Below the pieces are notes generated by a model, which saw only the letters and a program-made list of their open reading frames with translations, was not told where the DNA came from and did no database searches. From Hydrogenophaga pseudoflava NBRC 102511 (GTDB taxonomy: Bacteria > Pseudomonadota > Gammaproteobacteria > Burkholderiales > Burkholderiaceae_C): 64,000 nt of DNA. Each line of letters opens with the position of its first letter. The first letter of the stretch is position 1. Location of the stretch: contig NZ_BCWQ01000002.1 of NCBI RefSeq assembly GCF_001592285.1, positions 186,001 to 250,000 of the forward strand, in the 5' to 3' direction. The position numbers and the translations under genes are program-made. This document shows positions 1 through 64,000 of the stretch, in pieces.

Positions 1-125
1 GCGGCGACGATGCCGTCAGCAAGGTGCGGGCGGGCGCGGATCTGGTGCAGATCTACACCGGTCTGATCTACAAGGGGTCCGCCCTGGTGCGCGAGGCCGC
101 GCAGGCCCTCAAGGAAGCCCGCTGA
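1..125 (+). CDS. pyrD: Dihydroorotate dehydrogenase (quinone), C-terminal end
   Basis: Only the last 40 or so codons are in the window; the gene enters from the left edge and ends with TGA at 123-125. The visible peptide contains [19 protein letters not shown], the C-terminal FMN-phosphate-binding segment of class 2 dihydroorotate dehydrogenases, which oxidise dihydroorotate to orotate in pyrimidine synthesis and pass electrons to quinone at the membrane. The class 2 assignment rests on this segment alone. It converges with the flavoprotein gene on the other strand with no spacer. Confidence 0.85.
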
Positions 126-1238
126 TCAGCGCAACAGGCTGACCACCCGCTCGGCAATCGCCAGGCAGCTGGTCAGGCCCGGCGACTCGATACCGAACAG
201 GTTGACCAGGCCGGGCAGGCCATGCACGGCCGGCCCGTCGATGCGGAAATCCGCCGCGGGCTCGTCGGGTCCGCTGATCTTGGGCCGCATGCCCGCATAG
301 CCCGGCTGTAGGGCACCGTCCGGCAGTTCGGGCCAGTATTTGCGCACCTCGGCATAAAAGGCATCGCCTCGCGCCGGGTCCACCACCAGATCCTCAGGAT
401 CGTCGGTCCACTGAACGTCGGGACCGAACTTCGCCTGCCCGCCCAGGTCGATGGTGAGGTGGACGCCCAGCCCGGCCAGGTGTTGCGCCGGCTCGGGCGC
501 CGGGTAGATCAATCGCTCGAACGGTGAACGCCCGGCCGCGAGCGTGAAGTAGTTGCCTTTGGCGTACCTCGCGCGAGGCACATGCACGCGGTCCAGCCCG
601 GTCGTCCGCGACGCCACGGCACAGGCGTCGAGACCGGCGGCATTCACCACCGTTGTCGCCTGAAGTTCTGTGCCATCGGCGGTCCGGACCACGAACTGCC
701 CACCGGTCGCAGCGACTTCGTCAACGACGCTGTGACAGACCACCATACCACCCGCATTTTCCAGATCGCCTTGCAGCGCGAGCATCAACCCGTGGCTGTC
801 GACAATGCCCGTAGAGGGCGACAGCAAGGCCGCCGCACAGTGCAGGCGACTCTCCAGCGCGCGGGCTTCGTCGGCGCCGAGCAACACAAGATCGTCCACA
901 CCGTTGGCGCGCGCCCTGGCCATGATGTCCGGCAAACCGGCGACCTGAGAAGGCGTATGGGCAACGATCAGCTTGCCGCAACGGCGATGGGCAATGCCTC
1001 GCTCCAAGCAGTATGCGTACAGCTGCGCACGTCCCCGCACGCACAGTTGCGCCTTGAGCGAGCCTGTCGGGTAGTAGATCCCGGCATGGATGACTTCGCT
1101 GTTGCGAGAGCTTGTGCCCATGCCGATACCCGCTTCACGCTCGAGCACCAGCACCTCGCGCCCGGACAGCGCCAGCGCCCGGGCCACCGCCAGCCCAACC
1201 ACGCCGGCGCCGATCACCAACACATCCACCTGGTCCAT
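126..1238 (-). CDS. FAD-dependent oxidoreductase, L-2-hydroxyglutarate oxidase (LhgO) family
   Basis: A 370-residue DAO-fold flavoprotein. The N-terminus carries the dinucleotide-binding GxGxxG motif (residues 10-15, in [10 protein letters not shown]) and, at about 43-53, [11 protein letters not shown], a signature of the LhgO/YgaF group that oxidises L-2-hydroxyglutarate or similar 2-hydroxy acids to 2-oxo acids. The C-terminus ends in a typical [12 protein letters not shown] segment that closes the FAD site. Length matches the family (about 370-400). No signal peptide is seen. It stands alone between pyrD and a tRNA gene, so context does not help choose the substrate. Family is secure; exact substrate is inferred. 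Confidence 0.8.
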
Positions 1239-1270
1239 GGCCCGTCTCCATCGGCTGCCAAAAAGAAAAA

Positions 1271-1292
1271 GCCCCGAGCGTTCGCTCGGGGC
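1271..1292 (-). terminator. Rho-independent terminator after tRNA-Val
   Basis: A perfect 9-bp stem (GCCCCGAGC / GCTCGGGGC) with a GTTC loop. On the minus strand it is followed by a long T-rich run (1261-1270), which fits termination of the tRNA-Val transcript. Confidence 0.85.
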
Positions 1293-1298
1293 TTTGAC

Positions 1299-1373
1299 TG
1301 GTGGGCGGTGCAGGGTTCGAACCTGCGACCCCTGCCGTGTGAAGGCAGTGCTCTACCACTGAGCTAACCGCCC
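1299..1373 (-). tRNA. tRNA-Val (anticodon CAC)
   Basis: The reverse complement folds into a standard 75-nt cloverleaf with an encoded CCA end. It has the acceptor start GGGCGGT, D-arm TAGCTCAGTGGTAGAGCA, anticodon stem CTGCC/GGCAG with loop TTCACAC (anticodon CAC, reads GUG), and T-loop GGTTCGAACC. A terminator follows at once. It lies alone between the LhgO-family gene and dnaQ. Confidence 0.95.
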
Positions 1374-1464
1374 GAAAATCTTGCCTGACTTGTCATCAGA
1401 TCCGATTGTTCGGAAGCCTCGCATTATAGCCTGATATTTTCCATTTTCCGACGACCGCCCAAAA

Positions 1465-2181
1465 TCAGACAGCGGGAGCGAGTTGGCGCCACAGGGTTTT
1501 GCCTTTGCAGGCCTTGTCGATATCCGCGAGCACGGCGTCATGGGCAGCCGCTTCCTGCTCGTTGGCGGTCAGCACCGGCAGCTCCAAGCGGCTCAGGTCG
1601 ACCTGCACCAGCTCTTCCCCAAGGCTCACCTCGGTCGGGATGCCCTCTTCAACAATCAGGGCATCCTGGCCCCGAGTCATGTTGATGTAGACATCGGCCA
1701 GCAGTTCGGCATCGAGCAAGGCCCCGTGCAGCGTGCGGCTGGAGTTGTCCACGCCCAGGCGGTCGCACAACGCATCCAGGCCATTGCGCTTGCCCGGAAA
1801 CATCTCCTTGGCCATCACCAGGGTGTCGATCACCCCGTCGATGTAGGCCTTGATCGGCTTGCGGCCCAGCCGCTCCAGCTCCTTGTTGAGGAAGGAGATG
1901 TCGAACGGCGCGTTGTGGATGATCAGCTCGGCGCCAGAGAGGTAGTCCAGGATCTCGTCGGCCAGTTGCGCGAACTTGGGCTTGTCACGCAAAAACTCGT
2001 TGCTGATGCCGTGCACCTTGAGCGCGTCCTCGTGGCTGTCGCGCTCGGGGTTGATGTAGTGGTGCAGGTTGTTGCCGGTGAGTTTGCGATTGAGCAGCTC
2101 GACACAGCCGATTTCGATGATGCGATCACCGTTCTCCGCCGACAGGCCGGTGGTTTCGGTGTCGAGAACGATCTGTCTCAT
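1465..2181 (-). CDS. dnaQ: DNA polymerase III epsilon subunit (3'-5' proofreading exonuclease)
   Basis: A 238-residue DEDDh exonuclease that proofreads for the replicative polymerase. All three catalytic motifs are present: ExoI DTETTG (Asp7, Glu9), ExoII HNAPFD (89-94) and ExoIII HGALLD (152-157, with catalytic His and Asp). The tail beyond about residue 180 is the region that binds the alpha subunit in characterised enzymes. The start codon overlaps the stop of fdx by one base (TGATG), so the gene is probably translated by coupling as the last gene of the isc transcript. Length is normal. Confidence 0.95.
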   Translation of the reverse strand: MRQIVLDTETTGLSAENGDRIIEIGCVELLNRKLTGNNLHHYINPERDSHEDALKVHGISNEFLRDKPKFAQLADEILDYLSGAELIIHNAPFDISFLNKELERLGRKPIKAYIDGVIDTLVMAKEMFPGKRNGLDALCDRLGVDNSSRTLHGALLDAELLADVYINMTRGQDALIVEEGIPTEVSLGEELVQVDLSRLELPVLTANEQEAAAHDAVLADIDKACKGKTLWRQLAPAV

Positions 2182-2519
2182 CAGTGGTTCTCTTTGGCGT
2201 GGTTGATCGAGTACTTCGGAATCTCGATCGTCACATCCTGCTGCGCCAGGATGGCCTGGCAGGACAGGCGGGAGTTGGGCTCCAGACCCCAGGCGCGGTC
2301 GAGCAGATCTTCTTCGGCTTCATCGAGCTCGCCCAGGCTGTTGAAGCCTTCGCGCACCACCACGTGGCAGGTGGTGCAAGCGCAGCTCATGTCGCAGGCG
2401 TGCTCGATCTTGATGTCGTTGTCCAGCAGCGCTTCGCAGATCGACGTGCCGGGGGGCGCGCTGACGCTGGCGCCCTGCGGGCAGTACTCGGGGTGCGGGA
2501 GGATCTTGATCGTGGGCAT
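2181..2519 (-). CDS. fdx: ISC-system [2Fe-2S] ferredoxin
   Basis: A 112-residue adrenodoxin-type ferredoxin. The cluster ligands Cys42, Cys48, Cys51 and Cys87 sit at the same numbers as in E. coli Fdx. It supplies electrons for iron-sulfur cluster assembly on IscU. It lies 4 bases after hscA and overlaps dnaQ by one base, so it belongs to the isc operon. The acidic stretch at about 63-74 matches the partner-binding helix of this family. Confidence 0.95.
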   Translation of the reverse strand: MPTIKILPHPEYCPQGASVSAPPGTSICEALLDNDIKIEHACDMSCACTTCHVVVREGFNSLGELDEAEEDLLDRAWGLEPNSRLSCQAILAQQDVTIEIPKYSINHAKENH

Positions 2520-2523
2520 GGGT

Positions 2524-4395
2524 TCAGACTTCTTCGACTTTGCGGCCGGCCAGAGCTTGCTGGATACCTCGGTTCATGCGCTGGGCCGCAAAGGCTTCGG
2601 TGCCCTTGGCCAGCGCCTGCGTGGCGGCTTCGATGTCGGCGGCGCTGCCGTCGGCCGAAACTGCCGCCAGCGTATTGATCAGGGTGTCGATGGCATCGCG
2701 TTCAGCCACGTCCAGCAGGTCGCCATCGGCGGCGAGCGCGCTGCGGGTGGCGGCGATCATGCGGTCGGCATCCACGCGCGCCTCAACCAGCGCCCGCGCA
2801 GCCATGTCCTGTTGGGCGGTGTTGAAGCTGTCCTGCAGCATGGCAGCGATCTGTTCGTCCGACAGGCCGTAGGCCGGCTTGACGTCGATCTTCGCCTCGA
2901 CACCACTGCCCTGCTCTTTCGCACTGACCGACAGCAGGCCATCGGCATCGACGGTGAAGGTCACGCGGATGCGCGCCGCACCGGCCGCCATGGGCGGGAT
3001 GCCGCGCAGCGTGAAGCGCGCCAGGCTTCGGCAGTCGGCCACCAGATCGCGCTCGCCCTGCACCACGTGCAGCGCCAGCGCGGTCTGACCATCCTGGTAG
3101 GTGGTGAAGTCCTGGGCACGGGCGGTGGGAATGGTGCTGTTGCGCGGCACGATGCGTTCGACCAGCCCACCCATGGTCTCGATGCCCAGCGACAGCGGGA
3201 TCACATCCAGCAGCAGCAGGTCACCGTCCTGGCTGTTGCCGGCCAGCGCGTTGGCCTGGATGGCGGCACCCAGCGCCACCACCTCGTCCGGGTTGAGGTT
3301 GGTCAGCGGCTCGCGGCCGAAGAACTCGCCCACAGCGCGGCGGACCACCGGCATGCGGGTCGAGCCCCCCACCATCACCACGCCCTGCACCTCGTCCCGG
3401 GTCACGCCTGCGTCGCGAAGCACCTTGCGCACAGCGGTCATGGTGCGGGCCGTCAGCTCTGCGGTGCAGGCTTCGAAATCTTCTTGCCGCACGGCCTGTT
3501 CGACAGCGATCCCTTCAATCTCGGCGCGGAAGATCACTTCGGCATGCGCCGAGAGCTGCTCCTTCACGCGCCGAGCCTCGCGATGCAATGCGGCGCGTTC
3601 GGCCGCATCCGCCGCGGGGCCGAGGCCGGCCTGCTGCAGCACCCAGGAGGCCAGCGCCTGGTCATAGTCGTCACCACCGAGAGCCGAATCACCACCGGTG
3701 GCCATGACCTCGAACACGCCGCGTGTCAGTCGCAAGATGGAGATGTCGAAGGTGCCGCCACCCAGGTCGTAGATGGCGTAGACGCCCTCGCTGCCGTTGT
3801 CCAGTCCGTAAGCAATGGCGGCAGCGGTCGGTTCGTTGATCAGCCGCAGCACATTGATGCCGGCGAGCTGGGCCGCGTCCTTGGTGGCCTGGCGTTGGGC
3901 GTCGTCGAAGTACGCCGGCACGGTGATCACCGCGCCGAACAGTTCATCGTCGAAGCTGTCCTCGGCGCGGAACCGCAGCGTGGCGAGGATCTCCGCGCTC
4001 ACCTCCATCGGGGTCTTGCGCCCGGCCACGGTCTCGACCACGGCCATGCCGTTGTCGTCGACCACGGCGTAGGACAGCTTGTCCACGTCGACCACCTGAT
4101 CGCGGCGACGGCCCATCAGTCGCTTGACCGAACTGACCGTGTTGGCCGGATCACCAATTTGCGCGGCCAGCGCATCAAACCCGATCTGACGCCCTGCACC
4201 TCCGGTTTGAGGGTCGAGGTAGCGCACCACGCTGGGCAGGATGACTCGGCCATCCAGCGCGGGCAGGCATTCGGCCACGCCATGCCGGACCGCTGCGACC
4301 AGCGAGTGTGTGGTGCCCAGGTCAATGCCCACCGCCACACGTCGCTGGTGCGGGTCGAGGGACTGACCGGGCTCGGAGATCTGCAGGAGTGCCAT
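2524..4395 (-). CDS. hscA: Fe-S cluster assembly Hsp70 chaperone HscA
   Basis: A 623-residue Hsp70-type ATPase specialised for IscU. The nucleotide-binding domain has [12 protein letters not shown] near residue 24 and the phosphate-loop segment [13 protein letters not shown] in the middle; the substrate-binding domain follows from about residue 395. HscA recognises the LPPVK loop of IscU, which is present in the neighbouring iscU product. It lies 41 bp after hscB and 4 bp before fdx. Length fits HscA (about 615-625) rather than DnaK (about 640). Confidence 0.95.
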
Positions 4396-4436
4396 GGACG
4401 GAAGAGAAAAAACGGGAATGAAACCAGCGCAACCCG

Positions 4437-4955
4437 CTATTGTCCCAGCTGTTCGAGACGGCTCTCGACGTCGCGCGCAAAACGCTCAATGAACATGAGG
4501 GCTCTGACCTGCCCGGCCAGTGCGGGCCAGTCGTGCTGCACGTCGGCGGTCTGCTGCAGTTGCGCCAGCATGCGCTTTCGTGCAGAGGCCACCTCATCGG
4601 CGAGATCCTCGACCACAGCGGCAGAAGCCGCCTCTTCCAGCGCTTCACGCCATTCCATCTGCTGCATGAGAAAGGCAGGAGGCATGGCGGTGTTGTTCTC
4701 CGCCTGGACGGGAGCCCCGTGCAACTCGCACAGGTAGGCCGCGCGCTGCAGCGGGTCCTTCAGGCGCTGGTAAGCCTCGTTGATGCGCACGGACCACTGC
4801 ATCGCCTGCCGCTGGGTCTGGGCGTCGGCCGCAGCGTGCCGGTCGGGGTGCACCTCGCGCTGCAAGGCCTTCCAGCGTTCGTCCAGAACGGCGCGGTCCA
4901 GTGAGTAGGCCGGTGGAAGCTCAAAGAGTTCGAAGTCGTTGGATTGCAGGTTCAT
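4437..4955 (-). CDS. hscB: Fe-S cluster assembly co-chaperone HscB (J protein)
   Basis: A 172-residue type III J protein that delivers IscU to HscA and stimulates its ATPase. The J domain is N-terminal with the HPD motif at 36-38 (EVHPDRHA). The C-terminal half is the three-helix domain that binds IscU. It sits between iscA and hscA in the usual order. Confidence 0.93.
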
Positions 4956-4963
4956 TTCCGGGA

Positions 4964-5287
4964 TTAGACCCGGAAACTTTCACCGCAGCCGCAGCGGTCG
5001 CGCTCGTTCGGGTTGTGGAACTTGAAGCCTTCGTTCAGGCCCTCGCGCACGAAGTCCAGCTGCGTGCCATCAATGTAAGGCATGCTCTTGGGGTCCACCA
5101 GCACCTTGACGCCGTTTTCCTCGAACACCACGTCCTCTGGAGCGATCTCGTCGGCGTACTCCAGCTTGTAGGCCAGGCCAGAACAACCGGTGGTCTTGAC
5201 GCCCAGGCGCACGCCCACGCCCTTGCCCCGTTTGGCGAGGTAACGGGTGACGTGACGGGCCGCGGCTTCAGAAATCGTGACGGACAT
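4964..5287 (-). CDS. iscA: Iron-sulfur cluster assembly protein IscA
   Basis: A 107-residue A-type carrier. The three ligand cysteines are Cys35 (TTGCSG) and Cys99/Cys101 (CGCGES), as in IscA/HesB. I chose the ATG at 5285-5287 (MSVTISEAA) because family homology begins there; the open frame extends further upstream into iscU without any IscA-like sequence. It is 8 bp after iscU and 8 bp before hscB. Confidence 0.93.
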
Positions 5288-5295
5288 GGCGGGAC

Positions 5296-5682
5296 TCAGT
5301 TCGCGTGCTTCTTGCGGTAGTCGTCCACCGCGGCCTTGATGGCGTCTTCGGCCAGGATGGAGCAGTGGATCTTGACCGGCGGCAGGGCCAGTTCTTCGGC
5401 GATCTCGCTGTTCTTGAGGGCCGCGGCTTCGTCCAGCGTCTTGCCCTTGACCCATTCGGTCACCAGCGAGCTGGACGCGATGGCTGAACCGCAGCCGTAG
5501 GTCTTGAAGCGTGCGTCTTCGATCACGCCCGTCTGCGGGTTCACCTTGATCTGCAGCTTCATCACGTCGCCGCAGGCAGGTGCGCCCACCATGCCGGTAC
5601 CGACGGATTCATCACCCTTGTCGAAAGAGCCGACGTTGCGGGGGTTTTCGTAGTGGTCAACGACTTTTTCAGAATAGGCCAT
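5296..5682 (-). CDS. iscU: Iron-sulfur cluster scaffold protein IscU
   Basis: A 128-residue scaffold on which [2Fe-2S] and [4Fe-4S] clusters are built from IscS-derived sulfur. The three assembly cysteines are Cys37 (GAPACGD), Cys64 (YGCGSA) and Cys107 (IHCSIL). The HscA recognition sequence LPPVK is at 100-104. It lies 12 bp downstream of iscS. Confidence 0.97.
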
Positions 5683-5694
5683 GGTTGTTCTCCT

Positions 5695-6912
5695 TCAGTG
5701 CGCTGCCCACTGGATGGTGGACAGATCGACGCCATCCTTGAACATTTCCCAAAGGGGGGAGAGTTCACGGAGCTTGGCGACGTTTTCCTTGATGGTGGCG
5801 ATCGCGTAGTCGATCTCTTCTTCGGTGGTCCAGCGGCCAATGGTCATGCGCAGGCTGCTGTGGGCCAGCTCGTCGCTGCGGCCCAGGGCCCGCAGCACGT
5901 AGCTGGGCTCCAGGCTGGCCGAGGTGCAGGCCGAACCCGACGACACCGCCAGACCCTTGATACCCATGATCAGCGATTCGCCCTCGACGTAGTTGAAGCT
6001 CATGTTCAGGTTGTGGGGCACGCGCTGCGTCTCGTGGCCATTGATGAACACCTCCTCGATGTCCTTCAGGCCGGCGACCATGCGGTCGTGCAGCGCGCGG
6101 ATGCGCACGTTCTCGGCGTGCATCTCTTCTTTGGCAATGCGGTAGGCCTCGCCCATGCCCACGCACTGGTGGGTGGGCAAGGTGCCCGAGCGCATGCCGC
6201 GCTCGTGGCCACCACCGTGCATCTGCGCCTCGATGCGGATGCGCGGCTTGCGCCGCACGTACAGCGCGCCAATGCCCTTGGGACCGTAGGTCTTGTGGCT
6301 GGTCAGGCTCATCAGGTCCACCGGCAGAGTCTGCAGGTCAATGTCCACCCGGCCGGTGGCCTGCGCCGCGTCCACGTGAAAGATCACGCCCTTCTCGCGG
6401 CAGATGGTGCCGATGGCGGCGATGTCCTGGATCACTCCGATTTCGTTGTTCACGAACATGACCGAGGCCAGGATGGTGTCCGGGCGGATTGCGGCCTTGA
6501 AGGCCTCCAGGTCCAGCAGGCCATCGGCCTGGACATCCATGTAGGTCACCTCGAAGCCCTGGCGCTCCAGCTCGCGGCAGGTGTCCAGCACGGCCTTGTG
6601 CTCGGTTTTGACCGTGATCAGGTGCTTGCCCTTGGTCTTGTAGAAGTGCGCGGCGCCTTTGAGGGCGAGGTTGTTGGACTCGGTGGCGCCCGAAGTCCAG
6701 ACGATCTCGCGCGGATCGGCGTTGATCAGCGCCGCCACCTGCTCGCGGGCGGTTTCGACAGCCTTTTCGGCTTCCCAGCCCCAGGCGTGGCTGCGTGAGG
6801 CCGGGTTGCCGAAGTGCTCGCGCAACCAGGGAATCATCGCGTCCACCACCCGAGGGTCGCAGGGGTTGGTGGCGCTGTAGTCCATGTAGATCGGGAAATG
6901 CGGCGTGCTCAT
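5695..6912 (-). CDS. iscS: Cysteine desulfurase IscS
   Basis: A 405-residue class V PLP enzyme that removes sulfur from cysteine and hands it to IscU and other acceptors. The PLP lysine lies in [12 protein letters not shown] (about residue 207), and the mobile catalytic cysteine in [17 protein letters not shown] (about residue 329). Length matches E. coli IscS (404). Translation starts at [17 protein letters not shown]. It follows iscR by about 105 bp. Confidence 0.97.
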
Positions 6913-7017
6913 GGCGGCAGATTTTCAGTAATTTGGAATCGTGGGACCAGAAGGATGCCCGCCCCGAATGGGTGGGCATGCCAAAGGCGAGGCTGGTGCA
7001 AGCACCAGCCGTGCTCG

Positions 7018-7554
7018 TCATTTGGAGAGTGCGGCGCCTCCGAGCGCGAACACCGAGTTCGGCGCGTTGACGCGAATCGGCTTGACCACCGGGGCGCTGG
7101 AAATCGCGCGCTTGATCATGGGGGCATTCTCGACCACCACGCCCTTGGCGATCTGTTCGTCCACCAGCGACTGCAGCGAGACCGAATCGAGGAAGTCGAC
7201 CATTCTGGCGTTCAGCTGAGCCCACAGCTCGTGCGTCATGCAGCGGTTGCCCTCACCCAGGCAGTTTTCCTTGCCACCGCACTGGGTGGCGTCGATGGGT
7301 TCGTCCACCGACACGATGATGTCGGCGACCGTGATCTCTGCTGCCTTCCGGCCCAGCGTGTAGCCGCCGCCAGGGCCGCGGGTGGACTCCACCAGCTCGT
7401 GGCGGCGCAGTTTGCCAAACAACTGCTCAAGGTAGGACAGCGAAATCTGCTGGCGCTGGCTGATGGCGGCCAGCGTGACGGGGCCATTGTTCTGGCGCAA
7501 GGCCAGGTCGATCATGGCTGTGACCGCGAAGCGGCCTTTGGTCGTGAGGCGCAT
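7018..7554 (-). CDS. iscR: Iron-sulfur cluster responsive regulator IscR (Rrf2 family)
   Basis: A 178-residue Rrf2-type winged-helix repressor of the isc operon. The HTH region is N-terminal, and the [2Fe-2S] ligands are Cys92, Cys98 and Cys105, followed by MTH; the last cysteine is one residue further on than in E. coli (104). I chose the ATG at 7552-7554 ([11 protein letters not shown]), where the family starts; the frame is open further upstream but has no homology there. The leader carries an IscR-type site, which fits autoregulation of the whole isc operon. Confidence 0.95.
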
Positions 7555-7674
7555 GGGGTGCTCCTGAATCGTGAGGTTTGGCTGCCGTTGTAGAACCGGG
7601 CGGACGTCTTGAGACACCCACTCGACCGCTTCTCCACCCACCCCAGCCACCGTGGTGGCTGCAACGTCAACTTG

Positions 7675-7699
7675 GTATCCGACTGTTTTTATCGAGTAT
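7675..7699. promoter_or_regulatory. Type 1 IscR operator upstream of iscR
   Basis: The 25-bp stretch matches the type 1 IscR consensus (ATASYYGACTRWWWYAGTCRRSTAT) at about 21 of 25 positions, including CCGACTGTTTT on the left and TCGAGTAT on the right. It lies 121-145 bp upstream of the iscR ATG. A TATACT hexamer on the minus strand (7695-7700) overlaps its edge and could be the -10 box, so bound IscR would block the promoter. Confidence 0.7.
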
Positions 7700-7727
7700 A
7701 CACCAATAGCCAAGTGTTTCTCTCGGG

Positions 7728-9638
7728 TTACCCGCTGCCCGCCGGGTCGTGCCGCTGCAGAGGGAAGAGGAAGCGCACGCACGTCCCGGGCGCGGCCTCC
7801 TCAAACGACACCAGCACACCGAGTTCGGCCGCTCGCAGCCGGATGTTGCCCATCCCGCGCCCGCCCCCGCCAGACAAACCGCCGTCAAGCCTGCCCAGTC
7901 CAACGCCATCGTCGGACACACACAGCTCGACCTGCCCGCCCAGGTCCCGTGTGCTCACCGTGACCCGCCCGGCCTGCGCGTGCTTGAGCACGTTCGCAAA
8001 AACCTCCTGCAGACAACGGAACACATGCAACACGCCCCGGGCCTCCAGCCCTGGAATCGGTGGCACCTCCTGCACCTGCCAGACCAACTCCACCCCGGCC
8101 GCCAGCATCGCCGGCGCAATGCGCTGGCGCAAGGTGCCCAGGATGGTGGGTAGGTCGCCGTCCATGGGCTCGAGGGAATCCAGGGTCATGCGCAGATCTT
8201 CCAGCGCATGGTGGAGCATGGCCGCCATCGCCGCGGTGTCGACCTGGGGTCCGCCGCCACGGACCACGTTGAGCGCCTGCACCAGTTGGCTGCCCAGGCC
8301 ATCGTGCATGTCGCGCGTGAGGCGGCGGCGCTCGGCCTCCAGCACACGCTGGCTCTCCACGTGGCGCAAACGCTCGAACAGCCGCTGCAACTCGACCTCT
8401 CTCTCCCCCACCTTGCGCGAGAGTTCGGTGTTGAGCAGCCGAACCTGCTCCATGGCCGCCGACACCCGGCGCACCATCACCCAGCCCAGGGCGTACATCA
8501 GCATCAGCGACCCCACCGTCATCCAGCGGATGTCGGCATCGCCAGGAAAACCCATGTTCACAACGGCAAAGTCGCGCACGCCAGTGGCCATGGTGGCAGC
8601 ACCAAACACGATGGTGAGCCGCTGGTTGGCATCGAGCCCCCAGCGCGCCCGGTGGAACAGCTTCACGAGTGCCACCGCCGAGGTCAGTGTGATCACAGCC
8701 ATCCAGATCCAGTACATGGCGTAGCTGTCGACGTACACCGTGACCGCCAGCCAGAACGGGCCGAGCCACAACAGTCCATTGACAAAGCTGCGGATCAGCC
8801 CCTGCCGGTAGTCGAACAGGTCCCACATGAAGAGATACAAAAACCCGCAGTAGGCCGTGAACGAGAGCTTCTGCAGGTAGTACCAGACCTCGAAGGACAT
8901 CGGCGGCGTTTCCAGCGGCGACAGCCCCAGCCGCACCGCCCATGCGAAGGTGGCCGCCGCCAGCAGGCCAAACAGCCGTTCGCGGGTGTTCAGCCACAGG
9001 AGCAGCGCCATCAGGCCGAGCATCAGCGACACGGCGGCCACCATCCAGGTCACGTACACCTGCCACCACATCAGGTCAGCATGGCGCTGGACCAGCGCAT
9101 CGGCCCGGCCGATCTGCACCTGCGACAGCCCGCTCTTGCGCAGCGGCTGACCTCGCACCTCGATCTCGATTCGGTTGTCGGCCTGCTCGGCCGCCAGCCA
9201 GGCGCGCGGCAGATGCACGATCTGGGGCACGAGGGAGGTGTCCACAAAACCCTCGTACGACCAGAAACGGTCGGCGACTTCCTGCCCGTTGAGCCAGACC
9301 CGGTACCGGGCCCCGACCCGCGGCAGCAGCATGGCCAACGGAGCCTGGTCGTCGCCGCTGTAGGACAAGCCGGCAGGCCACGGCAACCGGTACCGCGCTT
9401 CGCCTTCCCAGCGGGGCAACTGCTCATCCCAGACATGGGGCAGCGCCACCTCCGACACCTGCAACACGCCGGCCTGCCGGTGCTCCACCAGGGCCTGCCG
9501 GACCACCAGGGCGCCCTCCACCGGGGTGGTGCGCGACACCCAGGCCAGACCGGCAATGCCCACCGCCAGCAGCATGCCCGCCCACCAGTAGGCCGGCGTC
9601 GCCAGCAGCCGCCGGGTCAGCGCCCCCGCCCAGCTCAC
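7728..9638 (-). CDS. Membrane sensor histidine kinase, HisKA_3 (NarX/DegS-like) type
   Basis: A 636-residue kinase. After an N-terminal membrane anchor (about 18-36) there is an extracytoplasmic domain to about residue 190, then a block of about seven hydrophobic helices (about 195-385). This layout resembles 7TMR-DISM receptors that bind carbohydrates or other ligands. The dimerisation/phosphoacceptor region has [11 protein letters not shown] (His at about 445), the HisKA_3 signature, and the C-terminal HATPase has SDDGVGLG and [11 protein letters not shown]. The start overlaps the stop of the response-regulator gene by 3-4 bases, so the two are co-translated. The signal and target genes are unknown. 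Confidence 0.85.
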
Positions 9639-10330
9639 AGCAGACCTCGTTCCTGCGCGGCGCGGACCACCTGGACCCGGCTGTGAACCGCCAGCTTGCG
9701 GTAGAGGTTCTTGATGTGCGAGCCCACCGTGGCGGGCGATATGAACAGCCGCTGGGCGATTTCCTTGTTGACGTAGCCCTGTGCGACCAGCCGGAGCACC
9801 TCGGTCTCCCGGTCCGAGAGCAGGACTTCCTGCAACTCCTGGGCCGCGGTCGGCACCTCTTGCACCCAGCGGAACTGACGCAGCAGCATGCGCGCCAGCA
9901 AGGGCGAGATCGGCGCCCCGCCGGCCCGGATCTGTTCGATGGCGGTGACCAGTTCCTCTGGCGTGCAGCCTTTGAGCACATAACCGGTCGCCCCGGCCTG
10001 CAGCGCGGCCACGAGGCGGGACTCATCGCCAAACACGGTGAATACCAGCAGTTCGGCGTCAGGATGTTCGACGGCGAGCCAGTGCAGCAGATCCTCACCC
10101 CGCCCATCGGGCAGGCCAAGATCGACCAGAAACACATTGGCGTTGGCATGCAGCGCGTGTTCCAGCGCGTGGCGGCGGCTCACCGACACGCCAACCAGTT
10201 GCCACTGTGGCCGGGACAACAAGGCCTGCCGGACGAAGTGCTGGATGGCGGGATCGTCTTCGATCAGGTAAATGCGCGTTTCATCGTCCATCTGTGCGGA
10301 CTGCTGCGACCCTCGCGATGCGGTGTTCAT
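9635..10330 (-). CDS. NarL/LuxR-family response regulator
   Basis: A two-domain regulator of about 231 residues. The receiver domain begins at DDETRIYLIEDDPA; the phosphorylated Asp lies in VFLVDLGLPDGRGEDLL. The C-terminal GerE/LuxR HTH reads LSDRETEVLRLVAQGYVNKEI. It is the first gene of the operon with the histidine kinase, which it overlaps. Start choice is uncertain: ATGs at 10373-10375, 10328-10330 and 10289-10291 are all in frame. The last sits right before receiver homology, and none has a strong ribosome site. Confidence 0.85.
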   Translation of the reverse strand: MNTASRGSQQSAQMDDETRIYLIEDDPAIQHFVRQALLSRPQWQLVGVSVSRRHALEHALHANANVFLVDLGLPDGRGEDLLHWLAVEHPDAELLVFTVFGDESRLVAALQAGATGYVLKGCTPEELVTAIEQIRAGGAPISPLLARMLLRQFRWVQEVPTAAQELQEVLLSDRETEVLRLVAQGYVNKEIAQRLFISPATVGSHIKNLYRKLAVHSRVQVVRAAQERGLL

Positions 10331-10420
10331 GCGTGAACGAAAGGTGTTGTTGTGAGCGCCCCCCGGCATCTGCATGCCGCCCCCTTCGCGGCGCCCCGGC
10401 CGGTATTGTGCGGCAGCTGC

Positions 10421-12508
10421 TCAGGCGACCTTGTCCTGTCCGGAAGCGCCGAACAGACGCTCCTTGAGCCGGGTCAACTGGTCTCGCACAGACGCCGCCT
10501 TCTCGAACTCCAGGTTGCGCGCGTGCTCCAGCATCTGCTTTTCCAGCCGCTTGATTTCCCGCGCAGCGTCCTTTTCGTCCAGCGCCTCCAGGTCGGCCTT
10601 CTGCGCGCTGGCCGCCGCCAGGCGGTCCGCCTCCCGTCCCGCCTTCTCGCTGTAAACGCCGTCGATCAGGTCCTTGATGCGTTTGACCACACCCTTGGGC
10701 GTGATGCCGTTCGCCTCGTTGAACGCGATCTGCTTGGCCCGGCGCCGCTCGGTCTCGTCCATCGCCCTCTTCATCGAGTCGGTGATGCGGTCGGCATACA
10801 GAATGGCCTTGCCGTTGAGGTTGCGTGCCGCGCGGCCGATGGTCTGGATCAGCGAGCGCTCGGCGCGCAGGAAGCCTTCCTTGTCGGCATCCAGAATGGC
10901 CACCAGCGACACCTCGGGAATGTCCAGCCCCTCGCGCAGCAGGTTGATGCCCACCAGCACATCGAAGGCGCCCAGGCGCAGGTCGCGGATGATCTCGACC
11001 CGCTCGACCGTGTCCACGTCGCTGTGCAGATAGCGCACCTTGACCCCGTTCTCGGTCAGGTAGTCGGTCAGTTGCTCGGCCATGCGTTTGGTCAGCGTGG
11101 TGATGAGCACCCGCTCACCCTGCTCCACCCGGATGCGGATCTCCTGCAGCACATCGTCCACCTGGTGGGTGGCCGGCCGCACCTCGACCACGGGGTCGAC
11201 CAGGCCTGTGGGACGCACCACCTGCTCCACCACCTTGCCGGCGTGCGTCTTCTCGTAGTCGGCCGGCGTGGCCGAGACGAAGATGCACTGGCGCATGCGC
11301 TGCTCGAACTCCTCGAACTTCAGCGGCCGGTTGTCCAACGCGCTGGGCAGCCGGAACCCGTATTCCACCAGCGTGGTCTTGCGCTGGCGGTCGCCGTTGT
11401 ACATGGCGTTGAGCTGGCCGATCATCTGGTGGCTCTCGTCCAGGAACATGATGGCGTCGCGCGGCAGGTAGTCGGTCAGCGTGGCTGGCGGGTCGCCCGG
11501 CGCACTGCCGGCCAGGTGGCGCGAATAGTTCTCGATGCCCTTGCAGTGGCCGACCTCGCTGAGCATCTCGATGTCGAAGCGCGTGCGCTGCTCCAGCCGC
11601 TGGGCTTCGACCAGTTTGCCCATGCCCACCAGCTGCGCCAGCCGCTCGCGCAGCTCTTCCTTGATGGCCTCGACGGCGCTGAGCACCTGCTCGCGCGGCG
11701 TCACGTAGTGGCTGCTGGGGTAGACGGTGAAGCGCGGGATCTTCTGCCGCACCTTGCCCGTGAGCGGGTCGAACAGCTGGAGACTCTCGACCTCGTCGTC
11801 GAACAGCTCGATGCGGATCGCCATCTCCGAGTGTTCGGCCGGGAACACGTCGATGGTGTCGCCGCGCACGCGAAACTTGCCTCGGGAAAAGTCTTGCTCG
11901 TTGCGGCTGTACTGCATGCGCACCAGCTGTGCGATCAGGTCGCGCTGGCCGGCCTTGTCGCCCACGCGCAGCGTCATCACCATCTGGTGGTAGCTCTCGG
12001 GCTTGCCAATGCCATAGATGGCCGAGACGGTGGCCACGATCACCACGTCGCGCCGCTCCAGGATGCTCTTGGTGCAACTCAGCCGCATCTGCTCGATGTG
12101 CTCGTTGATCGCACTGTCCTTCTCGATGAACAGATCGCGCTGCGGCACATAGGCCTCGGGCTGGTAGTAGTCGTAATAGCTGACGAAGTACTCGACCGCG
12201 TTCTTGGGGAAGAACTCGCGGAATTCGGAGTACAGCTGCGCAGCCAGCGTCTTGTTGGGCGCGAACACGATGGCCGGGCGCCCGATGCGGGCGATCACGT
12301 TGGCCATGGTGAAGGTCTTGCCCGAGCCGGTCACGCCCAGCAGGGTCTGGAACACCTCGCCGTCCTCGATGCCTTCGACCAGTCCGGCGATCGCTGTGGG
12401 CTGGTCGCCGGCCGGCGGGTAAGGCTGGAACAGCTCGAACGGGGAATCGGGGAAGCGGACGAAGGTGCCGTCCTGCTTTTCCGTGATGACTTCAGAGAGA
12501 TCCGGCAT
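10421..12508 (-). CDS. uvrB: Excinuclease ABC subunit UvrB
   Basis: A 695-residue helicase-like damage-verification subunit of nucleotide excision repair. The Walker A motif is in [14 protein letters not shown], the beta-hairpin region has [12 protein letters not shown], and the helicase motifs DESHQM and QTIGRAARN follow. The C-terminal UVR motif that binds UvrC is present ([21 protein letters not shown], about 650-670). I chose the ATG at 12506-12508 (MPDLSEVI), where homology starts; an in-frame start 57 bases upstream is less likely. It is divergent from the aminotransferase gene. Confidence 0.95.
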
Positions 12509-12613
12509 GGGCGCAGTCAACGAGTGGTGGGGAGCGGCCGTTAAAATTGGCCGAACCCGGCACACTACACCACGCCCGGACTCTTCGCTACTGACAACCT
12601 TTCAAGGATTTTC

Positions 12614-13810
12614 ATGTCCCTGTTTTCCGCCGTCGAAATGGCCCCCCGCGACCCCATCCTGGGTCTGAACGAACAATTCGCTGCCGACACCAACCCCAGC
12701 AAGGTCAACCTGGGCGTGGGCGTGTACTTCGACGACAACGGCAAGCTGCCGCTGCTGCAGTGCGTGCAGGCCGCGGAGAAGGCGATGATGGACAAACCCG
12801 CCGCCCGCGGCTACCTGCCCATCGACGGCATCGTTGCCTACGACAACGCCGTCAAGGCCCTGGTGTTCGGCGCCGAATCCGACGTCGTGAAGTCCGGCCG
12901 AGTTTCCACCGTGCAGGCCATCGGCGGCACCGGAGGCCTGAAGATCGGCGCCGACTTCCTGAAAAAGGTCAGCCCGGACGCCAAGGTGCTGATTTCCGAC
13001 CCGAGCTGGGAAAACCACCGCGCCATCTTCCAGAACGCCGGTTTCGAGGTGGGCAGCTACCGCTACTACGACGCCGCCACCCGCTCGGTGAACTTCGAGG
13101 GCATGCTGGCCGACCTGAACGCCGCCGCCCCCGGCACCATCGTCGTGCTGCATGCCTGCTGCCACAACCCCACCGGCTACGACATCACCGCAGCCCAATG
13201 GGACCAGGTGATCGCCGCCGTCAAGGCCCGTAATCTGACCGCCTTCCTGGACATGGCCTACCAGGGCTTCGGCCACGGCATCGCCGAAGACGGCGCCGTG
13301 ATCGGCAAGTTCGTGGCCGCCGGCCTGAACATCTTCGTCTCCACCAGCTTCTCCAAGAGCTTCAGCCTGTACGGCGAGCGCGTCGGGGCCCTGTCGGTGG
13401 TGGCATCGGACAAGGACGAGGCCGCGCGCGTGCTGAGCCAGCTCAAGATCGTCATCCGCACCAACTACTCCAACCCGCCGACCCACGGTGGCGCGGTGGT
13501 AGCCGCGGTGCTGAACAACCCCGAGCTGCGCGCCCTGTGGGAAAAGGAACTGGGCGAGATGCGCGTGCGCATCAAGGAAATGCGCCAGAAGCTGGTCGAT
13601 GGCCTGAAGGCCGCCGGTGTAAAGCAGGACATGAGCTTCATCACCACCCAGATCGGCATGTTCAGCTACTCGGGCCTGTCCAAGGACCAGATGGTGCGCC
13701 TGCGCAACGAGTTCGGGGTGTATGGCACGGACACCGGCCGCATGTGCGTGGCCGCCCTGAACAGCAAGAACATCGACTATGTCTGTCAGGCCATTGCCAA
13801 GGTCGTTTGA
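12614..13810 (+). CDS. Aspartate/aromatic amino acid aminotransferase (class I)
   Basis: A 398-residue fold-type I PLP enzyme of the AspC/TyrB subgroup. The sequence has NLGVGVYFDD, CCHNPTGYD and the PLP lysine in STSFSKSFSLYGERVGAL, and RTNYSNPPTHG near the carboxylate-binding region. This group transfers amino groups between aspartate, phenylalanine or tyrosine and 2-oxoglutarate in the cytosol; aspartate versus aromatic preference cannot be read from motifs alone. It is monocistronic, divergent from uvrB, and is followed by a strong terminator. Confidence 0.9.
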   Translation: MSLFSAVEMAPRDPILGLNEQFAADTNPSKVNLGVGVYFDDNGKLPLLQCVQAAEKAMMDKPAARGYLPIDGIVAYDNAVKALVFGAESDVVKSGRVSTVQAIGGTGGLKIGADFLKKVSPDAKVLISDPSWENHRAIFQNAGFEVGSYRYYDAATRSVNFEGMLADLNAAAPGTIVVLHACCHNPTGYDITAAQWDQVIAAVKARNLTAFLDMAYQGFGHGIAEDGAVIGKFVAAGLNIFVSTSFSKSFSLYGERVGALSVVASDKDEAARVLSQLKIVIRTNYSNPPTHGGAVVAAVLNNPELRALWEKELGEMRVRIKEMRQKLVDGLKAAGVKQDMSFITTQIGMFSYSGLSKDQMVRLRNEFGVYGTDTGRMCVAALNSKNIDYVCQAIAKVV

Positions 13811-13831
13811 TTTTTCTCACGCCCGTCTGCC

Positions 13832-13857
13832 AAAAGCCGCTCACCGAGCGGCTTTTT
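13832..13857 (+). terminator. Rho-independent terminator after the aminotransferase
   Basis: Stem GCCGCTC / GAGCGGC with an ACC loop, flanked by A4 on the left and T7 on the right. It begins 21 bp after the stop codon. Confidence 0.9.
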
Positions 13858-13990
13858 TTGTGTCCATTCGCACTGTTTACCCGATCTGGCCGGTCAAAAC
13901 CACGCTTTCCCGGCGGCTGATTCCTTTCGCCAAGATGACACTACGGGGCTGCGAATTAGTGTTTTTCCCCTCTGGACAGGGGTGCCCTGC

Positions 13991-14014
13991 TGTTATATTG
14001 CACTGCAACATAAC
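13991..14014 (+). promoter_or_regulatory. phaZ promoter (extended -10) overlapped by a near-perfect palindrome
   Basis: TGTTATATT at 13991-13999 fits an extended -10 box (TGnTATATT). The palindrome GTTATATTGCA (13992-14002), one central base, TGCAACATAAC (14004-14014) has a single mismatch between arms. It covers the -10 box and the likely transcription start, 14 bp before the phaZ ATG. TGC-rich palindromes of this kind are bound by PhaR-type regulators of PHB genes; assignment to PhaR is an inference. Confidence 0.6.
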
Positions 14015-14027
14015 CTTTTCAACAGCC

Positions 14028-15458
14028 ATGCTCTACCAGATCTACGAAACCCAGCGCTCGATCATGGAACCCTTCGCCGACCTGGCCGAAGTCACCGCGA
14101 AGCTGTTCAGCAACCCGATGTCCCCCCTCGGCCAGTTGCCGATGGCACAACGGATCTCTGCGGGCTACGACCTGCTGCACCGGCTTGGAAAGGATTACGA
14201 AAAACCGACTTTCGGCATTCCCACGGTGAACGTGGACGGTGTCGAGGTTGCTATCTACGAGCGCGTGGAAATCGACAAGCCGTTTTGTGAGCTGCGCCGC
14301 TTCAAGCGTTTCTCCGACGACACCGCCACACTGGCCAAGCTCAAGTCCCAACCGGTCGTGCTGATCGTGGCGCCGCTCTCGGGCCACTACGCCACACTGC
14401 TGCGCGACACGGTCAAGACCATGCTCAAGGACCACAAGGTCTACATCACCGACTGGAAGAACGCCCGCCTGGTGCCGCTGTCTGAAGGTGAGTTCCACCT
14501 GGACGACTACGTCAACTACGTGCAGGAATTCATCCGCTACCTGCAGAAGAACTACGGCAACTGCCACGTGATGAGCGTGTGCCAGCCCACCGTGCCGGTG
14601 CTGGCCGCCGTGTCGCTGATGGCCTCGCGCGGCGAGACCACGCCGCTGTCGATGACCATGATGGGCGGACCGATCGACGCCACCAAGTCGCCCACCGCGG
14701 TGAACAACCTGGCCACTCAGCGCAGCCACAGCTGGTTCGAGAACAACGTCATCTACCGGGTGCCCGACAAGTTTCCGGGCGCCGGCCGTCGCGTGTATCC
14801 GGGTTTCCTGCAGCACACCGGTTTTGTGGCCATGAACCCCGACCGCCACGCCAGCAGCCACTACGACTACTTCCGCGACCTGATCAAGGGAGACAACGAA
14901 AGCGCCGAAGCTCACCGCAAGTTCTACGACGAGTACAACGCCGTGCTCGACATGGACGCCGACTACTACCTGGAAACCATCAACACGGTGTTCCAGGAGT
15001 TCAAGCTGGTCAACGGCACCTGGGATGTGAAGGGCGCGAATGGCAAGACCGAACGCGTGAAACCTCAGGACATCAAGACCTCCGGCCTGCTGACCGTCGA
15101 GGGCGAGCTCGACGACATCTCCGGCTCGGGCCAGACCGCCGCCGCCCACGAACTGTGCACCGGCATCCCCAAGACCCACCAGATGCACTACGAAGCCAAG
15201 GGCGCGGGCCACTACGGCATCTTCAGCGGCCGCCGCTGGCGCGAAATGGTCTACCCGGTGGTCAAGAGCTTCATCCTGTCCCACCAGCCTGTCAAGGCCA
15301 CCGATGCGGCCACCACCAGCCTGGCACCGGTCGCCAGCCCCGCAAAGCCGGCCCCTGCCAAAACCGCGCGGGCGAAAAAGGCCGTTCCCGCCCCGGTTGC
15401 CGCGGCGCCCGCCGCCAAGCGTCCTGTGGCCAAGAAGGCCGCGCGCAAGACCTCCTGA
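14028..15458 (+). CDS. phaZ: Intracellular polyhydroxybutyrate depolymerase
   Basis: A 476-residue PhaZ of the Ralstonia PhaZ1 type, which mobilises native PHB granules in the cytosol. The N-terminus MLYQIYETQRS matches that family, and homology covers residues 1 to about 410. The nucleophile is a cysteine in the VMSVCQPTVPVLAAV segment (about residue 183), as in PhaZ1 enzymes. From about residue 421 the protein has an extra Ala/Lys/Pro-rich low-complexity tail, not part of the hydrolase fold. The start is the first ATG before homology, 14 bp after the palindromic operator. It is unlinked to the phaCAB genes at 31-35 kb. Confidence 0.92.
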   Translation: MLYQIYETQRSIMEPFADLAEVTAKLFSNPMSPLGQLPMAQRISAGYDLLHRLGKDYEKPTFGIPTVNVDGVEVAIYERVEIDKPFCELRRFKRFSDDTATLAKLKSQPVVLIVAPLSGHYATLLRDTVKTMLKDHKVYITDWKNARLVPLSEGEFHLDDYVNYVQEFIRYLQKNYGNCHVMSVCQPTVPVLAAVSLMASRGETTPLSMTMMGGPIDATKSPTAVNNLATQRSHSWFENNVIYRVPDKFPGAGRRVYPGFLQHTGFVAMNPDRHASSHYDYFRDLIKGDNESAEAHRKFYDEYNAVLDMDADYYLETINTVFQEFKLVNGTWDVKGANGKTERVKPQDIKTSGLLTVEGELDDISGSGQTAAAHELCTGIPKTHQMHYEAKGAGHYGIFSGRRWREMVYPVVKSFILSHQPVKATDAATTSLAPVASPAKPAPAKTARAKKAVPAPVAAAPAAKRPVAKKAARKTS

Positions 15459-15460
15459 CA

Positions 15461-15497
15461 GCGCCCCGGGGCCCCGGGGCCCCGGGTGCCCCGGGTA
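15461..15497. repeat. GC-rich palindromic spacer
   Basis: The phaZ-rsxB spacer is a run of CCCCGGGG/GGCCCCGG units that can fold on itself in several registers. There is no T-run, so it is not a clear intrinsic terminator. It may pause transcription or reflect slippage. Nothing else is seen in this spacer. Confidence 0.5.
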
Positions 15498-15509
15498 CAC
15501 TCGCGCCCC

Positions 15510-16166
15510 ATGAACGAACTGGCCCGGCGCATCGATGCCGCACTGCCCCAGACGCAGTGCACCCGCTGCGGCTACCCCGACTGCGCGAGCTACGCGCAGG
15601 CCGTCGCTGCGGGCGAGGCCGGCATCAACCAGTGCCCCCCGGGTGGGCGCGAGGGCATCGAGCGGCTGGCGGCGATCACCGGACAGACGGCCAGCGACCT
15701 CAACCCCGCCAACGGCATCGAAGGACCGCTGACTCTGGCGGTGATCGACGAAGATTGGTGCATCGGCTGCACCCTGTGCATCAAGGCCTGCCCGACCGAC
15801 GCCATCGTCGGCAGCAACAAGCGCATGCACACCGTCATCGAGCCCTACTGCACGGGCTGTGAACTCTGCATCCCGGTCTGTCCGGTCGACTGCATCTCGC
15901 TGGAGGTGGTCAGTGGCGAGCGCACCGGATGGGGCGCCTGGACTCCCGCCCAGGCAGAGCAGGCCCGCGAGCGCTACACCCGGCGCTCGATCCGGCTGGT
16001 GCGGGAGAAGCAGGAGCACGAGGCGCGCCTGGAGGCCAAGGCCCGCATGAAGCTGGCCGACCTGTCGGCGCACTCGCAGCACACCGATCCGGTCGTACTC
16101 GACAAGAAGCGGGCCGTGATCGAGGCGGCGCTGGCCCGCGCCCGCGAGCGCCGCGGGCAGGGCTGA
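15510..16166 (+). CDS. rsxB: RnfB/RsxB-like iron-sulfur electron-transfer protein
   Basis: A 218-residue protein with an N-terminal 4Fe-4S domain ([15 protein letters not shown] followed by NQCPPGG) and two classical ferredoxin motifs ([12 protein letters not shown] and [12 protein letters not shown]). This is the domain order of RnfB/RsxB, but the N-terminal membrane helix of full-length RnfB is missing, and no other rnf gene is nearby. Stand-alone forms like this occur in betaproteobacteria; the redox partner is unknown. The C-terminal third is charged and probably helical. It converges with the chemoreceptor gene with a 1-bp gap. Confidence 0.8.
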
Positions 16167-16167
16167 C

Positions 16168-18489
16168 TCAGGCCGACACCGTCAGCGACTTGTAGACACC
16201 ACAACCGACGTACAGATCGTCGACCTTGGTGACGTAGGACATCTTGGTCTGCACCACACCGGTCTGCGGGTTGGTGATGTCGTACTCCACCCAGCCCGGT
16301 TCCAGTTCGGCCTGTGCCACGATGGCTTCGAACAGCGAAGCGCCGTCCACACCGGGAATGTCCTGCACGCGGCCGCCAACCTTCTCAGGATGACCGCCAA
16401 ACGCGCGATAGGCCCCGCTGCTGTCGAGCGCGAAGACGTACATGTCGCGGTCGTGGAAGTTCTGCGCCGGGTCGGTGATTTGGTTCAGGAAGCCATCGCG
16501 ACTGCTGCGGGCACGCAGTTCAAGTGCCCGCTGGACCAGCGCCATCGCCTCCTCGGCCGCACCCTGCTGGAGCTGGAAGGACGACACCGCCTGGGCCAGC
16601 GTGGCGGCCCGACCTTCCAGCTGGGTGGCCTGCTGGACCGCGCGCTCGACCATGCGGGCGTTGCGCTGCGTGATTTCATCGAGCTGCCCCACCGCGGACG
16701 AGATCTCGCTGAGGCCACCGCTCTGCTCGGCGCTGGCCGCCGAAATCAGCGACATGTTGGCGGCCACGCCGCGCACGCCGTTGACGATCTCCGTCATGCC
16801 TGTACCGGCGGCCCGGATCTGGGCCACGCTGGTGGAGACCTGCTGCCCGGAAGCCTGGATCAGTTCCCGGATCTCCCGCGACGACGCCGCCGAGCGCTGA
16901 GCCAGGCTCCGCACCTCGGCCGCCACCACGGCGAAACCACGGCCCTGTTCGCCGGCGCGCGCAGCTTCGACGGCGGCATTCAGCGCCAGGATGTTGGTCT
17001 GGAACGCCAGGCTGTCGATCACGCCGATGATCTCGTTCATTTGCTGGGCACTTTTCTGGATGCCCTCGACCGATTCGACCGCACGCACCATGGCCTGTGC
17101 GCCGCTCTCGGCGATGTCGCGGACCCGGGAGGCCTGCGCATCCGAGTCGCCCGCAGTCTGGGCATTGCGCTGCACCGTGCTGGAGAGCTCCTGCACGCTG
17201 GCGGCGGTCTGTTCCAGGTTGGCCGCCTGCTGCTCGGTGCGGTCGGCCAGTTCGCGGTTGCCGGTGGCCAGGCTCTTGCCGGCATAGGCGACCAGCGCGG
17301 AGTTGCTGCGCACCTCGGCCACCATGGCCGACAGGTTGCCGATCATGTCCTGCAGCTGGGACGCCAGATCGGCCAGTTCGTCGGTGCCACGCACCGTCAC
17401 GCGGGTGCGCAGGTTGCCCTTGGCGGTCTCGGCCATCACATGGCTGACATGCCGGAAGTCGATCACAAAGCTGAAATAAAACGACGTGAGCAGGTAGCCC
17501 ATGGCCGCCATGCCCAGAACGGCGGCGCCGATCGCCACCCACCGCTGGAGTTCCGCGGCCGCTTTGCGCTCTTCCAGCAGTTGCGTCAGTCGCGCAAGCA
17601 CGGCGCCTTGGTAGGCCTGTGCCGCGTTGATGGCCGTGGTGCCTGCGGCGAAATACTCCGTGGGCGCCACGCTGCCGGAGCCATTGGCGGCACCCAGCGC
17701 AAGCGCCACGAACGATTCCGAGGCCTTGATGGCCTCTTCGGCTGGCAGGCCGGTCTGTCCGTAGCGCTGGGCGAACGCGGTGGCGAAGCGGAAGTCGTCG
17801 GTTTCACCTGCCAACAACTGCAGCTGGGAGCGAAGGCCCGCAGCGGCGTCGCCCATGCCTTCAGGCCGGCTGAGCAACCCGGCGCCCTCTCCCCTGAGAC
17901 GGGCCATGCGCTCGGTCCATGGCACGGTGCGGGAGACCACGATGTCCATGAGGAAGTAGCTCGCAGGATCGGGATCGAACAGCAGGTGCGAGCGTTCGCC
18001 GGTGGTGTACATGAGCCGCTTGATGTCGGCGATCAGGGCGGTGTGGGTGTCGAACGCCTGCTCGCGCGATAGCTTTTCGGTGTCTGCCAGCCGCTGCACG
18101 CGGGCTTCCAGGTCGCGCCAGACCTGTGTGAGGCCCATTTCTTCGCGCGCCGCAGTCAGCGCCGCGCCTGCGGTGGCCAGTGTGGTGGGCAGGGACTCTC
18201 GGGTCTTGTCGAGGGAGGAACGCGCGGCCGCTTCGCCTGCCAGCAGCATGTTCGTCTGCCCCCGGTGGGTCTGCAGGACTGTCACCAGACGGCCCAGGGC
18301 AGAGATGCCCTGAACGCCCTGCGCCTCACCTTCCAGGAGGTGGATTTCGTCCGAGATGCGCTGCACCAGCGATACGCAGACCACCAGCATCGGAACAACG
18401 ATCGCCATCGCGAGAATCCCCAGCTTGACGGGGAGTCTCATTTTGCGCATCAGCCATACGCCGGGCATGAACGGTTGGACTCGTGACAT
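16168..18489 (-). CDS. Methyl-accepting chemotaxis protein with C-terminal Cache domain
   Basis: A 773-residue chemoreceptor. Order: TM1 (about 20-44), a large helical periplasmic domain (about 45-320) with a nitrate-sensor-like look, TM2 (about 322-345), HAMP (about 346-400), the MCP signalling coiled coil with hairpin tip about 495-530 ([29 protein letters not shown]), then about 125 extra residues (650-773) resembling a single-Cache domain, with [22 protein letters not shown] and [10 protein letters not shown]. The last part would be cytoplasmic, unlike usual Cache domains. A ribosome site AAGGAG lies 12 bp before the ATG. No che genes are nearby. Confidence 0.88.
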
Positions 18490-18521
18490 GGCTCATCAGC
18501 TCCTTCTCTCTGATCAGACTT

Positions 18522-18692
18522 CTATCGGCAGTTCGCTGGTCTTGTTGAATTGGGATAGACCCGCAAGCGACGTCTGTCAGTGAAACTGGGGCAGTCCGAG
18601 GGCCTTGGTGCCCCGCAGTCGTCGCCTTGCGACATCTGGGGAACCCCGTGAGGGGTGGCATGGTTCTGGTTGGGGTGTTCGTGGGTGCCCAT
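18522..18692 (-). CDS. Possible small protein upstream of the chemoreceptor
   Basis: A 56-codon open frame starting MGTHEHPNQNHATPHG. The ATG (18690-18692) is preceded six bases upstream by GAGGAG, one of the best ribosome sites in the window. The product is hydrophilic, with an N-terminal His/Asn/Pro-rich stretch and three cysteines, no membrane segment and no recognised family. It ends 32 bp before the chemoreceptor start on the same strand. The rest of the 18490-18823 interval shows no other gene. This could be a real short gene or a chance frame. Confidence 0.35.
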   Translation of the reverse strand: MGTHEHPNQNHATPHGVPQMSQGDDCGAPRPSDCPSFTDRRRLRVYPNSTRPANCR

Positions 18693-18823
18693 GGCGGACT
18701 CCTCGGAATGCGGACGGTGAGGTGAGCCCCAGCGTAGGACAAGTGCCTGCCGCGCAATGCGCTGAAGAGCGCCTGTCTTCCATGCCTGTTCCAACTGCAG
18801 CCAGGCGACGGCACAATCCGCGC

Positions 18824-19195
18824 ATGACCGCGACCGCCCATCTCCTCAAACTGACCGCGCGCCCCGAGGGCACCCCGTCCGTCGACCACCCGCGCCGGGA
18901 GCGGCTGTTACGCGGAAACCCCATGCGGGAAACCTGGAACCTGGTCGACGAGGGTCTGCCGGCCGGGCAGGTGTATTGCGGCGTCTGGCGCTGCGAGCCG
19001 GGGCACTGGCGCATCGCCATGGGGCCGACCGAGCGCGAACTGTTCACCGTGCTTGAGGGCCGCTGCCGGGTGCACGATGCGACGGGCGGCTTCGAGGAGG
19101 CCGGACCGGGAGAAGGCATCTACATTCCGCCCGGCTTCGAAGGGGCGTTCGAGGTGCTGGAGCCCCTGACCAAGACCTACATGATCTGCGAGTGA
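18824..19195 (+). CDS. Cupin-domain protein (cupin_3/DUF861 type)
   Basis: A 123-residue single-domain cupin. The two cupin motifs are degenerate: CEPGHWRIAMGPTERELFTVLEGRCRV (motif 1) and GEGIYIPPGFEGAFEVLEP (motif 2). In place of the usual His-rich metal set there are few histidines, as is common in the cupin_3 subgroup. Function is unknown; members range from isomerases to small-molecule sensors. I chose the ATG at 18824 (MTATAHLLKLT) because homology starts just after. It stands alone and converges with the propionyl-CoA operon. Confidence 0.75.
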   Translation: MTATAHLLKLTARPEGTPSVDHPRRERLLRGNPMRETWNLVDEGLPAGQVYCGVWRCEPGHWRIAMGPTERELFTVLEGRCRVHDATGGFEEAGPGEGIYIPPGFEGAFEVLEPLTKTYMICE

Positions 19196-19204
19196 GCGCC
19201 AGAT

Positions 19205-19237
19205 AAAAAAACCCCGCCAGGCGTGCACCCGGCGGGG
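19205..19237 (-). terminator. Terminator of the propionyl-CoA operon
   Basis: Stem CCCCGCC (19212-19218) / GGCGGGG (19231-19237). On the minus strand it is followed by seven Ts, so it ends the mutase-carboxylase-VOC transcript. It lies between the convergent cupin and VOC genes and may act weakly on the cupin too. Confidence 0.85.
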
Positions 19238-19259
19238 CTGTCTCCTCGGCTTCTCGGTT

Positions 19260-19751
19260 TCAACCGGGTCGTGCGGCCAGGGCGGCAAAGGCGTTGACCA
19301 CCTCGGCCGGGGCCTGCACCAGTTCAATCAGCACACCTTCCCCCGCAATCGGGAATTCTTCGTTCGCCTTGGGGTGCAGGAAGGTGATGTCAAAACCCGC
19401 CGCGCCCTTGCGGATGCCGCCCGGCGCAAAGCGCACGCCCTGGGCCGTGAGCCACTCCACCGCCACCGGCAGGTTGTCGATCCACAGGCCGATGTGGTTG
19501 AGCGGCGTGGCATGGACCGCCGGCTTCTTCTCGGGGTCCATGGGCTGCATCAGGTCAACCTCGACCTTGAACGGGCCGCTGCCGATGGCGCAGATGTCCT
19601 CGTCCACGTTCTCGCGCTCGCTCTGGAAGGTGCCGGTCTTCTCCAGCCCGAGCATGTCCACCCACAGCGTCTGCAGCCGCAGCTTGTCCGGACCGCCGAT
19701 GGCGATCTGCTGGACGCCGAGCACCTTGAAGGGGCGTGGGGTGCCCTTCAT
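19260..19751 (-). CDS. VOC/glyoxalase-superfamily protein, candidate methylmalonyl-CoA epimerase
   Basis: A 163-residue vicinal-oxygen-chelate protein, last gene of the mutase-carboxylase operon; its ATG overlaps the pccA stop (ATGA). Two beta-alpha-beta-beta-beta repeats are visible: [14 protein letters not shown] near the start and [17 protein letters not shown] in the second half, ending in GVLIELVQ. The second His and the last Glu fit metal ligands of methylmalonyl-CoA epimerase, but the first His is replaced by Gln (QQIAIG). The epimerase step is otherwise missing between PccAB and the mutase here, so the role is plausible but inferred. Confidence 0.65.
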
Positions 19752-21799
19752 TTCTCGAACTCCACGATCGGCTGATCGACGACCAAGCTCTCTCCCTTGG
19801 AGGCGAGCACCTTGCCCACCACGCCATCGGCCGCGGCGAACAGCACGTTCTCCATCTTCATGGCCTCGATCACGGCCACGCGCTCGCCGGCCTGCACTTT
19901 CTGGCCGACCTGCACCGCCACATCCACCAGCAGGCCCGGCATGGGCGACAGCACGTATTTGCTCATGTCCGGAGGGGCCTTGAACGGCATGAGCTGGTGC
20001 AGCTCGGCCATGCGCGGCGACACCACCATGGTCTCCAGCTTGGTGCCGTTGTGCTGCACCACCAGCGCCAGCGGGTTCTTGGCCGAACCGCGTTCCATCT
20101 GCGCGGTGAAAGGCTGACCGTTGCACTCGCCCGTGATGACGATGTCGTTCAGGCGCGAGGGCGAGCTGATCTTGAAGCGCTTCTCGCCCACAGTGACGGA
20201 GGCGTAGCCGGTTTCGCCGACGAACTCGTCCACGTGCACCGGGGTGTAGCGGTGCTGACCATCTGCGCCGAGGCTGATGACGGTGTAGTCCTTGCCCACC
20301 TTGACGCCATAACCCGGCAGCTGGCCGGAGATGCCGGTGGCGCGCTCGCGGCTCTTGCGGCGCACAAAAGCGGCCAGCGCCACCAGGAAGTCCGGGTCGT
20401 CGTGCGGCACGTCCTCGGCGCGGAAGCCGCTGGCGTAGTGCTGGGCGATGAAGCCGGTGTTGAAATTGCCCGAGACGAAGTCCGGGTGGGCCAGCAGCGC
20501 GGCCTGGAACGGGATGTTGCTGTTGATGCCGCGGATGACGAAACCGTTGAGCGCCTCGCGCATCTTGGCGATGGCGTCGTTGCGGTCCTTGCCGTGCACG
20601 ATGAGCTTGGCGATCATCGAGTCGTAGTGCATCGGAATCTCGCCACCTTCGAACACGCCGGTGTCCACCCGCACGCCGTGCTTGTGCGCGATGTCGGCCT
20701 GCCACATGCTTTCCGTCGGGGGCGTGAAGCGCACCAGGCGGCCGGTGGACGGCAGGAAGTTGCGGAACGGGTCCTCGGCGTTGATGCGGCACTCCATGGC
20801 CCAGCCATCGCGCTTCACATCGGCCTGGGTGAAGGCCAGCTTCTCGCCCGCGGCCACGCGGATCATCTGTTCCACCAGGTCCAGGCCGGTGATGCACTCG
20901 GTCACCGGGTGCTCGACCTGCAGGCGGGTGTTCATCTCCAGGAAGTAGAAGTCCTGGTCCTTGCCGACCACGAACTCCACCGTGCCCGCGCTCTGGTACT
21001 TCACCGCCTTGGCCAGGGCCACAGCCTGCTCACCCATGGCCTTGCGCGTGGCGTCGGAAATGAAGGGCGACGGTGCTTCCTCGATCACCTTCTGGTGGCG
21101 GCGCTGGATGGAGCACTCGCGCTCGTTGAGATACAGCACGTTGCCGTGGCTGTCGCCCAGGATCTGGATCTCGATGTGGCGCGGCTGCTCGACGAACTTC
21201 TCGATGAAGATGCGGTCGTCGCCGAAGCTGTTGCGGGCCTCGTTCTGGCAGGCGGTAAAGCCTTCCAGCGCCTCCTTGTCGTTGAAGGCCACACGCAGGC
21301 CCTTGCCACCGCCACCGGCCGAAGCCTTGATCATCACCGGGTAGCCGATGCCCTTGGCGATCTCCACCGCGCGCTCGGCCGACGGAATGGGGTCGTTGTA
21401 GCCGGGGATGGTGTTGACCTTGGCCTCGTTGGCCAGCTTCTTGGACGCGATCTTGTCGCCCATGGCCGCAATCGAATGGGCCTTGGGCCCGATGAAGGCG
21501 ATGCCTTCCTTCTCGCAGCGTTCGGCAAAGGCCTCGTTCTCCGACAGGAAGCCGTAGCCAGGGTGGATGGCCTCGGCGCCGGTCTGCTTGGCGGCGGCAA
21601 TGATCTTGTCGGCCACCAGGTAGGACTCACGCGAGGGCGCCGGGCCCAGCAGCACGGCCTCGTCGGCCAGGCGCACGTGGCGCGCCTCCTTGTCGGCCTC
21701 GGAGTACACGGCCACGGTGGCGATGCCCATCTTGCGGGCGGTGGCGATGACGCGGCAGGCAATCTCGCCGCGGTTGGCAATCAGGATCTTCTTGAACAT
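19748..21799 (-). CDS. pccA: Propionyl/acetyl-CoA carboxylase alpha subunit (biotin carboxylase-BCCP)
   Basis: A 683-residue biotin-dependent carboxylase subunit. It has an N-terminal biotin carboxylase ([21 protein letters not shown]-grasp with [25 protein letters not shown]), a BT linker region at about 500-590, and a C-terminal biotinyl domain with EAMKMEN, Lys648 being the biotinylated residue. Together with PccB it carboxylates propionyl-CoA to (S)-methylmalonyl-CoA. The ATG at 21797-21799 follows a GAGGAG ribosome site. It lies 20 bp after pccB. Propionyl specificity is inferred from the neighbouring mutase. Confidence 0.92.
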
Positions 21800-21819
21800 G
21801 TTGTTTTCTCCTCGGGCAA

Positions 21820-23352
<1,533 letters not shown>

Positions 23353-23391
23353 GGTGGTCTCTCCGGTGAAATCGTTGTGATCGGGTGGACG

Positions 23392-24399
23392 TCAGTCGAA
23401 CCGTTCGAGCAATTGGCGTGCGGCCGTGGAGGCGGCGAGTTCGCCAGCCTGCACCTGCCGCGTGAAAAGGTCCAGCGCCTCGCGCACCCGCGGGTGCTCA
23501 CGAAAGCGCTGCTTGAGGCCGGCGTCGATGCGTTCCCACATCCAGGCCGAGGCCTGGTGCTGGCGGCGCGTGGCCAGGCGCCCGTTGGCGGTCTGCAGCC
23601 GCTTGAACTCGCTCACGGCGGTCCAGAACGTGTCCACGCCCCGCCCGTGCAGCGCACTGATCTGGATCACCTGCGGGTGCCAGACCTTCTGGTCGTGGTG
23701 AACGTGGTCGGGGTTGCCGTGCAGGCCCAGCAGCCGCAGCGACGAGGTGATCTGCGCCCGCGCGCGCGTCGCGGCGTCGGGGTCGATGTCGGCCTTGTTG
23801 ATGACCACGAGGTCCGCCAGTTCCATCACGCCCTTCTTGATCGCCTGCAGGTCGTCGCCCGCGTTGGGCAGCTGCAGCAGGCAGAACATGTCGGTCATGC
23901 CGTGCACCGCGGTCTCGCTCTGGCCCACGCCCACCGTTTCCACGATGACGACGTCGTAGCCCGCCGCCTCGCAGACCAGCATGGCCTCGCGCGTCTTCTC
24001 GGCCACGCCACCGAGCGTGCCGCTGGAAGGGCTGGGTCGGATGTAGGCCTTCTCGTGCACGGACAGGTGCTCCATGCGGGTCTTGTCGCCCAGGATGGAG
24101 CCGCCCGACACGGACGACGACGGGTCGACCGCCAGCACCGCCACCCGATGGCCCTGGCCGATCAGGTACAGGCCCAGTGCCTCGATGAAGGTGCTCTTGC
24201 CCACGCCGGGCACGCCGCTGATGCCCAGTCGGAAAGCGCCGCCGGTGTGCGGCAGAAGCCTGGTCAGCAGCGCATCGGCCTGCTGGCGGTGGTCGGGGCG
24301 GGTGGACTCCAGCAGCGTGATGGCCTTGGCCATCGCGCGGCGCTGGACGACAGGGGTCCCGCGGACGATTCCGTCCAGAAAACCAGTCGACTCGGTCAT
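23392..24399 (-). CDS. meaB: Methylmalonyl-CoA mutase-associated GTPase MeaB
   Basis: A 335-residue G3E-family P-loop GTPase that gates cobalamin loading and protects methylmalonyl-CoA mutase. The Walker A motif is GVPGVGKST (about 61-69), Walker B region [12 protein letters not shown], and the guanine-specificity motif NKAD. I chose the ATG at 24397-24399 ([10 protein letters not shown]); in-frame GTG and ATG codons up to 24426 are alternatives. It lies next to the mutase gene, with a palindromic repeat between them. Confidence 0.92.
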
Positions 24400-24457
24400 G
24401 GCCAGCATGTCAGCAGCCCAGGACACCGCGGAACTGGCTTTGCCAGGCCGCAGGTGT

Positions 24458-24497
24458 CGCCCCCTTGAGGGGGTGGCGCGAAGCGCCGCAGGGGTGG
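24458..24497. repeat. Intercistronic double palindrome between the mutase gene and meaB
   Basis: Two adjacent hairpins, CCCCCT-TG-AGGGGG (24460-24473) and GGCGC-GAA-GCGCC (24475-24487), followed by GCAGGGGTGGGT. The pattern resembles short dispersed palindromes that I recall between genes in Comamonadaceae genomes. There is no T-run. It may stabilise or separate the two messages. Confidence 0.55.
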
Positions 24498-24498
24498 G

Positions 24499-26655
24499 TC
24501 ACGGGTTCACTTTCTTGATCTGCTCCAGCACGTCCTTGGCGCTGGCCGGGATCGGCGTGCCGGGGCCGTAGACGCCCTTGACACCGGCTTCGTACAGGTA
24601 GTCGTAGTCCTGGCGCGGGATCACGCCGCCCACGAACACCACGATGTCGTCGGCGCCCTGGTCTTTCAGAGCCTTGATGATGGCGGGCACCAGGGTCTTG
24701 TGGCCGGCGGCCAGCGTGCTAACGCCCACGGCGTGCACGTCGTTTTCGATCGCCTGGCGCGCACACTCCTCCGGCGTCTGGAACAGGGGGCCCATGTCCA
24801 CGTCGAAACCCAGGTCGGCAAAGGCCGTGGCCACCACCTTGGCGCCACGGTCGTGTCCGTCCTGACCGAGCTTGGCGATCATCACGCGCGGACGGCGGCC
24901 CTGCGCGGTGGCGAAGTCGGCGATTTCGGTCTTGAGCTGGTCCCAGCCCTCGGCAGAGTCGTAAGCAGCGGCGTACACCCCGGTCACCTTCTGTGTGTCG
25001 GCGCGGTGGCGCCCGAAAACCTTCTCCAGCGCATCGGACACCTCGCCGACCGTGGCGCGCAGGCGGATGGCCTTGATGCTCAGGCCCAGCAGGTTGCCCT
25101 GGCCGCTCTCGGCGGCGGCGGTCAGCGCCTCCAGCGCCGACTGTACCGCCGCGCTGTCGCGGCGGGCCTTGATGGCCTTCAAGCGGGCGATCTGGCTCTC
25201 GCGCACCTTGACGTTGTCCACCTCCAGGATGTCGATGGCGTCTTCCTGCTTGAGCTTGTACTTGTTGACGCCGACGATCACGTCCTTGCCGCTGTCGATG
25301 CGCGCCTGCTTCTCGGCCGCGGCGGCCTCGATCTTCAGCTTGGCCCAGCCGCTGTCCACCGCCTTGGTCATGCCGCCCATGGCGTCGACCTCTTCGATGA
25401 TCTTCCAGGCCTCGTCGGCCATCTGCTGGGTCAGCGACTCCATCATGTAGCTGCCGGCCCAGGGGTCGACCACGTTGGTGATGTGCGTTTCTTCCTGGAT
25501 GATGAGCTGCGTGTTGCGCGCGATGCGGGCGCTGAACTCGGTCGGCAGCGCGATGGCCTCGTCGAACGAGTTGGTGTGCAGCGACTGGGTGCCACCGAAC
25601 ACGGCCGCCATGGCTTCGATGGTGGTGCGCACCACGTTGTTGTACGGGTCCTGCTCGGTCAGCGACCAGCCCGAGGTCTGGCTGTGCGTGCGCAGCATCA
25701 GGCTCTTGGGGTTCTTGGCGTTGAAGCCCTTCATGATGCGGCACCACAGCAGGCGGGCCGCGCGCATCTTGGCAATCTCCAAGTAGAAGTTCATGCCCAC
25801 CGCCCAGAAGAAGCTCAGGCGGCCGGCGAACTCGTCCACGTCCATGCCCTTGGCGATGGCGGTCTTCACGTACTCCTTGCCGTCGGCCAGGGTGAAGGCC
25901 ATCTCCAGCGCCTGGTTGGCGCCGGCTTCCTGCATGTGGTAGCCCGAAATCGAGATCGAGTTGAACTTCGGCATGTTCTTGGCCGTGTACTCGATGATGT
26001 CGCCGATGATCTTCATCGACGGCTCGGGCGGGTAGATGTACGTGTTGCGGACCATGAACTCCTTGAGGATGTCGTTCTGGATGGTTCCGCTCAGCTTGTC
26101 CTGGCTCACGCCCTGCTCTTCCGCCGCCACCACGTAGCCGGCCAGGATGGGCAGCACCGCGCCGTTCATGGTCATCGAGACGCTGACCTTGTCCAGCGGG
26201 ATCTCGTTGAACAGGATCTTCATGTCCTCGACCGAGTCGATCGCCACACCGGCCTTGCCGACGTCGCCGGTCACGCGCGGGTGGTCCGAGTCGTAGCCGC
26301 GGTGCGTGGCCAGGTCGAACGCCACCGACACGCCCTGCCCGCCGGCGGCCAATGCCTTGCGGTAGAAGGCGTTGGATTCTTCGGCCGTCGAGAAACCGGC
26401 GTACTGGCGGATGGTCCAGGGGCGCACCGCGTACATCGTGGCCTGCGGACCGCGGATGTAGGGTTCAAACCCCGGCAGGGTGTTGGTGTACGGCAGGTCC
26501 TTGGTGTCTTCGGCAGTGTACAGAGGCTTCACGCTGATGCCGTCGGGCGTGACCCAGTTGAGCGCGTTCACGTCGCCACCGGGCGCGGATTTCTGGGCCG
26601 CCTTGGTCCAGGCTTCGAGGTTGGCGGGGGCGAATTCGGAGGGTTTCTGGCTCAT
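24499..26655 (-). CDS. Methylmalonyl-CoA mutase
   Basis: A 718-residue adenosylcobalamin-dependent mutase that interconverts (R)-methylmalonyl-CoA and succinyl-CoA. The N-terminal TIM-barrel binds the acyl-CoA ([30 protein letters not shown]), and the C-terminal B12 domain (about 585-718) has the DxHxxG motif in [11 protein letters not shown], whose His is the lower cobalt ligand, and [13 protein letters not shown]. Both catalytic and B12 domains are on one chain, as in the large active subunit. It is the first gene of the operon and is divergent from the GntR regulator across a palindrome. Confidence 0.95.
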
Positions 26656-26722
26656 GGCAGGGGCTCGCTCTGGCGGACGGACAGCGGTGTGGGATCTGCA
26701 ACAGATCCGGCCGCGGAGTTTA

Positions 26723-26743
26723 CATCATTCATAATTATTGATG
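26723..26743. promoter_or_regulatory. Imperfect palindrome between the mutase gene and the GntR regulator
   Basis: CATCATTCATAATTATTGATG, whose arms match at 8 of 10 positions, in an AT-rich pocket of an otherwise GC-rich region. It lies 55 bp before the regulator ATG and 68 bp before the mutase ATG. Position and symmetry fit an operator for the adjacent FCD-type regulator; this is inferred. Confidence 0.5.
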
Positions 26744-26797
26744 CAAAATATTCCAGCGGGCTTACAATGCAGCCGCTGTCACCCGACCCATCCCTGC

Positions 26798-27433
26798 ATG
26801 TCTGCCCTCTCCCTTGCCCCCCGCGCCCTGTACGAAGAAGTTGCCGAACTCCTGCGCCAGCGCATCTTCAAGCGCGAACTGGAGCCCGGCAGCTGGATCG
26901 ACGAACTCAAGCTGGCCGAGGAATACGGCATCAGCCGCACCCCGCTGCGCGAGGCACTCAAGGTGCTGGCGGCCGAAGGCCTGGTGACCATGAAGGTGCG
27001 CCGCGGCGCCTACGTGACGGAAGTGTCCGAGAAAGACCTGGCCGACGTCTACCACCTGCTGTCGCTGCTCGAATCCGACGCTGCCGGCGTGGTGGCCGAG
27101 CGCGCCACCGACGCCCAGCGCACCGAACTGCAGACCCTGCACGCCGAGCTGGAAACCGCCGTCACCAATCGCGACCGCTTCTTCGCCGTCAACGAGCAGT
27201 TCCACATGCGGCTGCTGGAGATGGCCGACAACCGCTGGCGCCAGCAGATGGTGGCCGACCTGCGCAAGGTCATGAAGCTCAACCGCCACAGCTCGCTGTT
27301 CAAGTCCGGCCGAATCGAGGAGTCGCTGGCCGAGCACCGAGCGGTCATGGCCGCCCTGCTCGCGCGCGACGCCAACCTGACCCGCCAGCGCATGCAGGAA
27401 CACTTCCGCAACGGGCTCGAAGCGGCGACCTGA
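26798..27433 (+). CDS. GntR-family regulator, FadR (FCD) subgroup
   Basis: A 211-residue regulator. The N-terminal winged helix (about 10-75) has LAEEYGISRTPLREALKVLAAEGLV, the GntR signature; the C-terminal FCD domain (about 85-205) has helix repeats with NEQFHMRLLEMADN and EHRAVMAALLARD, supplying the His/Asp/Asn metal- or acid-binding pocket. I chose the ATG at 26798 (MSALSLAPRALYEE); upstream ATGs fall in the operator region. It is divergent from the propionyl-CoA operon, so it probably controls that operon in response to an organic acid or acyl-CoA. Confidence 0.88.
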   Translation: MSALSLAPRALYEEVAELLRQRIFKRELEPGSWIDELKLAEEYGISRTPLREALKVLAAEGLVTMKVRRGAYVTEVSEKDLADVYHLLSLLESDAAGVVAERATDAQRTELQTLHAELETAVTNRDRFFAVNEQFHMRLLEMADNRWRQQMVADLRKVMKLNRHSSLFKSGRIEESLAEHRAVMAALLARDANLTRQRMQEHFRNGLEAAT

Positions 27434-27449
27434 GCCGATAATCCCGGGC

Positions 27450-28340
27450 ATGAGCATCGCCCACCTCGCCCAACCCGGCATCCTCGAACCCATTCCCGCC
27501 CACGGGCGCTACCTCACCTGCCAGCTGCGGGTCGGCGTCGACCCGCGCGTGGTGCTCAAACGGCTGGCAAGCCAGGCCGATGGGCAGGCCACCGTGGTGG
27601 GCATCGGCGCCTCGCTGGCGCGCGAACTGGGCGCCCAGGTGCCCGGCCTGAAGACCTTCACCGGCATCGACGGTGCCCGCATCAAGCTGCCCGCCACGCC
27701 CACCGATCTGCTGGTCTGGCTGCGCGGCACCGACCGCGGCGACCTGCTGATCCGCAGCCGCCACCTGGAAACGCTGCTGGCGCCGGCCTTCGACGTGACC
27801 GACATCACCGACGCCTTCAACCACAACCAGGGCCGCGACCTCACCGGCTACGAGGACGGCACCGAGAACCCACAGGGAGACGAGGCACTGGCCGTGGCCC
27901 TGTTGCCCGAAGAAGCTGGCGACCTGGCCGGCAGCAGTTTTGTGGCGGTGCAGCGCTGGCACCACCACATGAGCCGCTTCGAAGCCATGCCCAAGCACCA
28001 GCAGGACCACACCATCGGCCGCGAACGCGAAAGCAACGAAGAACTCGACGACGCGCCCGAATCGGCCCACGTCAAGCGCACCGCGCAGGAAAGCTTCGCG
28101 CCCGAAGCCTTCGTGCTGCGCCGCTCCATGCCCTGGGCGGAAGGCAACAACGGCGGTCTGGTGTTCGCCGCCTTCGGCCACTCCTTCGACGCGTTCGAAG
28201 CCCAGCTGCGGCGCATGTCGGGCGCTGAGGACGGCATCACCGATGCGCTGTTCAGCTTCTCGGAACCCCAGACCGGCGCCTATTTCTGGTGCCCGCCCGT
28301 CTGCGACGGTCTGATCAACCTGCGCGCGCTGGGCCTCTGA
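27450..28340 (+). CDS. DyP-type haem peroxidase (YfeX-like)
   Basis: A 296-residue dye-decolorising peroxidase. The hallmark GxxDG motif is at 133-137 (GYEDGTENP; Asp136 is the acid-base catalyst), His207 (AHVKRT) is the likely proximal haem ligand, and Arg224 lies near the distal side. There is no signal peptide or Tat motif, so the protein is cytosolic, as for YfeX/DyP-B forms. It starts 16 bp after the GntR gene and may be cotranscribed. The natural substrate is unknown. Confidence 0.88.
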   Translation: MSIAHLAQPGILEPIPAHGRYLTCQLRVGVDPRVVLKRLASQADGQATVVGIGASLARELGAQVPGLKTFTGIDGARIKLPATPTDLLVWLRGTDRGDLLIRSRHLETLLAPAFDVTDITDAFNHNQGRDLTGYEDGTENPQGDEALAVALLPEEAGDLAGSSFVAVQRWHHHMSRFEAMPKHQQDHTIGRERESNEELDDAPESAHVKRTAQESFAPEAFVLRRSMPWAEGNNGGLVFAAFGHSFDAFEAQLRRMSGAEDGITDALFSFSEPQTGAYFWCPPVCDGLINLRALGL

Positions 28341-28364
28341 CCGGCCATCGCCGGCCGGGTTTTC
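28341..28364 (+). terminator. Possible weak terminator after the DyP gene
   Basis: CCGGC-CATC-GCCGG stem directly after the stop codon, followed by CCGGG and TTTT. The stem is short and the T-run is offset, so activity is uncertain. Confidence 0.35.
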
Positions 28365-28395
28365 CCTCGGTCCGGGTTTGACTTTTCTCAAGTCA

Positions 28396-28413
28396 TATAC
28401 CCCCAGGGGCATA
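28396..28413. promoter_or_regulatory. CstR/CsoR-type operator upstream of the SQR-like gene
   Basis: TATACCCCC-AGGGGCATA is a G/C-tract palindrome flanked by A/T steps. It matches the general form of CsoR/CstR operators (TACCCC...GGGGTA). It sits 38 bp before the ATG of a sulfide:quinone-oxidoreductase-like gene. CstR-type repressors sense persulfide and control sulfide oxidation genes. No csoR/cstR gene is in the window. Confidence 0.55.
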
Positions 28414-28451
28414 CATGATCAGGTCTCCAAGATCCACCACTGGAGACCCCC

Positions 28452-29741
28452 ATGGCACGCATTGTCATTCTGGGCGCCGGCATCGGCGGCATGCCCATGG
28501 CCTACGAAATGAAGGCCCTCGCCCGCCCGGGCGACACCGTGACCGTCATCAGCGAAGCCCCCAAGTTCCACTTCGTGCCGTCCAACCCCTGGGTGGCGGT
28601 CGACTGGCGCCAGCGAAAGGACATCGAGGTTGACATCGCGCCGGCGCTCAAGCGCAAGGGCATCGAATCCATCATTCATCGCGCCAGGCGCGTCCACCCA
28701 GAAGCCAACCAGATCGAACTGGAAGACGGCGGCCGGGTGGACTACGACTACCTGGTCATCGCCACTGGGCCCAAGCTGGCGTTCGACGAGATCGAAGGTC
28801 TGGGTCCGCACGGCGGTCACACACAGTCGGTCTGCCATGTGAGTCACGCCGAAGCCAGCAAGCTCGCCTGGGACGAGTTCGTAAAGGCCCCCGGCCCCAT
28901 CGTGGTGGGCGCGGTGCAGGGCGCATCCTGCTTCGGCCCCGCCTACGAGTTCGCGATGATCATGGACACCGACCTGCGCCGCCGCAAGATCCGCGACAAG
29001 GTGCCCATGACCTTCGTGACCTCCGAGCCCTACATCGGCCACCTCGGTCTGGGCGGGGTCGGCGACTCCAAGGGCATGCTGGAATCGGCCTTCCGGCAGC
29101 GCCACATCAAGTGGATCTGCAACGCCAAGACCACCAGGGTCGAAGCGGGCCAGATGCATGTGACCGAACACAACGACCAGGGCCAGCCCATCAAGGAGCA
29201 TGTGCTGCCATTCAGGCACAGCATGATGCTGCCGGCCTTCAAGGGCGTGGACGCGGTGTTCGGCATCGAGGGGCTGACCAACCCGCGCGGCTTCATCACC
29301 ATCGACGAGCACCAGCGCAACCCGAAGTTCCGGAACATCTTCAGCGTGGGGGTCTGCGTGGCTATCCCGCCGGTGGAAGCCACGCCCATTCCCTGCGGCA
29401 CGCCCAAGACCGGCTACATGATCGAGTCCATGGTCACGGCCACCGCGCACAACATCCGCGAACTGCTGGACGGCCAGGAGCCCACCCACAAGGCCACCTG
29501 GAACACGGTCTGCCTGGCCGACTTCGGCGACACCGGCGCGGCCTTCGTGGCCCTGCCCCAGATCCCACCGCGCAACGTGAGCTGGTTCAGCGAAGGCAAA
29601 TGGGTTCACCTGGCCAAGGTGGCCTTCGAGAAGTACTTCATGCGCAAGATGGAGAAAGGCACGTCCGAGCCGATCTACGAGAAGATCATCATGGACTTCA
29701 TCGGCATCACCAAACTCAAGGCCAAGCTCACCGGCAAGTGA
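28452..29741 (+). CDS. Sulfide:quinone oxidoreductase-like FAD/NAD(P)-dependent oxidoreductase
   Basis: A 429-residue two-Rossmann flavoprotein. The N-terminal FAD motif is VILGAGIGGMPMAYEM. Segments VGAVQGASCFGPAYEFA (about 155-171), HTQSVCHVSHAEA and SVGVCVAIPPVEATP match sulfide:quinone oxidoreductases and carry cysteines at positions expected for the redox-active pair. Such enzymes oxidise sulfide to polysulfide and reduce quinone, bound to the membrane by a C-terminal amphipathic region; the C-terminus here (EKYFMRKMEKG onward) is basic and amphipathic. The operator upstream supports a reactive-sulfur role. Exact type is not certain. Confidence 0.8.
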   Translation: MARIVILGAGIGGMPMAYEMKALARPGDTVTVISEAPKFHFVPSNPWVAVDWRQRKDIEVDIAPALKRKGIESIIHRARRVHPEANQIELEDGGRVDYDYLVIATGPKLAFDEIEGLGPHGGHTQSVCHVSHAEASKLAWDEFVKAPGPIVVGAVQGASCFGPAYEFAMIMDTDLRRRKIRDKVPMTFVTSEPYIGHLGLGGVGDSKGMLESAFRQRHIKWICNAKTTRVEAGQMHVTEHNDQGQPIKEHVLPFRHSMMLPAFKGVDAVFGIEGLTNPRGFITIDEHQRNPKFRNIFSVGVCVAIPPVEATPIPCGTPKTGYMIESMVTATAHNIRELLDGQEPTHKATWNTVCLADFGDTGAAFVALPQIPPRNVSWFSEGKWVHLAKVAFEKYFMRKMEKGTSEPIYEKIIMDFIGITKLKAKLTGK

Positions 29742-29756
29742 GCTCGGCAACCGGCC

Positions 29757-30200
29757 TCACTTGCCAGCGATGCCGAGCAGCTCCACCTCGAACAGCAGCG
29801 TGGCATTGGGCGGGATCACGCCGCCCGCACCACGCTCGCCGTAGGCGATCTGGCTCGGGCAGGTGAGCTTGGCCTTGCCGCCCACCTTCATGCGCTGCAC
29901 GCCTTCGGTCCAGCAGGGAATCACGCGGCCCAGCGGAAACTCGATCGGCGTGCCGCGCGCGTAGGAGCTGTCGAACTCCTTGCCATCGGGGAAGGTGCCC
30001 TTGTAGTGCACCTTGACCGTGTCGGCCGCCGTGGGGCTGGTGCCGCTGCCGTCCTTGAGCGAGCGGTAGACCAGGCCGGTCTTGGTGACCACGGCGCCGG
30101 CTTCCTTGGCAGCGGCTTCGGTGACGGCGTTCTGGGCCGAGGCGTTCAGGGACAGCAGGCCGGCAGACAGTGCGACGGCGCAGATCAGCAAACGGGACAT
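29757..30200 (-). CDS. FKBP-type peptidyl-prolyl isomerase, periplasmic
   Basis: A 147-residue protein with a signal peptide (MSRLLICAVALSAGLLSLNA, cleavage near ASA-Q at about 22-23) and one FKBP domain at about 55-145, with VKVHYKGTFPDGKEFDSSY, PLGRVIPCWTEGV and YGERGAGGVIPPNATLLFEVEL. These contain the aromatic and Asp residues of the proline-binding pocket. It probably assists folding of exported proteins. I chose the ATG at 30198-30200 because it begins the signal peptide. It converges with the SQR-like gene and lies 13 bp downstream of dusA on the same strand. Confidence 0.92.
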   Translation of the reverse strand: MSRLLICAVALSAGLLSLNASAQNAVTEAAAKEAGAVVTKTGLVYRSLKDGSGTSPTAADTVKVHYKGTFPDGKEFDSSYARGTPIEFPLGRVIPCWTEGVQRMKVGGKAKLTCPSQIAYGERGAGGVIPPNATLLFEVELLGIAGK

Positions 30201-30213
30201 GGCGGGTGTTCTT

Positions 30214-31239
<1,026 letters not shown>

Positions 31240-31264
31240 GGGGCCGGATTATCCCTGTGGGCAA

Positions 31265-31287
31265 CAAAAAACCCGCCGAAGCGGGTT
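31265..31287 (-). terminator. Terminator after phaB
   Basis: Stem AACCCGC / GCGGGTT with loop CGAA. On the minus strand it is followed by a run of six Ts. It lies between phaB and dusA and ends the phaCAB transcript. Confidence 0.85.
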
Positions 31288-31310
31288 TCATGTTTGTGCC
31301 ATGGGCACCA

Positions 31311-32048
31311 TCACCCCATATGGAGACCACCATTGACCGAGAAGTCCGCGCCGGTGGCGTAACCGCCCTCTTCGCTGGCCAGCCAGGCGATGATGGACGC
31401 GATTTCCGACGGCTCGCCCAGGCGCTTGACCGGCACCGTGGCGACGATCTTCTCCAGCACGTCGGGGCGGATGGCCTTGACCATGTCGGTGCCGATGTAG
31501 CCCGGGCTCACGGTGTTGACCGTCACACCCTTGGTGGCCAGCTCCTGCGCCAGCGCCATCGAGAAGCCGTGCATGCCGGCCTTGGCGGCCGAGTAGTTAG
31601 TCTGACCAGCCTGGCCCTTCTCGCCGTTGACCGACGAGATGTTGATGATGCGGCCCCAGCCCTTTTCCACCATGTCGGGAACGACCTGCTTGGTCACGTT
31701 GAACATGGAGTCGAGGTTGGTGTTCATCACCGCGTCCCAGTCTTCCTTGGACATCTTCAGGAACATGCGGTCCTTGGTGATGCCAGCGTTGTTGACCAGC
31801 ACGTCGATGCTGCCGTGCTCGGCCTTGGCCTTGGTGAAGGCCTCGACAGTGGAATCCCAGTCACCCACGTTGCCGACCGAGGCGTAGAAGGTGTAGCCCA
31901 AGGCCTTCTGCTCGTCCAGCCACTTGTTGAAGTCGCGGGTGGGGCCGCAGCCGGCGATGACCTTGAAGCCGTCCTTGTGCAGGCGCTGGCAGATCGCGGT
32001 GCCGATGCCGCCCATGCCGCCGGTGACGTATGCGACTTTTTGACTCAT
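31311..32048 (-). CDS. phaB: Acetoacetyl-CoA reductase (NADPH)
   Basis: A 245-residue short-chain dehydrogenase that makes (R)-3-hydroxybutyryl-CoA for PHB. The nucleotide motif TGGMGGIG is at 9-16, and the catalytic residues are Ser139, Tyr152 and Lys156 (NYSAAK). The segment CGPTRDF near residue 34-40 matches PhaB enzymes that prefer NADPH. I chose the ATG at 32046-32048 (MSQKVAYVTGG). It is the third gene of phaCAB, 46 bp after phaA. Confidence 0.95.
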   Translation of the reverse strand: MSQKVAYVTGGMGGIGTAICQRLHKDGFKVIAGCGPTRDFNKWLDEQKALGYTFYASVGNVGDWDSTVEAFTKAKAEHGSIDVLVNNAGITKDRMFLKMSKEDWDAVMNTNLDSMFNVTKQVVPDMVEKGWGRIINISSVNGEKGQAGQTNYSAAKAGMHGFSMALAQELATKGVTVNTVSPGYIGTDMVKAIRPDVLEKIVATVPVKRLGEPSEIASIIAWLASEEGGYATGADFSVNGGLHMG

Positions 32049-32094
32049 GTGTGTGCTCCTCTGGGTGGTGCCGTGTGGCGAAAAATGATGGATA

Positions 32095-33276
32095 TCAGGC
32101 GCGTTCAACAGCAAGGGAAACGCCCATGCCGCCGCCGATGCACAGCGCGGCCAGGCCCTTTTTGGCGCCGCTGCGCTGCATCTCGTGCAGCAGCGTCACC
32201 AGGATGCGGCAGCCGGACGCGCCAATGGGGTGTCCGATGGCGATGGCGCCACCGTTGACGTTGACCCTTGCGGGGTCGATGTCCAGCGCCTTGTTGACGG
32301 CGCAGGCCTGGGCCGCGAAGGCTTCGTTGAGTTCGAACAGATCAACATCGGACGCCTTCCAGCCGGCGCGGGCCAGGGCCTTTTGCGAAGCCGGCACCGG
32401 TCCCATGCCCATGGTGGCCGGGTCCAGGCCGCTGGTGCCGAAGGCGGCGATGCGCGCCAGCGGCGTCAGGCCCAGGGCGGCGGCCTTCTTGGCGCTCATC
32501 ACCATCACGGCGGCGGCGCCGTCGTTGATGCCGGAGGCGTTGCCAGCGGTCACCGAGCCCGCCTTGTCGAAGGCAGGGCGCAGACCGGCCAGCGCTTCGG
32601 CGTTGGTCTTCTTGTTGATGAATTCGTCGCTGTTGAACACCAGGGGATCACCCTTGCGCTGCGGGATCAGCACGTCAACAATCTCATCCTTGAACTTGCC
32701 GGCGTCCTGCGCAGCGGAGGCTTTCTGCTGGCTGCCCAGCGCCAGGGCGTCCTGCATCTCGCGGGTGATGCCGTGGGCCTTGGCCACGTTTTCGGCGGTG
32801 ATGCCCATGTGGTACTGGTTGTAGACGTCCCACAGGCCGTCGACGATCATGGTGTCGACCATCTTCCAGTCGCCCATGCGCTGGCCGTCGCGGCTGCCAT
32901 TGAGCACGTGCGGGCTGGCGCTCATGTTTTCCTGACCACCGGCGATCACGATCTCGCTGTCGCCCCAGGCCACGGCCTGAGCGGCCAGCATCACGGCCTT
33001 CAGGCCCGAGCCGCAGACGGCGTTGATGGTCAGCGCCGGCGTTTCCCTGGCCAGACCGGCCTTCATCATGGCTTGGCGGGCTGGGTTCTGGCCACAGCCA
33101 GCGGCCAGCACCTGGCCCATGATGACTTCGCCGATGACATCGGTGGGCAGACCAGTGCGTGCCAGCAGCCCCTTGATGACGATGCTGCCGAGCTCGGTGG
33201 CCGGCGTCTTGGCCAGCGATCCGCCGAACTTGCCGACGGCGGTGCGGGCGGCGGAAACGATGACGATGTCTTCCAT
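32095..33276 (-). CDS. phaA: Acetyl-CoA acetyltransferase (beta-ketothiolase)
   Basis: A 393-residue biosynthetic thiolase that condenses two acetyl-CoA. The acyl-accepting Cys88 lies in INAVCGSGLK, the His of AIGHPIGASG is near 349, and the second catalytic Cys is in LCIGGGMG near 379. The chosen ATG (33274-33276, MEDIVIVSAART) has an AAGGAGAACC ribosome site. It lies between phaC and phaB. Confidence 0.95.
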   Translation of the reverse strand: MEDIVIVSAARTAVGKFGGSLAKTPATELGSIVIKGLLARTGLPTDVIGEVIMGQVLAAGCGQNPARQAMMKAGLARETPALTINAVCGSGLKAVMLAAQAVAWGDSEIVIAGGQENMSASPHVLNGSRDGQRMGDWKMVDTMIVDGLWDVYNQYHMGITAENVAKAHGITREMQDALALGSQQKASAAQDAGKFKDEIVDVLIPQRKGDPLVFNSDEFINKKTNAEALAGLRPAFDKAGSVTAGNASGINDGAAAVMVMSAKKAAALGLTPLARIAAFGTSGLDPATMGMGPVPASQKALARAGWKASDVDLFELNEAFAAQACAVNKALDIDPARVNVNGGAIAIGHPIGASGCRILVTLLHEMQRSGAKKGLAALCIGGGMGVSLAVERA

Positions 33277-33351
33277 GTGGTTCTCCTTGAAGGGTGGGTG
33301 CAGCAAAGTTGGGGGTTTGCGTTCAGCCATGAACGCAAACGGTCAGGACGT

Positions 33352-35181
33352 TCAGGCCTTGGCCTTCACATAGCGGCCAGGCGCCGGCTCGATGGCCGCA
33401 TACGCCTTGCCTCTGCCATAGTTCTTGGGCGCAGCAATTTGCTTGCCAGCCAGGGGTTTGAGCCAGGCGGCCCAGTCGGTCCACCAGCTGCCCTTGTGTT
33501 CGGTGGCGCCGTCGATCCACTCGTTCACGTCGGCCGGGAACTGGCCAGCCGGTCCGGTCCAGTGGCTGCGTTTGCCGGCGGCGGGCGGGTTGATCACACC
33601 GGCGATGTGACCCGAAGCACCCATGACGAAGCGCTTCTTGCCGGGGAACACCTGGGTGCTGGCATAGGCGCCACCGATCGGAACGATGTGGTCCTCGCGC
33701 GAGCCGTAGATGTAGACCGGCAGCTTGACCTTGCGGAAGTCCACCTTCTGCCCGCAGACCGTGGTCTTGCCGGGCTTGACGAGGTTGTTCTCCAGGTACA
33801 TGTTGCGCAGGTACCAGGCGTAGTACGGGCCGGGCAGGTTGGTCGCGTCGGAGTTCCAGTACAGCAAATCGAACGGCGGCGGCGACTCGCCCTTGAGGTA
33901 GTTGCCGACGACGTAGTTCCAGACCAGGTCGTTCGGTCGCAGGAAGCTGAACGTGGTGGCCAGGTCGCGGCCCGGCATCAGCCCACCCTGGGCAAACTGC
34001 ATCTCGCGCATCTTGACGAACGGCTCGTCGATGAACACGTCCAGGATGCCCGTGTCGGTGAAGTCCACCAGTGTGGTCAGGAAGGTGGCGCTGTGCACCC
34101 GCTCCTCGCCGCGCGCAGCCAGAACGGCCAGCGCATTGCTCAGCATGGTGCCGCCCACACAGAAGCCCAAGGCATTGATCTGCTCGGCGCCGGTGATGTC
34201 CTGCGTGGTGGTGATCGCCTTGATGACGGCGTCTTCGATGTAGTCGTCCCAGGTCTTGTGGCCGAGCGAGGCGTCCGGGTTGCGCCAGCTCACCACGAAG
34301 GTGCGGTTGCCCTGCTCGACGCAGTAGCGGATGAATGAGTTGGTCGGCTGCAGGTCGAGGATGTAGAACTTGTTGATGCAGGGCGGCACCAGCAGGAACG
34401 GACGCTCGTAGACCTTGGCCGTCAGCGGCTTGTATTCGATGAGCTGGAACAGCTCGTTCTCGAACACCACGGCGCCTTCGGTGGTGGCGACGTTCTTGCC
34501 CACCTCGAACACGCTCTCGTCGGTCATCGACACGTGGCCCTGCTTGATGTCGTGCAGCAGGTTGGCCACGCCCTTGGCAATGCTCTCGCCCTGGGTCTCG
34601 ATGGCCTTCTTCTGCGCCTCGGCGTTGAAGGCCAGGAAGTTGCTCGGCGCGCTGGCGTCGATCCACTGCTGGACCGCAAAGCGCACCCGCGTGCGGGTCT
34701 TGGCATCGCCTTCGACCGCATCGGCCAGTGCCATCAGCGTGCGGGCGTTGAGCAGGTACACCGCCGCCGTGTAAGCGGCCACGGGGTTGTTGCCCCAGGA
34801 CTCGTCCGCGAAGCGCCGGTCCCCTTTGGGCTGGACCGCCGGCCCCTGGTTCCACAGGCCGGCCACATCCTTGAGGTACTGATTCTGGATCTCGATCAGC
34901 TTGGCCGGATCAAAACGGACCTGGTGTCCCGTGGTCTGGGCCAGCAGGTCACCCATCCCGGGCAACTGCCCCATCTGCGGCATCGGCATGCCAAACGGAT
35001 GGGCCACACCGGCCTGCGGCATGAAGGCCTTGAACGCTGCGAAGGGATCAGGGGAAGTGGGGGAGCCCTGCGCCGCCCCGGGAAAGGCCTGTGCGGCCTG
35101 TGTCCACTGCTGGATGAGCTGATTCTGGAACTGCTCGGCCGCCTGCAGCCAGTCGGGCTGCGGTGTCTTACCAGATGTCAT
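33352..35181 (-). CDS. phaC: Class I polyhydroxyalkanoate synthase
   Basis: A 609-residue PHA synthase that polymerises (R)-3-hydroxyacyl-CoA on the granule surface. The lipase-like box is GFCVGG with catalytic Cys341. The C-terminal half supplies the catalytic Asp and His (SREDHIVPIGGAY; GASGHIAGVINPP). The N-terminal 100 residues are Gln/Pro-rich and variable, as usual for class I. Length is typical (about 560-620). It is first in phaC-phaA-phaB with no phasin or phaR gene alongside. Confidence 0.95.
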   Translation of the reverse strand: MTSGKTPQPDWLQAAEQFQNQLIQQWTQAAQAFPGAAQGSPTSPDPFAAFKAFMPQAGVAHPFGMPMPQMGQLPGMGDLLAQTTGHQVRFDPAKLIEIQNQYLKDVAGLWNQGPAVQPKGDRRFADESWGNNPVAAYTAAVYLLNARTLMALADAVEGDAKTRTRVRFAVQQWIDASAPSNFLAFNAEAQKKAIETQGESIAKGVANLLHDIKQGHVSMTDESVFEVGKNVATTEGAVVFENELFQLIEYKPLTAKVYERPFLLVPPCINKFYILDLQPTNSFIRYCVEQGNRTFVVSWRNPDASLGHKTWDDYIEDAVIKAITTTQDITGAEQINALGFCVGGTMLSNALAVLAARGEERVHSATFLTTLVDFTDTGILDVFIDEPFVKMREMQFAQGGLMPGRDLATTFSFLRPNDLVWNYVVGNYLKGESPPPFDLLYWNSDATNLPGPYYAWYLRNMYLENNLVKPGKTTVCGQKVDFRKVKLPVYIYGSREDHIVPIGGAYASTQVFPGKKRFVMGASGHIAGVINPPAAGKRSHWTGPAGQFPADVNEWIDGATEHKGSWWTDWAAWLKPLAGKQIAAPKNYGRGKAYAAIEPAPGRYVKAKA

Positions 35182-35307
35182 GCAAGTCTCCGATGTTTGT
35201 CCTGCGGCTTATTATCAAGCCCTCATGGGCTTGAGGCGGGGTTTTCCCTAGTGTCGGTCTGCTCACTTCCAACAAACTGACAACAAACTTCCCGGTCGCA
35301 GGTCGCT

Positions 35308-35607
35308 ATGTATCTGGTTGTGATCGCTTGGCTCTACGTGGTGCTGATGATGTCGGTGGCCGAAGCCACTGGTACCAACGGCTCTCTTCTTGGAGCCATT
35401 GTGACCTTTTTTCTATACGGTTTAGTGCCGCTTTCATTGGTGGTTTACCTGATGCTCACGCCGCAACGGCGCAAGGGCATCCGGGAGCGCGAGGCGGCCG
35501 AGGAAGCACGGCGCCAACAGGCGGTTTCAGACCTTCCAGATGCTGGCGGCCATGCGGCCGGTGCTGCCGAGCCGGGCGGCGTCCCGGCGGTGGGAAAAGA
35601 ACCGTGA
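35308..35607 (+). CDS. Small two-helix membrane protein of unknown function
   Basis: A 99-residue protein with two hydrophobic segments (about 3-20 and 27-49) followed by a basic/charged region (TPQRRKGIREREAAEEARRQ) that should face the cytosol, and a Pro/Ala/Gly tail. Similar small proteins are, as I recall, common next to pgeF in Burkholderiales; no function is known. Its last 81 bases overlap the end of pgeF on the other strand. The gene is divergent from phaC. Confidence 0.7.
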   Translation: MYLVVIAWLYVVLMMSVAEATGTNGSLLGAIVTFFLYGLVPLSLVVYLMLTPQRRKGIREREAAEEARRQQAVSDLPDAGGHAAGAAEPGGVPAVGKEP

Positions 35608-36312
35608 CGACTGGGTAACGGTGCACCAGGCATCGCCGCCGTCGTTGCCGAATACCTGGGTCACCCCCATCGCGCCCAGACGCAGGCGCGCCAGGGCCGG
35701 CAGGTCGGCCAGATACTTGCCTTCGGCGGGCAATGCCTTAAAACACCGCACGGCGTCGTGGTCGACCGTCACGAACGCCTCGCGCACCTCTGCACCGACT
35801 TCGAAAGCCTTGGGACCAATACAAGGCCCCAGCCACACCAGCGGTGACGCCGTCGTTGCAGACAAGGCCCGCAAGGCCCGAAAAGTGGCCTCCAGAATGC
35901 CGTGGCCGTCCTGGCCCGCGAGTCCGCGCCAGCCGGCATGAGACGCGGCCACCGCCGATTCGTCGGGCAGGCACCAGAGCACCGGCAGGCAGTCGGCCAC
36001 CATCACGGTACAGGCCACGCCAGCGTGTTCGGTCAGGCAGGCATCGGCCTCGGTGCCATCGGGGGTGGTGCCATGGAGCGCGGAGACCTCCACGCCATGG
36101 ATCTGGGACAGGAAGACGGGGCGCGCTCCCATGGCTTCCCGCAGGCGATGGCGGTTGGTGGCCACCGCCGCCGGGTCGTCCCGCACGTGGTCACCGAGGT
36201 TGAAACTGTCGAAGGGCGGTATCGAAACCCCACCGGCCCGCGTCGTGAACAGCGCGCGGATGCCTGCGGGCGCCGGCCAGTCGGGCACCAGCCATTCGGA
36301 AGGCCATTCCAT
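35527..36312 (-). CDS. pgeF: Peptidoglycan editing factor PgeF (YfiH/laccase-domain family)
   Basis: A 261-residue DUF152 protein. The conserved metal/active-site residues lie in FLSQIHGVEV, MVADCLPVLW and ASHAGWRGLAG, equivalent to the His-Cys-His set of YfiH, a quality-control enzyme that prevents L-serine being used in place of L-alanine in peptidoglycan stem peptides. The C-terminus RMAASIWKV is the usual family end, so the gene is full length despite its 81-bp overlap with the small membrane protein gene. The start overlaps the maiA stop by one base. Confidence 0.9.
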   Translation of the reverse strand: MEWPSEWLVPDWPAPAGIRALFTTRAGGVSIPPFDSFNLGDHVRDDPAAVATNRHRLREAMGARPVFLSQIHGVEVSALHGTTPDGTEADACLTEHAGVACTVMVADCLPVLWCLPDESAVAASHAGWRGLAGQDGHGILEATFRALRALSATTASPLVWLGPCIGPKAFEVGAEVREAFVTVDHDAVRCFKALPAEGKYLADLPALARLRLGAMGVTQVFGNDGGDAWCTVTQSSRFFSHRRDAARLGSTGRMAASIWKV

Positions 36313-36953
36313 CAGGGTTCGTTGTCCGGGCAGGCCGAAGGCTGGGCCTGCTGGAACGCGGGCAGCGCCATGCAGGCCTCGAACGCCGCCATGGTGCGCG
36401 GCAGGCCGTCCATGGGCGTGTTGAAACGCTGTCCATTGAAGATCTGCGGCACCAGGCAGCAGTCGGCCAGGGTCGGCGTGTCGCCATAGCAGTAGCGGCC
36501 TGCGGGCAGTTGGTTCAGCTGGCGCTCGAAGGCCTCCAGACCGGTGCGCACCCAGTGGCGGTACCAGGTGTTCTTGGCTTCTTCATCGACCTTGAGCGTG
36601 CCCGCGAGGTACTTGAGCACACGCAGGTTGTTGATCGGGTGGATCTCGCAGGCGATCGACTGCGCCAGCGCGCGCACCCGGGCGCGACCGATGGCATCGC
36701 CGGGCACCAGTGCCGGCTCGGGATGGGTCTCGTCGAGGTACTCGATGATGGCCATGGACTGCGACAGGCGCGTGCCGTCGTCCAGCTCCAGCAGAGGCAC
36801 CAGACCGTCGGCGGCGATGTCGGCGTACGCAGACTTTTTGTGTTCACCCTTGGCCAGGTGCACCGGCACATAGTCATAGGCAATGCCTTTGAGCGCCAGC
36901 GCGATGCGCACGCGGAAGGAGGCAGAGGAGCGGAAGTAGTTGTAGAGCTTCAT
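36312..36953 (-). CDS. maiA: Maleylacetoacetate/maleylpyruvate isomerase (zeta-class GST)
   Basis: A 213-residue glutathione transferase-fold isomerase. The N-terminal thioredoxin-like domain has the zeta-class motif SSASFRVRIALALKG (about 9-23) and QSMAIIEYLDE; the C-terminal helical domain has CEIHPINNLRVL. The family isomerises maleylacetoacetate (tyrosine route) or maleylpyruvate (gentisate route) with glutathione. No hmgA or gentisate dioxygenase is in the window. I chose the ATG at 36951-36953 (MKLYNYFRS). It is coupled to pgeF by a TGATG overlap. Confidence 0.88.
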   Translation of the reverse strand: MKLYNYFRSSASFRVRIALALKGIAYDYVPVHLAKGEHKKSAYADIAADGLVPLLELDDGTRLSQSMAIIEYLDETHPEPALVPGDAIGRARVRALAQSIACEIHPINNLRVLKYLAGTLKVDEEAKNTWYRHWVRTGLEAFERQLNQLPAGRYCYGDTPTLADCCLVPQIFNGQRFNTPMDGLPRTMAAFEACMALPAFQQAQPSACPDNEP

Positions 36954-36973
36954 GGTGCAAGCATAAGGGGATG

Positions 36974-37870
36974 TCAGAGGCCGCGCAGCCGTGCGGCCAC
37001 GGCCGGAACGATGCTCACGGCGTTGCTGGGATGAGGGATGCAGTCGGTGCTCCAGAGGCGGTCCACGCCTGCTTCCCGGATCAGCGCCACAGCGCCTTCG
37101 GCAAACAGCGCGTGCGTCACCGCCACGTCGACCGACGCCGCACCGGCCTCGCGCAGCAGCGCGGCCGCGCGCGCCAGCGTGTGGCCCGAACTGGCCACAT
37201 CGTCCATCAGCACCACCGCCCTGCCCCGAACCGCCAGCGTGGGCAGCTCGATGTCGACCTCGCGGTCGCCGTGGCGGGTCTTGCGGCACACGCCGTGCTC
37301 CCAGCCGTGGCGCCGGGCGGCCTGCGCCACCCATTGCAGCGACTCTTCGTCGGGCCCGATCAACAGCACATCGGCGGTGCACTGGGTGGCGATGTGGTCC
37401 GACAGCAGCGGCGCACCGTCGAGCACCATGGCGTCCCGCACGGGAATCGCCTCCTGCAGCGTGGCCACACGGTGCAGGTGCGGATCGACCGTGATCACCG
37501 CATCGAACAGGTCCGCCAGAAACGCCCCGACGATGCGCTGGCTCACCGCCTCGCCCGGGTTGAATGCGATGTCCTGCCGCATGTACGCCAGATAGGGTGC
37601 CACCAGGGTCAGGTGTTGCGCGCCGAGCGTTCGTGCCGCGCGGGCCACCAGCATCAGCTCCACCAGCTTTTCGTTGGGCTGGTGCAGGCCGCGCCAGACC
37701 ACCACGCGCGGCGGCAGCGCCGCGGGCAGACGCACCTTCACCTCGCCATCGGGGAAGCGGTGCCGCTCCACGACCGCGAGCGCCAGACCCGTATGGTTGG
37801 CGCAGGCCTGCGCCACCGTGCGCTCGTCGTCGAAACACAGCAGCACGCCCGACAAAGGAACAGAAGACAT
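36974..37870 (-). CDS. Ribose-phosphate diphosphokinase (PRPP synthase) homologue, short form
   Basis: A 298-residue divergent Prs paralogue. It keeps FPDGEVKVRLP, YMRQDIAFNPGEAVS, the DPH of DPHLHRV, the catalytic-loop Lys/Arg (CRKTRHGDREV) and the ribose-5-phosphate loop VVLMDDVASSGHTL, so catalysis looks possible. It is shorter than housekeeping PrsA (about 315) and resembles archaeal-type enzymes. Its ATG overlaps the stop of the phosphorylase homologue by one base (TGATG), which points to one pathway in nucleotide or ribose-phosphate salvage. PrsA itself should be encoded elsewhere. Confidence 0.82.
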   Translation of the reverse strand: MSSVPLSGVLLCFDDERTVAQACANHTGLALAVVERHRFPDGEVKVRLPAALPPRVVVWRGLHQPNEKLVELMLVARAARTLGAQHLTLVAPYLAYMRQDIAFNPGEAVSQRIVGAFLADLFDAVITVDPHLHRVATLQEAIPVRDAMVLDGAPLLSDHIATQCTADVLLIGPDEESLQWVAQAARRHGWEHGVCRKTRHGDREVDIELPTLAVRGRAVVLMDDVASSGHTLARAAALLREAGAASVDVAVTHALFAEGAVALIREAGVDRLWSTDCIPHPSNAVSIVPAVAARLRGL

Positions 37871-39441
37871 CAGGACTCCACAAAAACCTGGGGAATCTGG
37901 GCGGCCGTGCCCAGCGAGATACCACAGTGCCGGTCGACCGCGTGGCGTGCGAAGTGCAGGTCGGAAGGGTAGTCGGCGTGGATGCGGTAGAGCACCTGGC
38001 CGGCGCGCACCGTGTCGCCCAGCCTACACAACAGGTCCACGCCCGCGCCCTTGACCTTGGGCGCGCCGGCCAGTCGCGCGATCTGGGCGATCTGCAGGTT
38101 GTCGATGCCGATCACGACGCCGTCGGTGGCCGCGGGCACCTCCAGGGTCAGCGCCCCGAGCGCGGGATGGTGGTGGTCGAAACCGTGCGAGCCCTGCGCC
38201 GCGATGATGGCCTGCATGCGGCTGAGCGCCCGGCCCGACTCCAGGATGTCGCGCGCGATCGCATAGCCCTGCCCTCCGCGCACGTCCGGGCTGCATTCGA
38301 TGAGGCGACCCGCCAGTCGCAGCGACTTCTGTCGCAGGTCGGCGGGCGCCTCGGGGTCGTTTTCGAGCACGCGCATCACGTCCCGCGCCTCCAGCGCCGG
38401 CCCGATGCCGCGGCCCACCGGCTGGCGGCCATCGGTGATGACCACGTCCAGCGACAGGTGCAGGCGCTGCGCCACGTACTCGAACAGGCGGCGCAGCTTC
38501 TGCGCCTCGGGCATGGAGCGCACCTTGGCGGTGGGGCCGATGGGAATGTCCAGCACCAGGTGCGTCGCACCCGCCGCCATCTTCTTGGACAGGATGGAGG
38601 CCACCATCTGCCCGGGCGAATCGAGCGCCAGCGGCCGCTCGACCGAGATCAGCACATCGTCGGCGGGCGACAGGTCAGCCGTGCCGCCCCAAGCCAGACA
38701 GCCCCGGTGGTCGCGCACGATGTCGGTCAGCCGGTCGAACGGCAGCTCGACATTGGCCAGCACCTCCATGGTGTCGGCCGTGCCGGCCGGCGAGGTGATG
38801 GCGCGCGAGGAGGTCTTGGGAAAAACCAGGCCATAGGCGGCCACGATCGGCACCACCAGCATCGAGGTGCGGTTGCCCGGGATGCCGCCGATGCAGTGCT
38901 TGTCCACCACCAGCGACTCGCGCCAGTCCAGCCGCCGTCCGCTGGCCACCATCGCCTCGGTCAGGAACGAGACTTCCTCGCGGTCGAGTTCGCTGCGGTT
39001 GCAGGCCACGACGAAGGCCGTCAGCTCGATCTTGGAATAGCGGTGGCGGGCGATGTCGCCGACGATGGCGTGGAAGTCGTCGCGGCTGAGCCGCTCGCCA
39101 TTGATCTTGCGGAACAGCGCCGGAATCGAGGCCGGCGGCTCCGCCTGCGTCACCGACGCCGGATGGCCCTCGGGCACCTCCAGCTGCGCAAATGCGTCCT
39201 CGGACACGCCGATCTGCTGGCAGCCCACCAGCGCCGGGTCATCGACCACGTTGAGCGTGGCCAGGATGCTGCGCCCGTTGGCGCGCACCTCGACCTTGGA
39301 CAAGGCCTGGAAGCCCTCGGCCCGCACCACCGCGCAGTCCCGGTGCAGATAGGCCACGTTTTCGCGCCAGGTGTCGATCGCCACGCGGCGCAGGGTCAGC
39401 CCGGCGCCTGCGCCGGGAGTGGTTGTCTCAGGTGTCTCCAT
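37870..39441 (-). CDS. AMP phosphorylase/thymidine phosphorylase-family protein (archaeal type)
   Basis: A 523-residue phosphorylase with an N-terminal domain of about 90 residues absent from ordinary DeoA (about 440). Core motifs: [59 protein letters not shown] and MSKK-like [14 protein letters not shown]. These match archaeal AMP phosphorylase, which releases base from NMPs to give ribose-1,5-bisphosphate. I chose the ATG at 39441 (SD GGAG 5 bp upstream) over a GTG 15 bases upstream. It is coupled to the PRPP-synthase homologue. Nucleoside versus nucleotide substrate cannot be settled by eye. Confidence 0.8.
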
Positions 39442-39524
39442 GGCTCCACGATACACCGCCCCGGGCCGCTTCGAGGCGGCAGAAATCGGTTAATGTTTTG
39501 CCACCCCATGCAGGAGACACGCCC

Positions 39525-40910
39525 ATGAAAGCAGAACAGAACCAGCGCCTGACCCAGGTCGGCCCCGGCACCCCCGGTGGCGAATTGTTGCGACGCTACT
39601 GGCAACCCGTGGCCATGCTGGACGAGTTCGATCCGGCACTGGACCCATCCATGGCCATCCGCCCGGTCAAGGCGGTGCGGCTGCTGGGTCAGGACTTCGT
39701 GCTGTTCAAGGACGCCCAGGGGCGCTTCGGCCTGCTGGACCGCGACTGCCCGCACCGCGGTGCCGACCTGGCCTACGGCCGCAACGAGGGCGACGGCCTG
39801 CGCTGCCCCTTCCATGGCTGGAAGTTCGACGTGAGCGGCCAATGCACCGAAACCCCGGCGGAACCGGCGGGCAGCACGCTCTGCCAGCGCATCCGCCAGC
39901 GCAGCTACCCGCTGGTCGAAAAGGCAGGCGCATTGTTTGCATGGCTAGGCCCGGAGGGTCAGACGCCACCACCCTTCCCTGCGCTGGACTGCTTCGTCGC
40001 CCCTGCTTCGCACAGCTTCGTATTCAAGGGCCTGTGGCACTGCAACTGGTTGCAGGCGTTCGAGGTCGGCATCGACCCGGCCCACGCCTCCTACCTGCAC
40101 CGCTTCTTCAACGATGCCCCGCTGGAAGGCAGCTACGGCAAGCAGTTCCGCGGTGCCAGCGCCGGCGACATCGGTGGCGAGCGCTGGCCGATGACGCGCG
40201 TGATGCGCGAGTTCGACCAGCCCGAGATTTCCTTCACCCAGCAGCCCTGGGGGCTGCAGCTGACCGCACTGCGCCCGTTGAACGAGGCGCTGACCCATGT
40301 GCGGGTGACCAACGACGTGTTCCCGCAGACCTTCGTGATCCCGCTGTCGGAGACCATGACGATCACGCAGATGCATGTGCCGGTGGACGACACCCGCAAC
40401 TACTGGTACGCCTTCTTCACCAGCTTCGAGGCGCCGGTCGACAAGGCCACCATGCGCCAGCAGCGGCTGAAAGCCGTGACGCTGCCCGACTACATCCCCA
40501 AGGCCGGGCGCTGGAACCAATGGGGCTTCAACCCCGAGGAGCAGATGACCCGCACTTTCCTGGGCATGGGCGAGGACGACATCAACGTGCATGACCAGTG
40601 GGCCTGCGAGAGCATGGGCCCGATCCAGGACCGCACGCGCGAACACCTGGGCACCACCGACAAGGTCATCATGGCCCACCGCCGCCTGCTGCTGCAGGCC
40701 ATGGACACCGTGGCGCAGGGCGGTACGGCGCCAGGCATCGGCGATGCGGCACAGGCTGCTGGCATCACCGGACCCGACACGGTCGACGGCATCGCACCGG
40801 CCCAGGGCTGGCAGGACTGGTGGCAACGCGCGGTGCGCGACAAGCGCGAGGGTGCGCCGTGGTCAAGCGCCACCGAACCGGCACAGACGCTGCTGGCGGC
40901 TGCCAAATGA
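39525..40910 (+). CDS. Rieske non-haem iron oxygenase, phthalate 4,5-dioxygenase type (large subunit)
   Basis: A 461-residue ring-hydroxylating oxygenase alpha subunit. The Rieske [2Fe-2S] ligands are Cys75/His77 and Cys94/His97 (DCPHRGADL and CPFHGWKFD); the mononuclear iron site has Asp184 bridging and His187/His192 (GIDPAHASYLHRFF). Similarity is to single-component-type phthalate/phenoxybenzoate oxygenases that need only a reductase. An AGGAG ribosome site precedes the ATG. It is first in the catabolic run and overlaps the ligase gene by 4 bases. No reductase gene is adjacent; the ferredoxin at 42.4 kb may be its donor. Substrate unknown. Confidence 0.88.
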   Translation: MKAEQNQRLTQVGPGTPGGELLRRYWQPVAMLDEFDPALDPSMAIRPVKAVRLLGQDFVLFKDAQGRFGLLDRDCPHRGADLAYGRNEGDGLRCPFHGWKFDVSGQCTETPAEPAGSTLCQRIRQRSYPLVEKAGALFAWLGPEGQTPPPFPALDCFVAPASHSFVFKGLWHCNWLQAFEVGIDPAHASYLHRFFNDAPLEGSYGKQFRGASAGDIGGERWPMTRVMREFDQPEISFTQQPWGLQLTALRPLNEALTHVRVTNDVFPQTFVIPLSETMTITQMHVPVDDTRNYWYAFFTSFEAPVDKATMRQQRLKAVTLPDYIPKAGRWNQWGFNPEEQMTRTFLGMGEDDINVHDQWACESMGPIQDRTREHLGTTDKVIMAHRRLLLQAMDTVAQGGTAPGIGDAAQAAGITGPDTVDGIAPAQGWQDWWQRAVRDKREGAPWSSATEPAQTLLAAAK

Positions 40911-42385
40911 CGTCGTTCGCCGAACGCTGCGGCCTGCACGACACCCACCGGGAGGCGGCCTGCTTGCGCGCCGCCGAGCTGATCGAGTCCAGCGGCGTCC
41001 AGCGCGTGCGCATGGGCTGGTGCGATGTGCACGGACAGTTGCGCGGCAAGACCCTGATGGCACACGCCGCGGTCAAGGCCTTGCGCGACGGCGTCGGCAT
41101 GGTCGGCACCATGATGCTCAAGGACACCTCGGACCACACCGCCTGGAAGGTGTTCGAGGCCGGGGGCACCGAAGGCCTGACCGGGTTCGCCGGCGCCTCC
41201 AACCTCATGCTGCTGCCCGACCCCGAGAGCTTCACCCTGCTGCCCTGGAGCGCGGGCACGGGCTGGTTGCGCTGCCAGCCCTGGCACAGCAACGGAACGC
41301 CGGTGGCGCTGGACAGCCGGCACGTGCTGGAGCAGGCGCTGTCCAGGCTCGCGATGGCGGGCTTCGGCTTCAAGACCGGCCTGGAGGTCGAATTTCACAT
41401 CTACCGCATCACCGACGAAGCACCTCAGCTCGACCCCGAACTCGCAGGCTGGCCGGGATTGCCGCCAGCGGTGCAGATGATCCATCCCGGTTACAACCTG
41501 CAGGCCGAGGCCATGATGGACATGGCAGACGAGCCGCTGAGCATCGTGATGCAGACCGCCCAGGCGCTGGGCCTGCCACTGCAGTCGCTGGAGATTGAGC
41601 TGGGCCCGAGCCAGGTGGAGGCGGTGTTCGACGCCACCGATGCGCTGACCGCCGCCGACCAGATGGTGCTGTTCCGCAACGGCGTGCGGCAGGCGCTGCG
41701 CCGCGCCGGCTACCTGGCCACCTTCATGTGCCGCCCGCCCTTCCCCAACATCATGTCCAGCGGCTGGCACCTGCACCAGTCACTGGTTGAACGCGATGGC
41801 GGCCGCAACGGCTGTGCGCGCGCCGCTCCCGCCGAGGACAGCACGGTGCGCGACGCCCGCCACACCCTCTCGGACGCCGGTGCCCACTGGCTGGCCGGCC
41901 TGCTGGCGCATGCGCCGGGCATGACCGCGCTGTGTACCCCCACCATCAACGGCTTCGGCCGCTTCCGGCCCAACGCCCTGGCGCCGCAGCACATCCTCTG
42001 GGGCCAGGACAACCGAGGCGCGATGTTGCGCGTGGTGGGCGCCGCGGGCGACCCCGCCACCCGGATTGAAAACCGCATCGGCGAGCCCGCGGCCAATCCC
42101 TACCTCTACATGGCGTCCCAAATCCATGCCGGCCTGGACGGCCTGCTGCGCGGCCTGGAACCTCCGCCCGCCACCGACAATCCCTATGCCACCGGCCACG
42201 CTCGCCTGCCGGACAACCTGGGCGATGCCCTGGCCGCCCTGCGGGGCGACGAGGCACTGATGAACGGACTGGGCGCTGCGGTGGTCGAACACTTTTACCG
42301 CATCAAGCAGTCTGAAATCAACCGCCACGCCGACGCCCAGGACAAGGCAGACTTTGAACGGCGCGAATACTTCAGCCGCTACTGA
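40907..42385 (+). CDS. Glutamine synthetase-like gamma-glutamyl ligase
   Basis: A 492-residue class of GS-fold ligase related to PuuA, GlnT and gamma-glutamylanilide or gamma-glutamylisopropylamide synthases, not housekeeping GlnA. The beta-grasp domain has RMGWCDVHGQLRGKTL; the catalytic domain has GLEVEFHIY, the ATP/glutamate loop SGWHLHQSL, WGQDNRGAMLRV and RIENRIGEPAANPYLYMA, so metal and nucleotide ligands are largely kept. It overlaps the Rieske oxygenase by ATGA, a sign the two act together. Reaction expected: glutamate + amine + ATP to gamma-glutamylamide. The amine is unknown. Confidence 0.82.
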   Translation: MTSFAERCGLHDTHREAACLRAAELIESSGVQRVRMGWCDVHGQLRGKTLMAHAAVKALRDGVGMVGTMMLKDTSDHTAWKVFEAGGTEGLTGFAGASNLMLLPDPESFTLLPWSAGTGWLRCQPWHSNGTPVALDSRHVLEQALSRLAMAGFGFKTGLEVEFHIYRITDEAPQLDPELAGWPGLPPAVQMIHPGYNLQAEAMMDMADEPLSIVMQTAQALGLPLQSLEIELGPSQVEAVFDATDALTAADQMVLFRNGVRQALRRAGYLATFMCRPPFPNIMSSGWHLHQSLVERDGGRNGCARAAPAEDSTVRDARHTLSDAGAHWLAGLLAHAPGMTALCTPTINGFGRFRPNALAPQHILWGQDNRGAMLRVVGAAGDPATRIENRIGEPAANPYLYMASQIHAGLDGLLRGLEPPPATDNPYATGHARLPDNLGDALAALRGDEALMNGLGAAVVEHFYRIKQSEINRHADAQDKADFERREYFSRY

Positions 42386-42399
42386 TTCACTTCTTTCAC

Positions 42400-42729
42400 A
42401 TGAGCACCATCCACATCCGTTTCGTCCACGCCGACCAGACCGAAGAAACCATCACCGCCGCCACCGGCCAGAGCCTGATGAAGGCCGCTGTCGACGCCGA
42501 TATCCATGGCATCGAGGCCGATTGCGGCGGCGTTCTCACCTGCGCCACCTGCCACGTCATGATCGACAGCCCCTGGGCCGAGAAGCTGCCCAAGCCGGTG
42601 GCCGACGAAACCGACATGCTCGATTTCGCGGCCAGTCCGGTCGAGTCCGGCAGCCGGCTGAGCTGCCAGGTTCGGCTGACACCCGAGCTCGATGGGCTGG
42701 TGGTCCGCCTGCCCGCCTCGCAACACTGA
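42400..42729 (+). CDS. [2Fe-2S] ferredoxin (adrenodoxin type)
   Basis: A 109-residue ferredoxin. Cluster ligands are in ADCGGVLTCATCH (Cys42, Cys48, Cys51 by my count) with the fourth in SRLSCQV near residue 86. It is distinct from the isc fdx in its acidic and C-terminal regions and resembles ferredoxins that feed P450s and Rieske oxygenases. It lies 14 bp after the GS-like gene, so it probably donates electrons to the upstream oxygenase; a ferredoxin reductase must come from elsewhere. Confidence 0.88.
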   Translation: MSTIHIRFVHADQTEETITAATGQSLMKAAVDADIHGIEADCGGVLTCATCHVMIDSPWAEKLPKPVADETDMLDFAASPVESGSRLSCQVRLTPELDGLVVRLPASQH

Positions 42730-42759
42730 CCCGCCTCCCCGAGTACTGAAAGGTCACCG

Positions 42760-43455
42760 ATGAGCTACACCTTCGCCCCGCCCGCCGTCGTCTCCGTGCC
42801 CGTGGTGGGGCGCGCCGAACGCTTTCCCGTCCACCGCATCTACTGCGTGGGCCGCAACTACGAAGAACACGCCAAGGAAATGGGCTTCACCGGCCGCGAG
42901 CCGCCATTCTTCTTCCTCAAACCTGCCGACGCCATCGTGGTGGCCGAGGCCGGACAGACCGCCACCATCCCCTACCCGTCGCTCACCGGCAACCTGCACC
43001 ACGAGATCGAGCTGGTCGTCGCCATCGGCCGGGGTGGACGGAACATCAAGGCAGCCGATGCCGCCAGCCACATCTACGGCTACGCCGTGGGGCTGGACAT
43101 GACCCGCAGAGATCTTCAAAACGACATGAAGAAACAGGGCCGCCCCTGGTGCATCGGCAAGGCCTTCGACCAGTCGGCGCCCATCGGCCCCATCACACCC
43201 GCCGCTGAAGCCGGCGACATCGCCAACGCCGCGATCTGGGTCCAGGTGAACGGCACCGACCGTCAGCGCAGCAATGTCTCGAAGCTCATCTGGAACATCG
43301 CCGAAACCATCGAGCACCTGTCGGCGGCCTGGGAACTGCAACCCGGCGACCTCATCTACACCGGCACACCCGAAGGCGTGGCTGCGGTGGTCAGCGGCGA
43401 CACCATGAGCGGTGGTGTCGACGGACTCACCAGCATTGCTGTGCACGTGGGGTGA
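42760..43455 (+). CDS. Fumarylacetoacetate hydrolase-family enzyme (FAHD1/fumarylpyruvate hydrolase-like)
   Basis: A 231-residue single-domain FAH-fold protein. The metal site is seen in YCVGRNYEEHAKEMG, HHEIELVVAIG (two acidic ligands) and GYAVGLDMTRRDLQ (Asp); FFFLKPADAIV and PEGVAAVVSGD are further family signatures. Members hydrolyse acylpyruvates such as fumarylpyruvate or decarboxylate oxaloacetate. In this run it could handle a ring-cleavage product, though no ring-cleavage dioxygenase is present. It follows the ferredoxin gene by 30 bp. Confidence 0.85.
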   Translation: MSYTFAPPAVVSVPVVGRAERFPVHRIYCVGRNYEEHAKEMGFTGREPPFFFLKPADAIVVAEAGQTATIPYPSLTGNLHHEIELVVAIGRGGRNIKAADAASHIYGYAVGLDMTRRDLQNDMKKQGRPWCIGKAFDQSAPIGPITPAAEAGDIANAAIWVQVNGTDRQRSNVSKLIWNIAETIEHLSAAWELQPGDLIYTGTPEGVAAVVSGDTMSGGVDGLTSIAVHVG

Positions 43456-43539
43456 CCCGGCAAGGGTAAACCCCCAGAGGCCGCTCCCTAGAATGGAACG
43501 CCTCTGATCCGCTGTTCCCCTAACTACAGGAGCCATCAC

Positions 43540-44598
43540 ATGATCCAGCGCAGAACCCTGCTCCAGTCCGGTGCCGCCGTTGCCTTCGGTGCCCCCGCCC
43601 TCGTCGGCCTTGCCCAGCAAAGCGTGACCCTCAAGTTCCACACTTTCATGGCGCCGCAATCCAACGTGTGGCTGAACATGCACAAGGCCTGGATGGACAA
43701 AGTCACCAAGGACTCCGAAGGTCGCATCAAGTTCGAGGCCTATCCCGCCATGCAATTGGGCGGCTCGCCCGTGCAGCTGTACGACCAGGCCAAGGACGGT
43801 GTGGTCGACATCGTGTGGACCCTGCCGGGCAACACCCCGGGCCGTTTCCCCCGCATCGAGGTGTTCGAACTGCCGTTCATGATGAACAACGCCGAAGCGA
43901 CCTCTCGCGCCTACTGGGAATACGTGCAGACCGCGGCCACGGACGAGTTCAAGGAAGTTCACCCGATCGCACTGCAGGTGCACGGCCCCGGCATGTTCCA
44001 CATGCGCGACAAACTGGTGAAGACCGCGGCCGACCTGCAAGGCTCCAAGGTGCGCGGCCCCACCCGGCAGATCACCAAGATGCTGGGCTACCTGGGCGCC
44101 ACACCGGTCGGCATGCCGCTGCCGCAGATCCCTGACGCACTGTCCAAGGGCGTGATCAACGGCTGCGTGATTCCCTGGGAAGTGGTTCCCTCGGTCAAGG
44201 TGCACGAGCTCACCAAGTTCCACAGCGAATTTGACCCTGCTGGCGGCGCGTTGTACACCACCACCTTCATCATGGCGATGAACAAGGCCAAGTACGCCTC
44301 GCTGCCGCCCGACCTCAAGGCCATCATCGACAAGAACTCGGGCATCGAAACCTCGGGCTGGCTGGGCAAGGTGCAGCAGGGCGGGGATGTTCCCGGTCGC
44401 GAGGCGGCGGTCAAGCAGGGCAACACCATCCACACCATCCCTGCGGCCGAGGCACAGGAGTTCAAGCGCAAGGCGCGACTGGTCGAGGTCGAGTGGATGC
44501 AGGACATGGACAAGCGCGGTTTCAACGGCAAGCAACTGCTGGACACCGCCAAGGCGCTGATCGAGAAGCACGGTAAGGCCACCACGAAGAAGGCCTGA
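43540..44598 (+). CDS. TRAP transporter solute-binding protein (DctP family), Tat-type leader
   Basis: A 352-residue periplasmic binding protein. The N-terminus MIQRRTLLQSGAAVAFGAPA has a twin-arginine motif, a hydrophobic core and a likely cleavage before residue 30. The mature part has FHTFMAPQSNVW, VRGPTRQITKMLG (the carboxylate-binding Arg region) and GCVIPWEV, typical of TRAP receptors for organic acids. No dctQ/dctM membrane genes follow; a terminator comes next. It lies 84 bp after the FAH gene with a good ACAGGAG ribosome site, so it may have its own promoter or be the last gene of the operon. Confidence 0.9.
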   Translation: MIQRRTLLQSGAAVAFGAPALVGLAQQSVTLKFHTFMAPQSNVWLNMHKAWMDKVTKDSEGRIKFEAYPAMQLGGSPVQLYDQAKDGVVDIVWTLPGNTPGRFPRIEVFELPFMMNNAEATSRAYWEYVQTAATDEFKEVHPIALQVHGPGMFHMRDKLVKTAADLQGSKVRGPTRQITKMLGYLGATPVGMPLPQIPDALSKGVINGCVIPWEVVPSVKVHELTKFHSEFDPAGGALYTTTFIMAMNKAKYASLPPDLKAIIDKNSGIETSGWLGKVQQGGDVPGREAAVKQGNTIHTIPAAEAQEFKRKARLVEVEWMQDMDKRGFNGKQLLDTAKALIEKHGKATTKKA

Positions 44599-44614
44599 CA
44601 GCCGTCGGCTTCAC

Positions 44615-44637
44615 AAGGGCTCCCAAGGGAGCCCTTT
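44615..44637 (+). terminator. Terminator after the TRAP binding-protein gene
   Basis: Stem AAGGGCTCC / GGAGCCCTT with a CAAG loop followed by Ts (to 44639). It ends the Rieske-to-TRAP run. Confidence 0.9.
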
Positions 44638-44669
44638 TTGCTTTTTGTTCAGCCCCTACACTCAACGCC

Positions 44670-45224
44670 ATGTTTCGCAGCCCGATCCAGCACTGCCGCC
44701 AATGCGGCGCACCCGTGGTCTACCGCCTGCCCGACGACGGGGACACCAAGCCTCGCGCAGTCTGCACCGCGTGTGCCACCGTGCACTACGAAAACCCGCT
44801 CAACGTGGTCGGCACCGTGCCGGTCTGGGGCGAGGACGGGGCCCAGGTGCTGCTGTGCCTGCGCAACATCGAACCGCGGCGAGGCAAGTGGACGTTGCCG
44901 GCCGGCTTCATGGAACTGGGGGAAACCACCGCCGAAGGTGCACAGCGCGAAACCATCGAGGAAGCCGGCGCCAGCATCGAGCTCGGGCCGCTGTTCACTC
45001 TGATGAACGTCGCGCGCGTGGGTCAGGTCCACATGTACTACCGTGCACGGCTGCTGAACGATCGCTTCGACCCAGGCGTTGAAACCATCGAGGCCCGTCT
45101 GTTCACGGAAGAGCAGATCCCCTGGGACGAGATCGCCTTCCGCACCGTCCGTGAAACCCTGGAGTGCTACTTCGCCGACCGCCGAAAAGGGCACTTCGGT
45201 TTTCACACCATCGACATTGCCTGA
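44670..45224 (+). CDS. NUDIX hydrolase with N-terminal zinc ribbon
   Basis: A 184-residue NUDIX protein. The N-terminus has a four-Cys zinc ribbon (CRQCG and CTACATVHYENP, about 9-40), as in NudC-like and ADP-ribose pyrophosphatase groups. The Nudix box is GFMELGETTAEGAQRETIEE followed by AG, complete with the REUxEE core. Substrates in this group include NAD(H), ADP-ribose and dinucleotides; which one cannot be told. It is followed by a shared hairpin terminator and the tRNA-Pro gene in opposite orientation. Confidence 0.88.
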   Translation: MFRSPIQHCRQCGAPVVYRLPDDGDTKPRAVCTACATVHYENPLNVVGTVPVWGEDGAQVLLCLRNIEPRRGKWTLPAGFMELGETTAEGAQRETIEEAGASIELGPLFTLMNVARVGQVHMYYRARLLNDRFDPGVETIEARLFTEEQIPWDEIAFRTVRETLECYFADRRKGHFGFHTIDIA

Positions 45225-45240
45225 CCGACAGAAACGAAAA

Positions 45241-45266
45241 AGCCCGCAATCGAACGATTGCGGGCT
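45241..45266. terminator. Bidirectional terminator between NUDIX gene and tRNA-Pro
   Basis: Perfect 11-bp stem AGCCCGCAATC / GATTGCGGGCT with a GAAC loop, A-run on the left and T-run on the right. It can end both the NUDIX transcript (plus) and the tRNA-Pro transcript (minus). Confidence 0.92.
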
Positions 45267-45276
45267 TTTCAATAAA

Positions 45277-45353
45277 TGGTCGGCGTGGCGGGATTCGAAC
45301 TCGCGACCCCTTGCACCCCATGCAAGTGCGCTACCAGGCTGCGCTACACGCCG
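45277..45353 (-). tRNA. tRNA-Pro (anticodon GGG)
   Basis: The reverse complement is a 77-nt tRNA with encoded CCA. It begins CGGCGTG, has D-arm AGCGCAGCCTGGTAGCGCA, anticodon stem CTTGC/GCAAG with loop ATGGGGT (anticodon GGG), and T-loop GAGTTCGAATC. The C at position 1 is typical of bacterial tRNA-Pro. It follows the merR-like gene at the end of the thrS-ihfA block. Confidence 0.95.
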
Positions 45354-45388
45354 ACAAGCCTTGCATTATAGCGTGCAAATAGAGCGAT

Positions 45389-45847
45389 TCACACGGGGGC
45401 AGTAAGAAGCTCGCGAATTTCAAGCAACTCCCGTCGGACACCCAGCAACGCAGCTGATGGTTGCTCAGAAACCGCGGGGATGGCCTCTGCCACCAGATCT
45501 TCTTCTGCGTCCCCCAGGACGTCGTATCCGACAGAATCAGCGAAATCGTCATCCTGCGCGCGGCGCCTGTCCCGCTCGGCCTGCACCAGCTCCTGAAGCT
45601 TGTTGCGGGCGCCGCTGATGGTGAAGCCTTGGTCGTACAGCAACTCCCGGATCCGCCGAATCATGAGCACTTCGTGGTGCTGGTAGTAGCGTCGGTTGCC
45701 ACGCCGCTTCATCGGGCGCAACTGGGTGAACTCCTGCTCCCAGTAGCGCAGCACGTGCGGCTTGACACCACACAACTCGCCCACTTCCCCAATGGTGAAG
45801 TAGCGTTTTGCGGGGATAGGGGGAAGCGATTTTTCCATCAAAATCAA
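45389..45847 (-). CDS. MerR-family transcriptional regulator
   Basis: A 152-residue regulator. The MerR winged helix is N-terminal (YFTIGEVGELCGVKPHVLRYWEQEF, then RRGNRRYYQHHEVLMIRRI), with a coiled-coil helix ISGARNKLQELVQAERDRRR, and an acidic C-terminal tail of about 60 residues with no recognised effector domain. Members of this type regularly follow ihfA in betaproteobacteria and resemble the MlrA/CarH-like DNA-binding end without the B12 domain. No metal-binding cysteines are present. The target is unknown. An ATG nine bases downstream (MEKSLPPIP) could also be the start. Confidence 0.85.
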   Translation of the reverse strand: MILMEKSLPPIPAKRYFTIGEVGELCGVKPHVLRYWEQEFTQLRPMKRRGNRRYYQHHEVLMIRRIRELLYDQGFTISGARNKLQELVQAERDRRRAQDDDFADSVGYDVLGDAEEDLVAEAIPAVSEQPSAALLGVRRELLEIRELLTAPV

Positions 45848-45974
45848 TGCGGTATAAACCGAACCTTGAAATTTACTCTAAGCGCTGGTGCCGCGCGCTG
45901 CGCATCGGAAAAAACCGTACAAACTGTTGCAAATCCATCTCCTCAGCACTTTTTAGTGGCAGCGGAAGATAAAA

Positions 45975-46002
45975 AACCCGGCGACCACAGGTCCCGGGCT
46001 TC
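45975..46002 (-). terminator. Terminator after ihfA
   Basis: Imperfect stem AACCCGGCGACC / GGTCCCGGGCTT with an ACA loop; on the minus strand six Ts follow. It separates ihfA from the merR-like gene. Confidence 0.75.
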
Positions 46003-46037
46003 ATTGATTGCCTGCAATGCAAGGCTGTGCGAAATGC

Positions 46038-46364
46038 TCAGCCGGTGACAACGGCCGCCTGCACCTGCTCCTTGAGTTTGGGGCTCGCATGGAACGTGAC
46101 CACCCGACGAGCCTCGATGGCCACGGGTTCTCCTGTTCTGGGGTTGCGACCCGGTCGCGGGGCCTTGGTTCGGATCTGAAAGTTGCCGAAGCCGGAGATC
46201 TTGACGTCGGTGCCCTCGACCAGACAGTCTGTGATCAGGTCAAAAAACGCATCAATCATGTCCTTGGACTCGCGCTTGTTCAGACCGATCTGATCAAACA
46301 ACAGCTCAGCAAGCTGCGCCTTTGTGAGTGCAGGAGTCTCCAGGCTCTCGACTGCCAGTTCCAT
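46038..46364 (-). CDS. ihfA: Integration host factor alpha subunit
   Basis: A 108-residue HU/IHF-fold DNA-bending protein. It has [22 protein letters not shown] at the N-terminus and the DNA-binding arm [23 protein letters not shown], with the Pro at the tip that intercalates in DNA. I chose the ATG at 46362-46364 ([11 protein letters not shown]) because GGAG lies eight bases upstream; ATG at 46391 is an alternative, and the frame reaches a TTG overlapping the pheT stop. It is downstream of pheT in the standard order. Confidence 0.93.
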
Positions 46365-46402
46365 TGGGGTGTGCTCCAGATTCTTGTCCATACGCAAGGC
46401 GC

Positions 46403-48826
46403 TCAACGCAGGCGCGCACCCACGCGCTGTTCCAGCGAAACCAGCGCGCCCTTGACCGCCGCCTCAATCTCCTGCTCGGTCAGTGTAGCGTCCTCCCGAC
46501 TGAGCGTCAGGCGCACTGCCAAGCTCTTCTCGTCCGACGCCAGGCCGCCGCCCTGCCCTTCGGACGTCTTCTTGGGCCGGTACACATCGAACAACACGGC
46601 GTCGCGAAGAAGCTCACCTCCTGCGTCACGGATGGCTTCCATTACCGCGGCGTGCGTCACCGCCTCCTTGACCACGATGGCGATATCGCGCTCGACCGGC
46701 TGGTGGCGGCTCACGCTCTGGAACACCGGAACCTCGCGCTGCAGCACCGCATCCAGTGCGAGTTCAAACATCACCGGCGCCTGCGTCAGGTCGTAGCCCT
46801 GGCGCCACTTCGGATGCAGTTCGCCCACGTGACCGATGCAGCGCTCACCCAGCCAGACGCTGGCGCAGCGACCCGGGTGCATCGCGGAGTGCTCGGCTGG
46901 CTTGAAGGAGGCTTGCAATGGCGCCAGCAGCGCCTGCACATCACCCTTGATGTCGAAGAAATCGACGTTGCGCTCGGCGCAACCCCATTGCAGGCTGTCG
47001 ACCCCGCCATACGCCAGACCTGCCACCCGCATAGGTTGGTCGAACCCGGCGACGGAGGTGTCGCTGTCCTGAACCGACGGGTCCTTGCGGAACACGCGCC
47101 CCAGTTCAAACAGGCGCACACGCTGTGCCTTGCGGTCCAAGTTGAACTTGAGCACCGCGATCAGGCTGCCCAGCAGCGACGAGCGCATCACGTTCATCTG
47201 GCTGGCGATCGGATTCAGCAGTTTGATCGGATCGGCATTGCCAGCCAGTTCGCGCTCCCACCGCTCTTCGACAAAGCTGAAATTGATGGTTTCCTGATAG
47301 CCCAGTTGCGCCAGTTGACGGCGCACAGCAAATGGGCCGCGCCGGCTCTCGACCCGCAGCTTGGCGGTGATGGGCGCCAGCGGCGGATTCGTCGGCAGTT
47401 GTTCGTAGCCGATCACACGCGCGACCTCTTCGATCAGGTCTTCTTCGATCTGCAGGTCAAAACGAAAGGCCGGTGGTGCAACGGTGACCGTGCCCTCGCC
47501 TTCGGTCACAGCCAAGCCAAGGCGGCGCAGCGCGCCAACGCACTGCTCCTGAGTCACCGGCATGCCGATGACCTTTGCCGTGCGAGCCACGCGCAGCGTG
47601 ACCGGCCTGCCTTCCGGCAACGCAAGCACTTGATCATCCAGCGGGCCTGCCTGACCTCCACAGATCTCCAGCACCAGCTGCGTGATGCGCTCGACGTGTT
47701 CGACCGTGGTCGACGGGTCGACGCCACGCTCAAAGCGGTGGCCCGCATCGGTGCTGAAGTTGTAGCGGCGCGAACGGCCGGCGATCGCCTTGGGCCACCA
47801 GAACGCGGCTTCGATGAAGATGCTCTTCGTGTCGTCCGACACAGCGGTCGCGTCGCCCCCCATGATGCCCGCCAGCGACTCGACCTGCAGATCGTCGGCG
47901 ATCACACCCACGCTGCTGTCGAGCGTGACGGTATTGCCGTTGAGCAGCTTGAGCTGTTCGCCCTCGCGGCCCCAGCGCACCTGCAAACCGCCATGGATCT
48001 TGTCGAGGTCGAAGATGTGCGAGGGACGGCCCAACTCGAACATCACGTAGTTGGAAATATCCACCAGTGGCGAAACGCTGCGCTGGCCGCAACGCGCCAG
48101 GCGCTCGACCATCCAGGCCGGCGTCTGCGCCTGGGTGTTGACGCCACGCACCACGCGGCCGCTGAAACGGCCGCAGAGATCAGGCGCCTGCACACTCACC
48201 GGCAGGCGGTCTTGCACCTGCACGGCGGCTTTCGGAAACTCGGGCTGTACAAGCGGTGTACCGGTCAGGGCCGAGACCTCGCGTGCAATGCCATACACGC
48301 TCAGACAGTGCGCCAGGTTGGGCGTGAGCTTGAGCGTGAACAACATGTCGTCCAGTCCCAACTGCTCGCGGATGTTGCGGCCAGCCACAGCGTCGTCAGC
48401 CAGTTCCAGCAGGCCGTTGCTCTCCTCAGAAATCTGCAATTCCTTGGCCGAGCACAGCATGCCCTGGCTCTCGACGCCGCGCAGTTTGCCCAGCTTGATG
48501 GCGAAGGGTTTGCCGTCTTCGCCTGGCGGCAGCAACGCGCCAACGGTGGCGCACGGGACCTTGATGCCGGCACGCGCGTTGGGAGCGCCACAAACGATGT
48601 TCAACGGAGCGCCCTGCCCCACGTCCACCTGGCAAACGCGCAGGCGGTCGGCGTTGGGGTGTTGCTCGGCGCTCAGGATCTGTCCAACCACCACACCGGT
48701 GAAGGCGGGCGCAAACGGGCGCAGCTCCTCAACCTCCAAACCAGCCATGGTAAGGGTGTCGGCCAGTTGCTGACTGGTCAGGGGCGGGTTGCAGAAGGCA
48801 CGCAGCCAGGATTCGGGGAATTGCAT
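46403..48826 (-). CDS. pheT: Phenylalanyl-tRNA synthetase beta subunit
   Basis: An 807-residue subunit. The N-terminal tRNA-binding OB domain is at about 40-150 ([21 protein letters not shown]), followed by B3/B4 editing ([29 protein letters not shown]), B5, the catalytic-like core ([11 protein letters not shown]), and the C-terminal anticodon-binding FDX-ACB domain (about 715-807, [18 protein letters not shown]). Length is standard (about 790-810). It is 23 bp downstream of pheS and forms the heterotetramer with its product. Confidence 0.96.
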
Positions 48827-48849
48827 GATTTCTTCAGCTCAACAAGACT

Positions 48850-49973
<1,124 letters not shown>

Positions 49974-50020
49974 GAGCGACATCGTCACCACCGGCCGGAG
50001 CAGGCAGGGACAGTCGTGAA

Positions 50021-50380
50021 TCAAGCGGCCAGCTTGGCTTTGACTTGCTCCACGATGCTGTTGAAAGCAGCAACGTCGTTGACGGCCAGATCGGCCAGAA
50101 CCTTGCGGTCGATCTCGATCTGTGCCTTCTTCAGGCCATTGGCGAACTGGCTGTACGTCAGGCCGCAAGCGCGTGCACCGGCGTTGATACGCGCGATCCA
50201 CAGCTGACGGAAGACGCGCTTCTTGGTGCGGCGGTCACGGTAGGCGTATTGACCGGCCTTCATCACCGCCTGTTTGGCGATGCGGAAAACGTTACCGCGG
50301 CGACCGCGGAAACCCTTGGCAAGGGCGAGAACTTTTTTGTGACGGGCGCGTGCCGTTACACCACGTTTGACGCGAGGCAT
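50021..50380 (-). CDS. rplT: 50S ribosomal protein L20
   Basis: A 119-residue ribosomal protein with the usual basic N-terminus ([18 protein letters not shown]) and core [21 protein letters not shown]. It binds 23S rRNA early in assembly; in some bacteria it also represses its own operon by binding the leader mRNA. It is 24 bp after rpmI. Confidence 0.98.
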
Positions 50381-50404
50381 GTGTTGCTCCTTGTTCGTCG
50401 TTGA

Positions 50405-50608
50405 TCAAATGCCCATGCCGGGCAGCATCTGTGCCATGTGACCCATATTGGTCTCATGAACAGTCACCGCACCACGCAGATGGCGCTTGTTCTTGGTGGT
50501 CTTCTTGGTCAGGATGTGACGTTTGAAGGCTTGACCGCGCTTGACGGTGCCACCGGGACGAACGCGAAAACGCTTCTTCGCGCTGCTCTTGGTCTTCATT
50601 TTGGGCAT
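50405..50608 (-). CDS. rpmI: 50S ribosomal protein L35
   Basis: A 67-residue basic protein starting [20 protein letters not shown], standard for L35. The ATG at 50606-50608 follows AAAAGGAGC. It lies between a 193-nt structured spacer and rplT. Confidence 0.97.
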
Positions 50609-50801
50609 GTGAATGCTCCTTTTCATTTGTGCTCGTGAGGCGCCGCGAACCTTCCGCGGACTTGCTGGCCCCGAGCCACTTTTGATGGACCACCCATTTG
50701 GGTCGTCCTGTTCGGAGAGAGGCTTTCACCCCTCACCTCGAAAGGACCGGCAGACTAGACCGGCCTTTTCAATCCTGACGGCAAAGACTTGCCACTGATT
50801 G
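50609..50801 (-). promoter_or_regulatory. Structured leader between infC and rpmI, candidate L20/L35 autoregulatory region
   Basis: This 193-nt spacer has no gene but several short hairpins on the minus strand, such as AAAGGCCGG / CCGGTCCTTT (near 50743-50770) and GACGACCCA / TGGGTGGTC (near 50684-50704). In other phyla, L20 binds the rpmI leader to shut off translation. Homology to those leaders cannot be shown by eye. Confidence 0.4.
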
Positions 50802-51398
50802 TCAGGCGGCTGGCTGGACAACAGCCTCCGCCTTGGGTGCACCACCGCCTGCTTTCTTTTTCCCGGGCGCAATCATCATGATCATCTGGCGCCCTTCGAG
50901 CTTCGGGAACTGCTCAACCACGATCGCATCGCCCAGTTCATCCCTGATGCGATTCAGCAGAGCGAGACCCAACTCCTGGTGGGTGATCTCACGACCCCGA
51001 AACCGCAGCGTGATCTTGCACTTGTCTCCGTCGTCCAGAAAACGGCGAATGTTGCGCATCTTGATGTTGTAGTCGCCGTCGTCGGTCCCGGGACGGAACT
51101 TCACTTCCTTAATCTCGATGACAGTCTGCTTGGCCTTTGCCTCGGCAGCTTTTTTCTGCTCCTGGTATTTGAACTTGCCATAGTCCATCAGCCGGCACAC
51201 CGGCGGGTTCGCTGTCGCCGCGATCTCGACCAGATCTACGTCCAGCTCACCGGCCATGCGCAACGCTTCCTGGAGGCTGACAATGCCCAAAGGCTCGTTG
51301 TCTGGCCCGTTGAGGCGGACCTCGGGGGCCATGATTTCCCGGTTCAGGCGGTGTGCACGCTCTTCACGCTGGCGGCGGTCGCGAAAGTTGGTAGCTAT
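50802..51398 (-). CDS. infC: Translation initiation factor IF-3, AUA start codon
   Basis: A 198-residue IF-3. The frame upstream of the first ATG (51330-51332) still encodes conserved IF-3 sequence ([20 protein letters not shown]), so translation must begin earlier. Between the in-frame TGA upstream and that sequence there is no ATG, GTG or TTG; the only plausible start is ATA at 51396-51398, with AAGGAA six bases before it. The known family trait of a non-canonical infC start (AUU in E. coli), which lets IF-3 repress itself, supports this. N and C domains look normal ([33 protein letters not shown]). It follows thrS. Confidence 0.93.
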
Positions 51399-51404
51399 GG
51401 CTAG

Positions 51405-51410
51405 TTCCTT
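51405..51410 (-). promoter_or_regulatory. Ribosome binding site fixing the infC start
   Basis: AAGGAA on the minus strand, six bases before the ATA codon at 51396-51398. It supports initiation there rather than at the ATG 66 bases downstream. Confidence 0.75.
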
Positions 51411-51440
51411 GTCGTGGGCAGTTGGTCAGAAAAAAACAAA

Positions 51441-51478
51441 CCCCTCGGGGCCACGCGCAGTGCACAGCAGCCGAGGGG
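51441..51478 (-). terminator. Hairpin with T-run between thrS and infC
   Basis: Stem CCCCTCGG / CCGAGGGG around a 22-base loop, followed on the minus strand by TTTG and seven Ts. It lies 20 bp after the thrS stop and 43 bp before the infC start. It may reduce readthrough from thrS or act as part of infC control. Confidence 0.7.
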
Positions 51479-51497
51479 CCTTCCGGAGCGGATGAAA

Positions 51498-53405
51498 TCA
51501 CACCTTGGAGGAAACGTCTGTCGCCACTAATTGGGAGAAGCTCTCCAGCGACATGACACCGAGGTCTTTGTTGCCTCGTGCCCGCACAGCCACAGCGCCA
51601 GCGCCTTTTTCCTTGTCGCCCACGACGAGGATGTAAGGCAGCTTTTGCAACGCATGTTCGCGTATTTTATACGTAATTTTCTCGTTGCGCAGGTCTGTTT
51701 CAACCCTAAGCCCTTGTTTTTGCAGCGATTTCGCCACTTCCTGAGCGTAATCCGCCTGCGCATCGGTGATGTTGAGAACAGCCACCTGCACCGGCGCCAG
51801 CCAAACAGGGAGCGCACCTGCATGCTGCTCGATCAAGATTCCGATGAAGCGTTCGAGACTGCCCACGATGGCGCGATGCAGCATGATGGGACGATGGCGC
51901 GAGCCATCTTCCCCAACGAACTCTGCGCCCAGTCGTTCGGGAAGATTGGGGTCGACCTGGATGGTGCCGCACTGCCATTCGCGGCCCAAAGCATCCTTGA
52001 GTGTGTATTCGATCTTGGGCCCGTAGAACGCCCCTTCACCCGGCAGGTACTCGAACGCACACCCCGAAGCTCTCAGCCCTTCGGCCAACGCCGCCTCCGC
52101 CTTGTCCCAGCTCTCTTCGGTGCCGATGCGCTTTTCGGGACGAGTCGAAAGCTTGTAGAGGATGTTGGTGAAGCCGAAGTCCTTGTAGACCTGCTGCAGC
52201 AAAGTGGTGAACGCCTTGACTTCGGACTGGATCTGGTCCTCGGTACAAAAAATATGGCCGTCATCCTGCGTGAATGCACGCACACGCATGATGCCGTGCA
52301 GCCCTCCCGAGGGCTCGTTGCGGTGACACTGGCCAAATTCGCCGTAGCGCAGTGGCAGGTCCCGGTAGCTTTTGATTCCCTGCTTGAAGATGATGATGTG
52401 GCCCGGGCAGTTCATCGGCTTGAGCGCGTAGTCGCGCTTTTCCGACTCGGTCACGAACATGTTCTCTCGGTACTTGTCCCAGTGCCCGGTCTTCTCCCAA
52501 AGCGCCTTGTCCAGGATCTGAGGCCCCTTAACCTCCTGGTAGTCGTTGTCGCGGTAGACGGCCCGCATGTACTGCTCCACGGCCTGCCAAACGGTCCATC
52601 CTTTGGGATGCCAGAACACGGTGCCAGGCGAGTGCTCGTCCAGGTGGAACAGATCCAGCTCGCGACCGAGCTTGCGATGATCCCGCTTCTCAGCCTCTTC
52701 CAACATGATCAAGTACTGCTGAAGCTCATCCTTAGAGGCCCAGGCAGTGCCATAGATGCGCTGCAGCATTTCGTTGCGATGGTCACCTCGCCAATACGCC
52801 CCAGCGACTTTCATGAGCTTGAAGTGCTTAAGCTTGCCGGTGCTGGGCACATGCGGGCCACGGCAGAGGTCTTCGAAGGCGCCCTCGCGGTACAGCGACA
52901 CATCCTCGCTGCTCGGAATGCTGGCGATGATCTCGGCCTTGTAGTGCTCACCCAGCCCCTTGAAATACGCCACCGCCTCGTCGCGCGGGAGCACACGGCG
53001 CACCACTGTTTCGTCCTTGCTGACCAGTTCGATCATCTTCTTTTCGATGGCCGCAAGGTCTTCGGGCGTGAAGGGCCTCTTGTAGGAAAAGTCGTAGTAG
53101 AAACCGTGCTCGATCACGGGACCGATGGTGACCTGTGCGTCGGGAAACAGCTCCTTGACGGCGTAGGCCAGCAGATGGGCGGTGGAGTGTCGGATCATCT
53201 CCAGGCCATCGGCGTCCTTGGCAGTGACAATGGCCAGCGAAGCGTCTTCTGCGATCAGGAAACTGGTGTCCACCAACCTGCCGTTGACCTTGCCACCCAG
53301 CGCCGCCTTGGCCAGACCGGCGCCGATGGAGGCGGCCACCTCGGCCACGGTCACTGGCCCAGGGAATTGTCGCGAGGAACCGTCAGGAAGTGTGATGTTG
53401 GGCAT
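51498..53405 (-). CDS. thrS: Threonyl-tRNA synthetase
   Basis: A 635-residue class II synthetase. N1/TGS domain about 1-60 ([18 protein letters not shown]), N2 editing domain with [11 protein letters not shown] and a second HxxxH-type region to about 225, catalytic core with [27 protein letters not shown] and [10 protein letters not shown], and a C-terminal anticodon-binding domain (about 535-635, [13 protein letters not shown]). Zinc ligands Cys (in MNCPGH) and His are kept. It leads the thrS-infC-rpmI-rplT-pheST-ihfA block. Confidence 0.97.
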
Positions 53406-53426
53406 GGCGTGATCAGAGAAACAAAA

Positions 53427-53448
53427 AAGCGCGGACTTGGCCGCGCTT
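53427..53448 (-). promoter_or_regulatory. Terminator-like hairpin in the thrS leader
   Basis: Stem AAGCGCGG / CCGCGCTT with a six-base loop and a T-run on the minus strand, ending about 21 bases before the thrS ATG. No gene lies upstream on this strand before 53610, so the hairpin is probably inside the thrS message and could attenuate it. The rest of 53449-53610 shows no gene; CTGCAG-TTTTTT-GCAG nearby may be a second hairpin. Confidence 0.5.
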
Positions 53449-53610
53449 GAAAAGAGAAGACTGCAAAAAACTGCAGGCGCGAACTGTTGGCCTCAGCTGG
53501 CCTGGGCAAAGAGCTCCGGTTTAGTTCGCGGTGTCATAACCAAGCAGTACGAAGTCTAGAGAACAACAAACTTCAATTCTCACACAGTTCTTCGCTGCAC
53601 TCCTGGCAGA

Positions 53611-54009
53611 TCAGTTGCACTGCGTCTCAAGCCACCCAGGGATCACACAGCTCGTCCCACCCTTGGCAACACAATCCGACATGGCCCGCGAGTCGGCAAC
53701 CTCCTTGGATGAGCCACTGGCAACACCCCAGACGTTGTTGTTGCCTCTCGCGGCTGATCCACAGGTACCGTTACCGGAGAACTCAAGAATGACCTCGCAT
53801 CCCATGCCGGTTCCAACCAAGCGTGCGCACTGAACCAACGCATCGCTGTTGGCTTCAGGCTGAGAAGCATAGTTGGTCACGATAGTGCCAACACCGTTGA
53901 TGGTGTTCACCGCAATCGCACCACGTGCTGTGGCTTCGCCGCCCCCACCACATCCTGCCAAAGTCAAGGACATTGCCAGAACAGACACCCATTTCCATTT
54001 GCTCAACAC
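53611..54009 (-). CDS. DUF4189-type lipoprotein of unknown function
   Basis: A 132-residue exported protein. The N-terminal signal ends in a lipobox (SLTLAGC, Cys at about 20) followed by GGGG, so it is lipid-anchored in the envelope. The rest resembles one DUF4189 domain: a start like AIAVNTINGVGTIVTNY, then DALVQCARL, GCEVILEFSGNGTCGSAARGNN, WGVASGSSKEVADSRAMSDC and a final Cys pair. Six or so cysteines should form disulfides. Base composition is lower in GC than its neighbours. It stands alone between thrS and aceA. Confidence 0.72.
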   Translation of the reverse strand: MLSKWKWVSVLAMSLTLAGCGGGGEATARGAIAVNTINGVGTIVTNYASQPEANSDALVQCARLVGTGMGCEVILEFSGNGTCGSAARGNNNVWGVASGSSKEVADSRAMSDCVAKGGTSCVIPGWLETQCN

Positions 54010-54145
54010 TTGGACTCTCCTGTTTTGTAGTGGCCTGAGCGACCTGCTTTACCCGGCAAATTCTCCCACGGGTAGGGAGGAATATCCCCAAGCAACACAC
54101 CAATGTAGGAATTTGACGACAGACCACGTACTGGAAATAAGAGAA

Positions 54146-54178
54146 AACCCCGGGATCGCGGTGCCGCGAGCCGGGGTT
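54146..54178 (-). terminator. Terminator after aceA
   Basis: Stem AACCCCGG / CCGGGGTT with a nested CGCGG/CCGCG hairpin, followed by TTTTCTCTTATTT on the minus strand. It starts 36 bp after the aceA stop. The rest of 54010-54213 shows no gene. Confidence 0.85.
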
Positions 54179-54213
54179 GACGTCTCGTACTTGCGAACTG
54201 GTCGTCAGAGCGA

Positions 54214-55545
54214 TCAGTGGAACTGCTCTTCTTCAGTCGAGCCGGTCAGGGCCTTCACGGAAGAGGACCCACCCTGGATCACGGTGGTCACGTCGTCGAA
54301 ATAGCCGGCGCCGACTTCCTGCTGGTGCGACACGAAGGTGTAGCCCTTCTCGCGCGCCTTGAATTCCGGCTCCTGCACCATCTCGGTGTAGTGCTTCATG
54401 CCTTCGCCGCGGGCATAGGCGTGGGCGAACTGGAAGGTATTGAACCAGTTGATGTGGATGCCGGCCAGCGTGATGAACTGGTACTTGTAGCCCAGCGCGG
54501 ACAGATCGTCCTGGAACTTGGCGATCTGCTTGTCGTCCAGGTTCTTCTTCCAGTTGAACGAGGGCGAGCAGTTGTAGGACAGCAGCTTGCCTGGGCAGGC
54601 AGCGTGCACGGCCTGGGCAAACTCACGGGCGAAGCCGATGTCCGGCACGCCGGTCTCGCACCACACCAGGTCGGCGTAGGGAGCGTAGGCCACGCCACGG
54701 CTGATGGCTTGCTCCAGACCGTTCTTGACGCGGTAGAAACCTTCTTGCGTGCGCTCACCGGTCAGGAAGGGCTTGTCGTTGGCGTCGTGGTCGCTGGTGA
54801 TCAGGTTGGCGGCTTCGGCATCGGTGCGGGCCAGCACGATGGTGGGCACGCCCATCACGTCGGCGGCGAAGCGGGCGGCGATCAGCTTTTCGATGGCTTC
54901 CTGCGTGGGCACCAGCACCTTGCCACCCATGTGGCCGCACTTCTTCACGGCGGCCAGCTGGTCTTCGAAGTGCACGCCAGCAGCACCGGCGGCGATCATG
55001 TTCTTCATCAGTTCGAAGGCGTTGAGCACACCGCCGAAACCGGCTTCCGCGTCAGCCACGATCGGCAGGAAATAGTCGATGAACTCAGGGCTGCCCGGCT
55101 CGATGCCACGGCTCCACTGGATCTCGTCGGCACGCTTGAAGGTGTTGTTGATGCGGCGGACCATGGTGGGCACCGAGTCGTACGCGTACAGCGACTGGTC
55201 GGGGTACATGGTTTCGCTGGTGTTGCCGTCGGCGGCGACCTGCCAGCCCGACAGGTACACGGCCTCCAGACCAGCCTTGGCCTGCTGCATGGCCTGGCCG
55301 GCGGTGATCGCGCCGAAGGCGTTGACGTAGCCCTTCTTGGCGCCACCGTTGACCTTCTCCCACAGCTTCTCGGCGCCACGCTGGGCCAGCGTGTACTCGG
55401 GCTGCATGGAGCCGCGCAGACGCACCACGTCAGCGGCGGAGTAACCGCGCTTGACCAGCTTCCAGCGGGGGTTGGTGGCCCAGTCTTTTTCCAGGGCTTC
55501 GATCTGCTGTTGGCGGCTCAGTTGTTCTTTGAGGGACTGGGGCAT
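54214..55545 (-). CDS. aceA: Isocitrate lyase
   Basis: A 443-residue enzyme that splits isocitrate into succinate and glyoxylate, the first step of the glyoxylate shunt needed for growth on acetate, fatty acids or PHB-derived acetyl-CoA. The active-site signature KKCGHMGGK is at 201-209 with catalytic Cys203; magnesium-binding acids lie in PIVADAEAGFGG and VHFEDQ. Length fits the bacterial form (about 430-445). No malate synthase gene is in the window. Two strong palindromes lie upstream. Confidence 0.96.
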   Translation of the reverse strand: MPQSLKEQLSRQQQIEALEKDWATNPRWKLVKRGYSAADVVRLRGSMQPEYTLAQRGAEKLWEKVNGGAKKGYVNAFGAITAGQAMQQAKAGLEAVYLSGWQVAADGNTSETMYPDQSLYAYDSVPTMVRRINNTFKRADEIQWSRGIEPGSPEFIDYFLPIVADAEAGFGGVLNAFELMKNMIAAGAAGVHFEDQLAAVKKCGHMGGKVLVPTQEAIEKLIAARFAADVMGVPTIVLARTDAEAANLITSDHDANDKPFLTGERTQEGFYRVKNGLEQAISRGVAYAPYADLVWCETGVPDIGFAREFAQAVHAACPGKLLSYNCSPSFNWKKNLDDKQIAKFQDDLSALGYKYQFITLAGIHINWFNTFQFAHAYARGEGMKHYTEMVQEPEFKAREKGYTFVSHQQEVGAGYFDDVTTVIQGGSSSVKALTGSTEEEQFH

Positions 55546-55618
55546 TTTGGACTCTCCATGAGGTTGATGAACGGGACGGCTTGTCGCTGCTGCAGACCGG
55601 AGCCGATGGGAGAACTTT

Positions 55619-55636
55619 AAGTCTTATAGAAGACTT
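55619..55636. promoter_or_regulatory. aceA operator 1 (proximal)
   Basis: AAGTCTT-ATAG-AAGACTT, perfect 7-bp arms, 74 bp upstream of the aceA ATG. Its core matches the distal palindrome (consensus wGTCTTATAnAAGACw). Confidence 0.65.
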
Positions 55637-55649
55637 TTGGAAGCTCTTA

Positions 55650-55665
55650 TGTCTTATATAAGACA
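55650..55665. promoter_or_regulatory. aceA operator 2 (distal)
   Basis: TGTCTTATATAAGACA, a perfect 16-bp palindrome, centred 30 bp from operator 1, about three helical turns. It includes a TATATA that could serve as promoter -10. The rest of 55546-55841 is AT-rich leader with no gene. The regulator is not in the window. Confidence 0.65.
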
Positions 55666-55841
55666 AAAAATAAAACCATTTAAAATCAATAATCTCCAAA
55701 ACATATTCCGCCATACAAAATCATTTCTCTTGTATTGAGAAATTTTTTTGCAGCGCAGCAGGAGATTTTTCTCATTGCGAAATAACACAACTCCATCTGG
55801 AAGACACTGATCACCGTTGACTGGGGCATGATGCTCGCCCT

Positions 55842-56783
55842 ATGTCATCACAGCCAAAGTTACCAACCACACCCGCAAAATTTGGTGCGTATGTCTGCCT
55901 CGCGGCCAGCATGGCGCTGGTGGGGAGCTATGTCGCACTCTCCAAACCATTGGTCGCAGCCTTTCCGGTTTTCCTGCTTGCGTGGCTCCGCTTCGGTCTC
56001 GGGGGTGCGGCCATGTGGAGATGGCTGCGCAAGCCTGCCGAAGAGCCCCAGCTGTCCGCTCGCACACGAAAGCTGCTGTTTCTTGAGTCCTTTCTGGGTA
56101 ACTTCCTGTTCTCAATCTGCATGCTGTTTGGCGTGTCGATGACCACGGCGGTGTCCGCTGGTGTGGTGATGTCATCAATTCCCGCGGTGGTAGCCGTCCT
56201 CAGCTGGGTGTTTCTCAAAGAGCGCATCGGCAAGCGCACCGCTCTTGGTATTGCGTGTGCTGCGGTCGGCATCGGGCTCTTTTCAATGCAGAAGGCCGGC
56301 GGGACCGCGCACGCACAAGCTGTCGGATGGTTTGGTCTCGGTCAGCAGTTCTGGGGCAACTTGCTGGTGTTCGCTGCGGTGCTTTGCGAAGCCTCCTATG
56401 TGGTCATTGGCAAGCGGCTCACGGAAGGCCTGGGGCCCAAGCGGATATCCGCCATCATCAACCTCTGGGGTTTTGTGCTGGTCACGCCCTTTGGGCTGTG
56501 GGCGGCCAGAGCCTTTGACTTCGCCTCCATCACAGCACCCATGTGGGGCCTGCTGGTCTTTTACGCACTCGCCGCCAGTGTCTGGACGGTCTGGCTCTGG
56601 ATGACCGGCCTGAAGTCCGTTCCCGCCGCTCGCGCCGGGGTGTTCACAGTGATGCTCCCGATCAGCGCAGCCACCATCGGTGTGCTGTTCATGGGTGAAA
56701 CCCTCAGCACCGTCCAGATGCTTGCTTTTGGTATCGCCTTGCTGGGCCTGGTTCTGGCAACCCTGCCAGGACGTTCAAGCTGA
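55842..56783 (+). CDS. DMT-family transporter (EamA)
   Basis: A 313-residue inner-membrane protein with about ten hydrophobic helices in two EamA repeats (about 17-145 and 170-308). The first repeat ends in AVVAVLSWVFLKERIGKRTALG and the second in PISAATIGVLFMGETLSTVQ, the usual helix-and-charged-loop signature. Family members export or exchange amino acids and other metabolites; the substrate is unknown. It is divergent from aceA across the 296-bp operator region. Confidence 0.88.
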   Translation: MSSQPKLPTTPAKFGAYVCLAASMALVGSYVALSKPLVAAFPVFLLAWLRFGLGGAAMWRWLRKPAEEPQLSARTRKLLFLESFLGNFLFSICMLFGVSMTTAVSAGVVMSSIPAVVAVLSWVFLKERIGKRTALGIACAAVGIGLFSMQKAGGTAHAQAVGWFGLGQQFWGNLLVFAAVLCEASYVVIGKRLTEGLGPKRISAIINLWGFVLVTPFGLWAARAFDFASITAPMWGLLVFYALAASVWTVWLWMTGLKSVPAARAGVFTVMLPISAATIGVLFMGETLSTVQMLAFGIALLGLVLATLPGRSS

Positions 56784-56788
56784 GAGGC

Positions 56789-57463
56789 TCACGCGCACCA
56801 CAGACCGGTGGGATCGGTGATTCCCATCCAGAGCGCCCAACCGGAGGTGGCGGCCAGTGCAATACCTGCCAGCCGGATGCCCCAGCCACCCGAGCCGTCG
56901 CCTCGCAAACGCAGCAAAAGCCAGGGACCGATGGTCAATGACAGTGATGTCCCAGCAGAGAACAGCGCCATGATCGTCGCGCCCTCCATCGCGTCGGCCG
57001 ACAAAGAGGCCACCATCAACGCGGAATACAGCAGCCCGCATGGCATCAGGGCCCACGCGACGCCGAGCACCGCGGGAGCCTTGGCCCCCAGGCGTCCGAA
57101 CACTGGTCGCGTCCTGCGCCAGACGCCTTGGGCCAGCCCGTCGAGCCATGCTGGCTGGCGAGCCTGCCAGATCAGCACCAAACCAAGCAGCATGGCTGCC
57201 ACGTGAAACATGGTCCAGACCGGCCGGATCACCGAGGTGTTGGTTCCCAGCCAGGCCAGGCCTTGCACCGAGCCTGCTGCAATCGCCCCGAAGAGGGAGT
57301 AGCCAAGCAGTCGTCCGGCCTGGAAGGTCAGCAGAGCCGAAGTGCTCTGGCGCCCGGTCCCGCCACGACTGATGCCCGCACACGCGGCACCACACATGGC
57401 GACACAATGGGGACCACCAGCGATCCCCATGAACAGTGCGGTGAGTGCCATGGATGTTTGCAT
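56789..57463 (-). CDS. SafE/TauE-like (DsbD-type) membrane protein linked to cytochrome oxidase genes
   Basis: A 224-residue protein with about six membrane helices. The N-terminal motif GIAGGPHCVAMCGAACAG, with paired His/Cys in the first helix, is typical of the SafE/DsbD-like proteins found near cco genes and suspected to handle copper or thiols. The middle contains the matching WALMPCGLLYSALM segment, another Cys-Pro-containing helix. It lies 50 bp downstream of hemN on the same strand and ends 5 bp from the DMT gene. Function is inferred from context. Confidence 0.75.
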   Translation of the reverse strand: MQTSMALTALFMGIAGGPHCVAMCGAACAGISRGGTGRQSTSALLTFQAGRLLGYSLFGAIAAGSVQGLAWLGTNTSVIRPVWTMFHVAAMLLGLVLIWQARQPAWLDGLAQGVWRRTRPVFGRLGAKAPAVLGVAWALMPCGLLYSALMVASLSADAMEGATIMALFSAGTSLSLTIGPWLLLRLRGDGSGGWGIRLAGIALAATSGWALWMGITDPTGLWCA

Positions 57464-57513
57464 GGCAGAACTCTAGCAGTCGCAGCCCTCGCGCCGGTTC
57501 GAAACCACGCGAG

Positions 57514-58893
57514 TCAGATGATCTTGGAGAAACGCGCCCGGTCCTGGTCGACCTGCAGGTTCTTGTCGAAAACCATGGCAATGGCGCGAACCAGATACCA
57601 GCCCGATGGCGTCACCTCCACACCTGAGTCGTCGATGCGAACCAGTCCGTGTTCGGCATAGCCAGCCAGTACCTCCAACTCGCGCGCAAAGTAGCTCTTG
57701 CAGTCGATCAAGTGCCCCAGGTTGATCGATTCGAACTGAAGCTGACCCTGACACATCAGCGACATGATCACGGAGCGGCGCAGCAGGTCGTCCCTGGTCA
57801 GTGCCAGCCCGCGCACGATCGGCAGCCGGCCCTGGTCCAGCGCGTCGTAGTACTCCTCGATCGTCTTGGCGTTCTGGCTGTAGGTCGCGCCGATGCGGCC
57901 GATGGCCGAGACACCCAAAGCGATCAGGTCGCAATCCGGCTGCGTGCTGTAGCCCTGGAAATTCCGGTGCAGGCGCCCTTGACGCTTGGCCACCGCCAGC
58001 GCATCCGTGGGCAGCGCAAAGTGATCCATGCCGACATAGACATACCCCGCATCACTCATGGCATCCAGCGAAGCCGACAGCATCGACAGCTTGTCTCCCG
58101 CGCTGGGCAGTTCGGCAGCGACGATTCGCCGTTGCGGCTTGAAACGCGCCGGAAGATGCGCGTAGGCATACAGCGCGATGCGGTCGGGGCGCAACTGGTT
58201 GACTTGGGCAAGCGTACGGGCAAACGACTCAGGGGTCTGCAGCGGCAGCCCATATATGAGGTCCACGTTGACCGACTCAAACCCGATCTTGCGGGCTGTC
58301 TCGACCAGTGCGAACACCTGTTCGGCCGGCTGCACCCGGTGCACCGCTTTCTGAACAGCGGGGTCGAAGTCCTGCACACCGAAGCTCAGGCGGTTGAACC
58401 CCAGTCTGGCCAGGGTCTGCAAACGCTGGTCCGTCACGGTGCGGGGGTCAACCTCAATGGAGTACTCGCCTCCTGGAACAAGTGTGAAGTTGCGCCGGAT
58501 CATTGTCAGCAGATCTTCCAGCTCTGCGTCGGACAGGAAGGTCGGCGTCCCTCCTCCCAGATGCAGCTGGGACACGGCATGCCCCTTGCCGAAATGCTGC
58601 ACCTGCAACTCCACCTCACGCGACAGATACCGCAGGTACTCCGCCGCCCTTTCGTGGTGCTTGGTGATGACCTTGTTGCAGGCGCAGTAGTAGCAAACAG
58701 ACTCGCAGAAAGGAATATGCACGTACAACGACAGCGGCAACGCGAGCGAGCCTGCCCGACGCTGTTCCAGCGCCTGGATGTAGTCGCTCTCCGTGAACGC
58801 TTCTACAAAGCGGTCCGCGGTGGGGTACGAGGTGTAGCGGGGGCCCGGGATGTCGAATCGCTTGAGCAATTCGTCTGAAATGGCGTGACTCAC
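57514..58893 (-). CDS. hemN: Oxygen-independent coproporphyrinogen III oxidase
   Basis: A 459-residue radical-SAM enzyme that decarboxylates coproporphyrinogen III to protoporphyrinogen IX without oxygen. The cluster motif is CESVCYYCAC (Cys63, 67, 70 for SAM [4Fe-4S], plus Cys72), then GGGTPTFLS and SFGVQDFDPAVQKAVHR. I chose the GTG at 58891-58893 because GGAG lies eight bases upstream and homology starts there (SHAISDELLKRFD); the ATG at 58944 would put the FNR box next to it. A perfect FNR box lies 54 bp before the start, so it should be induced at low oxygen. Confidence 0.93.
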   Translation of the reverse strand: MSHAISDELLKRFDIPGPRYTSYPTADRFVEAFTESDYIQALEQRRAGSLALPLSLYVHIPFCESVCYYCACNKVITKHHERAAEYLRYLSREVELQVQHFGKGHAVSQLHLGGGTPTFLSDAELEDLLTMIRRNFTLVPGGEYSIEVDPRTVTDQRLQTLARLGFNRLSFGVQDFDPAVQKAVHRVQPAEQVFALVETARKIGFESVNVDLIYGLPLQTPESFARTLAQVNQLRPDRIALYAYAHLPARFKPQRRIVAAELPSAGDKLSMLSASLDAMSDAGYVYVGMDHFALPTDALAVAKRQGRLHRNFQGYSTQPDCDLIALGVSAIGRIGATYSQNAKTIEEYYDALDQGRLPIVRGLALTRDDLLRRSVIMSLMCQGQLQFESINLGHLIDCKSYFARELEVLAGYAEHGLVRIDDSGVEVTPSGWYLVRAIAMVFDKNLQVDQDRARFSKII

Positions 58894-58946
58894 AAACAAT
58901 TCTCCAGTTCTCAGCGCGAATGTGCACCAAGGCAGAAATCGCACCC

Positions 58947-58960
58947 TTGATCAAGATCAA
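58947..58960. promoter_or_regulatory. FNR/ANR box between hemN and fnr
   Basis: TTGAT-CAAG-ATCAA is a perfect match to the FNR consensus. Its centre lies about 60 bp upstream of the hemN start and about 117 bp upstream of the fnr ATG. The spacing fits activation of hemN and possibly autoregulation of fnr. Confidence 0.9.
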
Positions 58961-59070
58961 GGGCCGTCCAAGCCCCGGGTTTTCCCCCATGCGTGCAACG
59001 AGGATGAGCGCGCCCGCCTTGCTGGCACTTGTGGCCATGCGTTAAGCTTCGGGAGAAATCTGGAAGATTT

Positions 59071-59790
59071 ATGGACATTCACAGTATCAAAGTCGCCTGT
59101 TCCAGCTGCAACCTTCGGGAGTTGTGTTTGCCAATGGGCCTCAATCCCGAGGAAATGGGCAAGCTGGACACCGTGATCTCCACGCGCAGGAGGATCAAGC
59201 GGGGAGCCGCACTGTTCAACACCGGCGACAAGTTCACTTCGCTCTACGCGGTGCGCTCGGGCTTCTTCAAAACCTGCGTGACCACGGCCGATGGGCGAGA
59301 CCAGGTCACCGGCTTCCAGATGACCGGAGAAATCATCGGCATGGACGGCATCGTCAGCGACCGCCATTCCTGCGACGCGATTGCGCTTGAGGACGCCGAG
59401 GTCTGTGTGATGCCGTTTGACCAGGTCGAGGAACTCTCGCGGGAATTCACCACGCTGCAACACCATGTCCACAAGATCATGAGCCGGGAAATCGTACGCG
59501 ATCACAGCGTCATGCTGCTGCTGGGCAGCATGCGTGCCGAGGAACGTCTCGCAGCGTTCCTTCTCAATCTCGTCCAGCGTCTGCATGCACGAGGTTTCTC
59601 GCAGTCAGAGCTCATCCTTCGGATGACCCGGGAGGAGATTGGAAGTTACCTGGGCATGAAGCTCGAGACCGTGAGCCGGACTTTCTCGAAGTTCGTTGAG
59701 GAAGGCACCATCGAAGTCAAACAACGGTACGTGCACATCAAGAACACCGATGCGCTCAAGCAGATCGTGAACCCTCAGAGCTGCCGCTGA
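59071..59790 (+). CDS. fnr: FNR-type oxygen-responsive regulator
   Basis: A 239-residue CRP/FNR protein. The [4Fe-4S] ligands are Cys10, Cys13, Cys19 and Cys101, which identifies an oxygen-sensing FNR rather than CRP. The C-terminal HTH reads MTREEIGSYLGMKLETVSRTFS; the E--SR signature recognises TTGAT half-sites such as the one upstream. The chosen ATG at 59071 (MDIHSIKVACSSC) has GGAAG upstream; the longer frame has no homology. It should activate hemN and the cco genes when oxygen is scarce. Confidence 0.95.
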   Translation: MDIHSIKVACSSCNLRELCLPMGLNPEEMGKLDTVISTRRRIKRGAALFNTGDKFTSLYAVRSGFFKTCVTTADGRDQVTGFQMTGEIIGMDGIVSDRHSCDAIALEDAEVCVMPFDQVEELSREFTTLQHHVHKIMSREIVRDHSVMLLLGSMRAEERLAAFLLNLVQRLHARGFSQSELILRMTREEIGSYLGMKLETVSRTFSKFVEEGTIEVKQRYVHIKNTDALKQIVNPQSCR

Positions 59791-59810
59791 GTCTGGGCGT
59801 TTGAACGAAA

Positions 59811-59847
59811 GAAACCCCGCTCGGGTCTGAGGCCTGAGCGGGGTTTC
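59811..59847. terminator. Bidirectional terminator between fnr and the cco gene cluster
   Basis: Stem GAAACCCCGCTC / GAGCGGGGTTTC with a 13-base loop, pyrimidine-rich on both exits (TCTTTG to the right; TTTCGTTC to the left). It separates fnr from the convergent end of the cco operon. Confidence 0.85.
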
Positions 59848-59868
59848 TCTTTGTGTGCAAGCCGAGGG

Positions 59869-60162
59869 TCAGCCGCACCCGCCATTGCGGGCGCAGTCCC
59901 GGGGGCGCTCCGCTTCGGGAACCGGGCAGCGGTTGACTTCGAACGGAGACATGGACAGCAGGGTGGTCAGCGCGCTCGATGCCATGGTGACACCCCAGAA
60001 CACAAAGAACGCCAGTGTGTAGATGGCTTGGCGAGACAACTCCAGGGGGCTACCGAACCAATGGAGATCACCAGGGTCGACCATGGCGAAAACAACCATC
60101 TCAAGCACAGCAGCCACCAGAAAGGCAGGCCAGGCTATCCACATCCAACGCTGAGCATTCAT
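59869..60162 (-). CDS. Small membrane protein at the end of the cco operon, unknown function
   Basis: A 97-residue protein with two hydrophobic helices (about 7-28 and 46-68) and a C-terminal tail with three cysteines (NRCPVPEAERPRDCARNGGCG). It has no recognised family. It follows the FixH-like gene by 48 bp on the same strand, and is the last gene before the terminator, so it is probably cotranscribed with the oxidase genes. The Cys-rich tail could bind metal or form disulfides; this is speculative. Confidence 0.65.
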   Translation of the reverse strand: MNAQRWMWIAWPAFLVAAVLEMVVFAMVDPGDLHWFGSPLELSRQAIYTLAFFVFWGVTMASSALTTLLSMSPFEVNRCPVPEAERPRDCARNGGCG

Positions 60163-60210
60163 GATGCGTCTCCTTCACTCCTGTGTGGTCACATCCGGTG
60201 GTGTGGCGTC

Positions 60211-60510
60211 CTACTTGGAGGGTGCCGCCGGGACGACGGGAGAGGCGGCGTGATTGCGGGCCTGATGGGCCGGCTGCAACTTGGCCATCGCATCGACCTT
60301 GGCCTGCCCTTCCAGCCGCTGAGCCGCCGCAAGATCCCTTTCGTAGTCAGACTTGTTGAGCACAGGGTCCGGATTCTTCACCGCGATGACCACGGTGACC
60401 AAGCCGGCAACGATCACCAGCAAAGGACCTCCCACCACCATCCACATGTGTGGGACTTTCCACCAAGGCGTGCTTGGCGCGCGGTCGACTGGACGAGGTA
60501 TTGCTGACAT
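60211..60510 (-). CDS. ccoH: FixH/CcoH-like membrane protein (short)
   Basis: A 99-residue protein with one membrane helix (about 22-45, in HMWMVVGGPLLVIVAGLVTV) followed by NPDPVLNKSDYERDLAAAQR, which resembles the first part of FixH/CcoH, an assembly factor for cbb3 oxidase. The rest of the usual FixH periplasmic domain is missing; it ends in an Ala/Pro tail. I chose ATG 60508-60510 (MSAIPRPVD), with an upstream ATG 12 bases earlier also possible. It follows ccoG by 30 bp. Confidence 0.72.
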   Translation of the reverse strand: MSAIPRPVDRAPSTPWWKVPHMWMVVGGPLLVIVAGLVTVVIAVKNPDPVLNKSDYERDLAAAQRLEGQAKVDAMAKLQPAHQARNHAASPVVPAAPSK

Positions 60511-60540
60511 GACTTGTTCCATAAGGCGTGTAATTTCAGT

Positions 60541-62013
60541 TTAGCGCGGAACGATGAAGACCGCCTTCTCCACCACCTCGGACGCATCCGCGGCGGTGGA
60601 CCGGACGGTGAACCGTATCGGGTGCGATCCGGCGGGTGCGGCGTTTGGCGGGATCTGCACCCGCACGGCGGCGGAACGCACTTCCGTGGAAAGCACGTCC
60701 ACCTCGTTTTCCGACGCGATCATCACGCCCTCCAGCCCCTCGACGCTGATCTGGTAGCGCTGAGGCGACTCGGTCGCGTTCATGATCTGCAGGCGGAACA
60801 CGTTTTCGATACGCCCCTGCTCCACCATGCGCGCCAGCGCGCCACGGTCGCGAATCACGTCGACCTTGAGCGGCGTGCGCAGGAAGAGGCTGACAAACAC
60901 AGCCAGGGTGATGACCGCCAGAATGCTGGTGTAGACGAGCACCCTGGGACGGAAGGCGTGACGGACCATCTGCTCACGGGTCCAGCCCTTGGCCATGCCG
61001 TTCTGCGTCGAATACTTGACCAGCCCCCGCGGATAGCCCACCTTGTCCATCACCTCATCACAGACATCGATGCAGGCACCACAGCCAATGCATTCGTACT
61101 GCAGTCCGTTGCGGATGTCGATGCCCGTCGGACAGACCTGCACGCAGAGCGTGCAGTCGACGCAAGCCCCAAGGCCCAGGGTCTTGGGGTCGGCTTTCTT
61201 CGAACGTGCTCCGCGCGGCTCTCCACGCGCCTTGTCGTAGGTCACGATCATCGTGTCCTTGTCGAACATGGCGCTCTGGAAGCGGGCGTAGGGACACATG
61301 TACTTGCAGACCTGCTCGCGCATGAAGCCCGCGTTGCCGTAGGTCGCGAAGCCGTAGAAGAAGATCCAGAAGGTCTGCCAAGGCCCCAGTGAAGCGGCCA
61401 GGCTCAGACTCGCCAGTTCCCGGATGGGTGTGAAGTAGCCAACGAACGTGAAGCCGGTCCAGAGGGCGAACAGGACCCACAGGGCGTGTTTGAGCGAACG
61501 CTTGCCGAACTTGCGGGCGTCCAGGCTCGATTCGTCCAGCCGGATCCGCGCCGACCGGTCCCCCTCCACCTTCTTCTCGATCCACAGAAAGATCTCGGTG
61601 TAGACGGTCTGGGGGCAGGCATAGCCGCACCAGAGGCGACCGGCGACCGCAGTGAACAGGAACAGCGCCAGCGCGGAGATGACCAGCAGTCCTGTCAGGT
61701 AGATGAAGTCCTGCGGGTAAAGGACCAGACCAAAAATATAGAAGCGGCGCGCTTCGAGATCGAAGAGCACCGCTTGGCGGGCGTTCCACTCCAGCCAGGG
61801 CAATCCGTAAAAGATGATCTGGGTGAACCAGACCAGCGCCCAGCGCCACTTTGAGAACAACCCGGACACCGAACGGGGATGGATCTTCTTTCGCGAGGCG
61901 TAGAGGGAAACCATCACCTCATCGTCCTCCGGGACACCTTTCGGCGTCTCGGGAACGATGGGAATCACGGGAGGCTTAACGGTGCTTGTGGCGTCTGGCG
62001 CTGGAGAACTCAC
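60541..62013 (-). CDS. ccoG: cbb3 oxidase accessory protein CcoG (FixG/RdxA)
   Basis: A 490-residue membrane-bound ferredoxin-like protein, thought to reduce copper for cbb3 oxidase assembly. About five membrane helices are seen (first about 66-86). A CGYACPQTVYTEIF motif lies near 158, and two [4Fe-4S] motifs (CVDCTLCVQVCP and CIGCGACIDVCD) at about 275-325. The C-terminal Ig-like periplasmic domain (about 375-490) completes the family architecture. It follows ccoP by about 40 bp. Confidence 0.94.
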   Translation of the reverse strand: MSSPAPDATSTVKPPVIPIVPETPKGVPEDDEVMVSLYASRKKIHPRSVSGLFSKWRWALVWFTQIIFYGLPWLEWNARQAVLFDLEARRFYIFGLVLYPQDFIYLTGLLVISALALFLFTAVAGRLWCGYACPQTVYTEIFLWIEKKVEGDRSARIRLDESSLDARKFGKRSLKHALWVLFALWTGFTFVGYFTPIRELASLSLAASLGPWQTFWIFFYGFATYGNAGFMREQVCKYMCPYARFQSAMFDKDTMIVTYDKARGEPRGARSKKADPKTLGLGACVDCTLCVQVCPTGIDIRNGLQYECIGCGACIDVCDEVMDKVGYPRGLVKYSTQNGMAKGWTREQMVRHAFRPRVLVYTSILAVITLAVFVSLFLRTPLKVDVIRDRGALARMVEQGRIENVFRLQIMNATESPQRYQISVEGLEGVMIASENEVDVLSTEVRSAAVRVQIPPNAAPAGSHPIRFTVRSTAADASEVVEKAVFIVPR

Positions 62014-62052
62014 GGATGACCCGGCGGGAGAGAAGTAACTGGCTTCAGTCCA

Positions 62053-62967
62053 TCACTGCTTGGAGGCAGGCTTGTTGGACAAACCCCAGACATAGGAAGC
62101 CAGCACGTTGATCTGAGCTTCGTTCAGCAGCGCGGCCTGCGGCGGCATGTGGTTGTTGAAACCATTGTTGACGGCACGAATGATCGCCTCTTCGCCCCAG
62201 CCATGCAGCCAGACGCCGTCGGTCAGGTTGGGCGCACCCACCGCTGCCATGCCTTTGCCCTCGGGGCCGTGGCACGCCGCGCAAGCTGCGAACTTGGCCT
62301 TGCCCTGCGAAGCACGAACCGAATCGCTCGGACTGCCGGAGAGGCTGAGCACGTAGTGGGCCACGTCCTTGACGTCTTCAGGACCACCCACAGCCGCAGC
62401 CATCGGGGGCATGACGCCGGTACGACCCTGTGCAATCGTGGTCTTGATGTAGGCGTGATCGGAACCACCCAGCCAGTCGCCATCGGCAAGGTTGGGGAAG
62501 GACTTGGCGCCGCGGGCGTCGGAACCATGGCACTGGGCGCAGTAGTTCATGAACAGGCGCTCGCCAATAGCCATCGCCTGGGCGTCGGCCGCGATCTCCT
62601 CCGGCTTCATGCCGTTGTACTTCGCATAGATCGGGGCAATGGCGTCCTCGACCTTTTTCACCTCTGCGGCGTGCTGCCCCTGGGACGACCAGCCCAGGGC
62701 ACCCTGGAACTTGCCAAACATCGGGTAAAGGGCGCCGTACACGAGGGCAAAGACCACGGTGATGATGAACAGGTACACCCACCATTTGGGAAGGGGGTTG
62801 TTCATCTCACGCAGGTCACCGTCCCATACGTGTCCCGTGGTGTTGTCGGCGTGGGTGGCAGCCTTGGTCGTGCCGCTGATGTACAGCAGCACCGCGCAGG
62901 CGATGATGCTGACGAGCGTGATACCGGCCACGTAGAGGTGCCAGAAGTCGCTGATGAAGTCACTCAT
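62053..62967 (-). CDS. ccoP: cbb3-type cytochrome c oxidase subunit III (dihaem cytochrome c)
   Basis: A 304-residue subunit that passes electrons from cytochrome c to CcoO/CcoN. Two membrane helices (about 12-32 and 62-82; most proteobacterial CcoP have one, some have two) are followed by two cytochrome c domains with CAQCH (143-147) and CAACH (229-233); axial Met residues lie in GVMPPMA and NHMPPQA. It follows ccoQ by 30 bp. Confidence 0.95.
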   Translation of the reverse strand: MSDFISDFWHLYVAGITLVSIIACAVLLYISGTTKAATHADNTTGHVWDGDLREMNNPLPKWWVYLFIITVVFALVYGALYPMFGKFQGALGWSSQGQHAAEVKKVEDAIAPIYAKYNGMKPEEIAADAQAMAIGERLFMNYCAQCHGSDARGAKSFPNLADGDWLGGSDHAYIKTTIAQGRTGVMPPMAAAVGGPEDVKDVAHYVLSLSGSPSDSVRASQGKAKFAACAACHGPEGKGMAAVGAPNLTDGVWLHGWGEEAIIRAVNNGFNNHMPPQAALLNEAQINVLASYVWGLSNKPASKQ

Positions 62968-62997
62968 GATGTTTTCTCGTGTTCGTTCCGCAATCGC

Positions 62998-63135
62998 TCA
63001 GTCGTCCTGGAAAGGCAGCTGGGCCGCCTCCTCGAAATCGCGCTGATTGCGTTTGGACCAGGCCCAGACCAGGATGCCGACAAAGGTCAGCAGGCTGATC
63101 GTCGTGACGATGCTGCGAAGATCGTTGATGTCCAT
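62998..63135 (-). CDS. ccoQ: cbb3-type cytochrome oxidase subunit CcoQ
   Basis: A 45-residue protein (MDINDLRSIVTTISLLTFVG...), with one membrane helix (about 8-27) followed by WAWSKRNQRDFEEAAQLPF, the standard CcoQ tail. It stabilises the core complex. It lies 11 bp after ccoO and 30 bp before ccoP, exactly where ccoQ belongs. Confidence 0.92.
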   Translation of the reverse strand: MDINDLRSIVTTISLLTFVGILVWAWSKRNQRDFEEAAQLPFQDD

Positions 63136-63146
63136 GGTCTCGCCCC

Positions 63147-63842
63147 TTATTGGGTCTTGCCGTCGGCCGCCGGTGCTGCAGCCTCAGCCGCAGGAGCAGC
63201 GGCTGCAGGCGCGAGCTTGGCGGCACTGCGTGCGGTACCCAGCACCTGCAGGTAGGCGATCACGGCATCCTGCTCGGTCTTGCCCTTGACCTCTTCCACG
63301 GACTTGGCGATTTCTTCGTTGCTGTACGGCGCACCCAGGGTGCGCAGGGCCTTCATGCGGGCAGGAATGCCATCGGCGTCGACCGTCTTTTCGGCCAGCC
63401 AGGGGTATGCAGGCATGTTGGACTCGGGGACCACGTCGCGTGGGTTGTTCAGGTGGGCACGGTGCCACTCGTCGCTGTAGCGGCCACCGACGCGGTGCAG
63501 GTCCGGACCGGTGCGCTTCGAACCCCACTGGAAGGGGTGGTCGTACACGTATTCGCCGGCCACCGAGTAGGGGCCGTAACGCAGCGTCTCGGCCTGGAAG
63601 GGACGGATCATCTGCGAATGGCAGTTGTAGCAACCTTCCTTGACGTAGACATCGCGACCGGCCACCTGCAGCGCGGTGTAAGGCTTGAGACCTTCGATCG
63701 GCTGGGTGGTGGACTTCTGGAAGAACAGCGGCACGATTTCCACCAGACCGCCGACAGCCACCACGAGGGTGATCAGGACGATCATCAGGAAGTTGCTGGT
63801 CTCGATCCGAGCGTGTCCGCTCAGGTGTTCATTGCTGGCCAT
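63147..63842 (-). CDS. ccoO: cbb3-type cytochrome c oxidase subunit II (monohaem cytochrome c)
   Basis: A 231-residue subunit with an N-terminal membrane anchor (about 17-40) and a periplasmic cytochrome c domain. The haem motif is CYNCH (71-75) followed by [15 protein letters not shown], and the axial Met is in [10 protein letters not shown]. The C-terminal tail is Ala-rich. It lies 13 bp downstream of ccoN. Confidence 0.95.
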
Positions 63843-63855
63843 GTTGTTCTTCTCC

Positions 63856-64000
63856 TCAGGCGTGGGCAGGGTTGACGGCCATGACCGGGGCGTTGTGGGC
63901 CTTGCCCTGCAGCGCAGTCATGATCACGTTCCAGAGCATCACGATCATGCCGGTCAGGTACAGCACACCACCGACCAGGCGGATCACATAGAACGGGAAG
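63856..64000 (-). CDS. ccoN: cbb3-type cytochrome c oxidase subunit I, C-terminal end
   Basis: Only the last 47 codons are in the window; the gene continues past the right edge. The visible peptide [20 protein letters not shown] (and on to [14 protein letters not shown]) is the final membrane helix and tail of CcoN, the haem-copper catalytic subunit. It leads ccoN-O-Q-P-G-H on the minus strand. The promoter and any FNR box for it lie outside the window. Confidence 0.93.

Follow-up and report, generated by a model that had tools for sequence, protein, structure and literature searches.

The 64,000 nt of Hydrogenophaga pseudoflava NBRC 102511 that we analysed (the window) carry at positions 39525-43455 a module comprising genes for a Rieske oxygenase and then a GS-like ligase, a ferredoxin and an FAH-family protein. 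This module is already known, as it matches the sad operon, whose products carry out the initial step in breaking down 4-aminobenzenesulfonate. We estimate a probability of nearly nine in ten that the whole module is the Hydrogenophaga sad operon, in which an acid-bearing aminoarene is glutamylated by SadB and then dioxygenated by SadA. Gene content, orthology, conservation, the ligase family and the pocket lysine described below were observed directly. An earlier note on this DNA had called the module uncharacterised and suggested a new route; neither description was supported, because the sad system described from the same genus already combines a single-subunit oxygenase with a GS-like ligase and a ferredoxin. 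The note's conserved unit and ligase family were supported, and its mechanism is kept as the best one.

Pfam scanning of 25 ORFs around the operon (24.5-55.5 kb of the window) was combined with sequence comparisons, giving the following layout:

39525..40910, + strand: SadA-type Rieske oxygenase, phthalate-type, single alpha subunit, 461 aa (Pfam, orthology)
40907..42385, + strand: SadB-type GS-like gamma-glutamyl ligase, 492 aa (Pfam, best solved match, tree)
42400..42729, + strand: plant-type [2Fe-2S] ferredoxin, the ferredoxin of the sad operon, 109 aa (Pfam Fer2, 39 bits)
42760..43455, + strand: FAH-family protein, YcgM-like, 231 aa (Pfam FAA_hydrolase, 192 bits)
43540..44598, + strand: TRAP transporter substrate-binding protein DctP (Pfam DctP, 131 bits)
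44670..45224, + strand: Nudix gene, after DctP (Pfam)

The ORFs and Pfam matches confirmed the ATGA overlap, formed by the ligase start and the oxygenase stop, and the ferredoxin and FAH genes that follow. The window therefore contains the sad-type arrangement of a phthalate-type Rieske gene, a GS-like gene and a plant-type ferredoxin gene. The oxygenase scores 82 bits against LigXa_C and 63 bits against Rieske, and its nearest solved chains are 9ina, 7fhr (named phthalate 4,5-dioxygenase) and 7fjl; some relatives have a naturally split Rieske oxygenase, which in Pseudooceanicola algae comprises a stand-alone Rieske protein and a catalytic subunit lacking the Rieske part. As the earlier note had stated for this phthalate-type enzyme, no small subunit, reductase or amidotransferase occurs among the 25 scanned ORFs, and this gene content ruled out membership of the AtdA-type aniline dioxygenases. 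Likewise, no DctQ/DctM partner for DctP was found among the scanned ORFs nearby. The FAH-family protein, considered as a pointer to gentisate breakdown, gave no support for such a route; it fell under every NCBIfam cut-off among the matches listed. Its role in the pathway, and the membership of DctP, are putative.

According to Gan et al. 2017 (PMC5632844), the sad operon of H. intermedia PBC deaminates 4-aminobenzenesulfonate to 4-sulfocatechol, a deamination involving SadA, SadB and SadD. The same source describes the operon as conserved across Hydrogenophaga, leaving its natural substrate open, and restricts the conservation of the 4-sulfocatechol genes that act downstream to H. intermedia. 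Its strain table includes the genomes from which loci L069 and L001 of our comparison come, those of H. intermedia S1 (CCAE01) and of H. flava NBRC 102514 (BCTF01), respectively; the window is 98% identical to the latter. In S1, six genes stand in exactly the order of the window, with identities of 76, 75, 67, 85, 86 and 79%. The oxygenase and ligase among them are the best and only close matches in that strain: the next full-length oxygenase is at 38%, with partial matches reaching at most 47%, and the next ligase, a partial one, is at 44%. Subunit letters conflict within the published figure material, where the legend gives WP_009515258.1 as SadD and the key gives sadC as the ferredoxin (PMC5632844). 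We judged orthology on the S1 proteins rather than on the SadA/B/D accessions (WP_009515254.1, which is SadA, WP_009515256.1 and WP_009515258.1). In the 2012 work of Gan, sadC is said to be the reductase. A homologue of the reductase of locus L116 is present in S1 (65%), and the best match in the window genome reaches 33%. Because a close reductase of this linked type is missing, and the 4-sulfocatechol genes are reported only from H. intermedia, 4-aminobenzenesulfonate is probably not the food of this strain, which probably does not live on it; other reductases of the strain may serve the system.

To assess conservation, we compared 80 close and 49 wider loci. The ligase gene lies directly downstream of the oxygenase gene, on the same strand, in 79 and 43 of these, respectively, and in the sole close exception (L071) the sequence ends inside the oxygenase. 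Adjacency kept this widely is not due to chance, and the idea of a joint pathway survives. The pair is maintained across several orders; a close ligase occurs in 19 of 23 same-genus genomes, being absent from four, and the operon is also found in many Limnohabitans. Homologues of the ferredoxin occur in 61 close loci and only 18 wider ones, those of FAH in 33 and 3, and those of DctP in 29 and 7. A linked reductase and an amidotransferase were not found in the 80 close loci. Among the 49 wider loci, 10 carry one type of linked FAD reductase and 2 a different type, and 5 have a glutamine-amidotransferase-family gene, so the lack of both functions does not mark a class.

Limnohabitans-type loci also carry, divergent to the pair, a GGACT gene (PF06094, gamma-glutamylamine-cyclotransferase family; L058:5416-5811), with homologues in 33/80 close loci, of which 10 reach no more than 34-43%, and in 0/49 wider loci. 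GGACT could recycle glutamyl amines, although we claim no such role in the window because of its housekeeping surroundings and the lack of a match in any of 15 Hydrogenophaga genomes. A new finding here is that PnbB-type lyase genes adjoin the pair in 5/49 wider loci, four of them with a PcaK-like transporter. These PnbB homologues, a nitroreductase (5/49) and the PcaK-like transporter (5/49, plus one weak match at 22%) are confined to Burkholderiaceae plasmids plus M. nodulans, and none of the three occurs in the 80 close loci.

The ligase (Pfam Gln-synt_C, 235 bits) has as its best solved match NpaA1 (8WWU), with 325 bits versus 157 for the next chain. NpaA1 glutamylates aromatic amines ahead of Rieske oxygenation (PMC11335346). 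Scores and tree agreed in grouping the window ligase with aniline/naphthylamine ligases, away from PuuA and GlnA; the phylogeny that the earlier note had proposed as a check thus placed it with amine-glutamylating GS-like enzymes. Both amine-site glutamates of GoaS, the glutamyl-organic-amine synthetases to which NpaA1 belongs, namely E232 and E234, are present, and the long pocket loop of GoaS (15th motif) aligned without gaps. This amine-pocket loop extends into the neighbouring subunit. Within it, Lys72 occupies the position of the ring-contacting Phe75 of NpaA1, a new finding here, and lysine was found at this position in 122/122 ligases compared, many of them near-copies, 5 of the 127 loci with a ligase match having been left out (short or with stops). 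Lys72 would bind the acid group of the substrate. The sad-linked ligases did not form a single clade, and the aniline types nested inside them, in a tree with PuuA/GlnA branches about 6.9 changes long and an unsure root; depending on the rooting, aniline-type ligases may derive from acid-amine ligases by loss of the lysine.

In the proposed mechanism, SadB would use ATP to join the gamma-carboxyl of L-glutamate to the amino group of an acid-bearing aromatic amine. SadA, receiving electrons from the adjacent ferredoxin, would then add two hydroxyls, to the glutamylated ring carbon and to the one next to it, and the product would shed the glutamyl-amine to give a catechol, as from 4-aminobenzenesulfonate to 4-sulfocatechol. 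Masking of the amine by the ligase before attack by the oxygenase, as the earlier note proposed, is kept as the best mechanism, with the order of steps and the chemistry in this strain being predictions.

A degradation route for amines or N-aryl compounds distinct from all those described would fit the missing small subunit, reductase and amidotransferase among the scanned ORFs, as well as identities of only 75-76% to the ligase and oxygenase of the 4-aminobenzenesulfonate degrader S1. It is nevertheless very improbable, since operon, gene order and genus are all those of the described sad operon, and the pair also occurs on plasmid pSA3 of a sulfanilate degrader. Less probable still is a ligase acting on an aliphatic amine or polyamine, like PuuA or IpuC, and co-transcribed with the oxygenase by accident. 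The enzyme is GS-like and somewhat similar to the PuuA model (NCBIfam NF045547, 206.9 bits; of the two, PuuA was compared), but this score is far below the cut-off of 650, long, supported branches separate E. coli PuuA from it, and the pair is conserved across orders; score and tree together rule out a PuuA-type polyamine ligase.

As to the native substrate, 4-aminobenzenesulfonate itself, or another arylsulfonate, is favoured by the activity reported for the sad operon (PMC5632844) and by a lysine that would suit a sulfonate equally well. We consider it unlikely, because the 4-sulfocatechol genes are described only from H. intermedia (PMC5632844), whereas the operon is spread through its genus and Limnohabitans, and because five related loci have neighbouring genes of nitro/aminobenzoate chemistry. 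Lys72 and the PnbB/PcaK-like neighbours point to an aminoarene with an acid group as substrate, which may be 4-aminobenzoate, with protocatechuate as the product. Tentatively, and at somewhat less than even odds, the operon would be a widespread bacterial 4-aminobenzoate route: SadB would make gamma-glutamyl-4-aminobenzoate, with Lys72 gripping the carboxylate, SadA would form protocatechuate, LigAB-type cleavage would follow in Hydrogenophaga, and sulfanilate breakdown would be a recruited side activity. However, the distribution of protocatechuate genes does not follow that of the operon, as three genomes (G008, G009 and G013) have LigA and lack a close ligase. 4-Aminobenzoate would also be an odd food, because H. 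intermedia has to be supplied with it (Gan et al. 2017, PMC5632844) and several Hydrogenophaga have a weak pabB or lack it. Among the matches listed from open-access papers on 4-aminobenzoate catabolism, neither titles nor abstract openings described a Rieske/GS-like enzyme for it, from which we claim no absence in print. Our data reduce the genus-wide substrate question of Gan et al. 2017 to a short test, with one lysine, 4-aminobenzoate as predicted substrate and protocatechuate as predicted product. If true, this would be an aerobic route for the folate precursor 4-aminobenzoate by masking and dioxygenation, hinting at the source of a xenobiotic-degrading enzyme.

Among known systems, phthalate dioxygenase (7fhr, 7fjl) shares the family and the single alpha subunit with the window oxygenase, at only about 200-211 bits, and we know of no GS-like partner for it. 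The aniline/naphthylamine dioxygenases (AtdA/TdnQ/DcaQ type; NpaA1A2A3A4A5) use the same ligase family and glutamylate before Rieske oxygenation. Unlike the window, they combine within a single operon a two-subunit oxygenase, an amidotransferase and a reductase; L193-L195, loci named aniline-type from their gene content, are examples. The pocket position of their ligases is occupied by Phe or Val, not by Lys. Plasmid pSA3 of the sulfanilate degrader Novosphingobium resinovorum SA1 has, as in the window, an oxygenase (55% identity) followed by a GS-like ligase (43%); there a CHMI-family gene follows the ligase, and the ferredoxin and FAD reductase lie a few kb off on the opposite strand, the pair, both these genes and a maleylacetate reductase falling within about 8 kb. 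In the Sad system of H. intermedia PBC/S1 (4-aminobenzenesulfonate 3,4-dioxygenase), the reductase is encoded elsewhere in S1 and has no close homologue in the window strain, while S1 and the window share the order oxygenase-ligase-ferredoxin-FAH-DctP-Nudix, with the first three proteins 76, 75 and 67% identical.

The window spans positions 186001-250000 of contig 2 in a Hydrogenophaga assembly of 4.5 Mb. It contains all four genes at the positions proposed in an earlier note (39525-43455), and the stop codon of the oxygenase gene overlaps the start codon of the ligase gene in ATGA. Their Pfam domains are:
Oxygenase gene: Rieske and LigXa_C
GS-like ligase gene: Gln-synt_C
Ferredoxin gene: Fer2
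FAH-family gene: FAA_hydrolase
Downstream, on the same strand, lie a TRAP binding protein gene (dctP, 43540-44598), with no DctQ or DctM in the ORFs scanned nearby, and a Nudix gene, beyond which MerR-family and phenylalanyl-tRNA synthetase genes occupy the opposite strand. Also on the opposite strand, 5' of the operon, are a gene resembling thymidine phosphorylase and an ORF of 537 aa that encodes a GST domain. DctM homologues occur in 3 of 80 loci containing the best oxygenase relatives (close loci) and in 7 of 49 more distant ones (wider loci).

The ligase gene was directly 3' of the oxygenase gene, on the same strand, in 79 of the close loci (the best 80 of 384 relatives); the exception, L071, ends within the oxygenase. 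A ligase search of 40 relatives gave matches of at least 69% identity in 19 of 23 same-genus genomes, a count that excludes the window's own genome and includes a partial match in G020, and only distant GS proteins in G008, G009, G013 and G016. A search with an oxygenase alignment of 11 rows recovered 19 of 300 genomes from the window's order (E no higher than 1e-120) and 21 of 398 from its phylum (E no higher than 1e-80). The wider set combined 36 loci from these genome matches with 13 plasmid loci, excluding a second, weaker G534 match (L144), the window genome and G001. Here, the ligase was directly 3' of the oxygenase, on the same strand, in 43 of 49 loci, elsewhere within the locus in four (L118, L120, L122 and L164), and absent from L178, which ends at the oxygenase, and L171, a 5-kb contig where a ferredoxin follows the oxygenase. 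In contrast, none of 17 plasmid records with 33-37% oxygenase matches recurred in the 40 ligase records, among the matches listed.

Two Rhodobacterales plasmids contain a naturally split Rieske oxygenase (L118, 8539-10212; L122, about 9557-11224), in which the homologue of the SadA-type oxygenase has no [2Fe-2S] Rieske motif but retains DxxHx4H, the iron-site motif. In both, a stand-alone Rieske protein gene directly precedes it. The L118 protein was matched in 37 of 295 genomes from the family of G525; among 30 loci fetched from this family, 22 had a fused Rieske and eight (L209-L216, roughly 4.2 kb each) lacked the motif. All eight carried a stand-alone Rieske gene directly 5', 58-74% identical to that of L118, and seven a GS-like ligase. 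On pSA3 (L115, 2723-3553 and 14952-15293) we observed folP (dihydropteroate synthase) near the cluster and a CHMI-family gene 3' of the ligase; CHMI-like genes also occur in L118, L122, L145 and L160.

The window ligase scored 206.9 bits against the NCBIfam PuuA model (cut-off 650) and 211 bits against type III GS (cut-off 470), and its top PDB match was the 1-naphthylamine ligase NpaA1 (325 bits; next, 157). In a 51-row tree it grouped with the Hydrogenophaga rows (100/99), and the ligases linked to SadA-type oxygenases (sad-linked) were, jointly with the aniline-type ligases, separate from E. coli PuuA and GlnA (98/98). The aniline-type rows (NpaA1 and L193-L195, the latter assigned to this type by gene content) formed a single clade (100/99) nested within the sad-linked rows, a nesting that is insecure because the outgroup branches are very long.

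The amine pocket of NpaA1 is described as lined by a loop from the neighbouring subunit (V68-M81), with A69, I70, G71, P72 and F75 holding the aromatic ring (PMC11335346). We anchored the numbering on V68, F75, M81, V201, E232, E234 and W235, all of which fit. The F75 position was Lys in all 122 sad-linked ligases compared (K72 in the window), followed by Asp in 121, and F (six), V, M or a gap in nine other aligned rows. Judging from the alignment, this lysine may bind a sulfonate or carboxylate on the ring, an acid group absent from uncharged anilines.

Ten of the 49 wider loci (L115, L116, L117, L119, L120, L121, L145, L181, L182 and L185) carry a linked ferredoxin reductase of the glutathione-reductase type, and five a glutamine-amidotransferase-family gene, of one type in L116 and PuuD-like in L119, L121, L181 and L185; searches of the 80 close loci gave neither. 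H. intermedia S1 has a 65% reductase homologue away from the operon, adjoining GntR and ABC-transporter genes like those by the Polaromonas JS666 operon. At this locus (L201; G040 contig 41), the GntR, FAD reductase and ABC-transporter genes are 65-84% like those at the JS666 operon, and its 4.2 kb contained no match to the oxygenase or the ligase. This reductase is a candidate for an unlinked reductase of the sad system. The best match in the window genome was 33%, so its ferredoxin must use another reductase. Gan et al. reportedly found the reductase gene sadC separately in 2012, and removal of sadB, the ligase gene, reportedly abolished activity in E. coli; if so, the ligase has already been shown to be necessary. 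In Limnohabitans-type loci, a gamma-glutamylamine-cyclotransferase-family gene (PF06094; L058, 5416-5811, minus strand) is divergent to the pair. Its homologues occur in 33 of 80 close loci, with no match across 15 Hydrogenophaga genomes, and could recycle gamma-glutamyl amines.

Evidence on the native substrate comes from neighbouring genes in Burkholderiaceae plasmids and M. nodulans. The PF16155 protein of L117 (214 bits; cut-off 26.9) corresponds to PnbB, 4-hydroxylaminobenzoate lyase, with homologues in 5 of 49 wider loci (L117, L119, L181, L182 and L185); PnbB is rare: among 150 genomes from the window's order, only six encode it anywhere. PnbA and PnbB convert 4-nitrobenzoate to protocatechuate (PMC13400229). 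A nitroreductase like that of L117 occurs in L117, L119, L121, L182 and L185, and a PcaK-like aromatic acid symporter in L119, L121, L181, L182 and L185, that of L121 scoring 567 bits, below the PcaK cut-off of 770, and passing the broader TIGR00895 cut-off. L122 has pcaB and pcaD near the ligase. In Hydrogenophaga sp. H7, the protocatechuate 4,5-cleavage pathway serves 4-hydroxybenzoate (PMC6592069). LigA occurs at two loci in the window genome. One of them also encodes an amidohydrolase, an RraA-like protein and an oxidoreductase, the gene set expected with this cleavage; the ORF taken as LigB there had no Pfam match. From these neighbours, our best guess is therefore that the native reaction converts 4-aminobenzoate to protocatechuate. 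A search of 15 Hydrogenophaga genomes found LigA in 14, which permits, rather than tests, this reading, because three of the 14 (G008, G009 and G013) are without a sad ligase. The supporting neighbour genes were found in none of the 80 close loci, and 4-aminobenzoate auxotrophy in Hydrogenophaga argues against 4-aminobenzoate as native substrate. The natural substrate is the operon's testable question.

The earlier note considered the module uncharacterised and possibly a new amine or N-aryl route, which is unsupported, as it matches the described sad operon of H. intermedia PBC, comprising sadA (4-aminobenzenesulfonate 3,4-dioxygenase), sadB (glutamine synthetase) and a ferredoxin gene (Gan et al. 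2017, PMC5632844). Its proposal that ligase and oxygenase act jointly is well supported by that operon and by the conservation of the pair. The same paper reports sad as fairly conserved across all Hydrogenophaga genomes known by 2017, states that its original substrate is likely a natural compound structurally near 4-aminobenzenesulfonate, and includes in its genome table H. intermedia S1 (CCAE01; our L069) and H. flava NBRC 102514 (BCTF01; our L001). The oxygenases of the window and of H. flava NBRC 102514 share 98% identity. Apart from the sad copies, S1 has no close full-length oxygenase, the best being 38% (partial matches reach 47%), and no close ligase, the best being a partial 44% match at the end of a contig. 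The S1 locus itself has the six genes ordered as in the window, with identities of 76, 75, 67, 85, 86 and 79%.
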